From Fodinibius roseus (GTDB taxonomy: Bacteria; Bacteroidota; Rhodothermia; Balneolales; Balneolaceae): a DNA stretch of 64,000 bases. The stretch covers positions 124,001-188,000 of the forward strand of contig NZ_FQUS01000009.1 of the NCBI RefSeq assembly GCF_900129315.1, written 5' to 3'. A program made the translations under genes and the position numbers. Positions 1 to 64,000 of the stretch are shown piece after piece; the stretch's first letter is position 1, and every line of letters starts with the position of its first letter. The notes below the pieces were generated by a model. That model saw only the letters and a program-made list of their open reading frames with translations, was not told the DNA's origin and made no database searches.

Positions 1-2
1 AG

Positions 3-446
3 GTGCGATTCAATCAGCAACTGCTGCAGATGATGGAGCAGCGTTTTCGTACGGTAGCCATAGCGGGTGGGGGACTGGGTATCCTTATTTTATTAGCTTC
101 ACTTATTCTGGTTTTCAACACCATCCGGCTTACCATCTATGCCAAGCGCGATCTTATCAAAGCGATGAAATTAGTGGGGGCAACAAACGGATTTATTCGC
201 CGGCCCTTTGTAGTGGAAGGTATCATTCAAGGTTTCATTGCCGGAATATTGGCCGTAAGCGTTATGTTTGTGGTCTTTCGTTTTATACTCCCCGAATATA
301 TTCCCCAGTTTGGCGTTTTGTCGTGGCCTTTCGGTCGTTGGTATTACCTGAGCGGGGCGATGGTGCTGTTATCCATTTTTATGGGATACTGGGGAAGCCA
401 GTGGGCCGCCCGTAAATTTATAAAACAGACCTCCATTTCTGAATAG
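3..446 (+). CDS. ftsX: Cell division ABC-type protein FtsX, C-terminal part (5' end outside window)
   Basis: The reading frame is open from the window edge, so the true start lies upstream; the GTG at 3 is only the first codon visible. The visible 147 residues hold three hydrophobic membrane segments (about 18-40, 70-95 and 112-130). The charged stretch after the first (IRLTIYAKRD, then IKAMKLVGAT) is the hallmark cytoplasmic loop of FtsX/MacB-type permeases. FtsX pairs with the ATPase FtsE at the division site and controls peptidoglycan hydrolases. FtsE is not in the window. Identification rests on the KLVGAT-type loop and topology and is fairly firm. Confidence 0.85.
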   Translation: MRFNQQLLQMMEQRFRTVAIAGGGLGILILLASLILVFNTIRLTIYAKRDLIKAMKLVGATNGFIRRPFVVEGIIQGFIAGILAVSVMFVVFRFILPEYIPQFGVLSWPFGRWYYLSGAMVLLSIFMGYWGSQWAARKFIKQTSISE

Positions 447-489
447 TATGATTACCGTCAGCCGTGGATTGATTAGGAAATCCTCAATA

Positions 490-585
490 AGAAGCCTTTG
501 GAAACCGGGGATTTTAGTCAACATCAAGGCCCCGGGAAGGTTGCCCTCGCAGCATTTAACTCATATGTGAGGATTTCAGCCGACA
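490..585 (+). repeat. Interspersed intergenic repeat, copy 1
   Basis: This roughly 96-bp stretch aligns along its length with 26983-27088 and with the reverse complement of 59907-60013. Shared blocks include AGAAG-CTTTG, CC-GGG-TTTT, GTCAA-ATC, GGAAGGTTG, CTCGCAGCAT, a central CTCATATGTGAG palindrome-like motif and TTTCA-CCGAC. It lies between ftsX and the convergent NYN gene and has no reading frame common to the copies, so it is a non-coding element. Confidence 0.7.
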
Positions 586-627
586 GTGAAATAAACAGTT
601 GAAATCCAACTTATGCTGGTATTCAGG

Positions 628-1371
628 CTATTTTCGTTTGTCTTTTACATAAACAGCGGCAGCATGACCCTGTCCCGTTGAACGTTCCTCAATTTCAAAA
701 AGTTGAATGGCCTCTACCAGTTCGCCCAGTTTGCGGTAGCCGTAATTGCGCGGATCAAATTCCGGTGACTGCTTGGCAATATAACTGCCCACTTGTCCCA
801 AGTGAGCCCAGCCGCTTTCGTCAGACGAGACCTCAATGGCGTTGCGTACCAGGTTTACAAGCTTGGTATCCTGTTTGAGCTCATTGGTCGACATGCGTCG
901 GAAAGAAGACTCCGTATCCGGTTCCTCCTCACTGCGCAACACTTCGGTATAAATAAACTTGTCGCAGGCGGCGACAAAAGGATCTGGCGTCTTCTGTTCG
1001 CCAAATCCGTAGACCGTCAGTCCCGATTCACGAATGCGTGCCGCTAATTTGGTAAAGTCGCTATCGCTCGAGACAATACAAAAACCATCAAATCGATCGG
1101 TATAAAGCAGGTCCATGGCATCGATGATCATGGCACTGTCAGTGGCATTTTTACCACTGGTATAACCAAACTGCTGAATAGGCTGTATAGAGTACTGTAA
1201 CAAGTGCTCTTTCCAGCCTCTGAGCCTGTTGGAGGTCCAGTCTCCATAAATACGCTTGACATTAGCAGTACCGTATTTTGCGATCTCCGCGAGGAGTCCT
1301 TCGATAATGGACGGCTGAGCATTATCGGCATCAATAAGTACGGCTAATTTCGTGTTTGTATCTGCATCCAT
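628..1371 (-). CDS. NYN-domain (PIN-like) putative RNase with C-terminal OST-HTH/LOTUS domain
   Basis: The protein has 247 residues. The N-terminal NYN/PIN-like nuclease fold spans about 8-150. Acidic residues in the expected metal-site places are D14 and D16 (VLIDADNA), D78 (KNATDSAM), and D103 and D105 (IVSSDSDF). Residues about 170-235 form an OST-HTH/LOTUS module (VRNAIEVSS…GWAHLGQVG…NYGYRKLGELVEAI), a fold known to bind RNA. This NYN plus LOTUS arrangement is common in bacteria, usually annotated as NYN domain-containing, and is expected to cleave or bind RNA in the cytoplasm; the substrate is unknown. The gene is monocistronic here, convergent with ftsX. The integrated element lies about 265 bp beyond its start, so its promoter region appears intact. 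Confidence 0.88.
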   Translation of the reverse strand: MDADTNTKLAVLIDADNAQPSIIEGLLAEIAKYGTANVKRIYGDWTSNRLRGWKEHLLQYSIQPIQQFGYTSGKNATDSAMIIDAMDLLYTDRFDGFCIVSSDSDFTKLAARIRESGLTVYGFGEQKTPDPFVAACDKFIYTEVLRSEEEPDTESSFRRMSTNELKQDTKLVNLVRNAIEVSSDESGWAHLGQVGSYIAKQSPEFDPRNYGYRKLGELVEAIQLFEIEERSTGQGHAAAVYVKDKRK

Positions 1372-1635
1372 GTATTGGAAGTAAATAAAGGTGAGTTAGA
1401 TATATGAAACAAAGCTCTGTAAAGTAATACGTTCCTGCTATGCTTATCAGTATAATCCTTTAACTCAAACTCAGGTTAATGTTAATAGGCGGACGTTTCT
1501 ATATCCTGTGGGATAATGTACAAGAAAATGTCTACATTCTCAGCCAAAAGTTCGTCAAAATTATATAAGACCGGTTGAGAAGCGTTATTGGCATATTTTG
1601 CCACATTATTGTCCGCATAATAATCACATCCTTAA

Positions 1636-1648
1636 TATTGAGTTAACA
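1636..1648 (+). repeat. Putative attL core (13-bp direct repeat with 10626-10638)
   Basis: TATTGAGTTAACA is identical at both places and brackets exactly the phage-like genes, with the integrase close to this end. A chance 13-bp match between two flanks of roughly 300 bp is unlikely, though AT-richness raises the odds. It is not part of a tRNA gene. Confidence 0.6.
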
Positions 1649-1747
1649 ATCAACCTACCTTTACACCCCTAAAATGCCCTTAAAAGTATTTAAATGCCGA
1701 TTTAGTTGTTGATATTTATCGTTATTTTCCGTTACTTATGGTAGAAA

Positions 1748-1762
1748 CGTTACTCAGTAACG
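1748..1762. promoter_or_regulatory. Inverted repeat, candidate operator upstream of the integrase unit
   Basis: CGTTAC-TCA-GTAACG is a perfect 6-3-6 inverted repeat ending 30 bp before the ATG at 1793. Two further half-site-like copies (CGTTATT and CGTTACTT) lie just upstream at about 1719-1738. The placement suits autoregulation by an element-encoded DNA-binding protein or Xis/Int arm sites. Confidence 0.4.
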
Positions 1763-1792
1763 ACAATTAACTTTATAATTAACTATGTTGTT

Positions 1793-2023
1793 ATGACTAA
1801 TAAAATATTCAACGACCTTTTAGAAAGAGCGAAAAAAGCTAAAACGATGAAACAGTCTCTAAATATTGACAATGAGACTTGGGATTTATATGACAAAGAG
1901 AGAATTACGATAGAAGAACTCAATAAGATTACTAAAGTATTAGACACCAAGCTAACAGAAGTTCAAAAGAAACTTAATTCCGGTGATACTGACGATATCA
2001 CTGAATGGTTTGGGGGGGACTAA
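1793..2023 (+). CDS. Small acidic element protein, possible regulator
   Basis: This 76-residue protein is predicted to be helical and highly charged (LERAKKAKTMKQSLNID, then YDKERITIEELNKITKVL). It has no classical HTH that I can assign firmly, but the IEELNKITKVLDTKL stretch could be part of a small XRE/Cro-like regulator. It is the first gene inside the left attachment site and ends 3 bp before the integrase start codon, so the two are very likely co-transcribed. A role as repressor, Xis or integrase accessory factor is possible but not shown. Confidence 0.6.
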   Translation: MTNKIFNDLLERAKKAKTMKQSLNIDNETWDLYDKERITIEELNKITKVLDTKLTEVQKKLNSGDTDDITEWFGGD

Positions 2024-2025
2024 TT

Positions 2026-3054
2026 ATGGGTATTAAGATTCGCGAAAAAAAGTTATCAAGCGGTAAGAAATCCCTTTATTTGGATATTCATCATAATGGT
2101 GAGCGTTCTTATGAGTTTCTGAAAATATATCTCACCGGAGACGAAAAGGACAAAGAGAAGCGGCGCAAGGCTGAGATTATCCGGGGGAGACGGTTGGAGC
2201 AAATTCAGAACCAAACCTACGGCCTGAAAACAGATAACAAAGAGGCGTCCTTTTACCAGTTCTTTCAGAAGATTGTCGATAAGAATAAAGAGAAAGGAAT
2301 CCGCAACCATGAAGCCGTGATGAAAAAGATTAAAGAGTATCACGGCAGGGAGACCTTGCAATTTAAGCAGATCACGAAGCGATGGGTTTGGGGATTCCGG
2401 GACTTTCTTGTTGAAGATTCTAAAAAGAAGAACACCGCCCATAATTATTTTACCATATTTAAAGCTGCGATTAATTCCGCTATTAAGCGCGACATCATAT
2501 CTCATAACCCGATTAAAGGAGTTGATAACATTGGATCAGAGGATACACTTAGAAACTTTCTAACTACTGATGAACTAAAGAAGCTCTGGAATACCCCATG
2601 TAAGAAGCGGGTAAAAGAAGCGTTCTTTTTTGCCTGTAATACCGGCCTGCGGATATCAGATGTGAAGCGGATTCAGTGGGGGGACGTGAAGGATGATAAA
2701 ATCTCCTTTCCCCAGAAAAAAACAACGAAAGTGAATCATGTTCCCCTTAACAGGCAGGCTAAGGAGCTGATGGGAGAGAGGGGAAACCCTAATGAGTATG
2801 TTTTTAATATTCAGCGGCGTGGCAATGTTTGGAAGGTAGTCAACAAATGGGGGAAACGCGCCAACCTGGATAAAGAGATTAGTTTCCATGTGAGCCGTCA
2901 CACGTTCGCGACACAGCTGCTTTCTAATGGAGCCGACATCTACACCGTAGCCGAACTGTTAGGCGTGGATCTAAAGACCGCTGAAGTTTATGCCAAGATC
3001 GTTGACCAGAAAAAAGAGGACGCTGTAAACCGTTTACCTGAAATCAACTTTTAG
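2026..3054 (+). CDS. int: Tyrosine recombinase/integrase of the element
   Basis: The protein has 342 residues from ATG 2026; an upstream in-frame ATG at 2005 would overlap the previous gene and is less likely. An N-terminal arm-type DNA-binding region (about 1-65) is followed by a SAM-like core-binding domain (about 75-165) and the catalytic domain. Active-site residues are R209 (NTGLRISD), a lysine in the KKTTK turn at about 231-235, H288 and R291 (HVSRHTFAT) and the nucleophile Y322 (AEVYAKI). The second histidine/tryptophan position, normally LLGH, reads LLGV, so V314 replaces it. That substitution occurs in some active relatives but is unusual. It should catalyse integration at the TATTGAGTTAACA core and excision with help from the Xis-like protein at 3773. 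Confidence 0.93.
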   Translation: MGIKIREKKLSSGKKSLYLDIHHNGERSYEFLKIYLTGDEKDKEKRRKAEIIRGRRLEQIQNQTYGLKTDNKEASFYQFFQKIVDKNKEKGIRNHEAVMKKIKEYHGRETLQFKQITKRWVWGFRDFLVEDSKKKNTAHNYFTIFKAAINSAIKRDIISHNPIKGVDNIGSEDTLRNFLTTDELKKLWNTPCKKRVKEAFFFACNTGLRISDVKRIQWGDVKDDKISFPQKKTTKVNHVPLNRQAKELMGERGNPNEYVFNIQRRGNVWKVVNKWGKRANLDKEISFHVSRHTFATQLLSNGADIYTVAELLGVDLKTAEVYAKIVDQKKEDAVNRLPEINF

Positions 3055-3058
3055 AATT

Positions 3059-3646
3059 ATGACTGATAAAGAAAAACTTTTACAAGAAATGCAGAAGCAA
3101 GCAAAAAGGGCTAAAGAATTTCGGAAAGAGCGAGAGGAGACAGCCAATCCTGATATTTGGCTATTAAGCCCAACAATACCTAAAAGATTAGCTATGCGTC
3201 AATTTATTAAACGGGCAACTGATGATAAAACAAGGGGAATACAAGATTTATTGAATCAGGTAAAAGCCACAAGGAAAGGAATAGAAGCAATTTACAAGGG
3301 TAGTCCTAATATTAAAGAGCCTGGTTACAAATATTATCGTAACTCGGATGCACTAATAGAATTTATTGAAGAAGAATATTTAAACGAGGTACAAAGAGAT
3401 AATGGGAAGGAATCCGAGAATAATATTTCTGAAGATTTAAAAAGACTTATTCATAGTATTGCACTTAGAAAATCAAAACATAATAATAGCCACAGTTACC
3501 AAGAAATAGCTGATGCACTTAGTTTATATCATAATCCCAAGTTAGAACTGAACGGGGAACAAGTAGCCGAAAAAATAGGGGTTCGACCCAATGTTTTTAG
3601 TACATGGAAAACAGATCTTGATGATAAAATAAAAGAATTAAATTAA
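3059..3646 (+). CDS. Element protein of unknown function with C-terminal HTH-like segment
   Basis: This 195-residue protein starts 4 bp after the integrase stop. It is rich in Lys, Glu and Asn and predicted mostly helical. The N-terminal 30 residues look coiled-coil, and near the C-terminus LNGEQVAEKIGVRPNVFSTW resembles a helix-turn-helix (EQVAEKIGVRPNVFSTW). I recognise no named family. Linkage to int suggests a role in control of the element's lysogeny, excision or replication, but that is inference. Base use is more AT-rich than in the neighbouring host genes, as expected for transferred DNA. Confidence 0.6.
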   Translation: MTDKEKLLQEMQKQAKRAKEFRKEREETANPDIWLLSPTIPKRLAMRQFIKRATDDKTRGIQDLLNQVKATRKGIEAIYKGSPNIKEPGYKYYRNSDALIEFIEEEYLNEVQRDNGKESENNISEDLKRLIHSIALRKSKHNNSHSYQEIADALSLYHNPKLELNGEQVAEKIGVRPNVFSTWKTDLDDKIKELN

Positions 3647-3772
3647 CATTACGCACAAAAGATTAAGAGAGACTCCTTGATTCAATAGGATTCAATACTA
3701 TTCAATATTCATTCAGTTTGCCTACCTGTTACATTACTATTGAAGACAAAACAATAACAAACTTCGTTAGTA

Positions 3773-3997
3773 ATGACTTCAAACAAACCACTCACTGCCG
3801 AAAACGCTGCCGAATATCTCGACATTTCAAAGGCTCACCTGTACAAGCTCACCAGTACAGGTAAGATTCCGCATTACAAGCCCAATGGAAAACGACTGTA
3901 TTTCTATCAGGATGATCTTGATGGTTATATCCGTTCCGGGAGAGTTAAAACGAATGCCGAACTGAAATCGGAAGCTGAAGGATTTATAACGCAATAA
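3773..3997 (+). CDS. Excisionase/AlpA-family HTH DNA-binding protein
   Basis: This 74-residue protein has a MerR-like winged-helix (HTH_17 type): LTAENAAEYLDISKAHLYKL, a TGKIPHYKPNGKR wing and FYQDDLDGYI. This is the classic short excisionase/AlpA form of phages, satellites and Bacteroidota mobile elements. Such proteins bend attachment-site DNA to promote excision, or, like AlpA of P4-type satellites, activate the integrase and satellite genes. An AT-rich leader of about 125 bp precedes it with GTTA-type repeats that could be its binding sites. Its stop codon runs straight into a hairpin region before the rep gene. Confidence 0.85.
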   Translation: MTSNKPLTAENAAEYLDISKAHLYKLTSTGKIPHYKPNGKRLYFYQDDLDGYIRSGRVKTNAELKSEAEGFITQ

Positions 3998-3999
3998 AA

Positions 4000-4061
4000 A
4001 AGCCCCGCTGTTTCAGCAGCAGGGCAGGAGACGACACCTGAATATACGTGTTGTTCTCCTG
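4000..4061. promoter_or_regulatory. Two adjacent stem-loops in the leader of the rep-like gene
   Basis: First, GCCCCGCTG…CAGCAGGGC (about 4003-4026) forms a 9-bp stem with one mismatch. It is preceded by an A-run, so on the minus strand it reads as a stem followed by T6. Second, CAGGAGACGACAC (4025-4037) pairs with GTGTTGTTCTCCTG (4048-4061), leaving one bulge. The second stem ends 28 bp before the ATG at 4089. This could be an attenuator or counter-transcribed copy-control region for the rep gene, with the first stem ending an antisense RNA; function is inferred. Confidence 0.45.
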
Positions 4062-4088
4062 AAATGCACACTATAAACGGAGACGACT

Positions 4089-4886
4089 ATGAATAAAAGA
4101 ATAAATCCCTACAAACTTTGGAACGGCTCATTTGTTCCTGAATGGCTAATGCCACGTACAGAAATATCCCAGGGTGCTAAATTGGCTTATGCAAGATTAG
4201 CCCGATTTGCCGGGAAAAATGGCTACTGCAACCCCAAAATATCAACGCTTGCTGCTGAAATTGGGGTGTCGGATCGTCAATGCAGCACCTATTTGAACGA
4301 ACTTGTTGAGTATGAACTAATTGCAAAAAAACAGCGTGGTTTGGGCAAGTCAAACGAATATCACTTCTATTCCCATAAATGGATGGAACTGCCTTCAGAG
4401 GTTTCAGAGGCTTCAGGTCAAGACATGAAGAAAACTTCAGGACAGGGCGGAAGAAAACTTCATGACAAGGATGAAGATAACTTCAAGTCCCATAGTAAAG
4501 AGAGTCATAATAAAGAGAGTCAAATAGAAGAGAGAGAACTCTCCAACCTTTCTTTTGATGATTTTGATGTAGAGGAACAACCATTACAGATGGTAACCCT
4601 GCATATCTATCAGGAGATTAAAGACTTTAACGAACACCTTGATACCCTTAAGGGTGCAACGCTTGAAGAATGGATTCAGCCCCTTCAGCAGTTAATAGAC
4701 GAAAGCGAGTCATTGGACGCCCATAAGCTAAATGACGTATTCTCTTTTGTAAAGAGGCATGATAACGGCTGGTGGATGGACAAGATAAAGTCTACAGACT
4801 CATTAAAGAAAAATTTTGCTAGTATTTACGGCCAATACAAGAAAGAGCAGAACGAGATATTGCCAGAATACCATGCTTTAGTGTAA
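4089..4886 (+). CDS. Winged-helix replication-initiator-like protein
   Basis: This 265-residue protein has an N-terminal domain of plasmid/phage replication or HTH_36-type proteins: EISQGAKLAYARLARFAG followed by PKISTLAAEIGVSDRQ and a wing with LNELVEYELIAKKQRGLGKS (about 20-95). The middle (105-160) is polar and low in complexity, rich in Ser, Glu and His. The C-terminal 100 residues are helical with no motif I can name. The position between the AlpA-like gene and the capsid gene matches the replication module of PICI/P4-like satellites. It lacks any visible helicase, primase or Rep nuclease signature, so it may instead be a transcription regulator. Confidence 0.7.
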   Translation: MNKRINPYKLWNGSFVPEWLMPRTEISQGAKLAYARLARFAGKNGYCNPKISTLAAEIGVSDRQCSTYLNELVEYELIAKKQRGLGKSNEYHFYSHKWMELPSEVSEASGQDMKKTSGQGGRKLHDKDEDNFKSHSKESHNKESQIEERELSNLSFDDFDVEEQPLQMVTLHIYQEIKDFNEHLDTLKGATLEEWIQPLQQLIDESESLDAHKLNDVFSFVKRHDNGWWMDKIKSTDSLKKNFASIYGQYKKEQNEILPEYHALV

Positions 4887-4896
4887 ATCGAAGATT

Positions 4897-4986
4897 ATGA
4901 TTAAAAAGATATTGGCACAATTCAGCAACGACTGGGACTTGCTAATCATTTTAACCCTGTATCTGATAGCAACGCAACTCCTATGA
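4897..4986 (+). CDS. Possible 29-residue hydrophobic peptide
   Basis: An ATG frame starts 10 bp after the rep-like stop and encodes a charged N-terminus followed by a strongly hydrophobic segment (WDLLIILTLYLIATQLL) that could span a membrane once. It is too short to judge by composition alone. If real, it is the only candidate in the element for a membrane-active (holin-like or superinfection-exclusion) peptide. Confidence 0.3.
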   Translation: MIKKILAQFSNDWDLLIILTLYLIATQLL

Positions 4987-5016
4987 AATTAACCATTAAC
5001 CAAAAAAAATAACACC

Positions 5017-5220
5017 ATGATTAAGACTTTAGAGAAACTCCAAACCGAAGGATTTATATCACGGGTTGAGCTGACAATGGCAAAGAAAGCGATAGCTGCC
5101 GACCGGAAAGATCTCCTTTCTGGCTTTATGGATGAAGTGGCCCGGAGATTAGAAACAGCCGACATGAAGCTGACCCAAGAGGAGCTAATTGAAGAGGCTA
5201 AAGAACTTATTAATAACTGA
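5017..5220 (+). CDS. Small helical element protein of unknown function
   Basis: This 67-residue protein is charged and predicted all-helical (KLQTEGFISRVELTMAKKAI, then LTQEELIEEAKELI). No cysteine, membrane segment or known motif is seen. It lies between the replication and packaging modules. A scaffold, capsid-size redirection factor or regulator would be plausible by position only. Confidence 0.5.
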   Translation: MIKTLEKLQTEGFISRVELTMAKKAIAADRKDLLSGFMDEVARRLETADMKLTQEELIEEAKELINN

Positions 5221-5294
5221 AATGCCTTGTACTAAACCCATGATTTTATTATATTTAGGTAACGCACTTGATGCTACAGACCCGCCTTTTAAGC

Positions 5295-5349
5295 AGTCTG
5301 TTCAAAGGTTCAAGCCGCCTACCGATAACTTGAATTTAAAGAACAGACT
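5295..5349 (+). promoter_or_regulatory. Long-range stem-loop abutting the capsid gene start
   Basis: AGTCTGTTC (5295-5303) and GAACAGACT (5341-5349) are perfect 9-bp inverted complements with a 37-nt loop. The 3' arm ends 3 nt before the ATG at 5353, where the ribosome must bind. This could restrain capsid translation or serve as an operator pair; it is seen in sequence only. Confidence 0.4.
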
Positions 5350-5352
5350 ATT

Positions 5353-6465
5353 ATGAATACTGATGATCCATTAGTTGAGGCCGTAGAAAATGGCCTCGAT
5401 GAAGTACAACAGAACGTAAACAAATCCCAGAAAGAGCTTAGAGAAGAGATTAAGACGCTGAAAAACCGCGTTGATGCCGCCGAGTCGAAAGCAGGCCGGT
5501 TGAATACTGGTGGAAACCAAATCTCTTTTAAAGATCAGCTCCAAACGGAACTGGCAACCAAAGCCGATAACCTCCGAGCACTTAAAGATGGTACGGGCGG
5601 CAGGGTGAATATGCAGGTAAAGGCTTCGATTTCAGATGATGCCCGCGAAGGTGCTACGCTGCCGGGTGTGCATTTTGATCCCGACAGAACAGAGCATATT
5701 TCCATGTTTCTGCCACAGGCCTCAACCAACGGCAATTCAGTCCCCTATCTTAAGGAGACTGCATACACTGACGGCACAGAGGGCCAAACCGAAGGAGAAG
5801 TTAAGGGGGAAAATAATTTCACAATTACCCAAGAGAACGCTTCGGTAGAAACCCGCGCCAGCTTCATTTCAGTACCAAAACAAATGTTGGATGATGTGAG
5901 CGTGTTATCCTCATATTTGAGCCGTAAAATGACCTCAAGGATCCTTGTGGACGAAGACACTCAGCTCTTGTATGGTACGGGGGTAAGTCCGCAGATTACA
6001 GGATTGACGCTCGAGGCTGCGGGATGGAGTCCCGTTTTAAACACTGCTTCATTCTATGATTGCCTGGCTGATGCTTCCCGTCAAGCAGAAGTGTTAGAAT
6101 ACAACACTGATACTATTCTGCTGCATAAGAACGATTACTGGAAGATGGCTACCGAAAAGACAAGCGGATCAGGTGAGTATTTACACCCAGCCGGTGTCCG
6201 AAGCGGAACCCAGCGTTTACGAGTTGACGGTATCCGGTGTGCACCAACCACAGCAGTTGCCGAAGGGGAGTTTTTAGTAGGCGACTTTACCCAGGGCGCA
6301 ACCTATGTGTCCCGCGAAGGTGTAAACGTGCGCTTCTTTGAGCAGGATTCCGATAACGTCCAGCGTAACCTTGTTACTGTACGAGCAGAGCAGCGAATCG
6401 CATTAGCGATACATAATCCACTTGCCTTTGTGTATGGACGATTTGCACAAGGTGGAGTAAGTTAA
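5353..6465 (+). CDS. HK97-family phage major capsid protein
   Basis: The protein has 370 residues. Residues about 5-50 form a heptad-rich coiled coil (VQQNVNKSQKELREEIKTL), corresponding to the delta/scaffold domain of HK97 gp5. From about 60 onward the HK97 fold follows: a loop region with PGVHFDPDRTEHISMFLP, the spine-helix segment VETRASFISVPKQMLDD, then SSYLSRKMTSRILVDEDTQL followed by LYGTGVSPQ, and a C-terminal P-domain/A-loop ending in AIHNPLAFVYGRFAQ. It should assemble the icosahedral shell. No prohead protease gene lies beside it, so maturation may be protease-free or depend on a helper phage or on the Ntn-like protein at 9244. It is followed by a hairpin at 6511-6552. Confidence 0.9.
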   Translation: MNTDDPLVEAVENGLDEVQQNVNKSQKELREEIKTLKNRVDAAESKAGRLNTGGNQISFKDQLQTELATKADNLRALKDGTGGRVNMQVKASISDDAREGATLPGVHFDPDRTEHISMFLPQASTNGNSVPYLKETAYTDGTEGQTEGEVKGENNFTITQENASVETRASFISVPKQMLDDVSVLSSYLSRKMTSRILVDEDTQLLYGTGVSPQITGLTLEAAGWSPVLNTASFYDCLADASRQAEVLEYNTDTILLHKNDYWKMATEKTSGSGEYLHPAGVRSGTQRLRVDGIRCAPTTAVAEGEFLVGDFTQGATYVSREGVNVRFFEQDSDNVQRNLVTVRAEQRIALAIHNPLAFVYGRFAQGGVS

Positions 6466-6510
6466 TCTTCCTGCCGGCACTGCATAGCAGTCGCTTCGCA
6501 GGGAATAATA

Positions 6511-6562
6511 CCCCCCGCTTTTTGTTTACCGTGTTTACGTTTGAGCGGGGGGATTTTAATAC
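6511..6562 (+). terminator. Hairpin after the capsid gene, probable intrinsic terminator
   Basis: CCCCCCGCT (6511-6519) pairs perfectly with AGCGGGGGG (6544-6552) across a 24-nt loop and is followed by ATTTTAATACTG. The stem is strong though the U-tract is interrupted. It may reduce read-through from capsid into the terminase genes. Confidence 0.55.
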
Positions 6563-6581
6563 TGTTTTAAACAATTTTATT

Positions 6582-6857
6582 ATGAGTGATAAACCAGACA
6601 AATCAAGCAACTGGGGCGGTGCACGTCCGGGAGCTGGCAGACCACCCAAAGCTGATGAAGAGTTGATGATAAAAAAGATTGACGCAGCCCTTGCTCCTGA
6701 TGAGGCATGGGAGCAGCTGGCTAATAAGGTCAATGATGGAAACGTGCAAGCGATACGCCTGTATTTACACTACAGGTACGGAAAGCCCAAAGAACGGGTT
6801 GAGCTGGACACCAAAATGTTAGCCGGTTTTAAGGTGATACGTGATGAAGGAAATTAA
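6582..6857 (+). CDS. Phage terminase small subunit-like DNA-binding protein
   Basis: The protein has 91 residues from ATG 6582; the frame opens earlier at 6522 but that segment runs through the hairpin. It begins SSNWGGARPGAGRPPKAD, the basic, Gly/Pro/Arg-rich AT-hook-like start typical of small phage proteins directly upstream of a large terminase. A helical domain follows (EAWEQLANKVNDGNVQAIRL), ending in YRYGKPKERVELD. It overlaps the large terminase start by 14 bp, implying translational coupling. It should recognise the packaging site; in satellites a dedicated TerS redirects packaging to satellite DNA. Confidence 0.75.
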   Translation: MSDKPDKSSNWGGARPGAGRPPKADEELMIKKIDAALAPDEAWEQLANKVNDGNVQAIRLYLHYRYGKPKERVELDTKMLAGFKVIRDEGN

Positions 6858-8181
6858 ACTCCATCCTAAACAAGATGATGCCTATGAGCTTCTAACCGAA
6901 AGCAGAAAACGCTTTGTCTGTTTTGGCGGCGGTTCGCGCGGTGGTAAGTCCTGGCTGGGCTGGGTATGGCTTATCCTTTCTTGTATGCAACATCCTAACA
7001 CACGGTGGTTTGTGGGCCGTGAAGAGCTGAAACGTCTTCGCAATACGACCTTAATGACGTTCTTTAAAGTGTGCGGGGAATACAACATTCCTACCGATGT
7101 TTACAGCTACAATAAACAGGATCACTACATTGAGTTTGAGAACGGATCTCGGATTGATCTATTAGAACTTAAATACAAACCTTCCGATCCCTTATTTCAG
7201 CGTTTTGGTAGTTCCGAATATACCGGGGGATGGATAGAAGAGGCCGGAGAGATAGAACACGATGCCTTTGATATCCTAAAAACAAGAGTAGGGCAGCACC
7301 GCAACCAAGAATATGACCTCACCCCTGGAAAAATACTCATTACCTGTAACCCGGAAAAGAACTGGCTATACTTTAATTTTTACCTGCCCTGGAAAAAGGA
7401 CAACCTTCACAAAGATTACGCTTTTATACAGTCTCTCTATGATGATAACCCCTACAGAGAACCAGGCACTGACCAGCAGCTGGGGGCCTTAATAAACGAA
7501 GCACAAAAGCAACGCCTGAAACATGGTAATTGGGAGTATGCCGATGATCCGGACGCCTTACTTTCCCATTCAGACCTACTGGGAACCCAAGAGGTAGAGA
7601 TACAGAAAGGAACAGCCTATTGCGGGGCCGACATTGCCCGGTACGGATCAGACTCCACAACGTTTGCTAAGTTTAACGGCAACCACTTAGAGAAGCTCAA
7701 AACCTTCGATAACAAGGATAATGCAGAGGTAGCCAACCGGCTGCTTGCCTTCATAGCTACAGAGGCTATACTACCTAAAAACTGCGGTATTGATACGGTA
7801 GGACTGGGAGCCGGTGTATTTGATAACATGAAAGAAAAGGGTAAGACCTGCACGGAAGTTATTTCAGGAGCTAAACCCACAAAGCAATATGATAGTTTCA
7901 GCTTTAAGAACCTGCGCAGTCAAATGTGGTGGCAGTTCAGAGAGGACGTAAAGAACAAGAAGATCGTTATTGATTTCAATGATGAAGAACTCCGAAGCGA
8001 CCTAACAGCACCCCGTTACAGTATTGTAGGGGAGAAGATGATCCAGGTTGAAAGTAAGTCCGACATTAAGAAACGCCTGGGACGCTCCCCGGATAAAGGG
8101 GACGCCGTTGTCTATGCCAACGCTATGAGAGCAGGCATCATTAAAACGAAAAAGATATTACGTGTTTCAATGGCAGGATAA
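6844..8181 (+). CDS. Phage terminase large subunit (packaging ATPase and nuclease)
   Basis: The protein has 445 residues from ATG 6844; a GTG lies at 6841. Positions are counted from that GTG. The ATPase Walker A is FGGGSRGGKS (about 28-37), Walker B ends in WIEEAG (131-136) with the catalytic glutamate next to it, and TCNPEKNW (about 168-175) is the coupling motif. The RNase H-like nuclease domain has D264 (CGADIARYGSDS), D318 (CGIDTVGLGAGV) and D421 (DKGDAVVYA). All key residues are present, so this is an intact DNA-packaging motor subunit. It would normally dock on a portal, which is not seen in the element, so it may use a helper phage portal. Confidence 0.93.
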   Translation: MKEIKLHPKQDDAYELLTESRKRFVCFGGGSRGGKSWLGWVWLILSCMQHPNTRWFVGREELKRLRNTTLMTFFKVCGEYNIPTDVYSYNKQDHYIEFENGSRIDLLELKYKPSDPLFQRFGSSEYTGGWIEEAGEIEHDAFDILKTRVGQHRNQEYDLTPGKILITCNPEKNWLYFNFYLPWKKDNLHKDYAFIQSLYDDNPYREPGTDQQLGALINEAQKQRLKHGNWEYADDPDALLSHSDLLGTQEVEIQKGTAYCGADIARYGSDSTTFAKFNGNHLEKLKTFDNKDNAEVANRLLAFIATEAILPKNCGIDTVGLGAGVFDNMKEKGKTCTEVISGAKPTKQYDSFSFKNLRSQMWWQFREDVKNKKIVIDFNDEELRSDLTAPRYSIVGEKMIQVESKSDIKKRLGRSPDKGDAVVYANAMRAGIIKTKKILRVSMAG

Positions 8182-8283
8182 CCAAGTAATTGCTTTGATT
8201 ATACAAGTATGATTCAAGGTTAAACTGTTCAATGTTAAACTATAAAGATATACAGATAAGATATAACATAAGTTATTATTAAC

Positions 8284-8583
8284 ATGAAATATCCTCTTAT
8301 ACACTTTAAAGACTGTTTTTTAGTTATGAGTAACGTTTCCGGTAACAAATTGACAGGATGTCACACTAAAACGAACCCTATTGTCATGTTTGAACCACAG
8401 ATAGAAGAGCTTCGCCAGTACATGGGCCACTTGGATGAAAAGATCGCAACGTACCGGAAGCAGGGCAGAGACCCCGGCCGACTTATCGAAAACAAGGCCA
8501 GGGCAGCCAATACGATAGCACAGCTGAAGCAGGCCCAGCAGGGTAATACTACACCATGCCTAAAGGGGAGATCGCCCCGCTAA
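8284..8583 (+). CDS. Small coiled-coil element protein
   Basis: The frame encodes 99 residues, but the well-behaved part starts at the internal ATG 8386 (MFEPQIEELRQYMGHLDEKI…), a charged helix pair of about 65 residues. The first 34 residues look less protein-like, so the shorter start is plausible. No family is recognised. Location directly after the large terminase is where phages place a portal or connector, but it is far too small for a portal. Confidence 0.45.
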   Translation: MKYPLIHFKDCFLVMSNVSGNKLTGCHTKTNPIVMFEPQIEELRQYMGHLDEKIATYRKQGRDPGRLIENKARAANTIAQLKQAQQGNTTPCLKGRSPR

Positions 8584-8644
8584 CGGCAAATATGAAAGCC
8601 GATATACATACTTTTATACACATTAACTGAAAAACACGAATATT

Positions 8645-9217
8645 ATGCACTTTGACGCGCAAACGATGTGGAGCACCAATAACAATAATACTTTTAAAGG
8701 TACGGGGGTTCACCTGGATTCTGTTCAGGAGCGTTTCAGCTTAGGGGACAGCTTATGGTTTGAAAATGGAGATGGATACCTGGGGAACCTGCAAATAGCA
8801 GATACGCTTTCAATGGGAGCTGCGGGACAGATAACAAATACGAATAATGATTATTCATTAGATGAGGACGGTCTATCCTACCAGGTACCCGATGATACGC
8901 TTGATATCAGCAAGTCTGTAACCTGGGAGAATGGGGGAAGTGTAGTTGCTCAAATTGGAGCCGCACATGACACAACCGGAAACTTTGATTTGTTAGAATA
9001 TAATTCTGGACTTCATAGTTTTAAAGTGAATGGTAATCAGATAATCGGATTGCAGGATAATCTGGCCTTCTTTAATAAGCCTCCTGTAGTTCCCCGGCTA
9101 ACAGATACAGAGAGAGATAATCTAACTGTTCCTACTGGCTCTATCATCTTTAATACTGATGCCAACCGATTTCAGGGAATGAACCTGAACGGAAACTGGA
9201 AAGATCTAAGTCAATAA
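8645..9217 (+). CDS. Fibre/decoration-like structural protein
   Basis: The protein has 190 residues, rich in Asn, Gly, Asp and Thr with predicted beta structure and no cysteine. The C-terminal segment PRLTDTERDNLTVPTGSIIF followed by NTDANRFQGMNLNGNWKDL matches a motif common at the ends of phage tail-fibre and Bacteroidota surface beta-helix proteins (PRxTtxqRdaI…P-GxxxyNTdtnrfqxyn…W). The N-terminus has no signal peptide. It could be a head fibre or capsid decoration protein; a tail-fibre role would need tail genes that are absent here. It lies between the terminase block and the Ntn-like gene in the same orientation. Confidence 0.65.
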   Translation: MHFDAQTMWSTNNNNTFKGTGVHLDSVQERFSLGDSLWFENGDGYLGNLQIADTLSMGAAGQITNTNNDYSLDEDGLSYQVPDDTLDISKSVTWENGGSVVAQIGAAHDTTGNFDLLEYNSGLHSFKVNGNQIIGLQDNLAFFNKPPVVPRLTDTERDNLTVPTGSIIFNTDANRFQGMNLNGNWKDLSQ

Positions 9218-9243
9218 TCTTACACCCCAAAAAATTAAATATT

Positions 9244-9879
9244 ATGTCCGCAGTAGCCACAATCAGAACACCCGAACAAAGTATACTCTTATCCGATGGA
9301 TTGGCCGTTGATACAAGCGGGGCAGACCCCGATAATTTTCAGCTTACCGAAGATCGTATTCATAGCCGGGACTGTAAAAAAGTAGCTAAGATAAATGATA
9401 CAGTAGGTTTGCTCTGGGTAGGGAATGGCGTAACCTTGGTTGACGAGTTTGCCACCCTTGCAAAAGGACGCACCGGCCGGGAGGTTGCCGATGAGCTTTC
9501 AGAGTTTCTTAAACTAAAGACTGATAGCAGCCTATACAACGAACCCTGGTATAACATCAATGTAAGTATTGCCTGTTATGAGAACGGCCAGATGTGGGGT
9601 TACAGTGTCCGGTCTAAAACACCCATTCCCCTGAAGCCAACCCGCAGCCCCGTAAGTACCGGTTGTTACTGCATGGCAGCCCTCAAAGATCCCGGTAAGG
9701 CATCTCAGGAGCTGGAGCAGCGATTCGTTAGCCACAGAGCCACAAAGAACGTGAGACAGTCCGCAATAGCAGCTTTTACCGACTTTGTAAAAGAAGATGA
9801 TTTGTTAGGCGGTGAGATATTCTGTGAGGTGATAAATCCAAAGACACAAAGCAAGTTTAGAAAGGCTCTGATGAATTAA
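9244..9879 (+). CDS. Proteasome-fold (Ntn-hydrolase-like) protein of the element
   Basis: The 211-residue protein begins MSAVATIRTPEQSILLSDG, which can be aligned to the start of HslV/proteasome beta subunits. If Met is removed, Ser2 takes the nucleophile position normally held by Thr1 and D18 falls where catalytic Asp17 lies. The later SRDCKKVAKINDTVGLLWVG matches the strand block around Lys33 (S-K-x-x-K-K-I), with Arg42 in place of the lysine. GNGVTLVDEFATLAKGRTGR resembles the following helix. No signal peptide is present. It may be a capsid-maturation protease, a host-directed peptidase or an inactive structural relative. The fold call is moderately supported; activity is uncertain because Thr1 and Lys33 are both changed. 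Confidence 0.55.
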   Translation: MSAVATIRTPEQSILLSDGLAVDTSGADPDNFQLTEDRIHSRDCKKVAKINDTVGLLWVGNGVTLVDEFATLAKGRTGREVADELSEFLKLKTDSSLYNEPWYNINVSIACYENGQMWGYSVRSKTPIPLKPTRSPVSTGCYCMAALKDPGKASQELEQRFVSHRATKNVRQSAIAAFTDFVKEDDLLGGEIFCEVINPKTQSKFRKALMN

Positions 9880-9944
9880 CCCTCTGATTTGGTAAGTAGG
9901 CTTATTTAATCAATATTACTGGTACTCTCTTGATGAATAGTTAG

Positions 9945-9981
9945 GCCCTGCAGGTTGATAGCTTGCAGGGCTTTTAATTTT
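9945..9981 (+). terminator. Intrinsic terminator between convergent element genes
   Basis: GCCCTGCA (9945-9952) and TGCAGGGC (9964-9971) form a perfect 8-bp stem with an 11-nt loop, followed by TTTTAATTTT. It closes the rightward structural transcript just before the convergent gene at 9984. The A-rich left side is weak, so it probably acts mainly on the plus strand. Confidence 0.75.
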
Positions 9982-9983
9982 AA

Positions 9984-10367
9984 TCAAATCTCAATTGTAA
10001 AAGGATCATAAGGCCCCTCAATATTGCCACCAAAAATGTTGTTTACCCTCCTGTTGATCATGGCCCTGAATATGGGTTCTATCAAATCCTTTAGGTCTAA
10101 TGTATAGCCCCTTATTACCTCTTTGTAAGGGTTTTCAAATAATTCAGCATACTCAACCGCATAAGGCATTGTGAAAGCAACTTCATTATCACCTATGGTT
10201 ATATCTAACTCTGAATTTATTTTATTTAATGATGGCTCGAGTTCCTTTAATCCCTTGGGCTTTTTGGCATAGTCTTCAAATTTTACTTGAGCCCTAATAC
10301 GAAGTATAAGAAAATCCCCCTCATATTCTGTGTCAATAATTTCTACATTAAATGTATATTCATCCAT
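9984..10367 (-). CDS. Reverse-strand element gene of unknown function (possible cargo)
   Basis: The protein has 127 residues from ATG 10367; the frame continues 20 codons upstream but those read poorly. The product is acidic, of mixed alpha/beta type, beginning MDEYTFNVEIIDTEYEG and ending GGNIEGPYDPFTIEI. No signal peptide, membrane segment, zinc site or known motif is visible. It is the only gene in the element in this orientation and sits beside the right attachment site. In many satellites and prophages that position holds accessory genes, often for phage defence or host modulation. That link is positional inference only. Confidence 0.55.
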   Translation of the reverse strand: MDEYTFNVEIIDTEYEGDFLILRIRAQVKFEDYAKKPKGLKELEPSLNKINSELDITIGDNEVAFTMPYAVEYAELFENPYKEVIRGYTLDLKDLIEPIFRAMINRRVNNIFGGNIEGPYDPFTIEI

Positions 10368-10726
10368 ATTGTACCCCGTCTTTTGATGAAGAATTGAAAA
10401 GTAAGTTATAATATTATATCGAAAAGCCAAATTCCGAACGAATCCCTTTCCGAAAGATTTAACACTAACTTAATATGAAAGCGCTGGCAGTTCCTTATAT
10501 TCTGTTACTCAAAGATCCAAGTATAAAAGAAAAAAAGGAAACCGTTATTATAACGTTACCAGTTGGATTTATGACCGATGATAAGTAGTTGTTTTTATTA
10601 TACTTATCGCCAGGTCAAGCCATACTATTGAGTTAACATTATTCTCCTTTTTTTCGGATATATTTAGGATCTCAAAATAGAGAACAGCACACACGGCATA
10701 TACACTATTAATTTAAGTACGAGATA
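10368..10726. other. Intergenic region with the right end of the element and pstS upstream DNA
   Basis: About 360 bp without a gene. The left part up to about 10638 belongs to the element and includes ATAACGTTACCAG-type sequence reminiscent of the CGTTA repeats at the left end. From 10639 to 10726 only 88 bp of host DNA remain in front of pstS. I see no clear Pho-box. Confidence 0.5.
10626..10638 (+). repeat. Putative attR core (13-bp direct repeat with 1636-1648)
   Basis: TATTGAGTTAACA is identical to the left copy. It lies after the last element gene and 88 bp before the pstS start, so the empty site would be the intergenic space between the NYN gene and pstS. Confidence 0.6.
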
Positions 10727-11698
10727 ATGGTTGACAAATATTTGTTTTTGGTTTTTTTTAGCGGAATCCTGTTAGCTTCCTGCGGTTCGGGTGGAGGTTC
10801 AGAAGATCAGCTTTCAGGTGAAATAAAAATCGATGGTTCGAGCACCGTATTCCCCATATCCGAGGCTGTCGCTGAAGAATTCCGAACGGAAGCTCCTGAT
10901 GTTCGGGTAACAGTTGGAGTCTCGGGAACAGGAGGGGGTTTTCAGAAATTTTTGCGGGGCGATACTGATATTAATAATGCCTCCCGTGAAATACAGCCCA
11001 GTGAAGTTAAAACGGCTGAAGAAAATGGCATTGAATATGTACAGTTATCAGTTGCTTACGACGGACTTGCTGTTGTCGTTCATCCCGAAAATGACTGGGT
11101 GGACTATTTTACGGTGGAAGAGCTTAAGAAAATATGGGAACCTGAAGCCCAGGGTGAAATAACGCGGTGGAGTGATGTGCGTGAGGAATGGCCTGATGAA
11201 GAACTTCATCTTTTTGGTCCCGGTGTAGCTTCCGGTACCTTTGATTACTTCACAGAGACAATCGTAGGGGAAAGCGGTGCCAGCAGGGGCGATTTTACCG
11301 CAAGCGAGGACGATAATGTGCTTGTTCAGGGAGTAAGTACAGATAAGTACGCACTGGGATTCTTTGGCCTTGCGTACTATGAAGAGAATAAGGAAAGTTT
11401 AAAACTTGCAGGGGTACAGAATGGAGCCGGCAATGTTGTGAGGCCCACCATGCAAACCGTATCGGACGGAACCTACGAGCCGTTATCCCGGCCGCTCTTT
11501 ATTTATGTCAGAAAAGAAGCAGCACAGCAAGAAAATGTTCAGCAATTTGTCCATTTTTATCTGGATAATGCTCCTATGTTAGCTGAGCAAATAGGTTATA
11601 TTCCCATGCCGGACTCCGTTTATCAGGTGCAGAGGAAAAAGTTTGAGGAGTTTGCCGGCAGCCAAACTGACTCAGTTTCCACGGGCAGCGATAGCTAA
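10727..11698 (+). CDS. pstS: Phosphate ABC transporter substrate-binding lipoprotein PstS
   Basis: The protein has 323 residues. A short lipoprotein signal peptide ends in the lipobox LASC (C19), so it is membrane-anchored in the periplasm. The phosphate-binding signature is clear: [19 protein letters not shown] near the N-terminus, [10 protein letters not shown], and later [14 protein letters not shown]. It delivers phosphate to the PstCA permease. The gene opens a pstSCAB-phoU operon. Its upstream DNA has been replaced by the integrated element except for 88 bp, so its normal Pho control may be altered. Confidence 0.95.
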
Positions 11699-11739
11699 CC
11701 TTTAAGCGCTGGAGGGAATAATAACCAATTCAGTAATTC

Positions 11740-12633
11740 ATGGCGCGAAATGCGGATATGAGATTAAAAGAAAAAATCATTGAAAAGGTGCTTGCTGTCT
11801 GCGCCTTGATTACGATTCTGACCACCGTTGGAATTGTATTGATCCTGACCATAGAAGCGATCAGCTTTTTTCGGGAAGTATCCATCGTTGAATTTTTGAC
11901 CTCTACGAGGTGGACACCGCTTTTTACCCAGAAAAGCTACGGTATTTTACCCCTGCTGTCGGGTACATTTTTAACTACTGTTATTGCTATTTCAGTGGCA
12001 TTGCCCGTGGGACTCACGATTGCCATATATCTCAATGAATATGCCTCCAACACATTTCGGAGTATTTTAAAACCGCTGCTTGAAATTCTGGCCGTGGTAC
12101 CCACTGTTGTATACGGTTTCTTTGCACTGATGATTGTGACTCCTTTTTTAAAAACCTTTATTCCTGAGTTGTCGGGATTTAACGCTCTTTCAGCCGGTCT
12201 TGTGATGGGTATTATGATTATTCCCTTTGTCTCTTCTCTCAGTGAGGATGCATTGAGCTCCGTGCCGTATTCACTGCGAGAGGCCTCTTTCGGAATGGGA
12301 TCCACAAAATTTCAGACCGCATTTCGCGTCATGGTACCGGCCGCTTCATCCGGTATTATCGTGTCCGCAATTTTAGCGGTTTCCCGGGCCATCGGTGAAA
12401 CTATGATTGTCGCCATTGCCGCCGGACAGCAACCTCGTTTTACCCTTGACCCGACTGTCCCCATAGAAACCATTACCGCTTATATTGTGCAGGTTAGCAT
12501 GGGGGATGTGCCTCACGGGTCAACGGCATACCAGACCATTTTTGCGGCAGGGATTACACTTTTTATTTTCACCTTTATTCTGAATAACATCAGCTACTGG
12601 ATCAAAGCAAGGTACCAGGAGGATTATGAATAA
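11740..12633 (+). CDS. pstC: Phosphate ABC transporter permease PstC
   Basis: The 297-residue inner-membrane protein has about six transmembrane segments. The permease EAA loop reads [20 protein letters not shown], and AISRAIGET-like [14 protein letters not shown] follows, both typical of PstC. The N-terminal helix carries [18 protein letters not shown]. It begins 41 bp after pstS and its last codons overlap pstA by 8 bp, indicating coupled translation. Confidence 0.94.
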
Positions 12634-13483
12634 TACCAACTCAAGCAGGTTTAAGGATAAGGCTTTTAGGGTCTTTGGACTGTCTGCCATTATTTTTTGC
12701 ATGCTTACGCTGGTTATTTTTATAGGGTTCATCATATACCAGGGAGCCGGCCGGCTGAGCTGGGACTTTATGACGAGCCTGCCTTCGCGTTTCGCTGAAA
12801 GATCCGGCATCTATACGGCCTGGATCGGCACCCTGTGGGTATTGGTATTGACGACCCTTATTTCATTTCCGCTTGGTGTAGGAGCAGGGATCTACCTCGA
12901 GGAATATGGGAACAAGGGAAAACTCAGCAAACTGCTGGAAATTAATATCGCTAACCTGGCCGGTGTACCTTCCATTATTTACGGCCTGTTGGGACTACAG
13001 GTATTCGTACGCATGATGAAGATGGGAAATAGTATCCTGGCCGGGGCGTTGACGCTGGCACTGCTTATTTTGCCGATTATTATTGTATCAACCCGGGAGG
13101 CCCTGCGTGCGGTGCCGAGCTCTATTAAAGAAGCATCCGTAGCGCTTGGAGCCTCCAAGTGGCAGACAATATGGAAGCAGACCCTGCCTGCTTCCTTTGG
13201 CGGTATTCTGACGGGCGTTATTCTGGCTATTTCCAGGGCCGTGGGAGAGACCGCACCCCTTATTGTGATAGGTGCCCTTGCTTATGTTCCCTTTGTGCCC
13301 GAAAGTCCCTTTGATGAGTTTACCGTGCTGCCCATCCAGATTTTCAACTGGGTTTCTCGGCCACAACACGAATTTGCCATCAACGCAGCAGCTGCTATTA
13401 TTGTGCTGCTGTTTATTACTTTTCTGATGAACGGCATCGCCGTCTATCTTAGAAATCGCTGGCAGCAAAAGATCAACTGGTAG
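12626..13483 (+). CDS. pstA: Phosphate ABC transporter permease PstA
   Basis: The 285-residue permease has six predicted membrane helices, the EAA loop [20 protein letters not shown] and the signature [20 protein letters not shown] that separates PstA from PstC. An unusually good Shine-Dalgarno (AGGAGG, about 12617-12622) lies inside the end of pstC before ATG 12626. With PstC it forms the transmembrane channel of the high-affinity phosphate importer. Confidence 0.94.
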
Positions 13484-13525
13484 GAAATAAATAATCTATA
13501 GCGTTCAAAAATACCATTCTTGAAT

Positions 13526-14359
13526 ATGGAAGAAGTAAGCTCAGGCACAACAGGTCCCAAGGCTACCAAAATGAAAACGGAGCCGAAACTCAGCTCCGAT
13601 AATGAAACCTATAAATTGCGTGCCAGAAACATCGACGTTTTTTATGGGGATTTCCAGGCCATATATGATATAAGTCTCGATATTCTTGATCACTCCATCA
13701 CTGCTTTTATCGGACCTTCCGGATGCGGAAAGTCTACCTTTCTGCGTCTTTTTAACCGGATGAACGACTATATAGACAGCTTTCGCATGAATGGAAGAAT
13801 TCTGCTTGAGGAAGAGGATATTTATGCCTCGTCTGTAAAAGTAGAAGAACTGCGCAAGAAAATAGGAATGGTCTTTCAGAAACCGAATCCTTTTCCCAAG
13901 TCCATTTATGAAAATGTGGCCTACGGACTGCGCATTCAGGGGATCAAGGACGAAGATTTTATCGAGCAGCGTGTGGTAGAATCCCTGAAGCAGGCGACCC
14001 TTTACGATGAAATCAAGGATGATCTTGATAAGCAGGCTCTGACGCTTTCAGGGGGACAACAACAGCGTCTGTGCATAGCCAGGACACTGGCAGTCAAGCC
14101 TTCTGTTTTGCTGATGGATGAGCCTACTTCGGCTCTGGACCCTATTTCCACAGCTAAAATCGAAGAACTTATTTTTGAGCTGAAGAAAAAATACACCATT
14201 GTAATTGTTACACATAATATGCAGCAGGCGGGACGTATCAGCGATAATACCGCCTTTTTATATATGGGAAAACTGATTGAATATGGCGATACTCAAAAAA
14301 TATTTACAAATCCTGAAAAAGATCGTACACAGAACTATATTACCGGTCGATTCGGTTAA
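13526..14359 (+). CDS. pstB: Phosphate ABC transporter ATP-binding protein PstB
   Basis: The protein has 277 residues from ATG 13526; a TTG two codons upstream is an alternative. A polar N-terminal extension of about 28 residues precedes the ABC domain. Walker A is GPSGCGKST, the Q-loop is [11 protein letters not shown], the signature is [13 protein letters not shown], Walker B is [13 protein letters not shown] and the switch histidine is in [24 protein letters not shown] is a PstB hallmark. It energises phosphate uptake through PstCA. Confidence 0.95.
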
Positions 14360-14401
14360 TTATATAACGACGAATTTCAGACCCAACAAGAGGCTCATCC
14401 C

Positions 14402-15094
14402 ATGTCAAATTTAGATAACGAAGTTAAGATCTTGAAAGACAATATTTTAGAGCTTATGTTTTTGGTAAAGAATCAGCTTGAAAAGGGCCAAAAAGCACTG
14501 GATCACTTTGATGAAGAGCTGGCACATGAAATTACGGAGAACGAAAAAAGAGTAGATAGCCTGGAGCTGACCATTGACAGAGACTGCGAAAACTTGCTGG
14601 CTCTTTACAACCCTGTGGCCGTGGATCTTCGCTTTGTAATGGCTGCTTTTAAAATTAACTCAGACCTTGAGCGCATAGGTGACCACGCCAACAGTATTGC
14701 CAAATATATTCTCGATTTCGGCAAAGAGATGGAAGATGAGGCTATTCAGAAAATGCGGGTTGACGAGATGTATGTTACCTCCCTGAAAATGATGAGCAAT
14801 ATTTTTAACGCTTTTATAACCGAAGATACCGAACTCGCCCGCAAGGTTTTTAAACTTGATAAAACACTGAATCAGATTAATCGGGAGGTTTCGGCCATAA
14901 CGGCCGAGCTTATTCGTTCCGATATTGAACAGATACAAAATTATCTGTACCTTTTTTCGATTGTCCGGAAACTGGAGCGGGTAGGGGATTTAACGAAGAA
15001 TATTGCCGAAGAATTTATTTTCTATATTGAAGCCAAGGTATTGAAGCACAAGAAAATGAAGTCGCAGAACGACAATAACAATACCGATAGTTAG
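14402..15094 (+). CDS. phoU: Phosphate signalling regulator PhoU
   Basis: The 230-residue all-helical protein has two PhoU repeats. Each contains an E/D-x-x-x-D metal-binding motif: DLRFVMAAFKINSDLERIGDHA in the first, and YLFSIVRKLERVGDLTKNIA in the second. PhoU links PstB activity to the PhoR kinase and represses the Pho response when phosphate is plentiful. It closes the pst operon, 42 bp after pstB; no phoR or phoB is in the window. The polar tail (after about 215) is Asn/Ser-rich and probably disordered. Confidence 0.93.
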   Translation: MSNLDNEVKILKDNILELMFLVKNQLEKGQKALDHFDEELAHEITENEKRVDSLELTIDRDCENLLALYNPVAVDLRFVMAAFKINSDLERIGDHANSIAKYILDFGKEMEDEAIQKMRVDEMYVTSLKMMSNIFNAFITEDTELARKVFKLDKTLNQINREVSAITAELIRSDIEQIQNYLYLFSIVRKLERVGDLTKNIAEEFIFYIEAKVLKHKKMKSQNDNNNTDS

Positions 15095-15480
15095 ACAAGG
15101 TTTATCTATCTCAGCTCGCCAGTTACAACTGAAAAACAGCACTCAAATAGGTCAGGGACCGGCAGTCCTTTTTAAAAGCTGTCATAATTCAAATCCCTTT
15201 TTCTCAGTATCTGAGACAACGCTGTTCAGAAGCCAGTGCAAAGTGGATAAGTAACGAAATAGAAAATCCATGAACAGGTTTTGATTGGTCATTTAAAAAA
15301 TAATCAAACCAGCATTGCAGTGAGTTCTGAATAAAAGGATAGAAATGAATTATCAACATTTCAGCTGTTGAACCTGCAGGCTTTGCATCGGTTAAGTGGG
15401 AAGGAGGTTTTTCAAAGACCTTATTTGATTTGTATATCGGCATAAACAAACGATCAGCACATTAGGAAACAAGCATATTT
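15095..15480. other. Intergenic region between phoU and the porin gene
   Basis: About 385 bp with no credible gene on either strand. A weak hairpin AGGGAC-CGGCA-GTCCTT (15154-15170) followed by TTTAAAA may end the pst transcript. The remainder is probably the 5' region of the porin gene; no recognisable regulatory box is seen. Confidence 0.5.
15154..15177 (+). terminator. Possible weak terminator after phoU
   Basis: A 6-bp stem (15154-15159 with 15165-15170, one G-U pair) has a 5-nt loop and runs into TTTAAAA. It lies 60 bp after the phoU stop. The stem is short, so the call is tentative. Confidence 0.35.
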
Positions 15481-16533
15481 ATGAAAGTACCATTACTGCG
15501 CATAGGATATTTGTGTATTATAATCATGACCTTTCAAATCAATAATGTCGTCGGCCAGGTGTCCGCTCCGGATAAAGGCAGCTTCAGCGGCCTTATTTTT
15601 AGTGATTATTACTGGTTTGCGGAAAGTCATAATGCCGATCTGAAAGGAAAAAATGGGTTTTGGTTTCGCCGTATCTACTTTACATACGATCACGAAATCA
15701 GCAACTCTTTTTCCAGTCGGTTGCGGTTAGAGATGAGCAGCCCCGGCGATTTTGCCAGTAATGAAAAAATGACGCCCGTAGTAAAGGATATCTTTTTGAG
15801 ATGGGAGAGAGCAGGTCATCAGATTACGGCCGGGATATCATCAACACCTATCTTCGGACTCATAGAGGATGTATGGGGCTACCGGCCGGTAGAAAAAGCT
15901 CCACAGGATCTCTTTGGATTTGGAAGTTCTCGTGATTTCGGGGTGTCATTCAAAGGAGCGTTAGGTAGCGATCAGCAGGCCGGTTATCATCTTTTTATCG
16001 GGAACGGGAACAGTAACAAAGCCGAACTCAACAAAGGCAAAAAAATTATGCTTGCGTTAAGCTATAATCTGACCGATCACCTTGTTTTACAGGTGTACGG
16101 AGACTGGGATGATCGTCCGGGCAGCAGCGACTGGAAAACGGTTCAAGGTTTTAGCGGTTATCAGTCGGAACACTTTAATTTCGGGATATCATATACTCAT
16201 CAAATTCGGGAAAATATTAATAATAGTTTGGGAGACAATGAATTAGACTTAGTTTCCTTGTTTACCAATATGGAGCTTACTGATAATATCAAAGGCTTTG
16301 CCCGGGCTGATCACCTGTTTGATCCGGTTCTTGATGGAGAATCCATCAGCTATCTTCCCATGAGTTCTGCCGCAGAATCAGCTACTTTTTTAGTCGGAGG
16401 AGTAGATCTTTCCCTACATGAAAATATACATCTGATACCGAATGTTGAAACGGTCGTGTATGGAGAGAATGAAGCCGGCGTTCGACCCAATAGTGACATT
16501 GTCCCACGCCTGACACTTTTTTATACTTTTTAG
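15481..16533 (+). CDS. Outer-membrane porin-like beta-barrel, probably linked to phosphate uptake
   Basis: The 350-residue protein has a Sec signal peptide (to about QINNVVGQ, residues 20-26). Alternating amphipathic beta strands follow and it ends with the aromatic TLFYTF, a terminal Phe typical of outer-membrane barrels. Motifs such as FWFRRIYFTYDHEISNSFS and HQITAGISSTPIFGLIEDVWG resemble phosphate-selective porins O and P (OprP-like), though it is somewhat short. Its placement right after pstSCAB-phoU suggests a route for phosphate or phosphate esters across the outer membrane. Substrate specificity is inferred from context. Confidence 0.75.
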   Translation: MKVPLLRIGYLCIIIMTFQINNVVGQVSAPDKGSFSGLIFSDYYWFAESHNADLKGKNGFWFRRIYFTYDHEISNSFSSRLRLEMSSPGDFASNEKMTPVVKDIFLRWERAGHQITAGISSTPIFGLIEDVWGYRPVEKAPQDLFGFGSSRDFGVSFKGALGSDQQAGYHLFIGNGNSNKAELNKGKKIMLALSYNLTDHLVLQVYGDWDDRPGSSDWKTVQGFSGYQSEHFNFGISYTHQIRENINNSLGDNELDLVSLFTNMELTDNIKGFARADHLFDPVLDGESISYLPMSSAAESATFLVGGVDLSLHENIHLIPNVETVVYGENEAGVRPNSDIVPRLTLFYTF

Positions 16534-16627
16534 GGTAGATTAATCACAGTCATTCTTAGGGGATTTTGCGAAAGCGGTTCTTCGGCCGATGTCGGGTTAT
16601 CGGTTGTTTGAAGTTCTCATATTACAT

Positions 16628-16676
16628 ATGGAGATGGCTATTACTGCGACACAGTGATACCATCTCCATTTGTTTA
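16628..16676. terminator. Strong stem-loop terminator between convergent porin and fasciclin genes
   Basis: ATGGAGATGG (16628-16637) pairs perfectly with CCATCTCCAT (16660-16669). Inside, TATTACTG and CAGTGATA extend the helix almost to a 5-nt loop. TTGTTT follows on the plus strand. It lies 95 bp past the porin stop and about 40 bp before the fasciclin stop, so it can serve the porin transcript. Confidence 0.65.
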
Positions 16677-16712
16677 GGCCATGAACAAACTCCCGGCTTT
16701 CAAAGTACTCGC

Positions 16713-17168
16713 TCATTGGATAACCCCGTCGATAATATGGACCACTCCGTTGTCAGCTTGAATATTACTTTCAATGAGCGGATAATTTTGGATGGAAAGA
16801 CTATTATTATCCATTTGTGCAACTTCTACCGTTAGCCCGCTCAGGCAGGTCATTTGTGACATATGCTGTAAACTTCGTTTGGTAGCCGTACCAGTGATAA
16901 TATGATTCAAGATTAATTGGGAATTATTTTTTTCACTTGCTGAAATTTTAGCAAACGCTCCGTTGGAGGGAGCAAAAACAGTAAACGAACCGTTGCGCTG
17001 ATCAAAGCGGTCATCGAGCCCCGCACGTTCTATTGCAGCGGCAAATTGTGAGGTTTGCCCGTTACTTTTTAAGACCTCCAAAACCGTTTGGGCGTCAGTG
17101 GTGGTATAAGATCCCATAAGTAACAGGAGTGTAACGGCTCCAAGGAATTTTCGGCATCGATTTTTCAT
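16713..17168 (-). CDS. Secreted fasciclin (FAS1) domain protein
   Basis: The protein has 151 residues from ATG 17168, preceded by AAGGTTAC as ribosome-binding site; an upstream in-frame ATG at 17231 would bury the signal peptide. A signal peptide (basic MKNRCRKF, then a hydrophobic run to TTTDAQ) is followed by one FAS1 domain with SQFAAAIERAGLDDRF, the H1 motif SFTVFAPSNGAF, LILNHIITG and the final H2-like NGVVHIIDGVI. FAS1 proteins are extracellular adhesion or matrix proteins. The gene stands alone, convergent with the porin. Confidence 0.9.
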   Translation of the reverse strand: MKNRCRKFLGAVTLLLLMGSYTTTDAQTVLEVLKSNGQTSQFAAAIERAGLDDRFDQRNGSFTVFAPSNGAFAKISASEKNNSQLILNHIITGTATKRSLQHMSQMTCLSGLTVEVAQMDNNSLSIQNYPLIESNIQADNGVVHIIDGVIQ

Positions 17169-17423
17169 AATAGTAACCTTTTTAGCGTTCGGCAGTAGTA
17201 ATAACGAACGGTTTGTTGAACTATTTTGCAACTATAATATTACAAATATGCGGAGATACCAATATCATGTTATTTTAGTTTTGTAGGACTAATTAGTTCC
17301 GATATACTCCTGAAGAGCTTAATTTAATGGTCGAATCCAAATTTTTATGAAATCGGGCAACCATTACCATTAATTATCAATTAAAGCCTCTTAAAATTGA
17401 AATTTGCATAAAAAGGGCCTTTA

Positions 17424-17450
17424 AAGCCTTAAAAAGAGGTTTTAAGGCTT
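17424..17450. repeat. Perfect 11-bp inverted repeat
   Basis: AAGCCTTAAAA and TTTTAAGGCTT are perfect complements around the 5-nt loop AGAGG. No gene ends within 30 bp, so it is not an obvious terminator for an intact gene, although coding debris ends at 17480 on the minus strand. Confidence 0.6.
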
Positions 17451-17479
17451 AGTTGAAGTGAGTCTTTAAGAAATTGGTT

Positions 17480-17593
17480 TTAGAATTCTGACAACATGTC
17501 TGAAGCCACCAGCTGTAAAAAATACTCCTTCATCACATCAGTGTGTTCCAAGTTCTCAAGCTCCCCGGCATTTAAGAATGAGAGATTGGAAGA
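17480..17593 (-). pseudogene. Possible 3' remnant of a lost gene
   Basis: Thirty-seven codons on the minus strand end in TAA (17480-17482) and read SSNLSFLNAGELENLEHTD and onward to VASDMLSEF. The composition is protein-like and amphipathic, unlike the surrounding AT-rich DNA. There is a stop immediately upstream and no start codon. The family is not recognised. Confidence 0.3.
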
Positions 17594-18636
17594 TTAATTC
17601 GATTCCAGGAAATTTAGCGAATAGCCGAACCAAAGGTCATAATAAGCTAATGATACAATTTTTATTATATAGTACCAGTAATTGATGGGACAATCTGTTT
17701 TAAAGTTATTATTGATTTGTGCAGCCTCACAAACGAATGGAAAAATATACAGATATGGATAAGCAGGTCCTAAAACCATAAAGAAATATAACTTTTTGTT
17801 CGTCGGCCTTGTAATTTAATTCTTTCTTCTAAGATATTTAGAATAAATATTAGGGGGCTGGTGAGCTTATTTCATACTAAATAATATTTATTAATATGGT
17901 TGTCACATTTTATCAAAGCGGTTGTCGATTTATAATGTGCCATGAGAACCCGTATTTTAGCCATTGCAGTTATTTTGTCTTAAATGAATATACAAATGTC
18001 GTATAATATATATTATGTAAAGTAACATATGTAACCTATATCTACAGAAATGGTTTCAACCTCTCCACTCTTTATTTCACATAACCGGCGTCCCGATTTC
18101 CACCCTGTGCTTGTTCTACCTCGGGATCAGGAGTATTAAGGGGTTACACTCGTAAATAGTATAGATTCTAAACCAATAACGTTCATTATTTACTTGCTCG
18201 GTGATAGTTGATCTTTCTCTTCCCTTTTTAAAGTATCTGTCTGGTTTCAGAGGAATATTCAGGAATCGATTAATAAATATATTTGACTGAATTTTAATTG
18301 TGACTTATTCCATTTTATAACCAATTGATATCTGTATTCTTCTATCCTTTTCAGTATATTTTATAACGGTATTATATACTTTTTCTAAATTAAATTATTA
18401 ACCATACAAAATATTCTAACTCTTTATTCACAATTCTATACATCCATCGAATTTCTCCATTCTGTGAAATTAAAATAGACGACTTCCTTTTTTATTAAAC
18501 GGTTGGTGATCAGATAACATTTGAATTAAAATGGAATTCTTTCTGAGGATGGAGAGTGTGCCTGAGTAATATCGGTTCGTGTTTAACAACACAACTTCCC
18601 TGGAAAAGAATGCTTACGAAGTGTTTTTAAAAACAA

Positions 18637-18660
18637 ATTCCAATTTGGGGAAATTGGAAT
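18637..18660. repeat. Perfect 10-bp inverted repeat
   Basis: ATTCCAATTT and AAATTGGAAT are perfect complements around a GGGG loop. It lies about 220 bp upstream of the first duplicated lipoprotein gene and could be a regulatory site or hairpin. Confidence 0.55.
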
Positions 18661-18828
18661 GAATTATATTAATGGAAAGAAAATAGCCTGTTTTTTCTTA
18701 AATTTATGTAGTAATTATTATTAATATTGTGTATAAAAAATTAATGGTCATCCTGTTTTTGATATATCTTGTTTTAAAAACACGACTCGGCAACTCAAGT
18801 CTGTATACCATTGATTTGATTAGTTTCA

Positions 18829-19144
18829 ATCGCACAAACCAACCATACACCCTAACCACTCAATACAACCAACTACCTATTATGAATAATTCAACCACCA
18901 GTGCTATGAAAAACGCAATCAACCACATCACCACGCTGCTCGCCAAAGTCTTCTCCATTGTCCTTATCGCCGGGCTGGTAGCCAGCTGCGCCTCCGTTGC
19001 CGACTCGGGCTTCGAGCAGAGCGACGTCGAAGAACAGCCAACAACCGTTGATTCGGACACCCCGGAGATCGATCCCGCGCCCACATCTATCGATGATGAG
19101 ATGGATCCGATCATCACAGGAGGCCCAAGAGGCGGTCGGTAATC
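18829..19144 (+). repeat. Tandem 316-bp duplication, unit 1
   Basis: Identical to 19161-19476 except for one base (CAG versus CAA in a Gln codon). The unit starts with an A/C-rich leader (ATCGCACAAACCAACC…), carries a complete small lipoprotein gene and ends 2 bp after its stop. A 16-bp spacer separates the units. Such identity implies a recent duplication or gene conversion. Confidence 0.95.
18882..19142 (+). CDS. Small lipoprotein of unknown function, copy 1
   Basis: The 86-residue protein has an N-terminal amphipathic stretch, a hydrophobic segment (AKVFSIVLIAGLVASC) and the lipobox LVASC with C36, so it should be exported and lipid-anchored. The mature part is only 51 residues, strongly acidic (VEEQ, VDSDTPEIDPAP, SIDDEMD) and closes with the neutral-basic tail DPIITGGPRGGR. 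The frame is open upstream to a GTG at 18729, but the duplicated unit begins at 18829, so the ATG inside the unit is the better start. It precedes a CHAT-domain protein. The short acidic body and Gly/Arg tail suggest a substrate, signal precursor or surface peptide, which is inference. Confidence 0.7.
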   Translation: MNNSTTSAMKNAINHITTLLAKVFSIVLIAGLVASCASVADSGFEQSDVEEQPTTVDSDTPEIDPAPTSIDDEMDPIITGGPRGGR

Positions 19145-19160
19145 CCCCGGATTCATGATT

Positions 19161-19476
19161 ATCGCACAAACCAACCATACACCCTAACCACTCAATACAA
19201 CCAACTACCTATTATGAATAATTCAACCACCAGTGCTATGAAAAACGCAATCAACCACATCACCACGCTGCTCGCCAAAGTCTTCTCCATTGTCCTTATC
19301 GCCGGGCTGGTAGCCAGCTGCGCCTCCGTTGCCGACTCGGGCTTCGAGCAGAGCGACGTCGAAGAACAACCAACAACCGTTGATTCGGACACCCCGGAGA
19401 TCGATCCCGCGCCCACATCTATCGATGATGAGATGGATCCGATCATCACAGGAGGCCCAAGAGGCGGTCGGTAATC
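19161..19476 (+). repeat. Tandem 316-bp duplication, unit 2
   Basis: The second copy of the unit described at 18829-19144, with one synonymous difference. The GC-rich body contrasts with the AT-rich DNA to the left. Confidence 0.95.
19214..19474 (+). CDS. Small lipoprotein of unknown function, copy 2
   Basis: The protein is identical to copy 1 at 18882-19142: lipobox LVASC, an acidic 51-residue mature part and the tail DPIITGGPRGGR. Retention of the frame after duplication, with the only change being synonymous, supports both being real genes. It lies about 200 bp upstream of the CHAT gene in the same orientation. An inverted repeat GATAACC…GGTTATC (19533-19556) sits in the space between them. 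Confidence 0.72.
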   Translation: MNNSTTSAMKNAINHITTLLAKVFSIVLIAGLVASCASVADSGFEQSDVEEQPTTVDSDTPEIDPAPTSIDDEMDPIITGGPRGGR

Positions 19477-19671
19477 TTCCGGCGCCCATGATCACCGCCC
19501 GATTTGTCATATAGTTTTGTTTGAAAATATCCGATAACCTTGACTACTTGGTTATCCTTCACGGATGGATAAACGTTTGTAACAGGCAGTGAAGATTATT
19601 GAGAAGACTGATTCTTCTTTCTGTGGTAAATAAGCTGTAACTGTACAACTTATTTGCTATTTTCTTCTGCC

Positions 19672-22600
19672 ATGTATATCTGTCTGGTTCTTTTACTCTT
19701 TTTTCAGGCGGACAGGCTCCCATCCGGAGAACCTGAACGGCAAATTTATACCTATGTTCAACAGGTCCAAAATGGAAAGTCTGTATCCGAATCGCTTTGG
19801 TCCCTCTCACAAATTTATCTGGAAAACAGCGAGTACCGGCAAAAATTCTATGAAATTGGACGGTCACAGGATGCGGAATGGATGGAGATGTTCGACCTCC
19901 ACCCTTCGGATCCATTCAGGTTTAATCCTCCCGCACTACATAAATTGGCTCTTCATTTTGGGGATGAATACCTGCTTCTCTACCTGCTGCTCCAGACGGA
20001 ATCGGGTACGGATCGCCGTACCTACTTCGAGGAGTTCTACTCGGCCGTCCCGAACGGGCATTTGAAAGACCTTAACCAAAAGATAGCAGTAAATCCCGTT
20101 ATTAATGCAGGAGATTTGCTACAGGACAGATGGGATTTTTCTACCTTCCTGATCCTGTTCTATCCAAATAACCTTGCGATTGAAGGTGGGCAGTTTTATG
20201 AGAAGGTTGCTCAAGTGCTGCAGGAAATGATCCGCCGGAATGCCGCACCAAACCCGCTGCAGAGAGACTTCCTGTACGCCTCACTTTTGGAAGCCCTCGA
20301 CCGGGCTGGGAAGAACCGATCGATTCTCCCATATTACCGCCAAATGATCGATTTGAATTCTCTGCCCGATGTTTACTTGAAGAGAAATCTTTATTGGAAC
20401 CTGGATGTGGCCCTCTACCGGGCGGGCTATATCGACCGGAGCCTTGAGGTGCAGCGAAGAAAAACCATTCCGCTTTCACGAATGACCGGTGACAAAAGCA
20501 GCCTGAATACCATTCTTACCAACCATGGCGGATATCTCTACACCATCGGCCGGTTCGGAGAAGCTAAAGAGGTTTTTACCTCGCTTCTCGCCGATACAAC
20601 TGATCTTTCTCCAACCATTCATTCACGTATTCTCAACAATCTGAGTCTCGCCCACTATAAGCTTGGGGAAACGGACCGCTATCTTGAAACCCAGATCAAA
20701 GCCCTCAATCTTGCTATCGAGAGCGGAGATCACAGCGACCAGCTAAAGATCTACCGAAATCTCCATATCTACCATCGCAACAACCGGAACCAGGACCTCG
20801 CAGAAACCTATATCGAAAAAGCACTTAACATTGCGGAGACTATACAAAACAGGAACGAATGGGCCTCCGTCCTGATTTCCAAAGCGGATTATTATGACCG
20901 TTTTCTCAATGATACAGACGGCGCTTTCTCTCTGCTTTCGGATGCACAATTGTTACTGGAGGATTCGGGCAGCGAACGGCTCCGTGCAAGAATTATTTCT
21001 GAAAAAGCAAATCTCCATAAAAAAAGAGGTGAATATATCCAAAGCCGCGACCTTTACTCCGAGGTCATATCCATCAGTTCTAAAAATGACAATAACCGGG
21101 GATTCCTTCAGGCTCTTGTTCATTTGGCCGAAGTGGAACTGATGATGGGAGATCCCGGGGATGCTCAAAAGACCATCGACGAGTTTAACAGGTATGACCT
21201 GTCGGTCGTCGATTTTGATGTCCTGGTGAATGCCCGGCGGATTGAAGCCGAAGTTGCATGGACCGAAGGCAGAGTCCGGGATGCGGAGGCATTGATTGCT
21301 GACATATACCAGCAGGTGGTGGAGAGAGCCCGGAATTCTGCCAACAGGGAAGCAGGTTACTGGCATGTCGAGGAGGCCTATCTCCACCTGTTCCGGCTCT
21401 ATGCAGAGCTTCTAAAGGAGCAAAACCGCCCGGATGAAATGGTAAACGTACTGGATCAGCTGAAAACCATTAATGATGCCGCACTGGTCGACAATCCGCT
21501 TGTAACCTCGGGTCGCCTTTCGGAAGAGGAACTAACCGAAAATCTAAGAATTACACAGCAACTCGACAATCTTCGAAAAAAACTCATAGTAGCAGATGAA
21601 AACGAAAAACTTTCGATCCAAAACGAGATCTCGGCGCTGACTGCACGCAGAAATCAACTCAGGCAGCAAAAATCTTCCTCATCATTGTTTCAAACCACTT
21701 CCCTTTCGAATATTCAGTCACGGCTCCGGAAAGGAGAAGGGATACTTCATATAACCCGCATCATGGACAGTTTGTATATGGTCCAGATCGACCGGCAGGA
21801 GATCACCATAAATAAACTCTCATTTACAGAATCGGAAGAAATGTTATTTGAGGAAGCACTCCATGGCTTAGCTACCGGTGAAACCGATCTGGAGGTTCTT
21901 TATAATATTTATTCATGGCTGGAACTTGACAAACTTCCGGAACACTGGACTTCTCTTATTGTAGTGCCGGACAGTTATCTCTACCAATTGCCTGTTGGAG
22001 TTTTACCGGCCTCTTCCCCTTCTTCCCCCTTAAGTTACGGCTCGTCAGAATACCTGATCGAACAGATGGAAATTCGTTATCTGAATAGCCTGAAGGATCT
22101 TTTCAGAACCGAGGCTGAGCAGACTTATACGTTTGATTTTACCGGCATCGGCGTCTCAGATTTTGAACATACAGGCGATGAAAGGCTGCTATCCCTTCCC
22201 AATGCCTCCCAGGAAGTGCAAAACATTACAGAAAGAATGAATAGTGTTGGAAGGACAAGGGCTTTTTTGGATTCTGAGGCCACTCCCCTTGCCTTCAGGT
22301 CCGGTGTATCGGATTCACGCATACTTCATGTTGCTACGCACAGCAAAATTTCTGAAGATAATCCTCTTTTTTCAACCATTTATCTCCATCCTGGTTTAGA
22401 TGAAGAGTCCGGGGATTCTCTGTCCGGTCAAATTTTTGCTTACCAGCTTTTTGATATGGACCTGGAAAATGAATTGATCATGCTCAATTCCTGCGAATCG
22501 GCTTCGGGAGAGTATTTTCAGGGAGCCGGAATTATGGGATTCAGCCGCACATTACGGTATGCGGGTGCGCAAAGCCTTGTGTTGAACTTGTGGCAGGTAG

Positions 22601-22911
22601 AGGACCAGCTGGCATCCGATTTTGCCATCGATTTCTATGAAAGTTTGAGAGAAGGCGAAACAAAACCTGCAGCTCTTCGTGAGGCAAAGATTGATTTTTT
22701 GAAAAACAAAAATGCCAATCCACATTATTGGGGTGCTTATATGCTAAATGGGGATCCCCGCCCTGTCGTTGATAAGTTTTATACAGAGCCTCTGTTTGTA
22801 TTTATGATGTTTTTACTTGGAGGACTTATTTTTTGGGGATTATGGCTGCTACTAAAGCAAAACAATGGCAATGAGATTCATTTTATTCCATCTCCTCTCC
22901 CAAAGCAGTAA
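19672..22911 (+). CDS. Membrane-anchored TPR-CHAT protease-like protein
   Basis: The protein has 1079 residues from ATG 19672; a TTG six codons earlier is less likely. A short N-terminal hydrophobic segment (MYICLVLLLFFQ) suggests export. A long TPR superhelix (about 50-610) and a coiled coil (about 620-680: LRKKLIVADENEKLSIQNEI) follow. The C-terminal CHAT domain (about 755-1030) carries a caspase-like dyad: H890 in HVATHSK and C941 in MLNSCESASGE. FQGAGIMGFSRTLRYAGAQS and NPHYWGAYMLNGDP are typical CHAT blocks. A transmembrane helix (FVFMMFLLGGLIFWGLWLLL) ends the protein, so the CHAT domain probably sits in the periplasm tethered to the membrane. CHAT proteins are cysteine peptidases related to separase and caspases. 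The two lipoproteins just upstream are candidate partners. Confidence 0.9.
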   Translation: MYICLVLLLFFQADRLPSGEPERQIYTYVQQVQNGKSVSESLWSLSQIYLENSEYRQKFYEIGRSQDAEWMEMFDLHPSDPFRFNPPALHKLALHFGDEYLLLYLLLQTESGTDRRTYFEEFYSAVPNGHLKDLNQKIAVNPVINAGDLLQDRWDFSTFLILFYPNNLAIEGGQFYEKVAQVLQEMIRRNAAPNPLQRDFLYASLLEALDRAGKNRSILPYYRQMIDLNSLPDVYLKRNLYWNLDVALYRAGYIDRSLEVQRRKTIPLSRMTGDKSSLNTILTNHGGYLYTIGRFGEAKEVFTSLLADTTDLSPTIHSRILNNLSLAHYKLGETDRYLETQIKALNLAIESGDHSDQLKIYRNLHIYHRNNRNQDLAETYIEKALNIAETIQNRNEWASVLISKADYYDRFLNDTDGAFSLLSDAQLLLEDSGSERLRARIISEKANLHKKRGEYIQSRDLYSEVISISSKNDNNRGFLQALVHLAEVELMMGDPGDAQKTIDEFNRYDLSVVDFDVLVNARRIEAEVAWTEGRVRDAEALIADIYQQVVERARNSANREAGYWHVEEAYLHLFRLYAELLKEQNRPDEMVNVLDQLKTINDAALVDNPLVTSGRLSEEELTENLRITQQLDNLRKKLIVADENEKLSIQNEISALTARRNQLRQQKSSSSLFQTTSLSNIQSRLRKGEGILHITRIMDSLYMVQIDRQEITINKLSFTESEEMLFEEALHGLATGETDLEVLYNIYSWLELDKLPEHWTSLIVVPDSYLYQLPVGVLPASSPSSPLSYGSSEYLIEQMEIRYLNSLKDLFRTEAEQTYTFDFTGIGVSDFEHTGDERLLSLPNASQEVQNITERMNSVGRTRAFLDSEATPLAFRSGVSDSRILHVATHSKISEDNPLFSTIYLHPGLDEESGDSLSGQIFAYQLFDMDLENELIMLNSCESASGEYFQGAGIMGFSRTLRYAGAQSLVLNLWQVEDQLASDFAIDFYESLREGETKPAALREAKIDFLKNKNANPHYWGAYMLNGDPRPVVDKFYTEPLFVFMMFLLGGLIFWGLWLLLKQNNGNEIHFIPSPLPKQ

Positions 22912-23602
22912 GATACTTCTCTGCTACACGGCTGTAAGCTCCATCCAGTTCATATACATTCTGAAATGCTATTTTCGCCTTTTCCGGTTCACCGAGCTGA
23001 AAATAGGAATTGCCCAGGTACCAGTAGGCTTTTTCCCGGGTCAGCAAATTAACGTCCGGTTTTTTTGTAACCCTGTCAAACCTGGAAAGAGCTTCCCGGT
23101 ATCTCCCTGCATTGTAGAGAATGGAGCCCGACCGTATAAGAAGAAGGGATTTTGTATACACATCATCGGTTTGATTCAGTTTCATATCGATCATCCGGAC
23201 AGCCCTGCCATAGTTTCCCTGGTTGGCAAGCTCGATGGCTTCTCTCGATATTGCTTCATCGCCCGATGTACCCTCTGCAGACCGATAATAATTAAGCTCG
23301 ATGCTTGAAACAGCTTGAACGGATTCTGTCGCCTCACTCGTGATTTGAAAAATAAAAAATGTCCCTGCTATCAATACCAGAGCGGCAGAAAGGTACCAGT
23401 AATTTTGGGGTTGTTTTTTATTTGTATTCCTTATTCCCTCTTCATGATCTTCATCCTTAATTTTGTTAGTATCTGTAGTGGTTTTTAAATAGCGCAAAGC
23501 CTCACTGTCGTGAATTAACTCCCTCCAGAGTTCATCCACCTCTCCGTAATCCAACTCACCCTCCACATAGAGGTCTATTTTTTTCTTTAGTTGCGAGTCA
23601 AT
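22883..23602 (-). CDS. Single-pass membrane protein with periplasmic TPR repeats, anti-sigma-like layout
   Basis: No ATG is found at the N-terminus. GTG 23566 gives 227 residues starting at EGELDYGEVDELW, while the same frame continues upstream to an ATT codon at 23602 preceded by GGGTAGAG, adding the protein-like IDSQLKKKIDLY. An N-terminal cytoplasmic helical part (ELWRELIHDSEALRYLKTT) occupies the place where zinc-finger anti-sigma factors have their domain, but no Cys/His cluster is present. One membrane helix (YWYLSAALVLIAGTFFIF) and three TPR-like units (about 105-225) follow. It lies 124 bp downstream of the sensor kinase on the same strand, and its end overlaps the CHAT gene end by 29 bp. 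Confidence 0.75.
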   Translation of the reverse strand: MDSQLKKKIDLYVEGELDYGEVDELWRELIHDSEALRYLKTTTDTNKIKDEDHEEGIRNTNKKQPQNYWYLSAALVLIAGTFFIFQITSEATESVQAVSSIELNYYRSAEGTSGDEAISREAIELANQGNYGRAVRMIDMKLNQTDDVYTKSLLLIRSGSILYNAGRYREALSRFDRVTKKPDVNLLTREKAYWYLGNSYFQLGEPEKAKIAFQNVYELDGAYSRVAEKYLTALGEEME

Positions 23603-23726
23603 ATCTCTACCCTTTTGTTTTGTAGTTAATATTACTGCTACATATTATAATACAAAATTTTAATAATAATTACTACATCAATATAAAAAAATTAGACGCC
23701 CTTTCCTTCTTCCCGATCAATCGACT

Positions 23727-25859
23727 TCATTGTACTTTAGAATCCTGGCTGATCAGAGGCAATTCAATATAAACAGTGGTCCCTTTTTCCTCTTCACTTT
23801 CGAGCCAGATACTCCCTCCGTGTGCATTCACAATCTGTTTGGAGATGGAAAGCCCGAGGCCGAATGATTGTTCACCGGAAGTGCCCTGCCGCTTGGCTTC
23901 TGTAAACATATCGAAAACTTCCTCTTTTAAATCGTTCGGAATTCCGATTCCGTTATCCTGAACCGAAAGAAGAACAGTTTCGGTCGAATGTTCCATACTC
24001 AATCGTATGGTAGAATCTCTGTGGCTAAATTTGATAGCATTACTTATCAAATTTCCGATTACCCGCTGCATCGCATCCCGATTCAGTGAGACGGTGGCAT
24101 CTCCTTCAAAATCAAGCTCTATAGTTTGCCCTTTTTCTCTGGCTCTGAACTGCAAAACATCCACGCAACGTTTAAGAAAAGGCCGCATTTCTGTACGCTC
24201 CTTTTTTTTCGATTTGTACCCGTTTTCAAGTTCCTCTAAAATATTACTATCCATGAGCTCATTGATCAGTTCCATGGCGTGATTGCTTGAATCGTGTATA
24301 AGCCCGATCATTTTCTTGTGTTCGTCCGCCAGCTTCTCATCAGAGCGAAGCATCGACGAGATTCCTTTAATGCCGGTGAGGGGATTTCTCAAATCATGAA
24401 CAACCATATTCATAATTCTGGTTATGGTTTTATTACTTTTTTCCAATTGCAATTTCTGATTGAATACCTGTTTGCTTAAATCCGCCAATTCCTGCACATT
24501 TTTTTTCGACTGTGACCAGTTGCGCCATATCAAAAAGAGAATAACAATGGTTAAAAGTGAAACAATAACTGCCATCAGAAGATACATCTCCCCTAATTCA
24601 CTTTCCCGTTGTAACCGGCCGATTTCATGCTGCTGCTCGGAAAGCCGGATTTGGGCTGCGATATCTGTTGCACCCGTATCCACTTTATTTTGCAATTTTG
24701 ATTCCTGCAGTTCCATATACTGCCGGTAGGCGGCATACTCCTGTGCCTCATTTCCTGCTCGGGCGAGCCATTTCCACCGTACCCGCCACCAACTCAGCTC
24801 TACTTTCTCACTCGAAACCTCATCCAGCCATTCCCGCGTCTGTTCCAGCTCCGTTTTGGCCTCTTTCAAACGGCCCGCGTTTACATAATATTCGGCAAGT
24901 CGCAGCCGAGTCAGCTCCGCATGCTCATTGGCATAACCACTCCGCTCGTTGATGGCAATACTCTTCTTCCAAAAACGCTCTGCTTCCTCCTCTCGCCCAA
25001 ACTCTTTATTTGACGTTCCCATATTGCCATATGCTACTCCTTTTGCCTGCTTCAGATAATGACGATGATTCGCATTTTCCGAAAATCTCCCCGATGATTC
25101 CGCCTCCTCCAACAGAGCAAGGGCCCACTCGTCGTAGTAAAGCGCACTGTCGGGCATCTGCAGTTCTCGGTAGTTAGAGGCCAGATGATGGTAATGATTG
25201 AACGTACGCCGGAACCAGGAAAAATCAGAGTGTGCGCTACAATCGGCAGATAGCCGCCAGGATCTGGAATAAAAATCGATGGATTTTCGATAGTTTTCCT
25301 GCTCATAGCTTATGCTGCCCAGCCTGCATAAATATTTTGCGGCAATGCAGGGCGCTGTTTCCGGGTTGATCATCTGCCAGCCCTGAACAAAATACCGGAT
25401 GGCCGTTCCGTACAAGTGCTGATGCTGTTGAGTCTCTCCCTTTTTTAAAAGCGCATATAAATGAAGTATATCATAGTCCGAATCATTCTGTTTTTTTTCA
25501 AACAGTTGCAGGGTGCTGTCCGCATAGGTCTCGGCCAGTGCATAGTTTTTTCTGTATTCGGAAAAATAGTAGCTGATTGCGATATATTTCCGAAACAAAT
25601 TTTCAATTTCGGGTTCCGGGGATGCCTGGGCTGCAGAGTCCAGGAAGGCTACGGGATCGGGATGCCCCGCCCAAACAAGACTGTCGACATGGGTAGAAAT
25701 TTCATCGGCCATTTGTTTAATCTCACCATCTCCATCGACGTTTTTGAAATCCTCTGAAATCATACACGAAGAAAAGACACAAATAAAAAAAAAAGCTGCA
25801 GTTGTAATTTCTGTAAAACCTGGAAAAAAGGTCCTTAAAAATTTAGCTGGTATCGTCAT
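23727..25859 (-). CDS. TPR-sensor membrane histidine kinase
   Basis: The protein has 710 residues from ATG 25859; an ATG nine codons earlier is possible. A hydrophobic export segment ends in FSSC, a possible lipobox. A TPR-rich periplasmic sensor (about 55-390) precedes a transmembrane helix (YLLMAVIVSLLTIVILFLIW, about 423-443) and a coiled coil. The kinase core follows with H-box VVHDLRNPLTGIKG, N-box LISNAIKFSH, G1 DNGIGIP, F-box VFDMF and G2 FGLGLSISKQIV. It should autophosphorylate on the H-box histidine. No response regulator is nearby, so it is an orphan kinase. It shares the TPR-sensor theme with the next two genes, suggesting one signalling locus. Confidence 0.9.
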   Translation of the reverse strand: MTIPAKFLRTFFPGFTEITTAAFFFICVFSSCMISEDFKNVDGDGEIKQMADEISTHVDSLVWAGHPDPVAFLDSAAQASPEPEIENLFRKYIAISYYFSEYRKNYALAETYADSTLQLFEKKQNDSDYDILHLYALLKKGETQQHQHLYGTAIRYFVQGWQMINPETAPCIAAKYLCRLGSISYEQENYRKSIDFYSRSWRLSADCSAHSDFSWFRRTFNHYHHLASNYRELQMPDSALYYDEWALALLEEAESSGRFSENANHRHYLKQAKGVAYGNMGTSNKEFGREEEAERFWKKSIAINERSGYANEHAELTRLRLAEYYVNAGRLKEAKTELEQTREWLDEVSSEKVELSWWRVRWKWLARAGNEAQEYAAYRQYMELQESKLQNKVDTGATDIAAQIRLSEQQHEIGRLQRESELGEMYLLMAVIVSLLTIVILFLIWRNWSQSKKNVQELADLSKQVFNQKLQLEKSNKTITRIMNMVVHDLRNPLTGIKGISSMLRSDEKLADEHKKMIGLIHDSSNHAMELINELMDSNILEELENGYKSKKKERTEMRPFLKRCVDVLQFRAREKGQTIELDFEGDATVSLNRDAMQRVIGNLISNAIKFSHRDSTIRLSMEHSTETVLLSVQDNGIGIPNDLKEEVFDMFTEAKRQGTSGEQSFGLGLSISKQIVNAHGGSIWLESEEEKGTTVYIELPLISQDSKVQ

Positions 25860-26434
25860 GATTTCTTCAAACTTTTCATCTGACATCGCTCAAGAATTAC
25901 TCCCCGCCAAAATCAGGATCATACTTTTAAGCCAACGATTTCAAAAATCGTATCTCTTCACTCCCGTTATTTAATTAGTCTCGCCTTAAGAAGTCCTTTT
26001 TAGAAAATTTCACAGAGGGAAAAGCCATGGTTGGAGCTTTTTAAGTTAATATTTTATTTTCCTGTTTGCTCCATCCGCCGGTTGGCAGTTTTATCCATCA
26101 TAAACTACGATATTTTAAGTGTTATGCAAGGGTTTTCTTTTAAAATCCCAATACCAATCCTTACTGGTAGAGATGTTCTCCAACGTGCATATCCAGTACT
26201 AATTTACCCGGAGCAGATGGAGCAAAATCATCAAGCCAAAAATAAATAATGCCTGATTTATACTTAGATCCTTATGTTAAAAAAAAATCCCCATAATTGC
26301 TATTATGGGTTACAATGGCCCGGCTTTTATTCACTGAAAACATTTATAATCATGTTAGGCGCTGTCGACCGGTCACAAATATTCCGGTTGTTTTCCGGAT
26401 GGATTAGACTGGAATATAAGCGGCAGAGAAGTAG
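25860..26434. other. Intergenic region upstream of the sensor kinase
   Basis: About 575 bp with no credible gene. It holds the promoter region of the kinase on its left side and the peroxiredoxin terminator (26278-26309) on its right. Short frames here have no protein-like features. Confidence 0.5.
26278..26309 (-). terminator. Intrinsic terminator for the peroxiredoxin gene
   Basis: Read on the minus strand, CCCATAAT (complement of 26302-26309) pairs with ATTATGGG (complement of 26290-26297) around a 4-nt loop. It runs into GATTTTTTTTT. It lies about 125 bp past the stop of the gene at 26435. Confidence 0.75.
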
Positions 26435-26905
26435 TCAATGGTTCGCAGAAAGCATTTCTTGAACAGCTTTGAAGTCGGGCAGCTTTCCGGAATCCTCCAG
26501 TACTTCCCGGTGCCGAATGATCCCCTCCCTGTCAATAACAAAGACTGCGCGCCTTGATACGCCTTTCATCCCATAATAATCATCCTGCAATACCTGGTAA
26601 CGCCGTGAGACTTTCTTATTAAAGTCACTCAGCAGTATGAAATTCAGGTTTTCGGATTTTTTTAGTACCCCCAGCGTAAAAAAGCTGTCTACGCTGATTG
26701 CGATGACGGTAGCACTGAGGGCATTATACATTTTCATGTTATCACGGGTTGTGCAAAGCTCTTTGGTACAAACATCTGAAAAGGCCAGCGGGAAGAACAG
26801 CAGTACGACCTTCCTTTTTCCTTGAAAATCGGCCAGTGATACCTCCTCACCCTCTGTATCGGGGAGCGTAAAATCTGGGGCTTGTGTGTTTTTTTCAGGA
26901 GTCAT
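26435..26905 (-). CDS. Peroxiredoxin (AhpC/TSA family, AhpE/BCP-like)
   Basis: The protein has 156 residues with the thioredoxin-fold peroxiredoxin layout: APDFTLPDTEGEEVSLADF, then FFPLAFSDVCTKELCT in which the first Cys (about 47) is the peroxidatic residue. A second Cys lies five residues later (about 52), so an atypical 2-Cys mechanism is possible. The conserved Arg appears in GVSRRAVFVID. The enzyme reduces hydrogen peroxide and organic hydroperoxides in the cytoplasm. It stands alone with its own terminator downstream. Confidence 0.92.
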   Translation of the reverse strand: MTPEKNTQAPDFTLPDTEGEEVSLADFQGKRKVVLLFFPLAFSDVCTKELCTTRDNMKMYNALSATVIAISVDSFFTLGVLKKSENLNFILLSDFNKKVSRRYQVLQDDYYGMKGVSRRAVFVIDREGIIRHREVLEDSGKLPDFKAVQEMLSANH

Positions 26906-26982
26906 GAACTTAAATAAGATGTATTATAACAAGGTTAAGAGATTAGAAAGTCCACCGGCAGTCGACCTCCAAATCAATTGTT

Positions 26983-27088
26983 AGAAGACTTTGAAAAACC
27001 AGGGATTTTGTCAAGGTCAAGCTCCGGAAAGGTTGTCCTCGCAGCATATAGCTCATATGTGAGTATTTCAACCGACCGATAACGCCGG
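26983..27088 (+). repeat. Interspersed intergenic repeat, copy 2
   Basis: About 106 bp homologous to 490-585 and to the reverse complement of 59907-60013. It includes TCCTCGCAGCAT, AGCTCATATGTGAG and TTTCAACCGACC-ATAACGCCG. It lies between the peroxiredoxin gene and the membrane protein gene at 27186 and has no shared reading frame. Confidence 0.75.
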
Positions 27089-27185
27089 AATTAAGCAAAA
27101 ATAATAAATAGTGTTTGTGGAGCAATGCCGGATTAATACTCTAAGGCTCATGCCAAGGGATAATGTAATAACTCAAAACCAATGA

Positions 27186-27797
27186 TCAGTTGTTATGGGC
27201 ATATTTATAGCCCAGTACAGTGGTTACAATCCCCCCCGCAAGCACCAGTTTCCAGAGCCAGGACAACGATTCCCTGGCTTCCGCCGAAAAACTCCAAAAC
27301 AAAATATAAGCCAGAAAAAATAAACCTATGCCTGCCAATATGATGACATATGTCCGTGAGCGATAGCTATAGAGACCGTACATCATGAGAGAGACCATCA
27401 ACGCTCCTCCCTGGTAGAGGAAAAACATCCATTTTTTCAAGACAATGCTATCATATACAAAAAAATATGAGATGATGATAAAGAGTGGTAGGGCCGTATA
27501 AATTAGGGGAAATTGAGCGAATACAGGCTTCGATTCCCGTATGAATATGGCTAAGGCACTAAGTATAAAAGCAAGGCAGATCAAATGTCCCCATTCAACT
27601 ATAAAATCAACTACGGCTGTAACGGCCGAGGTAGCAAAAAATCCGCCAATGACAGCTGTTGCCTCCATAAAAGTAAATATAAAGGCCGCAATAGTGAGCC
27701 CCAGAAATTTAAGGCGTCCCCTGCCCTGTGCAAACTTTATAAGTTCAAAAGCGGCATAACCGCTTGTCAACATAAGCAAAATATCAAACCACAGCAT
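27186..27797 (-). CDS. Integral membrane protein of unknown function
   Basis: The 203-residue protein has about seven hydrophobic helices spread over its length (LWFDILLMLTSGYAA, FLGLTIAAFIFTFM, LICLAFILSALAIFI, FPLIYTALPLFIIISYFF, and others), short loops and no cysteine or catalytic motif. Length and topology resemble 7TM bacterial membrane proteins of unknown role. It starts 14 bp downstream of the DinB-like gene and is probably co-transcribed with it and nuoI. No function can be assigned. Confidence 0.75.
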   Translation of the reverse strand: MLWFDILLMLTSGYAAFELIKFAQGRGRLKFLGLTIAAFIFTFMEATAVIGGFFATSAVTAVVDFIVEWGHLICLAFILSALAIFIRESKPVFAQFPLIYTALPLFIIISYFFVYDSIVLKKWMFFLYQGGALMVSLMMYGLYSYRSRTYVIILAGIGLFFLAYILFWSFSAEARESLSWLWKLVLAGGIVTTVLGYKYAHNN

Positions 27798-27811
27798 AGA
27801 TAAGCACCGGC

Positions 27812-28384
27812 CTATGTATTGTTAACGGGATCTTCCCCGTTTTTCTGCTGTCTCTGTTGGCGCTGTTGTATTTCCCTCTTGGTTTCTTTTTCCTTGCTGT
27901 ACTCCATAACCTGACTGGCAATATTTTTTAACATGCCCCGCTCAAAGCGGATCATCTGCTGCATCAGGTGAACCAATAAAAGTTGTTGATTATCGTTATA
28001 AATAGTTGTTTCCCAATCTATTAGAGGTATATTCTTCATGGCATTAACAACGCCGGCCCGGTGCTTCGAAATTTTCTTGAGAACCTTCTGTATATCCTCA
28101 ATCTCCCCGTCAAAATCAAAGCTCTCTTCAAAATGCGCGAATTTGTCTACATGAGTGGGACGCTCGCTGTTGAGAGCATCTTCGAGGATGGAACGATAGT
28201 AGGAGGTCTGGGCATGGTCAATGAGCAACAGGATTTCTCCAATGGACCGCTTGCCGGGCGGGGACTGGTCGTAAGGGACGCTTTCAATCACATACTGGAG
28301 GGCATCAGCTTCGTCTTGCAGATACGCGGCATCTTCAATCAGCCGCGTTACCTCTTCCCGGGAAACTTTTTGGTCAGCCATCAT
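27812..28384 (-). CDS. DinB-like helical protein
   Basis: The protein has 190 residues and may start at the second Met. It is all-helical, with PPGKRSIGEILLLIDHAQTS near residues 40-60. This resembles the start of DinB/YfiT four-helix bundles (W-S-ie-l-HL-d-e), where a His contributes to a metal site. Only one such His (H57) stands out, so metal binding is uncertain. The C-terminal 30 residues are Gln/Lys/Glu-rich and probably disordered. It sits 6 bp downstream of nuoI on the same strand. Confidence 0.6.
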   Translation of the reverse strand: MMADQKVSREEVTRLIEDAAYLQDEADALQYVIESVPYDQSPPGKRSIGEILLLIDHAQTSYYRSILEDALNSERPTHVDKFAHFEESFDFDGEIEDIQKVLKKISKHRAGVVNAMKNIPLIDWETTIYNDNQQLLLVHLMQQMIRFERGMLKNIASQVMEYSKEKETKREIQQRQQRQQKNGEDPVNNT

Positions 28385-28390
28385 CTTTTA

Positions 28391-29089
28391 CTATCGTGCC
28401 CAGGGTGATTCGGCTTCAACATTGTCATTATGTTCTTGTTGTTCAAGCATTTCTACCAACGAGAGACCGGAATTAAACTCACGGTCGCGATCGCGCACGG
28501 AATGGATATTGTTCTCTTCCTGGAAATCCCAGAACTGGCCAAACTGCCGGTTTCGGTAATTTCGCAGAAAATCCAGTCGTTCTTTGAGGTCCTCTTTAGG
28601 AACCAGCAGTCGCTGTTTGTCATAAATAGCCTCTTCCCTTGATTCAAAAACAATATCATAATCTTTACTCATGACGATCGCTTCCTCGGGACAAACCTCT
28701 TCGCAGTAGCCGCAGTAGATACAGCGCAGCATGTTAATTTCAAAGAAGTCGGGATAACGCTCTTTGGGATCATCCGAGTCTTCATTGGCCTGCATGCTGA
28801 TAGCCAGCGGGGGACAAGCACGGGCACAAAGTCCGCATGCTACACATCGCTCTTTCCCTTCGTCTTCAACCAAAACAGGGCGGCCGCGAAAAATAGCCGG
28901 AGGGTCCCACTTTTCTTCGGGATAGCGCAGGGTAACTTTAGGCAGAAACATCTGCTTCAGGGTATACCAAAGCGCTTTAAAAATTTCGGGCAGATATAAA
29001 TTTTCCAAAAAAGATAACTCGCGCTCGCGCTCAAAATTTTCATTGAGCGTATTGGCACGCGGCTGTTCTAAATTTTGCGGTGCTGCCAT
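28391..29089 (-). CDS. nuoI: NADH-quinone oxidoreductase subunit I (NuoI), 2x[4Fe-4S]
   Basis: The protein has 232 residues with two [4Fe-4S] ferredoxin motifs: C82-VA-C85-GL-C88-ARA-C92-P and C123-IY-C126-GY-C129-EEV-C133-P. The order [16 protein letters not shown] followed by IYDKQRLL is characteristic of NuoI rather than of other ferredoxins. It relays electrons in the peripheral arm of complex I. It is longer than most NuoI because of polar N- and C-terminal extensions. No other nuo gene is in the window, so the complex I genes are scattered in this genome or this is an extra copy. Confidence 0.88.
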
Positions 29090-29176
29090 TGGTCTTCTTT
29101 TAAGAAATAGTGGTTATAGCTCTGTTTACTATTGAGTGGAAAATAACTCATTAAATGATTCCCATCAAAGGTAAAA

Positions 29177-30484
29177 TCATTTCTTTTTAAACGTCATTGT
29201 TATTGGCACTCCTTCAAAGCCGTACTCCTCCCGGATTTTGTTCTCAATATAACGCCGGTAATTGGCCGGTAGCTCTTCGGGGATATTCATAAAAAACTTG
29301 AACACCGGGGGACTTGTTTTCACTTGTGTGCCGTATTTAATCTTAAGCGGCACTCTCCTTCGGATAGGCAGCGGCTTTTCTTTAAGAATTCGGCCGATAA
29401 AGTCGTTTAGTTCAGGAGTGCTGATTTTCTTTTTACGCTCCTCAAGTACCCGATCGGCCACGGTTATGACTTTGTGGATTCGCTGTCCACTTAATGCAGA
29501 AATGGAGACAATGGGAACATATTCCATCATAGGTGCACGACTGTAGATATATTCTTCAAATTCCTTGTGGATATTCGTGTCCTTGTCAGGCACCAGATCC
29601 CATTTATTGAGTACGATGACAATGCCCTTGTTGTATTTTTCGGCTTCCCGGAGGATATGCTTGTCCTGAGCTTCGAATCCCCGCATAGCATCAAGCATCA
29701 GAATGGCCACGTCACACTCCTTGATAGCCCGGTCTGTGCGAACCGTACTATAGAACTCCACATTTTCCTTGACCTTTCGCTTTTTTCGGAGTCCCGCCGT
29801 ATCAACAAGGATATAGTCCTTGCCTTCATACGTCAGTTTGCTGTTTATAGAGTCGCGCGTAGTTCCGGGGATATCGGTCACAATACACCGTTCATGATTC
29901 AGCAGTGCATTGACAAAGCTGCTTTTTCCCACATTGGGTCGGCCCACAACAGCCAGTTTCGGCGTCGTTGTTTCCGGTACTTCTTTTTCCTCCGGCAGGC
30001 GCGATACGAGCTCATCCAGTAGGTCTCCGGTGCCCCTGCCGTTGACTGCGGAGATGGGATAAAGTTCCTCAAAACCCAATTCATAGAATTCGGTGGCGTT
30101 GAGCGTTCGCTCATCATTATCGGCTTTATTGGGGACGAGGAGCACAGGCTTATCCTGCTTGCGAAGTAATTCAGCCACCGCTTTATCCAGGCTGGTAATC
30201 CCTCCCTCGGTGTCGACGACAAAAAGGATCACATCGGATTCCGCAATGGCAATGTGAACCTGCTCCCGGATCCCCTCCACCACCACGTCTGTGGCGTCTG
30301 GCAAATAACCGCCGGTGTCGATCACGTTAAATCGACGTCCGTTCCAAAACGATTCGCCATAGTGGCGATCGCGTGTTACACCATATTCGTCATCAACGAT
30401 CGCCTTGCGGCTGCCGATAAGACGGTTAAAGATAGTAGACTTGCCGACATTGGGTCGGCCTACAATTGAAACTACGGGAAGCAT
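29177..30484 (-). CDS. der: Ribosome biogenesis GTPase Der (EngA)
   Basis: The protein has 435 residues and the diagnostic double GTPase layout. Domain 1 has GRPNVGKST, DTGGY and NKAD; domain 2 has GRPNVGKSS, DTAGL and NKWD. A C-terminal KH-like domain (about 350-435: GRILKEKPLPIRRRVPLKI, then YGTQVKTSPPVFKFF) completes it. Der is an essential factor for 50S subunit maturation. The length matches the family. It is separately transcribed from the nuoI cluster, about 90 bp upstream on the same strand. Confidence 0.97.
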   Translation of the reverse strand: MLPVVSIVGRPNVGKSTIFNRLIGSRKAIVDDEYGVTRDRHYGESFWNGRRFNVIDTGGYLPDATDVVVEGIREQVHIAIAESDVILFVVDTEGGITSLDKAVAELLRKQDKPVLLVPNKADNDERTLNATEFYELGFEELYPISAVNGRGTGDLLDELVSRLPEEKEVPETTTPKLAVVGRPNVGKSSFVNALLNHERCIVTDIPGTTRDSINSKLTYEGKDYILVDTAGLRKKRKVKENVEFYSTVRTDRAIKECDVAILMLDAMRGFEAQDKHILREAEKYNKGIVIVLNKWDLVPDKDTNIHKEFEEYIYSRAPMMEYVPIVSISALSGQRIHKVITVADRVLEERKKKISTPELNDFIGRILKEKPLPIRRRVPLKIKYGTQVKTSPPVFKFFMNIPEELPANYRRYIENKIREEYGFEGVPITMTFKKK

Positions 30485-30569
30485 GTGGACTTTAGTCTAA
30501 ATATATTTGATATTGTTTTGTCACCGAAGAAAATAACGAATTAACTGCTTAAAGTAGAGTACTAACTCT

Positions 30570-30806
30570 ATGTTACAAACCTTTTATAACAGTTTTGGAT
30601 TTCTGGGATCCATTTCGATCTCATTTCTTATTTTTATTTGCTTTATTTTTTGGTTAGCTGGCGTTGCGGGCATTACACAGCTCAAAAATGACCGTACAAA
30701 ACCCGTAAAACTTTTTTTTTCGGTCTTGTTTCCACCCTATCCTATTATCTGGATCTTTTGGGACATGTACACTCAAAGCCAGCTGATGAAAGAAGATCAA
30801 CTCTGA
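30570..30806 (+). CDS. Small two-helix membrane protein of unknown function
   Basis: The 78-residue protein has two hydrophobic segments (FLGSISISFLIFICFIFWLAG and FFSVLFPPYPIIWIFWDMYT) joined by a basic linker (QLKNDRTKPVK) and a charged tail. It is divergent from der with 85 bp between them. The size and regular topology support a real gene, but no family is recognised. Confidence 0.6.
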   Translation: MLQTFYNSFGFLGSISISFLIFICFIFWLAGVAGITQLKNDRTKPVKLFFSVLFPPYPIIWIFWDMYTQSQLMKEDQL

Positions 30807-30850
30807 AAAACAGCTGTCCTTCACATGGTTAAACGATTATTGGTGGACTC

Positions 30851-30985
30851 GGAAACCGGGGATTTTTTGCCACTATCAAAACCTTAGCGAATTCAAAACC
30901 GCAGTATGTATAATCAAGTGCAGGGATATGAAAGGCGGGAATGCACAGGTTGACCAAAAGAACGGTTTTATATAGCTCTCATGTA
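30851..30985 (+). repeat. Degenerate relative of the interspersed repeat
   Basis: GGAAACCGGGGATTTT (30851-30866) is identical to 16 bases of copy 1, and CAAAAGAACGGTTTT with TATAGCTC…CATGT near 30955-30985 resembles parts of copies 2 and 4. The middle is diverged, so this is a decayed or partial member. It lies between the small membrane protein gene and the thymidine kinase gene. Confidence 0.4.
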
Positions 30986-31085
30986 TCTATTGACAGGAAA
31001 TATTTTCAGTCTTTTTATTTCTAATGATACACAGATATATTCCATGCATTAACAGACACTACCAGAAATACTCACCATAAATGTT

Positions 31086-31727
31086 ATGCTCAATGAACCG
31101 TCATTTGTCCCAGAGCATCTTGGATGGATCGAAGTGATCTGCGGGGGCATGTTCAGTGGAAAGACCGAAGAGCTCATTCGTCGCGCGAAGCGTGCGCATA
31201 TAGCGGGACAAAAAGTTGTCATCGTAAAGCCTAAAATGGATAACAGGTACAGTGATGAAGATATTGTATCCCACAACGAGAATGTCCTGCCCGGACTGGT
31301 GGTCGATACCGCCGATCAGATGGTGCTGCTGACCGGAGATGCTCAGGTTATCTGTATTGACGAGGCGCAATTTTTCGATGATCAATTGATCAGTGTAGCA
31401 AATACACTCGCAAATGACGGTAAACGGATTATTGTAGCGGGACTGGATATGGATTTTGAAGGACGTCCTTTTGAGCCCATGCCCAGGCTATTGGCTATTG
31501 CCGAATATGTGACCAAGCTTCATGCCATTTGTGCAGAAAGCGGTACAATGGCTCACTATTCACAACGGGTCGTTGACAATGATAATCGCATGCTTGTGGG
31601 TGAAACCGACGCCTACGAACCGCGGGCACGCCACTGTTTTCGTCCCCCGGTCGACCAGCGACGGGGTAAGGCCGTCCCGCCCCTGACCAGGGGAAATCCC
31701 AATAATGATTCCAGCCCTTCATCATGA
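31086..31727 (+). CDS. tdk: Thymidine kinase (type II) with degraded zinc site
   Basis: The protein has 213 residues. The P-loop is GGMFSGKT (20-27), the Walker B/lid element is IDEAQFF (91-97), and the thymidine-binding segment includes [11 protein letters not shown]. It phosphorylates thymidine in the salvage pathway. Type II enzymes normally hold a structural zinc with two Cys pairs. Here C149-A-E-S152 and A181-R-H-C184 show that one Cys of each pair is lost. The C-terminal 25 residues are polar. Its stop overlaps the nucleoside transporter start (ATGA), giving a neat salvage operon. Confidence 0.93.
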
Positions 31728-33058
31728 TTGACATTCTACGCGGGATTTTAGGAATGGCGGCTATTATAGCCATTGCTTTGGCTTTCAGCAGGAATAAAAA
31801 AGAAATTAACTGGCAGCTTGTCGGTACGGGGCTCAGCTTGCAGTTCGTACTGGCCGTCTTTATTTTAAAAGGCCGGAATATGGCGGAATACTGGTCGCCA
31901 CTCGGCTGGCCGAAAGATTTCTTCAGCTGGGTTTCCTCCTTCTTTGTAATCGTCCTCGATTTTACCACCGAAGGGGCCGAATTTATATTTGGGGACCTTG
32001 CCCTGAGTCCCGGCATGGACGACAGCATGGGTAACTTTTTTGCTTTCCAGGTGCTTCCAACCATCATCTTTTTTGCCTCCCTGACAGCTATCCTGTATCA
32101 CTATGGTATCCTGCAGCGGTTGGTACAATATATGGCAAAAGGCATGCAAAGACTAATGGGGACTTCCGGGGCCGAGTCGCTGTCCGTGATTTCGAATATT
32201 TTTGTGGGACAGACGGAAGCCCCGCTTGTGGTTGAGCCGTATATCAAAAAAATGACCAAGTCAGAACTGCTGGCTGTTATGACCGGAGGAATGGCCACTA
32301 TTGCGGGGGGAGTCATGGCTGCTTACGTACAAATGCTGGGCAACTCCTATGCCCAGGCACATGAGGTTTCGCTGGATGTAGGCCGTTTGATGTTTGCCGA
32401 ACAGCTCCTTGGGGCGAGCCTGATGGCAGCCCCTGCCGCCCTGGTGATTGCCAAAATACTTTATCCGGAGACAGATGAGCCCGCAACCTCAGGAGAAGTG
32501 AAGATAGAGGTTGAGCAGACGGATGCCAACGGTATTGACGCCGCTGCAACCGGGGCGGCGACAGGACTAAAATTAGCTGCAAATGTTGGTGCTATGTTAT
32601 TGGCTTTCATTGCGTTATTAGCTATGGGAAATTATTTTTTAGAAAGATTCGGTAATCTTACGGGCTTGAATGCGGTAATACCGGAAGGAAGCCTTCGCAT
32701 TGAGACGCTCCTGGGATGGCTGTTGGCGCCCGTTGCTTTTATTGTGGGAGTGCCCTGGGCCGATGCAGTGAATATGGGATCGCTGCTTGGAACAAAAGTC
32801 GTGCTCAATGAGTTTGTAGCATACCTTCAGCTTTCCGATATGGTCGGTAACGCGAGCCTAAGCCCCAAAACCATTACGATGGCTACGTTTGCCTTGTGTG
32901 GTTTTGCAAATTTTTCATCCATAGCGATTCAGATCGGCGGTATTGGCGGCCTGGCTCCCAGTCGCAAGTCGGAACTGGCTCAATTTGGTCTTAAAGCTGT
33001 TTTAGCAGGTACGTTAGCCAATTTAATGACTGCAACGATAGCCGGAATGTTATTCTAA
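31724..33058 (+). CDS. Concentrative nucleoside transporter (NupC/CNT family)
   Basis: The 444-residue inner-membrane protein has CNT signatures: [20 protein letters not shown] in the re-entrant loop/TM region, [19 protein letters not shown], and near the C-terminus [20 protein letters not shown]. It imports nucleosides with sodium or protons. Translation is coupled to the upstream thymidine kinase by a 4-bp ATGA overlap, so uptake and phosphorylation of thymidine are genetically linked. The ppiC-like gene follows after 2 bp. Confidence 0.94.
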
Positions 33059-33060
33059 TT

Positions 33061-33999
33061 ATGAAATCTTTGACGACCCACTGTCAAACTCACATATTAT
33101 TGCTGCTGTGCGGGCTGCTAGCCCTGACGGCATTCTCTTGCCAATCACCAGAGGCAGATCAGCAGTCTGAACATATCGCTCGCGTTGGGGACGAATACTT
33201 GTCGCTCGAACAGGCAAAGAAGGCGATTCCTCCTTTTATTTATAAAGAGGACAGCGCTGCGGCCCTCGCTCAGTATCGGCAGCAATGGATTCAGCGCAAG
33301 TTAGTACTCCGGGAAGCCGATAAAATGAATTTAAGACAGCGGGAAGAGATTCAACAGAGACTGAAACGGGCCCGGGACGAAATTTTACGGGAAGCCCTGC
33401 GGATGCATATTATCACGGACGAAATGGATACTACTGTAAGCGATCAAGAGGTAAAAGCTTACTATGATGCAAATAAAGAACATTTCAAGTTAGGTGAACG
33501 TTATGTGCAATATCGTCACCTGAAGACCCAAACTATCGAGGATGCCCGGACGGCCAAGCGGGCCCTGCAATCCGGGACATCGTGGGATCAGGTAGCGGAT
33601 AACTATGCGATGGAGCCTCCAGATGCGATCGAAAATGCCCGGAATTTTCGTCCGATTTCTGAAGTGCTAAACGGTAATGAAATCATGCGCCGTTACCTTC
33701 AAACAATGGACATAAATGAAATTTCACCTATCCAGCGAGTAAACGGTGTTTACCAGTTTGTTCAGCTAACCGGCAGACGGGAACAGAATGAGACTGCGGA
33801 TATGGAGTGGGTCATGGATAAAGTGGAAAACTGGATTATTCTTGATAAAAGGAAGCGAAAGTTCAATTCCTACCTAAAGAATCTTTATCTTAAAGCCGAA
33901 TCGAATAATGAAATGGATGTTTACGACGTTATACCAACAAAGCATAATTCTAAAAAGACTCTTACAGACAGCCTTGAAAGTAACCCAACAGATGAATAA
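33061..33999 (+). CDS. Periplasmic PpiC-type parvulin lipoprotein
   Basis: The protein has 312 residues, a signal peptide with lipobox AFSC (C27), a helical N-terminal chaperone part (ARVGDEYLSLEQAKKAI, and later LREADKMNLRQREEIQQRL) and one parvulin-like domain (about 140-245). The latter is weak: the usual HIL start reads YRHLKTQTIEDARTAKRAL, followed by TSWDQVADNYAMEPPDAIEN. It resembles the PpiC/SurA-like protein often placed beside surA in this branch. It probably aids outer-membrane protein folding. It overlaps surA by 8 bp. Confidence 0.82.
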   Translation: MKSLTTHCQTHILLLLCGLLALTAFSCQSPEADQQSEHIARVGDEYLSLEQAKKAIPPFIYKEDSAAALAQYRQQWIQRKLVLREADKMNLRQREEIQQRLKRARDEILREALRMHIITDEMDTTVSDQEVKAYYDANKEHFKLGERYVQYRHLKTQTIEDARTAKRALQSGTSWDQVADNYAMEPPDAIENARNFRPISEVLNGNEIMRRYLQTMDINEISPIQRVNGVYQFVQLTGRREQNETADMEWVMDKVENWIILDKRKRKFNSYLKNLYLKAESNNEMDVYDVIPTKHNSKKTLTDSLESNPTDE

Positions 34000-35377
34000 G
34001 ATTTATTATATTCTGGTTCTTACGCTCTCACTCGGAATGATCCCTATGCTGGTCCAGGCACAGGAATCCTCCGGTAAAACCGTCGATAAAATTGTTGCTG
34101 TCGTTAACGACCATATCATCCTGAAATCTGATGTCGACCAGCAGGTCCGGCAATATATATTGCAGATGCAGCAGCAGCAAAACCGGCAGATTCCTTTTGG
34201 CGAGGATATCTGGTACTCTGTTCTCCAAAATATTGTTGACCGGAATATTATGCTGGATCAGGCAAAAAGGGATTCGGTTGAGATTCCCAATCAGCAGGTT
34301 GACCAGCAAATCAATCGGCGTATTCAACAATCCATCCAGCAACTGGGCAGTGAAGAAGCGCTCGAACAGCAGATGGGTCAAAGTATTGTCCAGATAAGAG
34401 CTGATATGCGGGAGAACTTCCGCGAACAGATGACGGTCCAGCGCCTGCAGCAGCAGAAGCAGCAGGAAGTGCAAATTACCCGTCCCGAAGTCAAAGAATA
34501 TTTTGAAAGCATCCCGGAAGATTCTCTACCGACCATTCCGGAACAAGTTAGTGTTTCACAGATTGTTCTCACCCCTCCCCCGCTTGAAGATGCCCGCCAG
34601 CAGGCACGTAATCTGGCCGAACAACTCCGCGATTCGGTCCTTAACCACGGCAAGACTATTGAGGAGTTAGCAAAACGACACAGTGATGGTCCCTCCGCAT
34701 CGGACGGTGGTAAACTTCCCCTGATGTCGCTGGACGAATTGGTAGCTGAGTATTCTGCAGCCGCTGCGGCGCTGGAGCCGGGGGAAATTTCCGAGGTTGT
34801 AGAGTCTTCGTTCGGCTTTCACGTCATCCGTCTTAACGAACGCGTGGGCGATCAAATTGATACCAATCATATTTTAATTTCCATCGATGAAGAAAGTTAT
34901 GACGATCAGGCCGCCATCAATCGGCTTGAAGAGTTAAAAGATTCCATACAAACCAATGAGGATGTAACCTTTGCGGATGTTGCGCGCAAGCATTCGGAAG
35001 ATCCGAATACGGCCCCTCTTGGGGGACGATTGCTAAATCCGGAAACCGGGGAACGAATGCTGGCCCTTGAACAAATGGACCCTGCGCTTTATCGCATCGT
35101 ACTGTTACTTGAAAATGAAGGAGATATCTCGGAGCCGAAGTCTTTTCAGATGGGACAGAGTAACAACGCCAAACGGGCTTTTCGTATCGTTCGCTTAAAT
35201 AAGCACGTTGAAGAACATGTGGCTAATTTTGAACAGGATTATGATCGTATCAAGGCCGTGGCGCTACAGGCCAAGCAGCAGCGGATGATCAATTCATGGA
35301 TTGCGGATCTACGCGATGAGATGTATGTGGAATACAAAATACCGATCCCCGACAAGTACAGGAATATGAGTCTATAG
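33992..35377 (+). CDS. surA: Periplasmic chaperone/peptidyl-prolyl isomerase SurA
   Basis: The protein has 461 residues from ATG 33992; the frame is open further upstream but that would cover the previous gene. A Sec signal peptide ends near VQAQ. The SurA N-terminal chaperone domain (DKIVAVVNDHIILKSDVDQQ, rich in Gln afterwards) is followed by two parvulin domains: SVSQIVLTPPPLEDARQQAR with LAKRHSDGPSASDGGKLPLM, and DTNHILISIDEESYDDQAA with ARKHSEDPNTAPLGGRLLN. It escorts outer-membrane proteins to the Bam complex. Confidence 0.94.
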   Translation: MNKIYYILVLTLSLGMIPMLVQAQESSGKTVDKIVAVVNDHIILKSDVDQQVRQYILQMQQQQNRQIPFGEDIWYSVLQNIVDRNIMLDQAKRDSVEIPNQQVDQQINRRIQQSIQQLGSEEALEQQMGQSIVQIRADMRENFREQMTVQRLQQQKQQEVQITRPEVKEYFESIPEDSLPTIPEQVSVSQIVLTPPPLEDARQQARNLAEQLRDSVLNHGKTIEELAKRHSDGPSASDGGKLPLMSLDELVAEYSAAAAALEPGEISEVVESSFGFHVIRLNERVGDQIDTNHILISIDEESYDDQAAINRLEELKDSIQTNEDVTFADVARKHSEDPNTAPLGGRLLNPETGERMLALEQMDPALYRIVLLLENEGDISEPKSFQMGQSNNAKRAFRIVRLNKHVEEHVANFEQDYDRIKAVALQAKQQRMINSWIADLRDEMYVEYKIPIPDKYRNMSL

Positions 35378-35403
35378 GGGGGATAGATATAGATTGTTTA
35401 CAG

Positions 35404-36006
35404 CTATTCCTTATTCCTGTACAGCTGATGCCGTGTGATAATATCAGCCACCGGTGAAGGTACGAGATCGGTGATATCCACTCCGTTTCGCACTTTTTCT
35501 CTGATTTCGGAGGAGGAGATATCTACCGGTTGATGAACAACATAATGGGTCTTGCTGCTGATTTCAGGGTCCAGTGTCCCCGGTTGAAAAGAAGGCCGTC
35601 GGGCGACCAAAAGTTCGCAGCAGCAGAGAATATCACGCCACTTGTGCCAGGTATGAAAGTGCACAAGCGAGTCCTCGCCCATACACAGATAGAATTTCTT
35701 GTCCGGGTGTTGTGCTGTTATATGCTGAAGCGTTTGCAGGGTATAGTAGGGCGGCAAAAGTCGTTTTTCAACATCAGAGACTACAATTTTATCCTTGTCC
35801 TTAAATGCACAAGATAACATCTCGAACCGCAGATCATACTCCGTAAATTCCTGCTGTGTCTTATGAGGGGATTCAGGAGTCAGGAGCAGCCAAAGTTCAG
35901 ATAGGTAAGAGGATTCTACAAATGATCGGGCGATGGAAAGATGTCCGTTATGAACAGGATCAAAACTCCCCCCCAGCAAACCCACCGATTGTTTGAAAGC
36001 CCGCAT
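35404..36006 (-). CDS. nadD: Nicotinate-nucleotide adenylyltransferase NadD
   Basis: The protein has 200 residues. The nucleotidyltransferase motif is GLLGGSFDPVHNGHL near the N-terminus (HxGH as HNGH) and the C-terminal ISSSEIRE matches the ISST(E)IR signature. It converts nicotinate mononucleotide plus ATP to deamido-NAD. Its start codon overlaps the bamD stop by one base, so it is translationally coupled as the last gene of a four-gene minus-strand run. Confidence 0.95.
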   Translation of the reverse strand: MRAFKQSVGLLGGSFDPVHNGHLSIARSFVESSYLSELWLLLTPESPHKTQQEFTEYDLRFEMLSCAFKDKDKIVVSDVEKRLLPPYYTLQTLQHITAQHPDKKFYLCMGEDSLVHFHTWHKWRDILCCCELLVARRPSFQPGTLDPEISSKTHYVVHQPVDISSSEIREKVRNGVDITDLVPSPVADIITRHQLYRNKE

Positions 36007-36872
36007 TAATCTAAATTGCTGGTAACAGGACTCTGTTCCTCTTCTTCGGAACTACTACCCTCTCCCAGGTCCGCTAATGCTGCCCGTGCGTCGTCTACAT
36101 GTTCTTCGGCCTCTGACCGGTACTCGCCTTCGGGAAATAGCTGAACGAAGGTTTCATAGGCGTCAACAGCGCCCTGGTAGCGCTCACGCTGCTTTGACTG
36201 AACGCTGCGATCGGCGTACGTAACATACGTGCTTATTTTATCCACAAGAGCTCGCTGGGCCCAGTTCGACTCCGGATAATTCTCAATGGTCAAATCATAA
36301 TAGACGATAGCCGCTTCATAGCTTTTGGTGCGCCGGTACAGGTTGGCGGAGTAGTAAAGTTTCTTTGCCAGTTTTGAGCGGAGCTCGGTAATATACTGGG
36401 CTGCTTCCTTGACCCTTTCGGAATCAGGATACCTGGAGTTGTAGAGCTGAAATTTTTCAATGGCCGTACGGGTATGTTTTTGATCAAGCTTGTAACGGGG
36501 ACTTAGTTTATAATAACTGTATGCCTCTTTAAAGTGTGCCTCTTCTCGTTTGTCAGCCCGGGGATAGAGCGTGGTATAGCGGGCATATTCCGCGCTGGCA
36601 AGCAGGTAGCGTCCGTCATTAAAATACGATTCCGCAAGATAGAACTGAGCTTCCTGCCCATAATCAGTGCCCCTGCCCAGCTCGATAACGGTCTCAAAAG
36701 CTTCTGCCGCATCAGAATATTCCCCCGACTGGAACAGGCTCATTGATTTTTTATAAGCTGTCGGCAACGTATCCCCTCGCTGGATCAAATCCTCATTTTT
36801 ACAGGATATCAAAACAGTTATGGCTACCATTAAACACGAAATTCGAAAAAAAGACGTTGAGTTACTTATCAT
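36006..36872 (-). CDS. bamD: Outer-membrane assembly lipoprotein BamD
   Basis: The protein has 288 residues with a signal peptide and lipobox LISC (C24), then five TPR units. Typical stretches are YKKSMSLFQSGEYSDAAEAF, EAQFYLAESYFNDGRYLLAS and HFKEAYSYYKLSP. This Bacteroidota-type BamD ends in a Ser/Glu-rich tail. It is a core part of the Bam complex that folds outer-membrane barrels. It is encoded close to surA, though on the opposite strand, in a region devoted to envelope biogenesis. Confidence 0.92.
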   Translation of the reverse strand: MISNSTSFFRISCLMVAITVLISCKNEDLIQRGDTLPTAYKKSMSLFQSGEYSDAAEAFETVIELGRGTDYGQEAQFYLAESYFNDGRYLLASAEYARYTTLYPRADKREEAHFKEAYSYYKLSPRYKLDQKHTRTAIEKFQLYNSRYPDSERVKEAAQYITELRSKLAKKLYYSANLYRRTKSYEAAIVYYDLTIENYPESNWAQRALVDKISTYVTYADRSVQSKQRERYQGAVDAYETFVQLFPEGEYRSEAEEHVDDARAALADLGEGSSSEEEEQSPVTSNLD

Positions 36873-36888
36873 ATCAATAATGTTTTTT

Positions 36889-37911
36889 TCAATATTCTCT
36901 GGAGATCAAACGATTTAAGAGCGTTATAATTTCATTTTTGTAGCATGATTGATCAAAAGTTTCAATCTGCTCCATTGCTTCTTCATAGTATTGCCGGATA
37001 ACGTTGCGCGTAGTATCAATGACACCCAGTTCATTATACCATTCAATGACTGTTGCCACATCATCATCAGAAGGCTCTTGATCAGCAAGAATTTCAGACA
37101 GCCGGTCTTTTTGATCTGCATCACATCGTTGTAACGCAAGAAGGGACAGATATGTTTTCTTTCCTTCTTTAATATCTCCGCCCCGTTGTTTACCAAATTT
37201 ATCAGGGTCGGCTACCACATCCAGCAAATCATCCTGAATTTGAAAAGCGATACCGGTTTTTTGCCCCACTTTCCTCAGCCGGTCAATCGTCGGTTTAGCG
37301 GCTGCGGCTACGGCTCCCCCAATGGCTAACGAGCTACTGATGAGGGCAGCTGTTTTTCCGTCAATCATCTGCAGATATTCCTGAATAGATACCTGTTCCC
37401 TTTTTTCAAAATCGAGATCATAGGCTTGTCCTTCGCAAACACGCTGTGCGCTGTCCAGAAAAATATCAAGGATTAAAGCATAATGTTCCTTGGAATAGGC
37501 TTCATTATAGCCATAATATTGCAGCTGTTTGAAGGCCTTGGCATACATTGCATCACCGGAAAGAATAGCCGTATTTGCACTCCATTTTTTAAACACGCTG
37601 GGTTGGCCCCTGCGCGTGCCGGCAGCATCCATAATATCATCGTGCAGTAACGTAAAGTTATGCAGAAGCTCAATGGCAATAGCTGCAGAAAGGGCCTCTT
37701 TTACTTTTCCGCCGGAAAGTCCACAGCCAATGAGTGTCAAGAGGGGACGCACACGCTTGCCCGGTAATCCGAGCGTATACCGCACCGGGTCATAGAGCAC
37801 TCCGGGCTTTCCCGGCAAATCGATCCGGTTGAGTCCTTCGTCTATAAGATCCGACAGTTCTTGTGGTTCTGTAACTTGCACGTGGATAATACTAAAATTA
37901 TGAAAGGCCAA
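36889..37911 (-). CDS. Polyprenyl (geranylgeranyl-type) diphosphate synthase
   Basis: The protein has 340 residues. Both aspartate-rich motifs are present: first LLHDDIMDAAGTRRGQPS (DDxxD) and second FQIQDDLLD. KRVRPLLTLIGC is the substrate-binding KxxRP-type motif. It condenses isopentenyl diphosphate with allylic diphosphates to C15-C20 or longer chains. The product length cannot be told with certainty. It lies between fni and bamD on the same strand, 24 bp after fni, forming an isoprenoid pair. Confidence 0.92.
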   Translation of the reverse strand: MAFHNFSIIHVQVTEPQELSDLIDEGLNRIDLPGKPGVLYDPVRYTLGLPGKRVRPLLTLIGCGLSGGKVKEALSAAIAIELLHNFTLLHDDIMDAAGTRRGQPSVFKKWSANTAILSGDAMYAKAFKQLQYYGYNEAYSKEHYALILDIFLDSAQRVCEGQAYDLDFEKREQVSIQEYLQMIDGKTAALISSSLAIGGAVAAAAKPTIDRLRKVGQKTGIAFQIQDDLLDVVADPDKFGKQRGGDIKEGKKTYLSLLALQRCDADQKDRLSEILADQEPSDDDVATVIEWYNELGVIDTTRNVIRQYYEEAMEQIETFDQSCYKNEIITLLNRLISREY

Positions 37912-37935
37912 ATATAAGCATTTTGAGACAAGATG

Positions 37936-38967
37936 TTACCGCTCGGGATGCTTTAATTTAAGATGGCGCCGTTTAAGTTCGCCTATCTGTTCACATCCGA
38001 GCAGGGTCAGAATCATACGAAGCTGGCGCTGCCAGTTGTGATAAAGCGACTCGAGTCCCTCTGTCCCCTTTTCGACAACCGCTGTAATGACGGGCTGGGC
38101 TGTAGCCGCAAAGTCAGCTCCCAGGCACAAGGACTTGGCGATGTCCTGGCTCGAGCGAATACCTCCCGAGGCAATAATCTCAAACGGGCGGGTCTCCCCG
38201 AGGCCGGTCAGCTGGAGGAGGCAGTCTACGGTGGGGATTCCCCAATCGTCAAACTGGTGCTGTGGGGACCGATTACTTTTGCGTTTATTTTCGACTTTAG
38301 CCCAGCTGGTCCCTCCGGCTCCTGCCACATCAATTACTTTCGCCCCGGCCTCCAGCAGCCGCCTGGCAACCTCTCCGGAGATCCCCGCTCCTGTTTCTTT
38401 CACTATGAGGGGACGTTCGCATTGCTCAGCCAGGTGGGCAATGCCCTCCTGAATACCTTTGAAGGCACGGTCGCCCTCCGGTTGCATGAGCTCCTGCAGC
38501 GGATTCAGATGGACAATAACAGCATCCGCCTCAATAGAATCGATAAGGATCCTCACCTTTTCGTGTGGAAGACCTCCTGCGAGCTGGGCACCTCCGATAT
38601 TGGCAGCAATAAAAGCGCCGGGAGCACGCTTCCGCACGACAGCAAAGGAAGAGACGGCTTCCGGGTTTTCAAGCAAAATACGCTGGCTCCCCACCCCAAA
38701 GGGCAGGTTGTATTCCTCGCAAAACTCGGCGATGATGGCGTTCACCGCCCCGGCGTCGGTGTACCCCCCGGTCATGGAAGAAATAAACAGTGGAAAGGAA
38801 AATGAACGCCCCAGCAGGTCCGTCCGGGTGGATATGTCATCCATGTCTACCTCCGGCAGCGCATCATGAACAAATCGATACCGCTCAAAACCGGTTGTCT
38901 GTTGATAATCAACCTGGCCCGACGTTGTTAAATCCACATGATCCTTTTTACGTTGTTTAATCGACAT
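37936..38967 (-). CDS. fni: Isopentenyl-diphosphate delta-isomerase type 2 (FMN-dependent)
   Basis: The protein has 343 residues in an FMN-binding TIM-barrel. Recognisable parts are KKDHVDLTTSG near the start, FISSMTGGYTDAG, FGVGSQRILLE, VHLNPLQELMQPEGDRAFKG (type 2 signature with the catalytic Gln), VKETGAGIS and ASGGIRSSQDIAKSLCLGAD. It interconverts IPP and DMAPP, supplying the prenyl synthase encoded next. A long open frame on the opposite strand is a composition shadow. Confidence 0.95.
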   Translation of the reverse strand: MSIKQRKKDHVDLTTSGQVDYQQTTGFERYRFVHDALPEVDMDDISTRTDLLGRSFSFPLFISSMTGGYTDAGAVNAIIAEFCEEYNLPFGVGSQRILLENPEAVSSFAVVRKRAPGAFIAANIGGAQLAGGLPHEKVRILIDSIEADAVIVHLNPLQELMQPEGDRAFKGIQEGIAHLAEQCERPLIVKETGAGISGEVARRLLEAGAKVIDVAGAGGTSWAKVENKRKSNRSPQHQFDDWGIPTVDCLLQLTGLGETRPFEIIASGGIRSSQDIAKSLCLGADFAATAQPVITAVVEKGTEGLESLYHNWQRQLRMILTLLGCEQIGELKRRHLKLKHPER

Positions 38968-39100
38968 AGGGTTGGCCGGATGTTTTTAATTATCATTTTC
39001 CGATTTAAGCTACCTGCTTCAATTGTTCGGTCTCTTATTTGGTCTCCTCTATTCTCTTCAGAAATTACCTCCTTCCCCTCTTTTTGTACTGATTCATACG

Positions 39101-40303
39101 TTATTCATTTTTAAAAGCCATAAACGCAAGGATTGTTGCCAGGAGTATAGAACCGATAGCTCCCACTAATATGGTGGTCATAGCAACCTCATGGTCCAGC
39201 AGCCAGCCTATCATAAACGGGCTCAAGGCGGTACTGAACACCATCAAAGAAGAAAACAGGGAGCGTACCGTACCAATCACTTTCTCCCCGTACAGTTCAG
39301 CCCAGAGAGCTGATTTGATATTGCTGCCCATTCCCATCGTCACTCCCAGCAGTCCCATATACAGGAAAGCTGACCACGATCCGGGATGAAACCAGGCAAT
39401 CATTAACCCGGCACCAAAAGGTAACAAATAAAAGGGAAATAACGTATCGGCGCTCCACCGGTCAATAAGCGGCCCCACCCCCAGGGAACTTACAATACGG
39501 GTCCCCGCAAAAGCCACAAAAGCGGTGGCCAGCAGCCCGGATGTCCATCCCAGCTGTTCGGCGATGGAGATTTGGTACAGAAAGAGAGCCGTTGCCCAGA
39601 ATGCGGGCAACAATACAGCGGGGACCAGCAGCCAAAATTGTGAGTCGCTCAAAATACGTTGATAAAACTTTTTTGAATCCCCGGAGTCTGTATCACCGTT
39701 TTTCAATTCATCCAGCCGGCTGGTGTGTGATTCATTAAGCACCAGCTGTATAAACGGTATGAAAAGCAGGGCAATAACTACCGCAAAGGCCGCCCAGGTC
39801 ATACGCCAGCTTAATATCGAAAGCATACCGGCCACAATGAGCGGGAATATGCCCTCTCCCATCGGATATCCCAGACTGGATATGCTGAGAGCTTTCCCTC
39901 GTTCATGTATGAAGTACCTCGCCATCGCTGTCTGTGCGGTATGGGAACTCAGTCCCTGTCCCGAAAGCCTCAGAAGTAAAAGGGCGACAAACAGCAACGC
40001 GACATGCCACGACAAGGCCAGTGTAACACTGGCAGTAAGAAGGCCTATCGCCACATACATGCCATATTGTTTCAAAGGCAGGTGATCGATCAATCGGCCC
40101 AGATAGGGAAGAATGGCCGCACTGCCAAGCGTGGCAACAGAATACAGGGAGCCAAAGCCGGCATTCGACAGGTTGAAATCCTTTAAAAAATAGGGGACAA
40201 ATAGTGAGATCAGAAATGTCTGTCCGAAACTGGAAAAAAAGGTAAAAGAAAGACCGAAGGTCAAAATACGCTTTTCCCGGAGAACAAAACTCAGGTAATT
40301 CAC
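39101..40303 (-). CDS. Major facilitator superfamily transporter
   Basis: The 400-residue protein has twelve predicted helices. The loop 2-3 motif appears in loose form (LGRLIDHLPLKQYGM) and RYFIHERGKALSISSLGYPM resembles the loop between helices 4 and 5 of MFS proteins. The charged central loop (about 190-210: HTSRLDELKNGDTDSGDSKK) separates the two halves. The substrate is unknown. It stands alone upstream of fni with about 130 bp between. Confidence 0.88.
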   Translation of the reverse strand: MNYLSFVLREKRILTFGLSFTFFSSFGQTFLISLFVPYFLKDFNLSNAGFGSLYSVATLGSAAILPYLGRLIDHLPLKQYGMYVAIGLLTASVTLALSWHVALLFVALLLLRLSGQGLSSHTAQTAMARYFIHERGKALSISSLGYPMGEGIFPLIVAGMLSILSWRMTWAAFAVVIALLFIPFIQLVLNESHTSRLDELKNGDTDSGDSKKFYQRILSDSQFWLLVPAVLLPAFWATALFLYQISIAEQLGWTSGLLATAFVAFAGTRIVSSLGVGPLIDRWSADTLFPFYLLPFGAGLMIAWFHPGSWSAFLYMGLLGVTMGMGSNIKSALWAELYGEKVIGTVRSLFSSLMVFSTALSPFMIGWLLDHEVAMTTILVGAIGSILLATILAFMAFKNE

Positions 40304-40437
40304 AAAAAAATGGGTGTCAGTGTTTTTTAGAGTGATCCAAATTATTACAGCACGGAAAATACGGCTGATTCAGATGAAATTAAACTTCTTTCCCAAATAA
40401 AAAGTTCGGGGCAGGGTAATTATCTTGAGGTGCGGGT

Positions 40438-40962
40438 TTAGTCGCGGCGGGTATAATTGTTATTTGCGACTTTTTTCAGCGATTCGCCCGTGAGCCTGAA
40501 GGTCGTCCATTCATCCATGGGATGAGCGTCCAACGCGTGATAAAACTCAATGGCGTGCGTATTCCAATCCAGGACCACCCATTCCAGGCGCGCGCAATTA
40601 CGATCGATAGCCAATTGTGCAAGGTACCCGAGCAGCGTGGTTCCGATTCCTTTGCCCCGGAAGTCAGCCATAACATACAGGTCTTCCAGATGTATACCGG
40701 GTTTGCCCATAAAGGTAGAGAAATTATGAAAAAAGAGGGCAAATCCCACCGGTTGATCGTGGTAATAAGCCAACAATACTTCGGCATACCGCTGTTCGCC
40801 GAACAGGTTTTTCTGCAGTTGCTCCCCGGTTGCAACCACTTGATCCGACATGTTTTCGTACTCAGCAAGGCGCCGAATGAAATCGAGTATGAGGGGGACA
40901 TCCTCTTCTTCGGCAAAACGGAGGTAGCAGTCTGGCAGGTCAGTTTTTATTTTTTTGCACAT
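40438..40962 (-). CDS. GNAT-family N-acetyltransferase
   Basis: The protein has 174 residues with the GNAT fold. The acetyl-CoA pyrophosphate-binding loop is DFRGKGIGTTLL (Q/RxxGxG/A) and the preceding strand is LEDLYVMA. NTHAIEFYHALDAHPMDEW is the C-terminal part typical of diamine/spermidine-type acetyltransferases (SSAT-like). The substrate is not certain. It begins 6 bp after the stop of the VanY-like gene and is likely in one transcript with it. Confidence 0.9.
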   Translation of the reverse strand: MCKKIKTDLPDCYLRFAEEEDVPLILDFIRRLAEYENMSDQVVATGEQLQKNLFGEQRYAEVLLAYYHDQPVGFALFFHNFSTFMGKPGIHLEDLYVMADFRGKGIGTTLLGYLAQLAIDRNCARLEWVVLDWNTHAIEFYHALDAHPMDEWTTFRLTGESLKKVANNNYTRRD

Positions 40963-40968
40963 CTGAGG

Positions 40969-41742
40969 TTACCGGCTTTCCTTTTTTATTGTTGACGATA
41001 TCCCATTCACATAATTGCCCACCATATCAATTTCTTTTGCAAGCTCAGAACCCTTAAATCCCGTGATATCTGCATTGGAGATATGCTGGTTATAAAATTT
41101 CAAATATTGGCTTGCCAGCGGAAGGTATGACCAGTGCCATTTTTCTTCATTGTATCCCGTGCGACCGTTCAGGCTTTTATCCGTGTAAGGCTGGTAAAAC
41201 CCAAAATCGTTCGCGTGAGCCTTTAGCCATTCATATTCTTTCCTGCCCTGTCCGCTCTCAAAATAGCTGTTGTTTAAATCATTGAGGTCGATATCGGTGC
41301 CCCAGTGGTGACGGGAGGTCATCGGCATAGAGCTGTATTCCAGGATCTCAAGTGCCTTATCCAAATCAGAATCAGCGGTCGAGTTATTCCACTTTCGGTC
41401 CCAGATCGATTTTTGATAGTCAAAATTACGGGTGCCCGAGATAAGGGTAAACGTAATTCCGTCCGCCTTTGCACTGTCGGCCATCGCCTTGAAAGCTTCA
41501 TAGGTTTTCTCATGCAGATATATTTCCTTGTCGGCATACTGTGAATCAACCCGCACAAAATCGTCATGGGTTTCGAAATCAAACTGGCCGGTTACAAATT
41601 CTATGGAGGTATCGACCTGCAGAGTATCCTTATTTGTGGCTTCCGCCGCTTGCACGGTTTGTGCTTGCTGATCATTCGAAGACGACTTGTCTGAGCTGCA
41701 GCTGATCATTAGCGTGAGAAAGAGAAACAAGATTATTCTCAT
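40969..41742 (-). CDS. VanY/LdcB-type D,D-carboxypeptidase lipoprotein (peptidase M15)
   Basis: The protein has 257 residues. A short signal peptide ends at the lipobox MISC (C15). The M15B zinc motif is SRHHWGTDID (S143-x-H145-x2-G148-x3-D152), and EKWHW (200-204) provides the catalytic Glu and third zinc ligand H203. TFTLISGTRNFDYQKSIW is the substrate-binding region. It should trim D-Ala or cross-linked peptides of peptidoglycan in the periplasm. Its upstream region carries a (TTAA)5 tandem repeat 16-35 bp before the start codon, which could affect expression. Confidence 0.92.
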   Translation of the reverse strand: MRIILFLFLTLMISCSSDKSSSNDQQAQTVQAAEATNKDTLQVDTSIEFVTGQFDFETHDDFVRVDSQYADKEIYLHEKTYEAFKAMADSAKADGITFTLISGTRNFDYQKSIWDRKWNNSTADSDLDKALEILEYSSMPMTSRHHWGTDIDLNDLNNSYFESGQGRKEYEWLKAHANDFGFYQPYTDKSLNGRTGYNEEKWHWSYLPLASQYLKFYNQHISNADITGFKGSELAKEIDMVGNYVNGISSTIKKESR

Positions 41743-41757
41743 AAATTAGGGGTTGAT

Positions 41758-41777
41758 TTAATTAATTAATTAATTAA
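41758..41777. repeat. Simple tandem repeat (TTAA)5 in the VanY-like gene leader
   Basis: Five uninterrupted TTAA units occupy 41758-41777, 16 to 35 bp before the ATG (41742, minus strand). No Shine-Dalgarno-like sequence is seen between the repeat and the start. Slippage could change promoter or leader spacing. Confidence 0.85.
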
Positions 41778-41866
41778 GCTGTTTTTTTTTGCTTTTTACT
41801 CGTAATCCTGGAAGGTTGATTTGGTAGAAACAGGCACGCAAGAGCCTCAATGAATAACAGAAATTA

Positions 41867-42589
41867 TCACAATTCCTCTATAAACTTGCCGTAAATCCAG
41901 CCGGTGATATCGTCATTGGTGTGGATCTTATACCATTTTTGTCCACTCATCGCCTCTATATTATCCTTGCTGATCATGGCTTCGGTGGCACCATAGTCGG
42001 GCGTGGAAAAGGATGCGCGAACGGAATCGCTGCGGTCGGACAGAATTCTGACGGCTTTTCCCTCCGGCAGCGAGACCTGATTTCCATTTTTTACGATGAC
42101 AACATCACGCTTTAAAATAGCTTCTTTACTGTTGCCGGAGTTATACTGGTCAAGGATTTGAACAACCGTTCCCTCCTTTGCAACAACGCCGGCTGAGGGC
42201 GATTCGGTGGTGTGGTCACTTCGGATAATGACATTTGATCCCGTTACGCGTCCCTTTGTGGCCATATTGGCCGATGATATCTGATTGAGCTTGCTCTGAG
42301 CATCGGTCCGAAACGCTCCGTCGGGAAATTCTTCGAGATACGTCTCAAATGCTTCGGCGGTCGAGTCGTCTTTAATGACGTCCCAATAGCGGTTGTCAGC
42401 TTGTTTTTGGGCTTCCTCAAGGTGCTCGCCCTCCGGGTTGTCTTCGATATACGACTGGTAGGCTTCGTACGTATCAGCTTGTCGGGCCTCCTCCCAGGTC
42501 ATAGAGCCGCTGCAGCCCGTTATAAAACCCAGACCGGCAATTGTAAATACCAGAACAACCACGGCTATGCGAGAAAATGTAGCGTACAT
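41867..42589 (-). CDS. Lipoprotein with TPR-like N-terminal part and SH3-type domain
   Basis: The protein has 240 residues. A signal peptide ends in lipobox ITGC (C26). Residues 30-105 hold two repeats of the form TYEAYQSYIEDNPEGEHLEEAQ and TAEAFETYLEEFPDGAFRTDAQ, common in Bacteroidota surface proteins. A bacterial SH3-like region follows (SNVIIRSDHTTESPSAGVV, then KWYKIHTNDDITGWIYGKFI) with a long insert. Such proteins bind peptidoglycan or act as envelope sensors. It is encoded upstream of the VanY-like gene on the same strand, with about 125 bp between. Confidence 0.82.
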   Translation of the reverse strand: MYATFSRIAVVVLVFTIAGLGFITGCSGSMTWEEARQADTYEAYQSYIEDNPEGEHLEEAQKQADNRYWDVIKDDSTAEAFETYLEEFPDGAFRTDAQSKLNQISSANMATKGRVTGSNVIIRSDHTTESPSAGVVAKEGTVVQILDQYNSGNSKEAILKRDVVIVKNGNQVSLPEGKAVRILSDRSDSVRASFSTPDYGATEAMISKDNIEAMSGQKWYKIHTNDDITGWIYGKFIEEL

Positions 42590-42814
42590 CGGATTGATTC
42601 TTCTTTTGATAGTGATATGGAGTGCCTGTTTGAGTTAATATTATTGAGAGAGCATTTTAAATAAAAAATGAGGGGAATAAAAATAGTAAAACGATAAGTC
42701 TTTCATCACAGATGCTCCCCCCCTGAAAGTTGTATTATAGAGAGTTACGGAACATATACAAAAACGCTATGTGCCTATCTTGCGTGTCGTTCAGCGCAGG
42801 TGTAAATCTTGTCG

Positions 42815-43573
42815 CTAAATCATATAACTTCCCCCGTTAATATGGAAGGTCGAACCCGTCATATGAGGCACTTTACCCGATGCCAGAAAAGCCACAAGCT
42901 CCCCCACTTCTTCAGGCGAGGTAATCTGGTCAAAGGACATGCCCTGTGTTAAATATTTTTCACCGTAGATCTCAGTCGAATCACTGACCATATCCGTTTG
43001 CGTAAAGCCGGGTGCTATCGAATAGGCCGATATGCCGTGCTCGCCAAAATCTCGGGCTACACTTTTAGTGAACGCAACCAATCCCCCTTTGGATGCGGCG
43101 TAGGAAGCAAACTCCTGGGTATCACCGCGGTAGGCCGCCCGTGATGCAATATTAATAAGGATACCCTCCCCGGTGTTCATCCCCTCCCGTTGCCAGCGAT
43201 TGAGCGCCCACTTGGAGAGCAGCGCCGGAGCGCGGAGGTTTACCTGCATTGTTCGGTCCCAGGTTTGCAGCCACCGATCATCGCCGGCAGACATATCAGC
43301 ATCTTCAGAGATTCCTGCGTTGTTGATGAGCACCATCGGTGCTTTTTCCCGGTCAAAAACAGGTTTCAAGAGCGTCCTCATCTGTTCAGTTCGGGCAAGA
43401 TCGACATGCAGACCCTCAAAATTCTTGTGTTTTGCAAAGGTTGCGGGAAAAACCGAACTACGGGCAGTCCCTATAACCCTGTTTCCCTCCTGCAGCAACG
43501 CCTGTACTATGCTTTTGCCTATTCCCCGGGATGCTCCCGTTACTAAAGCATTAACTTCCGAATTGCCCATCAT
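42815..43573 (-). CDS. Short-chain dehydrogenase/reductase (FabG-like)
   Basis: The protein has 252 residues and may start at the second Met. The cofactor motif TGASRGIGKS, NNAGIS, the catalytic Ser in ILINIASRAA and the YAASK motif (YxxxK) are all present. IAPGFTQTDMV and a substrate-binding loop follow. It is a classical SDR of 3-oxoacyl-ACP reductase type; the true substrate is unknown. It lies 145 bp downstream of the Suf run on the same strand and may be outside that operon. Confidence 0.93.
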   Translation of the reverse strand: MMGNSEVNALVTGASRGIGKSIVQALLQEGNRVIGTARSSVFPATFAKHKNFEGLHVDLARTEQMRTLLKPVFDREKAPMVLINNAGISEDADMSAGDDRWLQTWDRTMQVNLRAPALLSKWALNRWQREGMNTGEGILINIASRAAYRGDTQEFASYAASKGGLVAFTKSVARDFGEHGISAYSIAPGFTQTDMVSDSTEIYGEKYLTQGMSFDQITSPEEVGELVAFLASGKVPHMTGSTFHINGGSYMI

Positions 43574-43718
43574 TTCCTATCTGGTTAAACATTATCCTGA
43601 ATACAAAAAATCTGTTTTCAACATTGTTAAAGGAATGGGATAATCCCCTGGGCCAAAAAAGGCTAACTAAAACCTCACGTCGGACCAAGTCGCGAATAAC
43701 AAACTTATATGCAATAAC

Positions 43719-44243
43719 TCAGTTTCGGTAGACCGGAACGTTGGAGCAGGCCTCACCATACATCAGTTTTTTGACGTGGGGTATAAGTCTTTGAGTAGCA
43801 TAGAGATAAATGCTATCCGGTACGGGTCGTTCTTCGTCGCTGCACCCCTTCAGGATAACAAATTTACCGGCATATTGACTCCAATCAACTGGTTCTAATT
43901 GTCGGCGGTAGAGTTCATGGATAATCTCATTCGGGCGACCTTTAAAGACCTCCTTCGCGAACGGGGTCAAATGCCGGCCTACCAGCATATAGGCCCATTT
44001 GGAAAGAATAGCGTCCGTCGAGCAATAAACGCAGACATACTTGTCCCCGTACTGGCTCCAATCGTATTCCTTAAGCGCCTCCCGGAACTCTTTCTCTTTC
44101 AGAATCAGTCCTTTGAACAAAAACTGTTTCAAATCCAGGCCTGCCCGGGGCGTGGAATCAAAATACTTCTGCAAATCAATCGTTACAAGCCTGTCTGATT
44201 GCTTTATCTTGTTAACAATCTCGCCATGGGTATCTGTAGCCAT
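43719..44243 (-). CDS. DUF2480 family protein
   Basis: The protein has 174 residues from ATG 44243. The frame continues upstream through the sufA gene, which is a shadow. It carries the hallmarks of DUF2480: VTIDLQKYFD near the start, FLFKGLILKEKEFREALKEY followed by DWSQYGDKYVCVYCSTDAIL, WAYMLVGRHLTPFAKEV, ILKGCSDE and the conserved end MYGEACSNVPVY. The family is known in Bacteroidota and relatives, often next to suf/iron-sulfur genes, and has no established function. Conserved cysteines hint at a metal or cluster role. It follows sufA by 7 bp, so it is part of the Suf operon. Confidence 0.9.
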   Translation of the reverse strand: MATDTHGEIVNKIKQSDRLVTIDLQKYFDSTPRAGLDLKQFLFKGLILKEKEFREALKEYDWSQYGDKYVCVYCSTDAILSKWAYMLVGRHLTPFAKEVFKGRPNEIIHELYRRQLEPVDWSQYAGKFVILKGCSDEERPVPDSIYLYATQRLIPHVKKLMYGEACSNVPVYRN

Positions 44244-44250
44244 AACCAAT

Positions 44251-44592
44251 TTATACTGAAAATGATTCTCCGCAAGAACATGTTCTCGTGGCATTCGGAT
44301 TTTCAAAATGGAAGCCCTGCCCCTCCAGTCCCTCGGTATAGTCCAATTCTGTTCCGGACAGGTACAGGAAACTACGCATATCCACAATCAGGTTAATACC
44401 GTTGTCCCTGAATTCCTGATCTTCCGAAGATTCGGATTCATCGGTCCGTGAGTCGAAATTCAGGTCATAAGTCAGCCCCGAACAACCTCCGCTTACCACT
44501 CCAACACGCAGTTTGGCATCTTCCGGGAGATGTTGTTCACTCTGAATTTCCTTGATACGTCGTGCGGCACGGTCGCTAACAGTAATAGACAT
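44251..44592 (-). CDS. sufA: A-type iron-sulfur carrier (SufA/IscA/ErpA family)
   Basis: The protein has 113 residues with the three conserved cysteines of A-type carriers: SGGCSGLTY and the pair in CSCGESF. It accepts clusters from the SufBCD scaffold and passes them to apoproteins. It lies in the run sufB-sufC-sufD-sufS-nfu-sufA-DUF2480. A short acidic insertion (SESSED, about 52-57) lengthens one loop. Confidence 0.93.
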   Translation of the reverse strand: MSITVSDRAARRIKEIQSEQHLPEDAKLRVGVVSGGCSGLTYDLNFDSRTDESESSEDQEFRDNGINLIVDMRSFLYLSGTELDYTEGLEGQGFHFENPNATRTCSCGESFSV

Positions 44593-44617
44593 ATGTTATT
44601 AATTTCCTCTGGTCTAC

Positions 44618-45169
44618 TTAAACAGAAACAACTTGTATCTCAGGATCGACGCGCTTAACCATGCTTTCGATCGCATAGAGCGTTCCACTGGTGGCAGTGG
44701 GACACGTACCGCAGGCTCCCTGGTAGTGAACCTTTAACCGGTTGCCATCGAGCCCGAGAATTTTGAGTCCGCCGCCGTCGGCCAGCAGATAGGGTCGTAC
44801 CTGCTCATCCAGCATCTTGTTAATTTCTACCAGGCGGGGGTCGTCACTTTCCTGCACCTCCCTGGTGGCATGAACTTCATCATCTTCCACCGCGTCTGTT
44901 TGCGCTTTAGCCTCGCGAATGGGCGGTGCCAGCTTACGAAGCAGTTCCGACCATACGGCTTCCCCGTCCTGGGTAACCGTCACGTATTTATCCACGTAAT
45001 AAACATTGATTACATGATCGATGGCGAAAAGCGCAGAAGCCAGCTCATCACCTTCAGCCTGGCTACTGTCCTCAAAAGATTTTGTTACACCATTTGTTAG
45101 CGCTTCACCCAATACAAATCGCATTGCATCGGGATTTGGAGTGCGTTCAATTTCTTTAATCTTTGGCAT
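44618..45169 (-). CDS. nfuA: NifU/Nfu-type iron-sulfur scaffold or carrier
   Basis: The protein has 183 residues in two domains. The Nfu N-terminal domain (ERTPNPDAMRFVLGEALT… to about 90) is followed by an acidic linker and the C-terminal NifU domain: YLLADGGGLKILGLDGNRL with YQGACGTCPTATSG, in which CxxC binds a cluster. This layout is that of eukaryote-type Nfu1. It is co-directional between sufS and sufA. Confidence 0.93.
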   Translation of the reverse strand: MPKIKEIERTPNPDAMRFVLGEALTNGVTKSFEDSSQAEGDELASALFAIDHVINVYYVDKYVTVTQDGEAVWSELLRKLAPPIREAKAQTDAVEDDEVHATREVQESDDPRLVEINKMLDEQVRPYLLADGGGLKILGLDGNRLKVHYQGACGTCPTATSGTLYAIESMVKRVDPEIQVVSV

Positions 45170-45274
45170 AGCTTTTTATTTTATTTGGAACAGTAGTTAC
45201 ATTGTTTAGAACGAATATAAATAAAATATAGTTTCTAACGAAATACTATTATTTTAAGAGACAGGAATGGTCGT

Positions 45275-46522
45275 TCAGAAAAAATCTTTTGCACGCTTAA
45301 CCCCTTCGGTCAGACGATCAATATCCTCTTCATTATTATAAAAAGAAAGAGAAGCGCGAGCGGTACCAGGAATATCAAAACGGCGCATTGCCGGCTGCGC
45401 GCAATGATGGCCGGTTCGAACAGCGATTCCCTGCTGGTCCAGGATGGTACCGATGTCTGTCGCATGGATGTCATCAAATACAAAAGAGATAACCGACGCT
45501 TTGTGCTCGGAGGTACCGATGATACGGAGACCCTCTATGGAAAGCAGTCGGCTGGTAGCATACTCCAGAAGTTCTTGTTCGCGGCGGGCAATATGCTCCA
45601 TGCCGATACCGGTCAGGTAATCGATCGCGGCACCCAGCCCGATACCCGCTACAATAGGCGGCGTTCCGGCCTCAAACTTATAAGGCAGCTTATTGTAAGT
45701 CGTTCCATCGAAGGAAACTTTATCAATCATATCGCCGCCTGAGCGGTACGGGGGCATCGCATCAAGGTACTTTTCCTTGCCGTAGAGGATACCAAAACCC
45801 GTGGGACCGCACATTTTGTGGGAAGAAAAAGCATAGAAGTCGACATCCAGTTCTTGTACATCCACAGAGCCGTGCGGTACCGCCTGTGCCCCGTCCACCA
45901 ATACCGGGATGTCGTGTTTATGGGCTTCCTCGACTATCTGTTTCACCGGGTGAACGGTTCCCAGCGCATTCGAAACGTGGCCTATGGCCACAATCGCAGT
46001 CCGCTCGCTGAGCAATTCAAGGTATTGCTGCCAAATGAGCTCGCCGCTGTCATCAACGGGGATTACGCGGATAGCGGCGCCGTGCTTTTCAGCGGCAATT
46101 TGCCAGGGCACAATATTCGCATGATGCTCGATCTCTGAAAGGATGATCTCATCGCCGTCGGACAAAAATTCCTCGCAGAAGCTGTGGGCGACCAGATTGA
46201 TACCATCGGTAGTGCCGGTGGTATAGATTACCTCATGCTCGTGCTCCGCGTTGATAAGCCGCTGCGCTTTGGTACGTGTGGCCTCATAAGCATCGGTCGC
46301 CTTCTGACTCAGGTGGTGGATGCCGCGGTGCACGTTGGCATGCTCTCGGCGATGGTACTGATCCATCCGATCGGCGACCACGGAAGGCATCTGGCTGGAG
46401 GCCGCATTATCCAGGTAGACCAGCGGATTCCCCCTGACCTCTTCCCGGAGAACCGGAAAGTCGGCCCGTATGCGGTCAAAATCGACCGTGTCAGTCGGTA
46501 TGGCGGAAGCAGCCTTGCCCAT
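45275..46522 (-). CDS. sufS: Cysteine desulfurase SufS
   Basis: The protein has 415 residues, PLP-dependent and group II type. Features are YLDNAASSQMP near the start, HHANIVPWQ, VDGAQAVPHG, the PLP lysine in FSSHKMCGPTG and the catalytic Cys in TGHHCAQP. It takes sulfur from cysteine for cluster assembly; no sufE is seen in the window. It starts 14 bp after sufD. Confidence 0.95.
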   Translation of the reverse strand: MGKAASAIPTDTVDFDRIRADFPVLREEVRGNPLVYLDNAASSQMPSVVADRMDQYHRREHANVHRGIHHLSQKATDAYEATRTKAQRLINAEHEHEVIYTTGTTDGINLVAHSFCEEFLSDGDEIILSEIEHHANIVPWQIAAEKHGAAIRVIPVDDSGELIWQQYLELLSERTAIVAIGHVSNALGTVHPVKQIVEEAHKHDIPVLVDGAQAVPHGSVDVQELDVDFYAFSSHKMCGPTGFGILYGKEKYLDAMPPYRSGGDMIDKVSFDGTTYNKLPYKFEAGTPPIVAGIGLGAAIDYLTGIGMEHIARREQELLEYATSRLLSIEGLRIIGTSEHKASVISFVFDDIHATDIGTILDQQGIAVRTGHHCAQPAMRRFDIPGTARASLSFYNNEEDIDRLTEGVKRAKDFF

Positions 46523-46536
46523 ATATATGATTATTG

Positions 46537-47871
46537 TTAAGTCGTAAGTTGAGAATCTAATTGACGCTCGGTATACCTGTGCACCTCATCCACCAGCAAC
46601 TTTTGCACAGAATCCACCGTAATATTTTCGATAGTCTCGAGTGCGAAGGCGTAAATGAGCAGCTCGCGGGCCTGCTGGTCGTTCAGGCCGCGGCTTTTAA
46701 GATAAAAGACCTCATCCTCTTCCAGCTGACCAACGGTGGCGCCGTGGGTGCAAACTACGTCATCGGCAAAAATCTCAAGCTGAGGCTTGGTATTGACCAG
46801 CCCTTTGCGGGAGAGCAGTAGATTCCTGTTCTCCTGGAAGGAGTCGATTTTCTGGGCATCCTTGCGGACAAAAATCTTACCATTGAATACCGAGTGAGCC
46901 TTCCCGTTGATAACGCATTTATGCAGCTGGTGACTGTCGGCATGGGAGAATCGGTGATCCATCACCGAATGGGTATCCGAAACCTGTTCCCCGTCAATCA
47001 ATACCAGTCCGTCAACCGTGAATTCCACTTCTTCATCCCGCTGCGAAATACGCGGTTCATTTCGGGAAAGCTTGGCGCCCCGTGTTATCGTATACGACTC
47101 ATAATTAGCGTGCCTGGCCACAGACGCACCCGTACGGGCGATATGTATGGCCTTCTTACTTTCGCGCTGGATCTTCGTATGCTTCACGTAGGCCTCTTCC
47201 TCCAGGTTGACCTCAAAAACGGGAAGATTAAAATACTTGTTGTCACCCAGTCCGATGTAGTCTTCTACAATCGTAACCTCAGAGCCTGCATCCGCCAGTA
47301 CCAGGCTCCGGGAAGTTGAAAAATAATTAACATCCGCATCCGTCTGGACAAACAACAGGTGCACAGGCACCTCTACCTTCAGATTTTCGGGGACATGAAT
47401 AAATACGCCATCATCCAGAAAAGCCGCATTGAAAGAAGAAAATACATCTCCCTCAAAATTACCGTACTTGCCCAGGTGTTCCTCGATCAGCGGATGGTCG
47501 TCCGCGGTAAGGTCGGCCAGGTTGCCTATTTCGACTTCCTCAGGCAATGCTTCGGTCGAAGAATGCTCCCTGGAAAATGTCCCGTTCACAAAGACCATGC
47601 GTGCTCCCTTGCTTTCCGGTAAGTAGTGGTCACTGATATCCGGAAGTGAGACGTCCACCGTGGCCGCTAATTCATAGTCTTCGGAATACAGCTCACGCAG
47701 ACTGATAAACCGCCAGTCTTCATCCTTTTTGTGAGGAAAAGGCGTATTCCGAACCTCATCAGCAGCCTTGAGGCGAACTTTGTCCAAAAATTGCGATTTA
47801 CCGTTCAATGATCCCTGGAAATCCAGCAGATCTTGCAGAAAAGTTTGTTTCGTTTGCTTTAATGTAGTCAT
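46537..47871 (-). CDS. sufD: Fe-S assembly protein SufD
   Basis: The protein has 444 residues from the ATG at 47871; the frame opens 18 bp earlier, overlapping sufC. The beta-helix core includes DWRFISLRELY, the segment VMDHRFSHADSHQLHKCVIN, the shared SufB/D motif FNGKIFVRKDAQKIDSFQEN, and the conserved end CTHGATVGQLEEDEVFYLKS with its histidine. It partners with SufB and SufC in the cluster scaffold. Confidence 0.95.
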   Translation of the reverse strand: MTTLKQTKQTFLQDLLDFQGSLNGKSQFLDKVRLKAADEVRNTPFPHKKDEDWRFISLRELYSEDYELAATVDVSLPDISDHYLPESKGARMVFVNGTFSREHSSTEALPEEVEIGNLADLTADDHPLIEEHLGKYGNFEGDVFSSFNAAFLDDGVFIHVPENLKVEVPVHLLFVQTDADVNYFSTSRSLVLADAGSEVTIVEDYIGLGDNKYFNLPVFEVNLEEEAYVKHTKIQRESKKAIHIARTGASVARHANYESYTITRGAKLSRNEPRISQRDEEVEFTVDGLVLIDGEQVSDTHSVMDHRFSHADSHQLHKCVINGKAHSVFNGKIFVRKDAQKIDSFQENRNLLLSRKGLVNTKPQLEIFADDVVCTHGATVGQLEEDEVFYLKSRGLNDQQARELLIYAFALETIENITVDSVQKLLVDEVHRYTERQLDSQLTT

Positions 47872-47875
47872 TTCC

Positions 47876-48658
47876 TTAATTCTGTTCACCGTTTACAGAT
47901 ACAGATGCTGTGTCAGATAACCAGTCATAACCCTGATCTTCAAGCTTGACAGCCAGGTCCTTATCACCGGATTTGGCAATTCTGCCGTCAATCATCACGT
48001 GCACATAGTCGGGCTCAATATAATCCAATATACGCTGGTAGTGGGTCACCATAACCACCGCCCGGTCCTCATCGGCAATCTGGTTGATGCCATTGGCTAC
48101 TATTTTCAGGGCATCGATATCGAGACCCGAATCGGTTTCATCCAGGAAAGATAGTCTCGGATTCAACACGGCCATCTGGAAAATTTCATTGCGTTTCTTT
48201 TCGCCACCGCTGAACCCGGCATTCACGCTGCGATCCATAAACTCTTTTTTCATATCAACCAGCTCGAGTTTCTCCGCGGCATAGTCTTCAAATTCGATCG
48301 GGTCCAGCTCTTCCCTGCCCTGCTCTTTGGCAATCGTATTATACGCCTGGCGAAGCAGGTTCTTGTTGGTCACTCCCGGAACTTCCACAGGATACTGGAA
48401 AGCCAGGAAAATACCTTTGTGAGCGCGTTCATCGGGATCCAGATCCAGGATACTTTCTCCTTCAAAAAGAATGTCCCCCTGCGTAACCTCATAGGCCTCG
48501 TGTCCCGCCACCACTTTAGACAGGGTACTCTTTCCGCTTCCGTTGGGACCCATGATGGCATGGATTTCCCCCTTATTGATTGTCAGGTTAACACCTTTCA
48601 GGATCTTTTCTGACGGATCCTCTTCAACACATACATGTAAATCTTTGATTTCTAACAC
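47876..48658 (-). CDS. sufC: Fe-S assembly ATPase SufC
   Basis: The 260-residue ABC-type ATPase has Walker [11 protein letters not shown]-loop [13 protein letters not shown] (typical of SufC), signature [14 protein letters not shown], Walker [15 protein letters not shown] and switch [10 protein letters not shown]. Its activity drives SufBCD rearrangement. The genes sufB (67 bp upstream) and sufD (4 bp downstream) flank it. Confidence 0.96.
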
Positions 48659-48725
48659 GTTAATCTATTCCTCTGTATAATTTATTTAATAGTTTGAAAA
48701 TGATTTGCAAGATGGATGTTCTACA

Positions 48726-50177
48726 TTATCCGACACTGCCTTCAAGTTTAATACCCAGCAGCTTGTCCGCCTCAACGGCAAACTCCATCGGCAGCTCTTT
48801 CAGCACTTCTTTACAAAAGCCGTTGACGATCAGTGAAATAGCGTCATCTTCATCCATGCCGCGCTGCTGCAGGTAAAAGATCTGATCCTCTCCCACGCGG
48901 CTGGTGCTGGCTTCATGCTCTACCTTGGCGGTGGGGTTTGCCGATTCAATATACGGAAAGGTATGAGCCCCACAGGTTTGCCCGATCAACATCGAGTCGC
49001 ATACCGAATAGTTCTGAGCGCCGTCCGCACGGGGACTGATTTTTACCTGCCCCCGGTAGCTGTTATTTGACTTACCGGCGGAAATACCCTTGGATATAAT
49101 CGTGCTCTTGGTATTTTTTCCGACATGAATCATTTTGGTGCCCGTATCGGCCTGCTGGCGATTATTGGTAACCGCAACGGAGAAGAATTCGCCAATGGAA
49201 TTATCCCCCTGCATTATGACGCTGGGATACTTCCAGGTAATAGCCGAACCCGTTTCGACCTGGGTCCATGAGATCTTGGAGTTATCTCCCCGGCAGTGTC
49301 CCCGTTTGGTTACAAAGTTGAAAATACCGCCCTGCCCTTCTTCGTCACCGGAATACCAGTTCTGAATGGTAGAGTACTTGATTTCGGCATTTTCCAGCGC
49401 AACCAGTTCCACGACGGCAGCGTGCAGTTGGTTTTCCTGGTACATGGGGGCGGTACAGCCTTCGAGGTAGCTGACCTGGCTGTTATCCTCGCAAATAATG
49501 AGCGTACGTTCAAACTGTCCCGACTGCATGTTGTTAATACGAAAATAGGTGGAAAGCTCCATCGGGCAGATCGTATCTTTGGGAACGTATACAAAGGATC
49601 CGTCGGAGAATACCGCTGAGTTGAGAGCTGCGTAGAAGTTGTCGCCCTTCGGCACCACCGATCCCATATATTCTTTTACCAGCTCGGGATGATTCTGAAT
49701 GGCCTCCGAAATAGAACAGAAGATGACCCCTGCCTCGCCAAGTTTTTCTTTAAAGGTCGTAAAGATCGATTCACTGTCGAATACGGCATCAACCGCAATC
49801 CCCTGCAGCTGCTTCTGTTCCTGCAGCGGAATGCCCAGCTTCTCATAAGTTTCAATTATTTCGGGATCGACGTCTTCCAGGCTTTCGGGTTTCTTACCGT
49901 TGCCCTTCTTTTTCGTGGCTGAGTAGTACTGGACATTATCAAAATCAGGAGTCTCATATTCCACGTTCGGCCAGTCGGGTTCCTCCATCTGAGTCCACTT
50001 TTCATATGCTTCCAGACGGAATTCCGTAACCCACTCTGGCTCATTTTTCCGGCGGGAGATCTCGCGGATGATATCTTCATTTATTCCCTTGGGAAATTCT
50101 TCATACTCAACATCGGTAGTAAAGCCGTACTTGTACTCACCACCGACCATCGATTCAAGTGCTTCAGTTTCACTCAT
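48726..50177 (-). CDS. sufB: Fe-S assembly scaffold SufB
   Basis: The protein has 483 residues. SufB-specific stretches are GLSEEVVREISRRK-like [38 protein letters not shown], the segment [27 protein letters not shown]-like [20 protein letters not shown] and [19 protein letters not shown]. It is the main scaffold on which the [4Fe-4S] cluster is built. It is the first gene of the minus-strand Suf run and has an inverted-repeat operator candidate about 86 bp upstream. No SufR/IscR-type regulator gene is adjacent. Confidence 0.97.
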
Positions 50178-50814
50178 AAGTTGACTGCGGTTATTTTAGG
50201 ATGCTGTGCTCTTCTTATTTGTTATGAAAACAGTAGATCAAACAGGTTCGTTCAAAATTAACTTAGACCAAGTCTAAAAACAGGTCCGGTAATCCTTTGC
50301 GGGACGACTTATTTTAAGGTCCCTCACAGGCTGATAATATAAGCAAACTTACAAGCAAGGTAAACTTTATTAATTGCCCTGCTTTGCTATTGGAGTCGTC
50401 CCTGAAATATGCTCGTAAGTCCCCCATTGGAAACAAGTTGGTGGCAAGAACACTTACTCAAAGACATGAGTGCCGGGACAATTTCTGGTAGGGAATATCT
50501 CCATCTAAACCAAGCAATGCCAATTGAAAAGGGTTATACAGGGGATAAACGCAAGCTATTAGTTCCTGTATCTCACAAAGAAAGTTGGTTGCGGCAAGGT
50601 AGCTCCCGAAAACAAGCGTGTCCCTTAAGGCTTTATGGCGGGAACTGGGATATAGGATTGGAGTATGCAAATCAAATTCAACCTTCGGAATTAACCATTT
50701 TAACAGCAATTTCCGGTTGCAATAGTCTGGAAATTTTCTCAACCTATCTAACTATTATTTATGGCAGGGATCATGTACAAAGTATGAGAAGAACAACGTA
50801 AGGGAACACGCGAT
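50178..50814. other. Intergenic region upstream of sufB with one doubtful reading frame
   Basis: About 640 bp. The left part is the sufB promoter region with an operator-like palindrome. A plus-strand frame at 50409-50801 (130 codons) and an antisense frame at 50458-50742 both lack recognisable motifs, a hydrophobic pattern or a ribosome-binding site, so I do not call either as a gene. Confidence 0.45.
50263..50277. promoter_or_regulatory. Operator-like palindrome upstream of the Suf operon
   Basis: TTAGAC-CAA-GTCTAA is a perfect 6-3-6 inverted repeat 86 to 100 bp upstream of the sufB start. It is suited for a dimeric regulator of iron or cluster status (Rrf2/IscR, Fur or DtxR-like). The regulator identity is inferred, not shown. 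Confidence 0.5.
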
Positions 50815-51744
50815 ATGTCAAACGAATTTCGGTCGGTCTACCCCTTTAAAAAACGGCTTTTCTATGCGCTGTCCGCTATAATAGTGGCGGTGTTGATCGC
50901 TGGTTTCTGGAACTACCACCTGGTGGACGGCTTCGGAAAAGAATTCGTTGCGGGGAATACGATCGGTAACACCTCGGATCTTGCCGGCGACTACAGCACA
51001 AAAGGGTCGGGCTTTGGGTTTATTTTTGCCGCTATTGTCGGACTTGCCGCTACGTTTACGGCCTGTAATTGTGTTATTTTTGCCATGATTCCCGGTCTCG
51101 CCTGTTCTGTGGAAGAGGGACAATCCGGTAGCCGGACCGCTTGGAAGGCTTTTGGATGCTTTGTAGCCGGTGTACTTGTCATTACCGGGTTTTACGGCTT
51201 TTTTATTGGGTTTTTGGGTGCTGAAGGGATGAAGGTGTTAAATGAGAGAGCCGTTCGGCTGGCCCAGGCGCAAGCCGTTTTCTCGTTGTTAGGGGTTATC
51301 ATGCTTATTTGGGGTTTTCTGGAAATGGGTTTTTTGGATAAGATAAAAAATCGTTTTTCGGATACGACACGCGCTTTCTTTAATCAAACAACCACCAAGG
51401 CACTACTGCTCGGTACCCTGGTAGGCTGCTTTGCCATCGGTCGCCCCTTCCCTGTTTTCCGGGAGTTTTTAGTGTATGCCGCCAGTGCCAACAGTCCTTT
51501 TTACGGGGCGGGCGTTATGATGATTCAGGGACTTGGACAAATAGCGGTGATGGCCCTGCTTTTCGGACTTATAGTCTGGATGGCCGGCCAAAAAATAGGG
51601 GCGGTTGCCCGGAAGAAGCCATACAAATTCCAAATGGTAAGCAGCGTTGCGCTCATCACCGGCGGCATGTATTTTGTTTATTACTGGGGACTGGCATTTG
51701 TTTTTGACATCGGTCGGTGGGGATTTAAGCTCGGCTGGTATTGA
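50815..51744 (+). CDS. CcdA/DsbD-like thiol-redox membrane protein
   Basis: The protein has 309 residues and about seven membrane helices. The helix-1/2 region carries FTACNCVIFAMIPGLAC (C84, C86, C97), which resembles the cysteine-proline segment of CcdA/DsbD where FSPCxLPxxPG is usual. The internal counterpart GCFAIGRPFPVFREF has lost nothing obvious except the spacing. Members of this class pass electrons across the membrane to periplasmic thioredoxin-like proteins. The CNC variant is unusual, so the assignment is tentative. It is convergent with the EamA transporter; the two stop codons abut as TGATCA. Confidence 0.65.
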   Translation: MSNEFRSVYPFKKRLFYALSAIIVAVLIAGFWNYHLVDGFGKEFVAGNTIGNTSDLAGDYSTKGSGFGFIFAAIVGLAATFTACNCVIFAMIPGLACSVEEGQSGSRTAWKAFGCFVAGVLVITGFYGFFIGFLGAEGMKVLNERAVRLAQAQAVFSLLGVIMLIWGFLEMGFLDKIKNRFSDTTRAFFNQTTTKALLLGTLVGCFAIGRPFPVFREFLVYAASANSPFYGAGVMMIQGLGQIAVMALLFGLIVWMAGQKIGAVARKKPYKFQMVSSVALITGGMYFVYYWGLAFVFDIGRWGFKLGWY

Positions 51745-52605
51745 TCAGACCAGGAGCACTATTGCCGTGATAGCCACAGCGATGCCTCCCCATTGTCTTA
51801 CCGTAACTTCATCCTTCCACAAAAGCACTCCTAATAGCGTGCCGCCCAGTACATTCAGTATATTTACCACGGGAAAAGCTATCGCTCCGCTGATCCCCTC
51901 CAGGGCATAGATCAAAAAAACGGCTGAATAGAGATTCGGTATCCCGAGGAGGGCTCCCATTTTTGCTTCCTGCCGGGTGAACATCGGACCCTGACGGAGG
52001 ACCGAAAGAAGTACTCCAATACAGAAAGCACCTGAATAGATCCATCCCATAAACGTCAATTCATTGAGCGACCGGCTTAACTCTTCGTTATATATCTTTA
52101 GGGAAGCATCTGCAAACCCGGTAAGTAAAAAAACGATAAGCAGCAGCCAGGAGACGTTTATATTGCCGATCTTCAAAGATTTTTTCAGTGGAACAAGTAA
52201 CAAGAAAGCCCCAAAAACCAGTATAATTCCTGTCACCTGGTGCCACTCCAGCGACTCTCCATAAACATAGACAGAGAGCAGAACCGGTACCAGCAGCGAC
52301 AACCGCATGGCCGCAATACTGATGCCCATTCCGTTGGCATGGACCGATTTACTGTACGCCATGAAGTTACTGATAAAAAAGAATCCCACGGCCATACAGA
52401 ATAAGAGGACATAATAGACGGGCAGCCGAAATAACTGGCTGCCCGTTTCGCTAAATCCCACCAGGAAGGCCACTAAAGCAGCAACCAGATAGTTGACCGT
52501 AAGGGTATTAAGGGTTCGCAGCTTTTTCACTTCCGTATGTTTCAGGAGATGGGCCACCACCAGTGCACAAACAGAGCTGAGTAAGAGATACAGAAGATAG
52601 GCCAT
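51745..52605 (-). CDS. EamA/DMT-family drug/metabolite transporter
   Basis: The protein has 286 residues with ten predicted helices in two EamA repeats. Recognisable parts are AYSKSVHANGMGISIAAMRL at helix 3-4, GIILVFGAFLLLVP at the repeat end, and FPVVNILNVLGGTLLGVLLW with WGGIAVAITAIVLL in the second repeat. The substrate is unknown. It starts only 16 bp downstream of the pseudo-caspase gene on the same strand. Confidence 0.88.
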   Translation of the reverse strand: MAYLLYLLLSSVCALVVAHLLKHTEVKKLRTLNTLTVNYLVAALVAFLVGFSETGSQLFRLPVYYVLLFCMAVGFFFISNFMAYSKSVHANGMGISIAAMRLSLLVPVLLSVYVYGESLEWHQVTGIILVFGAFLLLVPLKKSLKIGNINVSWLLLIVFLLTGFADASLKIYNEELSRSLNELTFMGWIYSGAFCIGVLLSVLRQGPMFTRQEAKMGALLGIPNLYSAVFLIYALEGISGAIAFPVVNILNVLGGTLLGVLLWKDEVTVRQWGGIAVAITAIVLLV

Positions 52606-52621
52606 ATCCGATTATCTCCGA

Positions 52622-54364
52622 TTATTCAGTGAACGAAACAGAACGGTCGCCCAAAATCATGGGCTGCTGGGGACGTTCATGCAGTCTTCGGGAGGTATAG
52701 GAAATATTTTGCCGGAGCAGATCATAAATCCGGGAGACGGAAGTCCGGTTCTGCTGCAGAGCCCGCGCGAAAAAGTAGGGGAATATATGATGTTTCTTGT
52801 CCTCTCCCTTCGATGAACGATACAGTCGGGATGGTTCTTCCAGTTGACTTCCCGTTACCCATACGGTTCCCGGATCCTCTGTCAATATCGAGGTATGAGA
52901 GCGCAGGAGTGTTTCCTGTTCAGACTCGGTAAAATTTTCGGGCAGTGTTCGGCTGAAATCGATATCTGAGACAATCCAGGTCTGGCCGTCTGGCAACGAA
53001 GCAATCCGGCTGAAAACAGCTCTGAGCGGGACATCCCGGGCGGAGGTTCCGGCAGCAGGAGTGACACTTTTCAAATACAGCTCCTGCCCGTTATCTATTT
53101 CGCCATATCCCCCTATATAGACAAAAAGTTCGGTACTGTCATTAACGGCATCGGAAATGATGTCAATCTGCCGGTAAATTTGATCCGGTTGCTGAACGTC
53201 CGTAAGATGATGAACATTACTACTCTCGTAACCAAGAGACTTTTGAAGGTATTCCTCCATCAGCTGTCCGTCTCTGTGGGTATTTTCCCGGCGGGATAGC
53301 GGTTCGTCATAGTTTTCATTGGTGATGATAAGAGCCTGTGCGTTAGGCTTCGTCTCTCGTAAAACAGGGATATTGCTTTCCACATCAATATTACCGAACG
53401 GTACACGCGGCACGGCAACCACCTCTTCATTCCCTGCAAAATTCGTGGATCTCCATATCAGCTGGGCGTCATCTCTGCGAATATAATTCTCCGAGATGCC
53501 ATACCACACCCTGTACCACTGTTCATCGACCGTCGTATCAACCCGTATTTGACTTCCGCGGGTCAGATCTGCCAGCACGTTTTCCGGGTGTATGGAAGGT
53601 TCGCTCCGCAGCTCGGTAAGTTCTGTGGTAACTTGTGCGTAAGGCTCCAGGATGGACGAAACCGGATAGCTATAGTGGTAGGTAGAATCGGCGAATGTCA
53701 CCTCTACCTCAAAAGAACCGGGATCACGATTTGTCAGCTGAAGATCATTAAATCCCTGGGCAAGAGGAATTTGCAGATGTCCTCCCAGAATTTCTTTGAG
53801 ATCTTCTTCAAAAACAATCCGTCCCTTATACGTGACAGACGCGCTTATCGGTGTTGGCTCATCTTCCTGAATATTAACCGTATCGGTTTCAATGACCGTT
53901 CCGGTGTTTTCGAGATATCGCTCTTCCCCCACGGGGCGGGGGTCACCAACAGGCTTAAGATTTGCAAATCCCGAAGCAGCCAGCAACACGCCGACCGTAT
54001 TCAAAGTGAGTGATTGAGCCGATCCACTGTTAAAACGACTGGAATTAGCCGCGTAAAAGGATGCTGCAGCTCCTGCGAGTCCCAACGCTACGAAGCCCGG
54101 ACGCAAGCGGTAATCCTGGATATTGCGTTGAACCAGCATCTTTTGCTGAAACTGATAAGTCGTGTGAGATTTAACATCCAGTGTAAGGACCGGATTTTCA
54201 GGGCTTAGCGTATCTGAGACTTCTAAAAATTTCTTCTGTTCCAATATTTCGTAATCGGACCGGTCTACGGCGTCTTCGTCTTTTACCACCCACCTCCCGC
54301 TGGTACAGGAAGCAAGCAATAACAACATGACAAAATAAAATAATATGTCGGTCGACTTCTTCAC
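52622..54364 (-). CDS. SH3 plus inactive caspase-fold (pseudo-C14) lipoprotein
   Basis: The protein has 580 residues. A signal peptide with lipobox LASC (C20) is followed by two hydrophobic stretches (about 90-133), a beta-rich region (150-240), an SH3-like domain (about 245-305) and a caspase-like domain (about 338-575: ALIITNENYDEPLSRRENTH, then MEEYLQKSLGYES). At the catalytic positions the usual sGHG motif reads IGGYGE (Tyr420 for His) and DxC reads SDIDFS (Asp469 for Cys). It is therefore predicted to be a pseudo-protease. The Omp85-like barrel gene lies 8 bp upstream, suggesting a joint outer-membrane complex. Confidence 0.8.
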   Translation of the reverse strand: MKKSTDILFYFVMLLLLASCTSGRWVVKDEDAVDRSDYEILEQKKFLEVSDTLSPENPVLTLDVKSHTTYQFQQKMLVQRNIQDYRLRPGFVALGLAGAAASFYAANSSRFNSGSAQSLTLNTVGVLLAASGFANLKPVGDPRPVGEERYLENTGTVIETDTVNIQEDEPTPISASVTYKGRIVFEEDLKEILGGHLQIPLAQGFNDLQLTNRDPGSFEVEVTFADSTYHYSYPVSSILEPYAQVTTELTELRSEPSIHPENVLADLTRGSQIRVDTTVDEQWYRVWYGISENYIRRDDAQLIWRSTNFAGNEEVVAVPRVPFGNIDVESNIPVLRETKPNAQALIITNENYDEPLSRRENTHRDGQLMEEYLQKSLGYESSNVHHLTDVQQPDQIYRQIDIISDAVNDSTELFVYIGGYGEIDNGQELYLKSVTPAAGTSARDVPLRAVFSRIASLPDGQTWIVSDIDFSRTLPENFTESEQETLLRSHTSILTEDPGTVWVTGSQLEEPSRLYRSSKGEDKKHHIFPYFFARALQQNRTSVSRIYDLLRQNISYTSRRLHERPQQPMILGDRSVSFTE

Positions 54365-54372
54365 AGAAAACC

Positions 54373-55623
54373 TTACAGTGATATTATTGCTCCGATACCG
54401 ATGAGGTGTCGGAATTTAAAATGATTCTCGGAACCGGGATGCGAGACCCACACCGGCAAATCATACCGGATCATAAGTCCGCGTGATTTCCCCAGGTAAT
54501 CGGGAATATTTATGGAGAAGAGGAATCCCGGACCCGCATCCGCTAATATACCGGATTCCTCAATGGATGTCAGTCCCGCCGATGTACCGCTGTCAAAAAA
54601 CAGGTACGAGCGAAAATCAATGAATTCCCCGGCAATGGGAATTTTTCTAAAAGCGCGCCCCAGGGGGTTTGGATAGTCGAGTTCCATATTCACAGACGAC
54701 AGCGACGTATACAAGGGAGCTGTATTCCCGTTCAGCATTTGAATATCCTGATACAGATATCCCCTGAGGTTGGCGCCACCCGCAATCTGAATATTACCGG
54801 ATTCCATCCAGGCCGGCGGGATGGTCCCCCGGGCCCGGGTTAATCCCCGGTCGACCCACCTGCGGGCAGAATGCATGCTGCGGGAAAAAAGATACTCCGG
54901 AGCTGTTTCTTCTGTTGCCAGGCCGGTATAAAGGCGGCCGAAAAATGTAAAGGATTCAGAAAGCGGAACCCGCTGATGCAGGGCTACTTCCGTGCGGAAA
55001 AAATCGGGATGGTCCCCGATAAAATTGGCATGGACAGTCCATGAAAAGAGATACCGCCCCGGCCTGTTTGCGCTGGTCCTTAAAAGCGAAGCCCTCACCG
55101 GATACAGCCACTGGTCCTGCCATAGCTGCGGGTACAGCAGATAAGCCTGTTCGAAACGCTGTTCTGCCCCCATGCCGATGCTCATCTCAGTGTAATTCAG
55201 CTCATCAAAACCTGCCTGCCATCGTTTATTGAAGGTTATTCCATGCGACTGGAATCCGGTTCGATAGGAGGTTTTTACATTCACATTGGCTTCGCTGCCG
55301 AAATCAGAAAGCCGCGGAATGGGTTCCGTCAGGGAAAAATAATACGAAACGGGGTGGTCGGGAAACCTGGTGCCGAGCCAAATGCCGGCATTGACGCGGT
55401 GAGGACCGTCGCCAAAGGTACCGGGTGTTTCCCCCCGGAGCCGGACTCCCACCCTCACCCCGTCAACACTGTTGTACCAGACATCCGGCGCTGGCAAAAC
55501 CTGGTATCCCTGACTCTGGCCGGATTGGGCAACGGCTTTCTGAGAACCTGCAATAACAAGAAAAATAAAAGCCGTTATTATCAATCCTGTATTAACAATG
55601 ACGTTCAATCTCTCAAAATTCAC
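54373..55623 (-). CDS. Omp85-like outer-membrane beta-barrel protein
   Basis: The protein has 416 residues with a signal peptide (FIFLVIAGSQKAVAQ). No POTRA domain is recognised. The rest is amphipathic beta structure with GGANLRGYLYQDIQM, matching the (V/L)RGY/F motif of Omp85 barrels, near residue 285. It ends in HLIGIGAIISL rather than an aromatic residue. It could be a C-terminal-barrel-only Omp85 relative or the membrane part of a surface complex. It precedes the pseudo-caspase lipoprotein by 8 bp. Confidence 0.72.
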   Translation of the reverse strand: MNFERLNVIVNTGLIITAFIFLVIAGSQKAVAQSGQSQGYQVLPAPDVWYNSVDGVRVGVRLRGETPGTFGDGPHRVNAGIWLGTRFPDHPVSYYFSLTEPIPRLSDFGSEANVNVKTSYRTGFQSHGITFNKRWQAGFDELNYTEMSIGMGAEQRFEQAYLLYPQLWQDQWLYPVRASLLRTSANRPGRYLFSWTVHANFIGDHPDFFRTEVALHQRVPLSESFTFFGRLYTGLATEETAPEYLFSRSMHSARRWVDRGLTRARGTIPPAWMESGNIQIAGGANLRGYLYQDIQMLNGNTAPLYTSLSSVNMELDYPNPLGRAFRKIPIAGEFIDFRSYLFFDSGTSAGLTSIEESGILADAGPGFLFSINIPDYLGKSRGLMIRYDLPVWVSHPGSENHFKFRHLIGIGAIISL

Positions 55624-55763
55624 TCGTCTAACCGTTGATTTGGGTTACTATCGAAATTAGAAGGTACCGGTAAGATGGCCGCTTTAACGGGAACCGTTTC
55701 TCCCTGCGTTGTACCCGGCTAACAGTCATAAATACCATTAATAAAAGGCGATCCGCTGGAAGG

Positions 55764-56726
55764 CTATGTTTCTCGTAACACTTTCTGCTTGAAATAATCC
55801 AGGGTTTTCATCAGTCCTTCTTCCCGATCAAAAGCAGGCTCCCAATTCAACACCTTCCGGGCCCGGCTGATGTCAGGCTGCCGTACCTGCGGATCGTCTT
55901 TGGGCAGCTCCTCGAAGGTGATCTCGCTGTCAGAGTCGGTCAAATTAATAATCTCTTTGGCAAACTCCAGGATCGTAATTTCCTGGGGATTTCCGATATT
56001 GACCGGATCGCTGTAGTTGCCTTGTGAAAGCCGCCACACTCCTTCGACCAAATCATCCACATACATAAACGAGCGGGTCTGAGTCCCGTCCCCGTAGACC
56101 GTAAGCGGGTTGCCGTTGAGCGCCTGCCGCATGAATGTCGGCAGTGCCCGGCCGTCATAGATGCGCATCCGGGACCCGTAGGTATTAAAAATACGTACGA
56201 TGCGGGTTTCTATATTATGATAACGGTGGTAGGCCATCGTCATCGCCTCAGCGAATCGTTTGGCCTCATCATATACCCCGCGGTCGCCGATAGGATTCAC
56301 ATTCCCCCAATAATTTTCGTTCTGTGGGTGGGTCAGCGGATCGCCGTACACCTCGCTGGTGGAAGCCAGTAGGAAACGAGCCTCTTTGGACTTTGCCAGT
56401 CCCAGTGCCTTATGGGTACCCAGTGATCCTACTTTCAGCGTTTGAATCGGCATCTCAAGATAGTCGATAGGCGAGGCCGGCGAGGCAAAATGTAGAATCA
56501 GATCCAGGTCGCCGTTGACATGAATAAAATTTGTAACATCATGTTTGATAAACTCAAAATCATCGTTGCCGATAAGATGAGCAATATTATCGGCACTGCC
56601 GGTAGAGAGATTATCCATGCAGATAACCTCATACCCTTCCGCCAGGTAGCGGTCACACAGGTGAGAACCGAGAAATCCTGCCCCACCCGTGATTAAAACA
56701 CGTTTCCTTGCTGTTGAATTACTCAC
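55764..56726 (-). CDS. UDP-glucuronate decarboxylase (UDP-xylose synthase), SDR family
   Basis: I choose GTG 56726 (320 residues), which starts 14 bp after the ugd stop and removes the N-terminal extension that an ATG at 56777 would add by overlapping ugd. The cofactor motif is [18 protein letters not shown], the catalytic YxxxK is YDEAK and [17 protein letters not shown] followed by YWGNVNPIG is the UXS hallmark. [20 protein letters not shown] and [19 protein letters not shown] follow. It decarboxylates UDP-glucuronate, made by the preceding Ugd, to UDP-xylose for cell-surface glycans. Confidence 0.92.
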
Positions 56727-56739
56727 AAAATATGATTTA

Positions 56740-58101
56740 TTAAACCTCGTTCCCGGTTGTTGCCATATCGGGTACATTGACAGAGGGACGTCCTACACTG
56801 ATATATGTAATCCCCGCTTTTTCAGCCCGACTCAGGTCATACAGGTTACGTCCGTCAAAGATCACAGGCTGTTTCATATTGTTGGCAAAGTTATCTACCG
56901 TTGGACGCCGGAACTCATTCCACTCGGTGCAGATAACCAGTGCATCAATGTCATCGAGCGCCTCCTGCTGGCTGTGGACGAACGTCGTTTGATCGAGCAC
57001 TTGCCGGCTGGTCGCCTGCCTGAAGGTGCCAATGGCTTCCGGGTCGTAGGCCAGCAGCTTCGCCCCCCGCTCCACCAGCGCTTCGGCGATATACAGAGCC
57101 GGGGCCTCCCGGATATCGTCGGTTTCGGGTTTAAAACTCAGTCCCCACATGCCGAATTGTTTGCCGGAAAAATCGTCGGTGCCGTAGTAGTCTTCCATCT
57201 TTTTAACGATGGAGACCTTCTGGGCTTCGTTGACCTTCATGACAGAATCCAAAATCTTAAAATCATAGCCATGCTGTCCCGCCGTATAATGGATCGCCTG
57301 CACGTCTTTCGGGAAGCAGCTTCCGCCATAGCCGATACCTGCAAACAGGAACCGCTTGCCGATTCGGGAGTCGGTACCGATGCCCCGGCGCACATTATCG
57401 ACGTTGGCGCCCACACGCTCGCAGATGTTGGCGATCTCATTCATAAACGTAATCTTGGTTGCCAGCATTGCATTGGCGGCGTATTTGGTCAGCTCCGAGC
57501 TTCGTTCATCCATCACAATAATCGGGTTACCCGAGCGTACAAACGGCTCGTAAAGGGTCGTCATAATGTCGGCCGCCCGCTCGCTTGATGTGCCAACCAC
57601 TACCCGCTCGGGGTACATGAAATCGTCCACAGCAGCTCCCTCGCGCAGAAACTCGGGGTTGGAGACCACGTCAAACAGCTCCTCATCGGCCTGCCCGGCG
57701 ATGGCCTGACGTACCCGGTCGGCGGTCCCCACCGGAACCGTGGACTTGTTGACAATGACCGTATAATCCTCGAGAAGCCCGCCCAGCTGTCCCGCTACTG
57801 TCATCACTGCCGAGAGATCCGCCTGTCCGTCGCCCCCCGGCGGTGTAGGCAGGCACAGAAATACGATATCAGCCTGCCTGACCGCTCCTTCGATCTCAGT
57901 TGTAAAGTGAAGGCGTCCCTCCCGCTGTCCCCGATCAAACAGGGTTTCCAGTCCCGGCTCATAAATCGGGATATTTCCTTTATTCAGCTGGTTAACTTTT
58001 TCTTCATTTATGTCTACACATGTAACATTGTTGCCCGAATCGGCAAAACAGGTACCACTGACCAGTCCCACATATCCGGTTCCTATGACCGTTATGTTCA
58101 T
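56740..58101 (-). CDS. ugd: UDP-glucose 6-dehydrogenase
   Basis: The protein has 453 residues. Features are [19 protein letters not shown] near the start, [15 protein letters not shown], the catalytic Cys in [31 protein letters not shown] and a C-terminal NAD/UDP-binding domain. It oxidises UDP-glucose to UDP-glucuronate. The next gene (UXS) uses this product, and greA lies 4 bp upstream in the same direction. Confidence 0.96.
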
Positions 58102-58105
58102 TTAT

Positions 58106-58576
58106 TTATCTCTCAATATTTTTGATTTCAAGTTTTAGTTTACCGGCGGGGACGTCTACGTCGACGATCTCACCGATTTCCGATCCTAAAATAGCTTTTC
58201 CGATGGGTGATTCTATGGAAATTTTATTTTTTTTAAAATCAGCTTCATCCTTTGACACCAGGGTATATTTAACTTCCCGGTCTACCTTGTGATTATGTAT
58301 GGTGACCGTGGAAAGTAAATAGGCCTTGTCGGTTTTCACGTCTTCTTCGTCCAAAATTCGGGCGTTGGCCAGCGCATTCTCGAGCTCTGCGATACGCTTT
58401 TCGAGCATACCCTGCGCTTCCTTGGCGGCATCGTACTCCGCATTCTCACTCAGATCTCCTTTGGCACGGGCCTCAGCGATCTCCTCAGCAATCTCTTTGC
58501 GTCCCCTGCTCTTAAGATCTTTTAGCTCGGCTTCCAGTTTTTCAAATCCTTCACGTGATAAATAATTCTTTTCCAC
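58106..58576 (-). CDS. greA: Transcription elongation factor GreA
   Basis: The protein has 156 residues. The N-terminal coiled coil carries the tip acidic residues in DLSENAEYDAAKEAQGMLEK, and the C-terminal FKBP-like domain has SPIGKAILGSEIGEIVDVDV. It rescues backtracked RNA polymerase by stimulating transcript cleavage. It is followed after 4 bp by ugd on the same strand. Confidence 0.97.
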   Translation of the reverse strand: MEKNYLSREGFEKLEAELKDLKSRGRKEIAEEIAEARAKGDLSENAEYDAAKEAQGMLEKRIAELENALANARILDEEDVKTDKAYLLSTVTIHNHKVDREVKYTLVSKDEADFKKNKISIESPIGKAILGSEIGEIVDVDVPAGKLKLEIKNIER

Positions 58577-59258
58577 GATAATCAGCTTTTAATTCAAAAC
58601 TCTTTTTAGTACATAAAAATAAATGCCAGCCGTTGAGCTGACATCTATGGGTTGTTCAGTGCGTTAAAATACCATGTTTATCCTTCTGTTACCAAATCTA
58701 AATTTATATGTTCCCATCCGTGCAGGTCCGCAAGCTGGTCATTGTGAAGCACTTCGTGGCCGGTGAGCTGGTGAAAAATTGGCAATATTATTCCTCTTTG
58801 GATAACTCTGGCAGGCATATCATATATGCCATGGAAAACAGCTTCGGAAAATTTCCCGGGAGAAGCACAAAGACTTGCTGAATATTTTGGTAGCGCTGGA
58901 CGTAGCCTTCTGTGGTTTTGAAAAACATCGACCTTTGCAAAACCGTTGTTTTGCCCAATCCCTATTGTCATTATCTTTGCGCAATTCCTATTTTAACACA
59001 GTTTGTTATGTATAGCTGCCAATGCGGTGGATCCAGCGACCACCGGGAACAACCTGAGGGAACCTCCCTGTACCTGACCGGGAAATGAAGTGTTGTGATC
59101 AGTACGTCACCCTCATTGTTGAGGCCACGACATTGCCAAAACCTCCTTGCGACTTCAATCGCGTTTAAAAGAGGTCTCATATCATATTGGGCCTACGTTA
59201 TTTTAAGCTCAGTATCTGGATAACCACTTTACAAATCATTCGGCAAACGTAAATAAAC
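58577..59258. other. Non-coding region between greA and the methyltransferase
   Basis: About 680 bp. Minus-strand frames at 58678-58971 and 58971-59180 lack motifs and look like chance frames. The stretch 58930-58956 (ACCTTTGCAAAACCG and onward) resembles 59876-59901, next to repeat copy 4. The stretch 59040-59120 has several small inverted repeats (GAGGGAACCTCCC, CCTCA…TGAGG), so an untranslated structured RNA is possible but not established. Confidence 0.4.
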
Positions 59259-59792
59259 ATGCAGAAACTCAGTACCAAAGAGATTCTCAAGCAAAATTTA
59301 GATCGCAGCATACCGGGTCAGCTGGGAGACCTTAAAATATTGCTTCATAATGTCCGGAGCATGCACAACGTGGGAGCGACTTTTCGGAGTGCCGACGCCT
59401 TTGGTATCCATGAAATACTTATTTCCGGCTACACCCCTACTCCCCCCCGGCCCGAAATTACCAAAACAGCCATCGGGGCCGAAGAGTATGTGGAATGGCA
59501 GCATGTCGAGTGCGACCAGTTGGATACCAAGATAAGCCAGCTGAAAGGAAACGGCTACCGGCTGGTGGGACTTGAGCAAATGACCCGTAGCGTACTGCTT
59601 CCGGAGTATGGGGTCCCGAAAGACCGAAAGATCTGCCTGGCTTTCGGCAATGAGGTGACAGGCCTGGATGAGGACCTGTTGACTCATATTGATGACTTTG
59701 TGGAAATTCCACAATATGGACACAAGCACTCCTTAAATGTGTCCGTTACCGTGGGAGTGGCGCTTTATGCCTTCCTGGAGAAATACTGGTGA
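59259..59792 (+). CDS. TrmH/SpoU-family RNA 2'-O-methyltransferase
   Basis: The protein has 177 residues, SPOUT fold. All three SpoU motifs are present: LHNVRSMHNVGATFRSADAF (motif 1), LAFGNEVTGL (motif 2) and IPQYGHKHSLNVSVTVGVAL (motif 3), which form the knotted S-adenosylmethionine site. It methylates a ribose in tRNA or rRNA; the exact site is unknown. It stands alone on the plus strand. Confidence 0.93.
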   Translation: MQKLSTKEILKQNLDRSIPGQLGDLKILLHNVRSMHNVGATFRSADAFGIHEILISGYTPTPPRPEITKTAIGAEEYVEWQHVECDQLDTKISQLKGNGYRLVGLEQMTRSVLLPEYGVPKDRKICLAFGNEVTGLDEDLLTHIDDFVEIPQYGHKHSLNVSVTVGVALYAFLEKYW

Positions 59793-59906
59793 AAGAGATG
59801 AAAAGTAAAAAGAGTTGCCTACTTTATTTTTTTAATTTGCCAATTTAATTAAATGAAACCGGTAAATTATTCAAAACCTTTGCAAAACCGCTCTTTTGCC
59901 CGATGT

Positions 59907-60013
59907 CGGCGTTGTAAGTCGGTTGAAGCCCTCTCATATGAGCTATAGGATGCGATTCTACCCTTCCGCTGGCCTCGATCTTGACCTAAAACCCTGGTTT
60001 TTCAAAGACTTCT
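59907..60013 (-). repeat. Interspersed intergenic repeat, copy 4 (inverted)
   Basis: The reverse complement of this 107-bp stretch aligns with 490-585 and 26983-27088, including AGAAG-CTTTGAAAAACCAGGG, TATAGCTCATATG and TTCAACCGAC…AACGCCG. Its end coincides with the stop codon of the large gene at 60012. A related segment continues to about 59876. Confidence 0.72.
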
Positions 60014-63000
60014 ATTCAACAAACTTTTTTGGAAATATGTGTGAAATATTAAGGCCCACATGGTTATACCGGTAAATGTTGCTTGTAGAAAGCGCGCCCT
60101 GGAGCGACAGTTGCCAGTATTTGTTAATGCGGGCAGACAGACGGGCATTTCCCGAGTAAAAGGTCCCATCGTGTATATTGTGTTTAGCCATAAATGATAT
60201 TCCCGTGGAAAAACCGGGATCATACAATTTATTTTTGTAGCTGAATTCCATGCCTCCTCCCTTGGTGAGAATCTTATCCGGTGTATAGTAGGGCATGGCG
60301 AAAAGAAATTTTTCGGTCGCGTCTGCATAAGACAAATCAGCCAGAGGTCTCAGTTGGCTTAATCGAGTGGAAAAAGGCATTTTCCAATAAAGTCGAAACA
60401 GCCCCTCATATGCCAACACATTATTGCTGTACCATTTACCGCTAAGCGACAGCGTGCTCTGCACTCCATTATTGTTAAACCAGTAATCATCTCTGTAGAT
60501 CTCTGCGCGTATTTGATTCATGTCTAGCTGAATACTCCGGTTGGTAAAAACAGGCTCAAATTGAATTTTAGTCGATGTAAAGGAGGATGGTTTTGAAAAC
60601 AAAATACCAGCGCTTAATTCGGGGCGTGTTTTCTGATTATCAAAGTAGGTTCCTCCCGATATAAATAATTGCGTCGCCTGACCCCCGAAACTTTGAGAAT
60701 ACCTATAGTTTAAATGATGTAATTCATGCAACTCATTGTTTTCAAGTATATTAGAAGAAACAATTCCTTCTTCAACGGTAAAACGATACGTTGCTCCCGA
60801 CCGGTCTCCCCACTGGGCATAAATACCCAGCGTCGCTTTCTCGTTTTCATAATTATCGGTAGCAAAGGAATTGCTGGTCCCTATTTCAAATCCTTCATTC
60901 TGCCGGTAGGTAGAATTCAAATTGGCTTTCAGACTGTCGGGGAAAAAACTGGGATAGGTATTATAAAACTGTTTCTTCTGTTCGAAATCCATATACCCAA
61001 TTTCAGTATAAACAAGCTTTTTTGTCTGTGGTTGTGCATTGTCCTGTTCAAACAAGGGGTAGAGTGTATCATATCCTTCCTCAACGAAGTGTTCAAATAT
61101 CAGCTTAAGCCCGATATAAGCACGAAGAGAATCATTTGAGGGTTGTTCTTTCATGTAGATTTCTGACCTGGTAATAAAATCGTGGTATCTCTTTTGCTGA
61201 AGCAGCCATTCAAGTTCGGTAATATTGGGTATCTGATCTGTTTTATTTGTCCACATAAGGGCCCTTGTTGTTTCTCCTTCATTGGCATAGAGATACGCGA
61301 TACTTGCGGCCAGCGGCTGTAATTGGATTGAGACTTCATCAGGAAATTCCCGGAGCCATTCCAATGTATTTTGAGGTTCATCATAAGCTATTGAATTATC
61401 CAGGGCAAATTTGTAGAGCGTATCGGAGCGCGGATTGAGATCAATCAGGCGTTTAATATAGTGTTTCCGCTCCGGCCATGACTCATTTGAATAATGCAGA
61501 TATACCATATGCCGAAGCAGCAACTCATTTTCAGGTTCGAGAACCAACTCCCTTTCTGCCCACATTTTTTGGAAATCTAAACTGGGAGCACCATATCGTT
61601 CGACCATCATATTTTTAAACATAATGATCGAATGGTCGGAGAACGTTGTCCACAGTTGTTCCAGAAAAGAAAATGCCCTGTCTAATTGCCCCCTCCAGCC
61701 ATAAAATTTAAGCAATTGTTCGATATCCTGTGCACTCCAATTAGACCGATGTATAATCCTTTTTTCCAGGACAGATATGGCCGTTTCGAGACTGTCAAAT
61801 TCAACGGCCAATGCTATCACCGTGTCTTGCAGGCTCTCAGAGGTTGGATTTCCTTTCAAGGCGGATAGAGCATCTTCAAACCGGGTATCGACCCATCGCG
61901 ACTCGCCGTAAAGGCCGGTGTAATCCCGGTAGTCTGCAAGTATCCGGACAATATCCTGCTCATATCCGGCAGACACGGCGCCCGTATTCAATACCGGCAA
62001 GGCCAACGTATCGGAAGTGGTTAAAAACTGGTACAGCTTGCCATCCCATATATTTGACGCTGCAAATTCGGTCTCTGAATCAAGAAGTGCTCGTTCAAAC
62101 TGAGGGCGGTTTTTGTCGCTCACATAGACAAACCAGAATTTTTCCTTATTCTGCCGGATTCCGGATTTTGTTGTCTCTGTACTTATCTTCAGGGTCGAAT
62201 CAATAACATGGTAATGGCTTTGGGTAAAAAGCCAATTCCTGACAATGGGGACAGACTGGCTAACCGTCTGGAACCTGATTCCGGGATAGGTTCTGACCGT
62301 TCTTTCAAGCCGCTGTTTAAAGACCTCGTATAATCCATAATTGTGTGTCTTACTGCTATGCCAGCCTAATCCCAATGGGTTACGGCTTCGATAGTTATCT
62401 TCAGCTCGCTGCATCACCTGGAAAACATCATCGGGATGAATGAAGTGGGTCCAAATACCGGTATACAGAAACATACTGTTTTGACTAAGCATTGAAAACT
62501 CATTGTCGACAAATCCACTGGTTACGCGGGGATAGTTAAATAACGAGGGAATATAGGGATCCGGGCCAAATTCCCGTCCCCCTCCATCTTCAACATCCCC
62601 ATTGTAGATAGAACTCATGTATTTAATCTCGGAAAAAGCTTTATTAATACTGGCAAGGCCTACCGAATCTATCTCATTAGTGGGTGGCACATATGCTTGT
62701 GGCAGCGTGCCGAGATTATTGATGGTCCAGCGTTTCCTTGCGGCACGCAGGGCCGCCTCCATAAATCCTTCGTTTTGCCAGTCTTTCAGCCACAATGAAA
62801 AATGATTATAGCCGTGGAAGCCCAACTCGTGTCTGCTTTTACTTATATCCTGGGCAAGCCATGGACTCGTATTTTGTGTGATTCCACCGATAGTAAATTT
62901 ATTGGCTTCCCACTCGTCAAAATTAAAGGGAGGTACAACGGTAGCGTTATAATTGAAGGTAAGCAGTGCTGTATAACTGATATCAAAACTGTCGGCCAGT

Positions 63001-63875
63001 GCTTTCATATCGGGCCACCAGACATTATGTACAAATTCTGCATGAGTGATATCGTATTCCTCGTCAACGGGTGGCAGTTTCTCATTGTATAAGGGCGCCG
63101 GGAAATCATCTAAAAAGATAGTACTGGCGTTCGCTATTCTATATGGGTAACCTTCCAGGACCCTCAGGCCCGCTGAAAAAATCAAGCCACGGTAATCCTT
63201 TTCCTCTGTTTGAATGGTATTAAAGAAAATGGAGCTTCCCTGCCCTATTTTTCGCTCTGTAATGACCGGGTAGGTCGTATCATTGATAGCGGTGGCCAGG
63301 ACATTCTTTTCCTTTATAAATTCTGAACCTTTAATCCCCCTGTGTTGATAGGGGTTCAAGGTTTTGAGGCTACGTCCCCTGTACCCGGGAAAAATATCTG
63401 TATGAAAATGGTACCCTTCCGCTACATTGTCAATCTCATAGGAAGGGTTTTTTTTCAGCCCCATCAGGTAGGCAATCCGGTCATCAAAAACAGGCGCCAA
63501 TATTATCAGTTGATGTCCTTCGGCCACGAAACGTATAAGTAGCTCAACTTCATCATTCTTTAACTGCTCCACCATGTTAGTCGTTATATAGGCCAATTTT
63601 ACGGACGGAGATATATGCAGCGGCTTGTCGGCTACGGAAAGATCATGGTTGAAATAAGGAATGCTGGTATAATCAAGCGTTTTGGAAATTTGTTTGTAAA
63701 TAGCATTAGATGAGAGGTCTTCCTTATTGCTGATTACTAACGCAAGCGGCTCTCTGGTCCCGGGATTTAAGTATTCCTCAAGCTGCTGAAAAGAACAGCC
63801 GCCAATACAGGCGCACAAGATCAACGTGAGGATGATAATGAAATAAGTACAACGGAAGCGGAATAGATTACACAT
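60012..63875 (-). CDS. DUF2194/deacetylase-like lipoprotein fused to TPR and outer-membrane barrel
   Basis: The protein has 1287 residues. The signal peptide offers the lipobox IGGC (C27). Residues about 40-640 resemble DUF2194, a family with a polysaccharide-deacetylase-like fold: IFLDDFPAP (D256, D257), the histidine-rich RHELGFHGYNHFSLW (H349, H354, H358) and YTGIWTHFIHPDD (H477, H480). Residues about 690-960 form a TPR superhelix. Residues about 990-1287 are amphipathic beta strands, likely a barrel. The layout unites what PgaB/PelA (deacetylase) and PgaA/PelB (TPR plus barrel) do in separate proteins. It is likely to modify and export an exopolysaccharide; a partial gene follows upstream at the window edge. 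Confidence 0.72.
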   Translation of the reverse strand: MCNLFRFRCTYFIIILTLILCACIGGCSFQQLEEYLNPGTREPLALVISNKEDLSSNAIYKQISKTLDYTSIPYFNHDLSVADKPLHISPSVKLAYITTNMVEQLKNDEVELLIRFVAEGHQLIILAPVFDDRIAYLMGLKKNPSYEIDNVAEGYHFHTDIFPGYRGRSLKTLNPYQHRGIKGSEFIKEKNVLATAINDTTYPVITERKIGQGSSIFFNTIQTEEKDYRGLIFSAGLRVLEGYPYRIANASTIFLDDFPAPLYNEKLPPVDEEYDITHAEFVHNVWWPDMKALADSFDISYTALLTFNYNATVVPPFNFDEWEANKFTIGGITQNTSPWLAQDISKSRHELGFHGYNHFSLWLKDWQNEGFMEAALRAARKRWTINNLGTLPQAYVPPTNEIDSVGLASINKAFSEIKYMSSIYNGDVEDGGGREFGPDPYIPSLFNYPRVTSGFVDNEFSMLSQNSMFLYTGIWTHFIHPDDVFQVMQRAEDNYRSRNPLGLGWHSSKTHNYGLYEVFKQRLERTVRTYPGIRFQTVSQSVPIVRNWLFTQSHYHVIDSTLKISTETTKSGIRQNKEKFWFVYVSDKNRPQFERALLDSETEFAASNIWDGKLYQFLTTSDTLALPVLNTGAVSAGYEQDIVRILADYRDYTGLYGESRWVDTRFEDALSALKGNPTSESLQDTVIALAVEFDSLETAISVLEKRIIHRSNWSAQDIEQLLKFYGWRGQLDRAFSFLEQLWTTFSDHSIIMFKNMMVERYGAPSLDFQKMWAERELVLEPENELLLRHMVYLHYSNESWPERKHYIKRLIDLNPRSDTLYKFALDNSIAYDEPQNTLEWLREFPDEVSIQLQPLAASIAYLYANEGETTRALMWTNKTDQIPNITELEWLLQQKRYHDFITRSEIYMKEQPSNDSLRAYIGLKLIFEHFVEEGYDTLYPLFEQDNAQPQTKKLVYTEIGYMDFEQKKQFYNTYPSFFPDSLKANLNSTYRQNEGFEIGTSNSFATDNYENEKATLGIYAQWGDRSGATYRFTVEEGIVSSNILENNELHELHHLNYRYSQSFGGQATQLFISGGTYFDNQKTRPELSAGILFSKPSSFTSTKIQFEPVFTNRSIQLDMNQIRAEIYRDDYWFNNNGVQSTLSLSGKWYSNNVLAYEGLFRLYWKMPFSTRLSQLRPLADLSYADATEKFLFAMPYYTPDKILTKGGGMEFSYKNKLYDPGFSTGISFMAKHNIHDGTFYSGNARLSARINKYWQLSLQGALSTSNIYRYNHVGLNISHIFPKKFVE

Positions 63876-63892
63876 GGGAATAGGTCATTTGA

Positions 63893-64000
63893 TTAGTCTG
63901 GCGGATATACTTCCATGAGGATATTGCTGATTCTTGATTCAAGCTGGCTGTTTACAAGCTCATATACTGTGACCCTATGATCAGAATAAAAGATCTCTAC
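63893..64000 (-). CDS. C-terminal fragment of an upstream gene (cut by window edge)
   Basis: Thirty-five codons remain, ending VEVYPPD-like …NILMEVYPPD with TAA at 63893-63895. The visible part starts VEIFYSDHRVTVYELVNSQL and looks helical. It ends 17 bp before the start of the large DUF2194-like gene on the same strand, so the two are very likely co-transcribed, as in an exopolysaccharide operon. The family cannot be named from this fragment. Confidence 0.5.
   Translation of the reverse strand, partial: VEIFYSDHRVTVYELVNSQLESRISNILMEVYPPD

Follow-up and report, generated by a model that had tools for sequence, protein, structure and literature searches.

A 9-kb integrated element of Fodinibius roseus with its own capsid and terminase genes and no portal gene, a candidate PICI-like phage satellite

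The stretch of DNA analyzed here (the window: 64,000 nucleotides of Fodinibius roseus contig NZ_FQUS01000009.1) carries an integrated element of 9.0 kb, located between two bacterial genes, an NYN gene and pstS, and bounded by exact copies of an att core (Table 1). The gene order, on one strand, is an inward-pointing integrase and an AlpA-like gene, then a replication gene, then late genes. Searches against Pfam and PHROGs agree with the original prediction as to the genes for the integrase, the AlpA/Xis-like and Rep-like proteins, the HK97 capsid protein and the terminase subunits TerS and TerL, all in their predicted places and with uninterrupted frames; TerS, having no Pfam match, was identified by its similarity to phage TerS. 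A comparison of related genomes for empty sites, proposed along with that prediction, gave a uniform result: in all 11 other species of the genus the NYN gene and pstS are adjacent, with the att core (GAGTTAAC plus flanking matches) present as a single copy at the empty site in eight of the 11, and the sequence between these genes in F. roseus is thus an inserted mobile element, discrete, intact and portal-less, with its own integrase and att sites. An Rfam search of the element produced no match. A close relative of exactly this element was not found, and its activity therefore cannot be judged from its spread.

Table 1. Features of the element, with positions in the window.
Feature	Position	Strand	Evidence or remark
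attL core TATTGAGTTAACA	1636..1648	.	13-bp exact repeat of 10626-10638
Small ORF, 76 aa, no assigned function	1793..2023	+	weak Cro/C1-type HTH similarity, E 0.028, misses cut-off
Tyrosine integrase, inward-pointing	2005..3054	+	PF00589 4.6e-25, PF13102, PF17293
195-aa protein	3059..3646	+	no significant family
AlpA/excisionase-like HTH_17 protein	3773..3997	+	PF12728 8.6e-14; phrog_66 excisionase 8e-7
Replication-initiator-like protein (HTH_36, O/DnaD-like)	4089..4886	+	PF13730 1.8e-12; phrog_270 1.2e-16
67-aa protein	5017..5220	+	no confident family
HK97-fold major capsid protein, 370 aa	5353..6465	+	PF05065 1.5e-28; phrog_10 5.9e-35
TerS, 91 aa from ATG at 6582	6582..6857	+	~50% identity to phage L004 TerS; overlaps TerL start
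TerL	6841..8181	+	phrog_2 8.3e-32; PF04466 3.1e-10; 69% identity to phage contig L004
99-aa protein	8284..8583	+	no family
Tail-fibre-like protein, 190 aa	8645..9217	+	short, weak similarity to tail fibres
Predicted 20S-proteasome-like (Ntn-hydrolase fold) peptidase, 211 aa	9244..9879	+	structure model
148-aa protein	9984..10430	-	no family
attR core TATTGAGTTAACA	10626..10638	.	~90 bp upstream of pstS start

The capsid protein possesses a full-length HK97 domain along with a long N-terminal region, and TerL retains its Walker A, Walker B and nuclease acidic motifs (at 29, 129, 262, 316, and 416). Identity to the nearest phage proteins is only 34-37% for the capsid, versus 68-69% for TerL. The nearest terminase is that of phage contig L004 (IMGVR_UViG_3300026094_000039), which encodes the full phage order, TerS-TerL-portal followed further on by protease-capsid-connectors, whereas the element has the reverse order, capsid-TerS-TerL, and the two capsids are only 34% identical; this phage is a candidate relative either of a helper or of the module donor. 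In satellite capsids and TerL, third-position changes greatly outnumber those at first and second positions, a codon pattern that, for TerL, may reflect selection during its time in phages. It is unusual for a complete motor to come without the portal. The same portal-less arrangement of capsid, TerS and TerL is found in a distant Niabella genome (capsid 28%, TerL 38% identity), and scans of IMG/VR with the capsid, TerL and the 211-aa protein as queries revealed no other element of this order. Many of the TerL matches in IMG/VR come without a portal call; these are most likely phages whose portals were missed by a small profile, and we do not count them as evidence.

The portal is a part required by every tailed-phage head. 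No protein of the element matched a portal, connector, S78 protease, tail or lysis family in Pfam or PHROGs, while the same Pfam search, as a positive control, found portal, protease, connector and head-completion proteins in L004. Every frame without an assignment is of 211 aa or less, to our knowledge shorter than any known portal, leaving no room for one, and PF04860 (portal) was not matched anywhere in the host genome; a hidden portal is ruled out on both counts, and a hidden classical prohead protease (S78/ClpP-type) by the Pfam and PHROGs searches. What is present is an incomplete virion gene set, without portal, connector, major tail or lysis families, as in a satellite, and not the complete late operon (portal, tail, lysis) of a prophage. 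The predicted absence of portal, connector and lysis genes is thus upheld by the family searches and the frame lengths. The predicted absence of protease and tail genes holds for the S78 protease and the tail families, but the element does encode a predicted peptidase of proteasome-like fold as well as a fibre-like protein; similarly, the sensitive search for a hidden portal or protease that had been proposed uncovered no portal, but the 211-aa protein is assigned a proteasome-like peptidase fold. With no portal in the element, the portal and most of the tail would have to come from another phage.

The peptidase assignment comes from a structure model (pLDDT 80, pTM 0.81), for which the 50 best matches in PDB are all proteasome subunits (best 4e-8), and S2, D18, and K46 are invariant in four homologues; a single-sequence AlphaFold model (pLDDT 41) was not usable. 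A role as the prohead protease is unlikely, because three relatives of this protein are encoded in elements without a recognized capsid gene. The neighboring 190-aa protein is 52% identical to cyanophage tail-fibre proteins over residues 150-189 (1e-3) and 58% identical to a Salinibacter phage tail protein over residues 47-77 (2e-2). Both proteins are found together again in two sister elements, and L223 and L224 encode counterparts of the 190-aa protein at the equivalent position.

Further portal-less elements are encoded in related genomes. The other HK97 capsid of the host itself is inside a second such element (C28), and at least five more, beyond those of the host, are found in related genomes (L098-L103). 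Six of the capsids of these elements form a satellite-only clade (support 99/94), and several of the sister elements possess a capsid and no TerL. Among the loci fetched, the nearest integrase is that of L098, a capsid-bearing element (38% identity), whose AlpA-like protein is 47% identical to that of the element described here; the replication gene is an O/DnaD-like initiator and not a primase, while sister element L224 has a primase. Most measurable elements span 8.2-9.2 kb from att to att, whatever their gene content, and this size could reflect shared ancestry instead of head capacity. The survey of relatives yielded about 17 HK97 capsid loci that could be classified, of which eight belong to portal-less elements, while across 345 genomes of the phylum such loci outside the class of the host nearly always belong to full phages; two loci portal-less by PF04860 alone (G426 and G451) are full phages. 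A search for defence families returned nothing beyond weak kinase matches, which came from sister elements.

The exact att ends, the empty sites, the lack of a portal and the group of similar-sized elements are what a helper-dependent satellite predicts, and the proposal that this is a candidate phage satellite has gained accordingly: the designation is well supported. As to its kind, an inward integrase/AlpA, replication and late-gene zone order separates PICIs from prophages (PMC10111431), and the element has the Gram-negative type of this order, with AlpA/HTH_17. We consider it probable that this is an integrated PICI-like satellite that mounts its own shell and motor on the portal of a helper. 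A helper phage infecting the cell would trigger the element, which would leave the chromosome at the 13-bp att core through the integrase and the AlpA-like protein and be replicated through its initiator protein. The satellite capsid protein, alone or together with the helper capsid protein, would then form a small HK97-type shell on the helper portal, through which the satellite TerS and TerL would choose and pump the element DNA, with the helper supplying the connectors, the protease that processes the capsid, lysis functions and the greater part of the tail. For the proteasome-like peptidase and its fibre-like neighbor, a place of action on or at the tail tip is more probable than one on the capsid. 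The dependence on a helper is inferred from the gene content; in the host genome, no helper phage was found by capsid, portal and TerL families, and no second credible TerL (the weak matches, at C20 and C25, resemble PhoH and RecD instead). With neither such a TerL nor a PF04860 portal in this genome, the helper would be external or possess an unrelated portal family.

A capsid without a portal is not new in itself, as PICIs with a lone capsid gene have been described: 21 of 29 reference Gram-negative PICIs carry a capsid gene (PMC10111431), and Ccm of SaPIbov5 is a lone capsid homologue, 23% identical to that of its helper, with no portal (PMC8569155). These are the nearest known kind. Those of Gram-negative bacteria (EcCICFT073, PmCI172; PMC6092414, PMC10111431) share with the element the size class, the inward integrase, AlpA/HTH_17, replication followed by late genes, a lone HK97-type capsid gene and sometimes TerS, a likeness by description, while the element differs in its O/DnaD-like initiator instead of a primase, in the added TerL, in the proteasome-like and fibre-like late genes, and in its host group. 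With the SaPIbov5-type cos SaPIs (PMC8569155) it shares a diverged HK97 capsid homologue and the lack of an identified satellite protease, but it has TerS and TerL of its own, an AlpA-type control gene and no recognized Stl-type repressor. The original prediction had called the element leaner than cf-PICIs. Indeed, these share with it a capsid protein, TerS and TerL of their own but also encode portal, head maturation protease, head-tail connectors and HNH (PMC10690885), all missing here; however, the lone-capsid PICIs are the better comparison. The Streptomyces satellites MulchRoom and MiniFlayer also encode a capsid and terminase, but with portal, scaffold and head-tail adapter, and with no identifiable primase (PMC10690885).

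Two further satellite types do not fit the element. PICMI have no capsid genes, insert in fis and belong to Vibrionaceae, while here a capsid gene is present and the site is between the NYN gene and pstS. P4-like satellites are known by Sid/Psu/Delta and the alpha primase, and no such family was matched in the element in Pfam or PHROGs.

The example of SaPIbov5 suggests a different role for the capsid protein, replacing the helper capsid at some positions, pentamers for example, and forcing small helper heads, with shell, portal and protease mainly those of the helper, as does Ccm, the only satellite-encoded protein of such heads (PMC8569155, PMC6893505). The divergence of the capsid relative to TerL and the sister elements with a capsid and no TerL fit this mode, and we regard it as a real though not a favored possibility, since SaPIbov5 has no TerS while the element possesses TerS, an intact TerL, and a capsid with the full-length HK97 domain and long N-terminal region. 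The capsid need not be used at all: in one PICI for which this was tried, EcCICFT073, deletion of the capsid gene left transfer unaffected (PMC6092414), and late zones of PICIs are apparently captured from helpers in clusters (PMC10111431). Transfer in ordinary full-size helper particles, with the capsid and terminase genes dispensable or poisoning helper assembly, is nevertheless unlikely, given the intact TerL motifs, the coding-selection pattern in sister capsids and the recurrence of the portal-less gene order in Niabella. The terminase and capsid are clearly phage-derived, as their similarity to L004 attests, and a normal phage could have lost portal, tail and lysis genes through deletion. 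We consider this very improbable, as all frames are open (the argument originally made against a decaying prophage), the att ends are precise, empty sites exist, AlpA accompanies an inward integrase, the same lack recurs in many elements, and capsid-TerS-TerL is not a deletion of TerS-TerL-portal-protease-capsid. Domestication of the capsid genes as a host compartment or gene-transfer agent agrees with the lack of a visible resident helper phage but is barely credible for an element that is absent from 11 of 11 other species and has its own integrase and clean att sites, the more so as all GTAs known to us encode portals and tails.

In conclusion, the current evidence supports a PICI-like satellite, in which the late-gene pair of a fibre-like and a proteasome-like protein, the full motor without a portal, and the host group are new. 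For the group as a whole, set against the published descriptions of known satellites, a new satellite family is plausible. It is a more speculative suggestion that this family, in the host's class, combines its own shell and complete motor with a helper portal and a fibre-like protein and peptidase that alter a stolen tail tip; were the tail-tip reading true, both the particle head and the host range would be satellite-defined. The element extends capsid-carrying satellites to a bacterial class for which no description of them was found in the literature searched, and with close to half of the classifiable capsid loci portal-less, counting prophages by their capsid genes would give too high a number in the class. 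Known satellites range from the capsid-free (PICMI) through those with one capsid gene (Ccm) to full head makers (cf-PICI), and the element fills a gap in this series, raising the question of whether the portal of one phage may be common to two different capsids and motors.

All 11 congeneric species have the NYN-domain gene that lies to the left of the element, with pstS as the very next gene in each, and 8 of these species show the att core once at this empty site. The comparison of related genomes proposed with the original prediction thus returned only empty sites in these congeners, and the element is an insertion specific to the Fodinibius roseus genome among the genomes compared. Its ends could be located to within the 13-bp att core, TATTGAGTTAACA, which is repeated at both of them; the core, conserved in the congeners, includes the palindrome GTTAAC. 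The element differs from the remaining window in G+C content (41.8% versus 46.1%), has a coding density of 86% and carries 12 of its 13 genes on the + strand, in the order 76-aa ORF, integrase, a 195-aa protein of no assigned family, an AlpA/excisionase-like HTH_17 protein, an O/DnaD-like initiator, 67-aa ORF, HK97 capsid protein, TerS, TerL, 99-aa ORF, a fibre-like 190-aa protein and a 211-aa protein, followed by a single 148-aa ORF on the - strand.

As to the missing virion genes, family searches against Pfam and PHROGs matched no element protein to portal, connector, S78/ClpP protease, tail or lysis families, while the identical Pfam search applied to L004, a phage contig (IMGVR_UViG_3300026094_000039) whose TerL is 69% identical, recovered a portal (3e-38), an S78 protease (3e-19), a connector and a head-completion protein. 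Every frame of at least 150 aa is accounted for; the longest without a classical assignment, of 211 aa, has no portal family match, and known portal proteins are about 300 aa or longer, which leaves no room for a hidden portal. Across the entire host genome there is no PF04860 portal, and no second credible TerL is found elsewhere in it. The claim that portal, protease and tail genes are lacking holds at the level of family matches, but is to be modified for the 211-aa protein, with its predicted proteasome-like fold, and for the 190-aa protein, whose likeness to tail fibres consists of two short, weak matches.

The 211-aa protein, unmatched in family searches, is homologous to a 206-aa protein of L016 (7e-8), with further homologues in L223 and L224. 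These three loci are similar elements carrying TerS/TerL, tail-terminator or fibre-like genes besides the proteasome-like protein; L224 and L016 additionally encode a kinase-like protein. A profile of the four homologues matched mainly proteasome subunits in PDB, weakly (best 0.013), and an AlphaFold model built with the four as input (pLDDT 80, pTM 0.81) had 20S proteasome subunits as all of the best 50 PDB matches listed (best 4e-8, TM about 0.5). Some phage proteins share this fold (BFVD Q8LT63 and others), being present without annotation in several tailed phages (Vibrio VpV262, Pseudomonas Noxifer and Gordonia Daredevil). S2, D18 and K46 are invariant across the four homologues; with Met removed, the first two become positions 1 and 17, like Thr1 and Asp17 of proteasomes, and K46 falls in the segment aligned with proteasome Lys33. 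An active Ntn-type peptidase is therefore predicted. Directly before it, the window element, L223 and L224 each have a gene whose product is fibre-like or occupies a similar position, and in L016 a tail-terminator gene lies two genes upstream. Since no capsid gene is recognised in the L016, L223 or L224 elements, a role at the tail tip is likelier than one in capsid maturation.

Portal-less capsid elements are not limited to the window. The other HK97 capsid of the host genome, on contig 28, belongs to a second element, C28, encoding an integrase, AlpA, an initiator, a P27-type TerS, a ClpP-type protease and a kinase-like protein, with portal and TerL both absent. Comparison of PF05065 (capsid) with PF04860 (portal) across 294 related genomes, with inspection of individual loci, revealed five more (L098, L099, L100, L101, L103) and a probable sixth at a contig edge (L102); of the classifiable capsid loci in this survey, 8 are portal-less versus 9 with a portal (in one of these, G079, on another contig). 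In an even sample of the phylum (345 genomes), capsid loci outside the host's class are nearly all portal-adjacent or in full phages, one apparent exception being L217 (genome G356), an unusual element with an integrase, an HTH protein, an HK97 capsid, a 600-aa tape-measure-looking protein and no portal by PF04860. A small gene with a shared terminal YDSFR or WDSFR motif lies directly upstream of the capsid gene in satellite elements, and is possibly a packaging specificity factor. Lengths, measured from flanking direct repeats, are similar for most elements, L224 and L103 being longer, while capsid, TerL and protease are each present or absent. A length shared despite differing gene content suggests a packaging limit, although common descent could also play a part in it.

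Positions and att-to-att lengths of the elements
Element	Position	Length (bp)	Repeat	YDSFR/WDSFR gene
Window	1636-10638	8,990	13 bp	
C28	contig 28, about 121,250-130,170 (L011, L012), outside window	8,899	21 bp, tRNA-like	138-aa ORF, L011 18426-18842
L098		~8,550	13 bp	10463-10672
L099		~8,710	14 bp	10642-10866
L100		8,405-8,609	27 or 23 bp	10924-11178
L101		8,201-8,417		
L102		~9,015		
L103		9,671 (less sure)		
L016		9,241	17 bp, tRNA end	
L223		8,648	72 bp, tRNA-like	
L224		10,767		
L217	7210-15183			

The argument against a decaying prophage is strengthened by three observations. The order in L004 is TerS-TerL-portal-...-protease-capsid-connector, versus capsid-TerS-TerL in the window; a capsid-TerS-TerL block that likewise lacks a portal recurs in a Niabella genome (identity 28% for the capsid, 38% for TerL), with chromosomal genes after it, in an element whose 5' part is cut off by a contig end; and the TerL motifs are intact (Walker A at 29, Walker B at 129, three acidic nuclease motifs at 262, 316 and 416). 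Judged from sequence, the element is not a simple deletion product of a phage. Both for TerL against L004 and among sister-element capsids, the frequency of differences at third codon positions is about double that at first positions, and the excess over second positions is larger still. In the capsid tree, six of the portal-less capsids fall together in a single clade (99/94). The window capsid lies outside it, in a weakly supported group (83/52) with phages L004 and L107, and the Niabella capsid is placed with other phages. Among the genomic loci compared, L098, which belongs to the satellite clade, holds the nearest relatives of the window integrase (38%) and AlpA (47%). For the element as a whole, no close relative turned up. 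We infer that an old satellite backbone acquired its capsid-terminase block from a phage.

Among known satellites, what separates PICIs from prophages is an integrase that points inward, AlpA and a gene order running from integration through replication to late genes (PMC10111431), all found in the window element. A capsid gene on its own is frequent among Gram-negative PICIs, occurring in 21 of the 29 reference elements (PMC10111431), and Ccm of SaPIbov5 is a diverged capsid homologue able to reshape helper heads, with helper portal and capsid protein (PMC8569155, PMC6893505). The window element would work like such a capsid-bearing PICI, a likeness of gene content and order. It is indeed leaner than cf-PICIs, as first proposed, these by definition encoding portal, protease, connectors and HNH (PMC10690885), all four absent here. 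From capsid-bearing PICIs it differs in combining TerL, TerS and capsid without a portal, in the fibre-like/proteasome-like late-gene pair and in host group, and these are the features new with respect to satellites known from the open-licence papers searched. For the host, the insertion may alter the regulation of phosphate transport, since about 90 bp separate the element's right end from the start of pstS (window 10626-10727).
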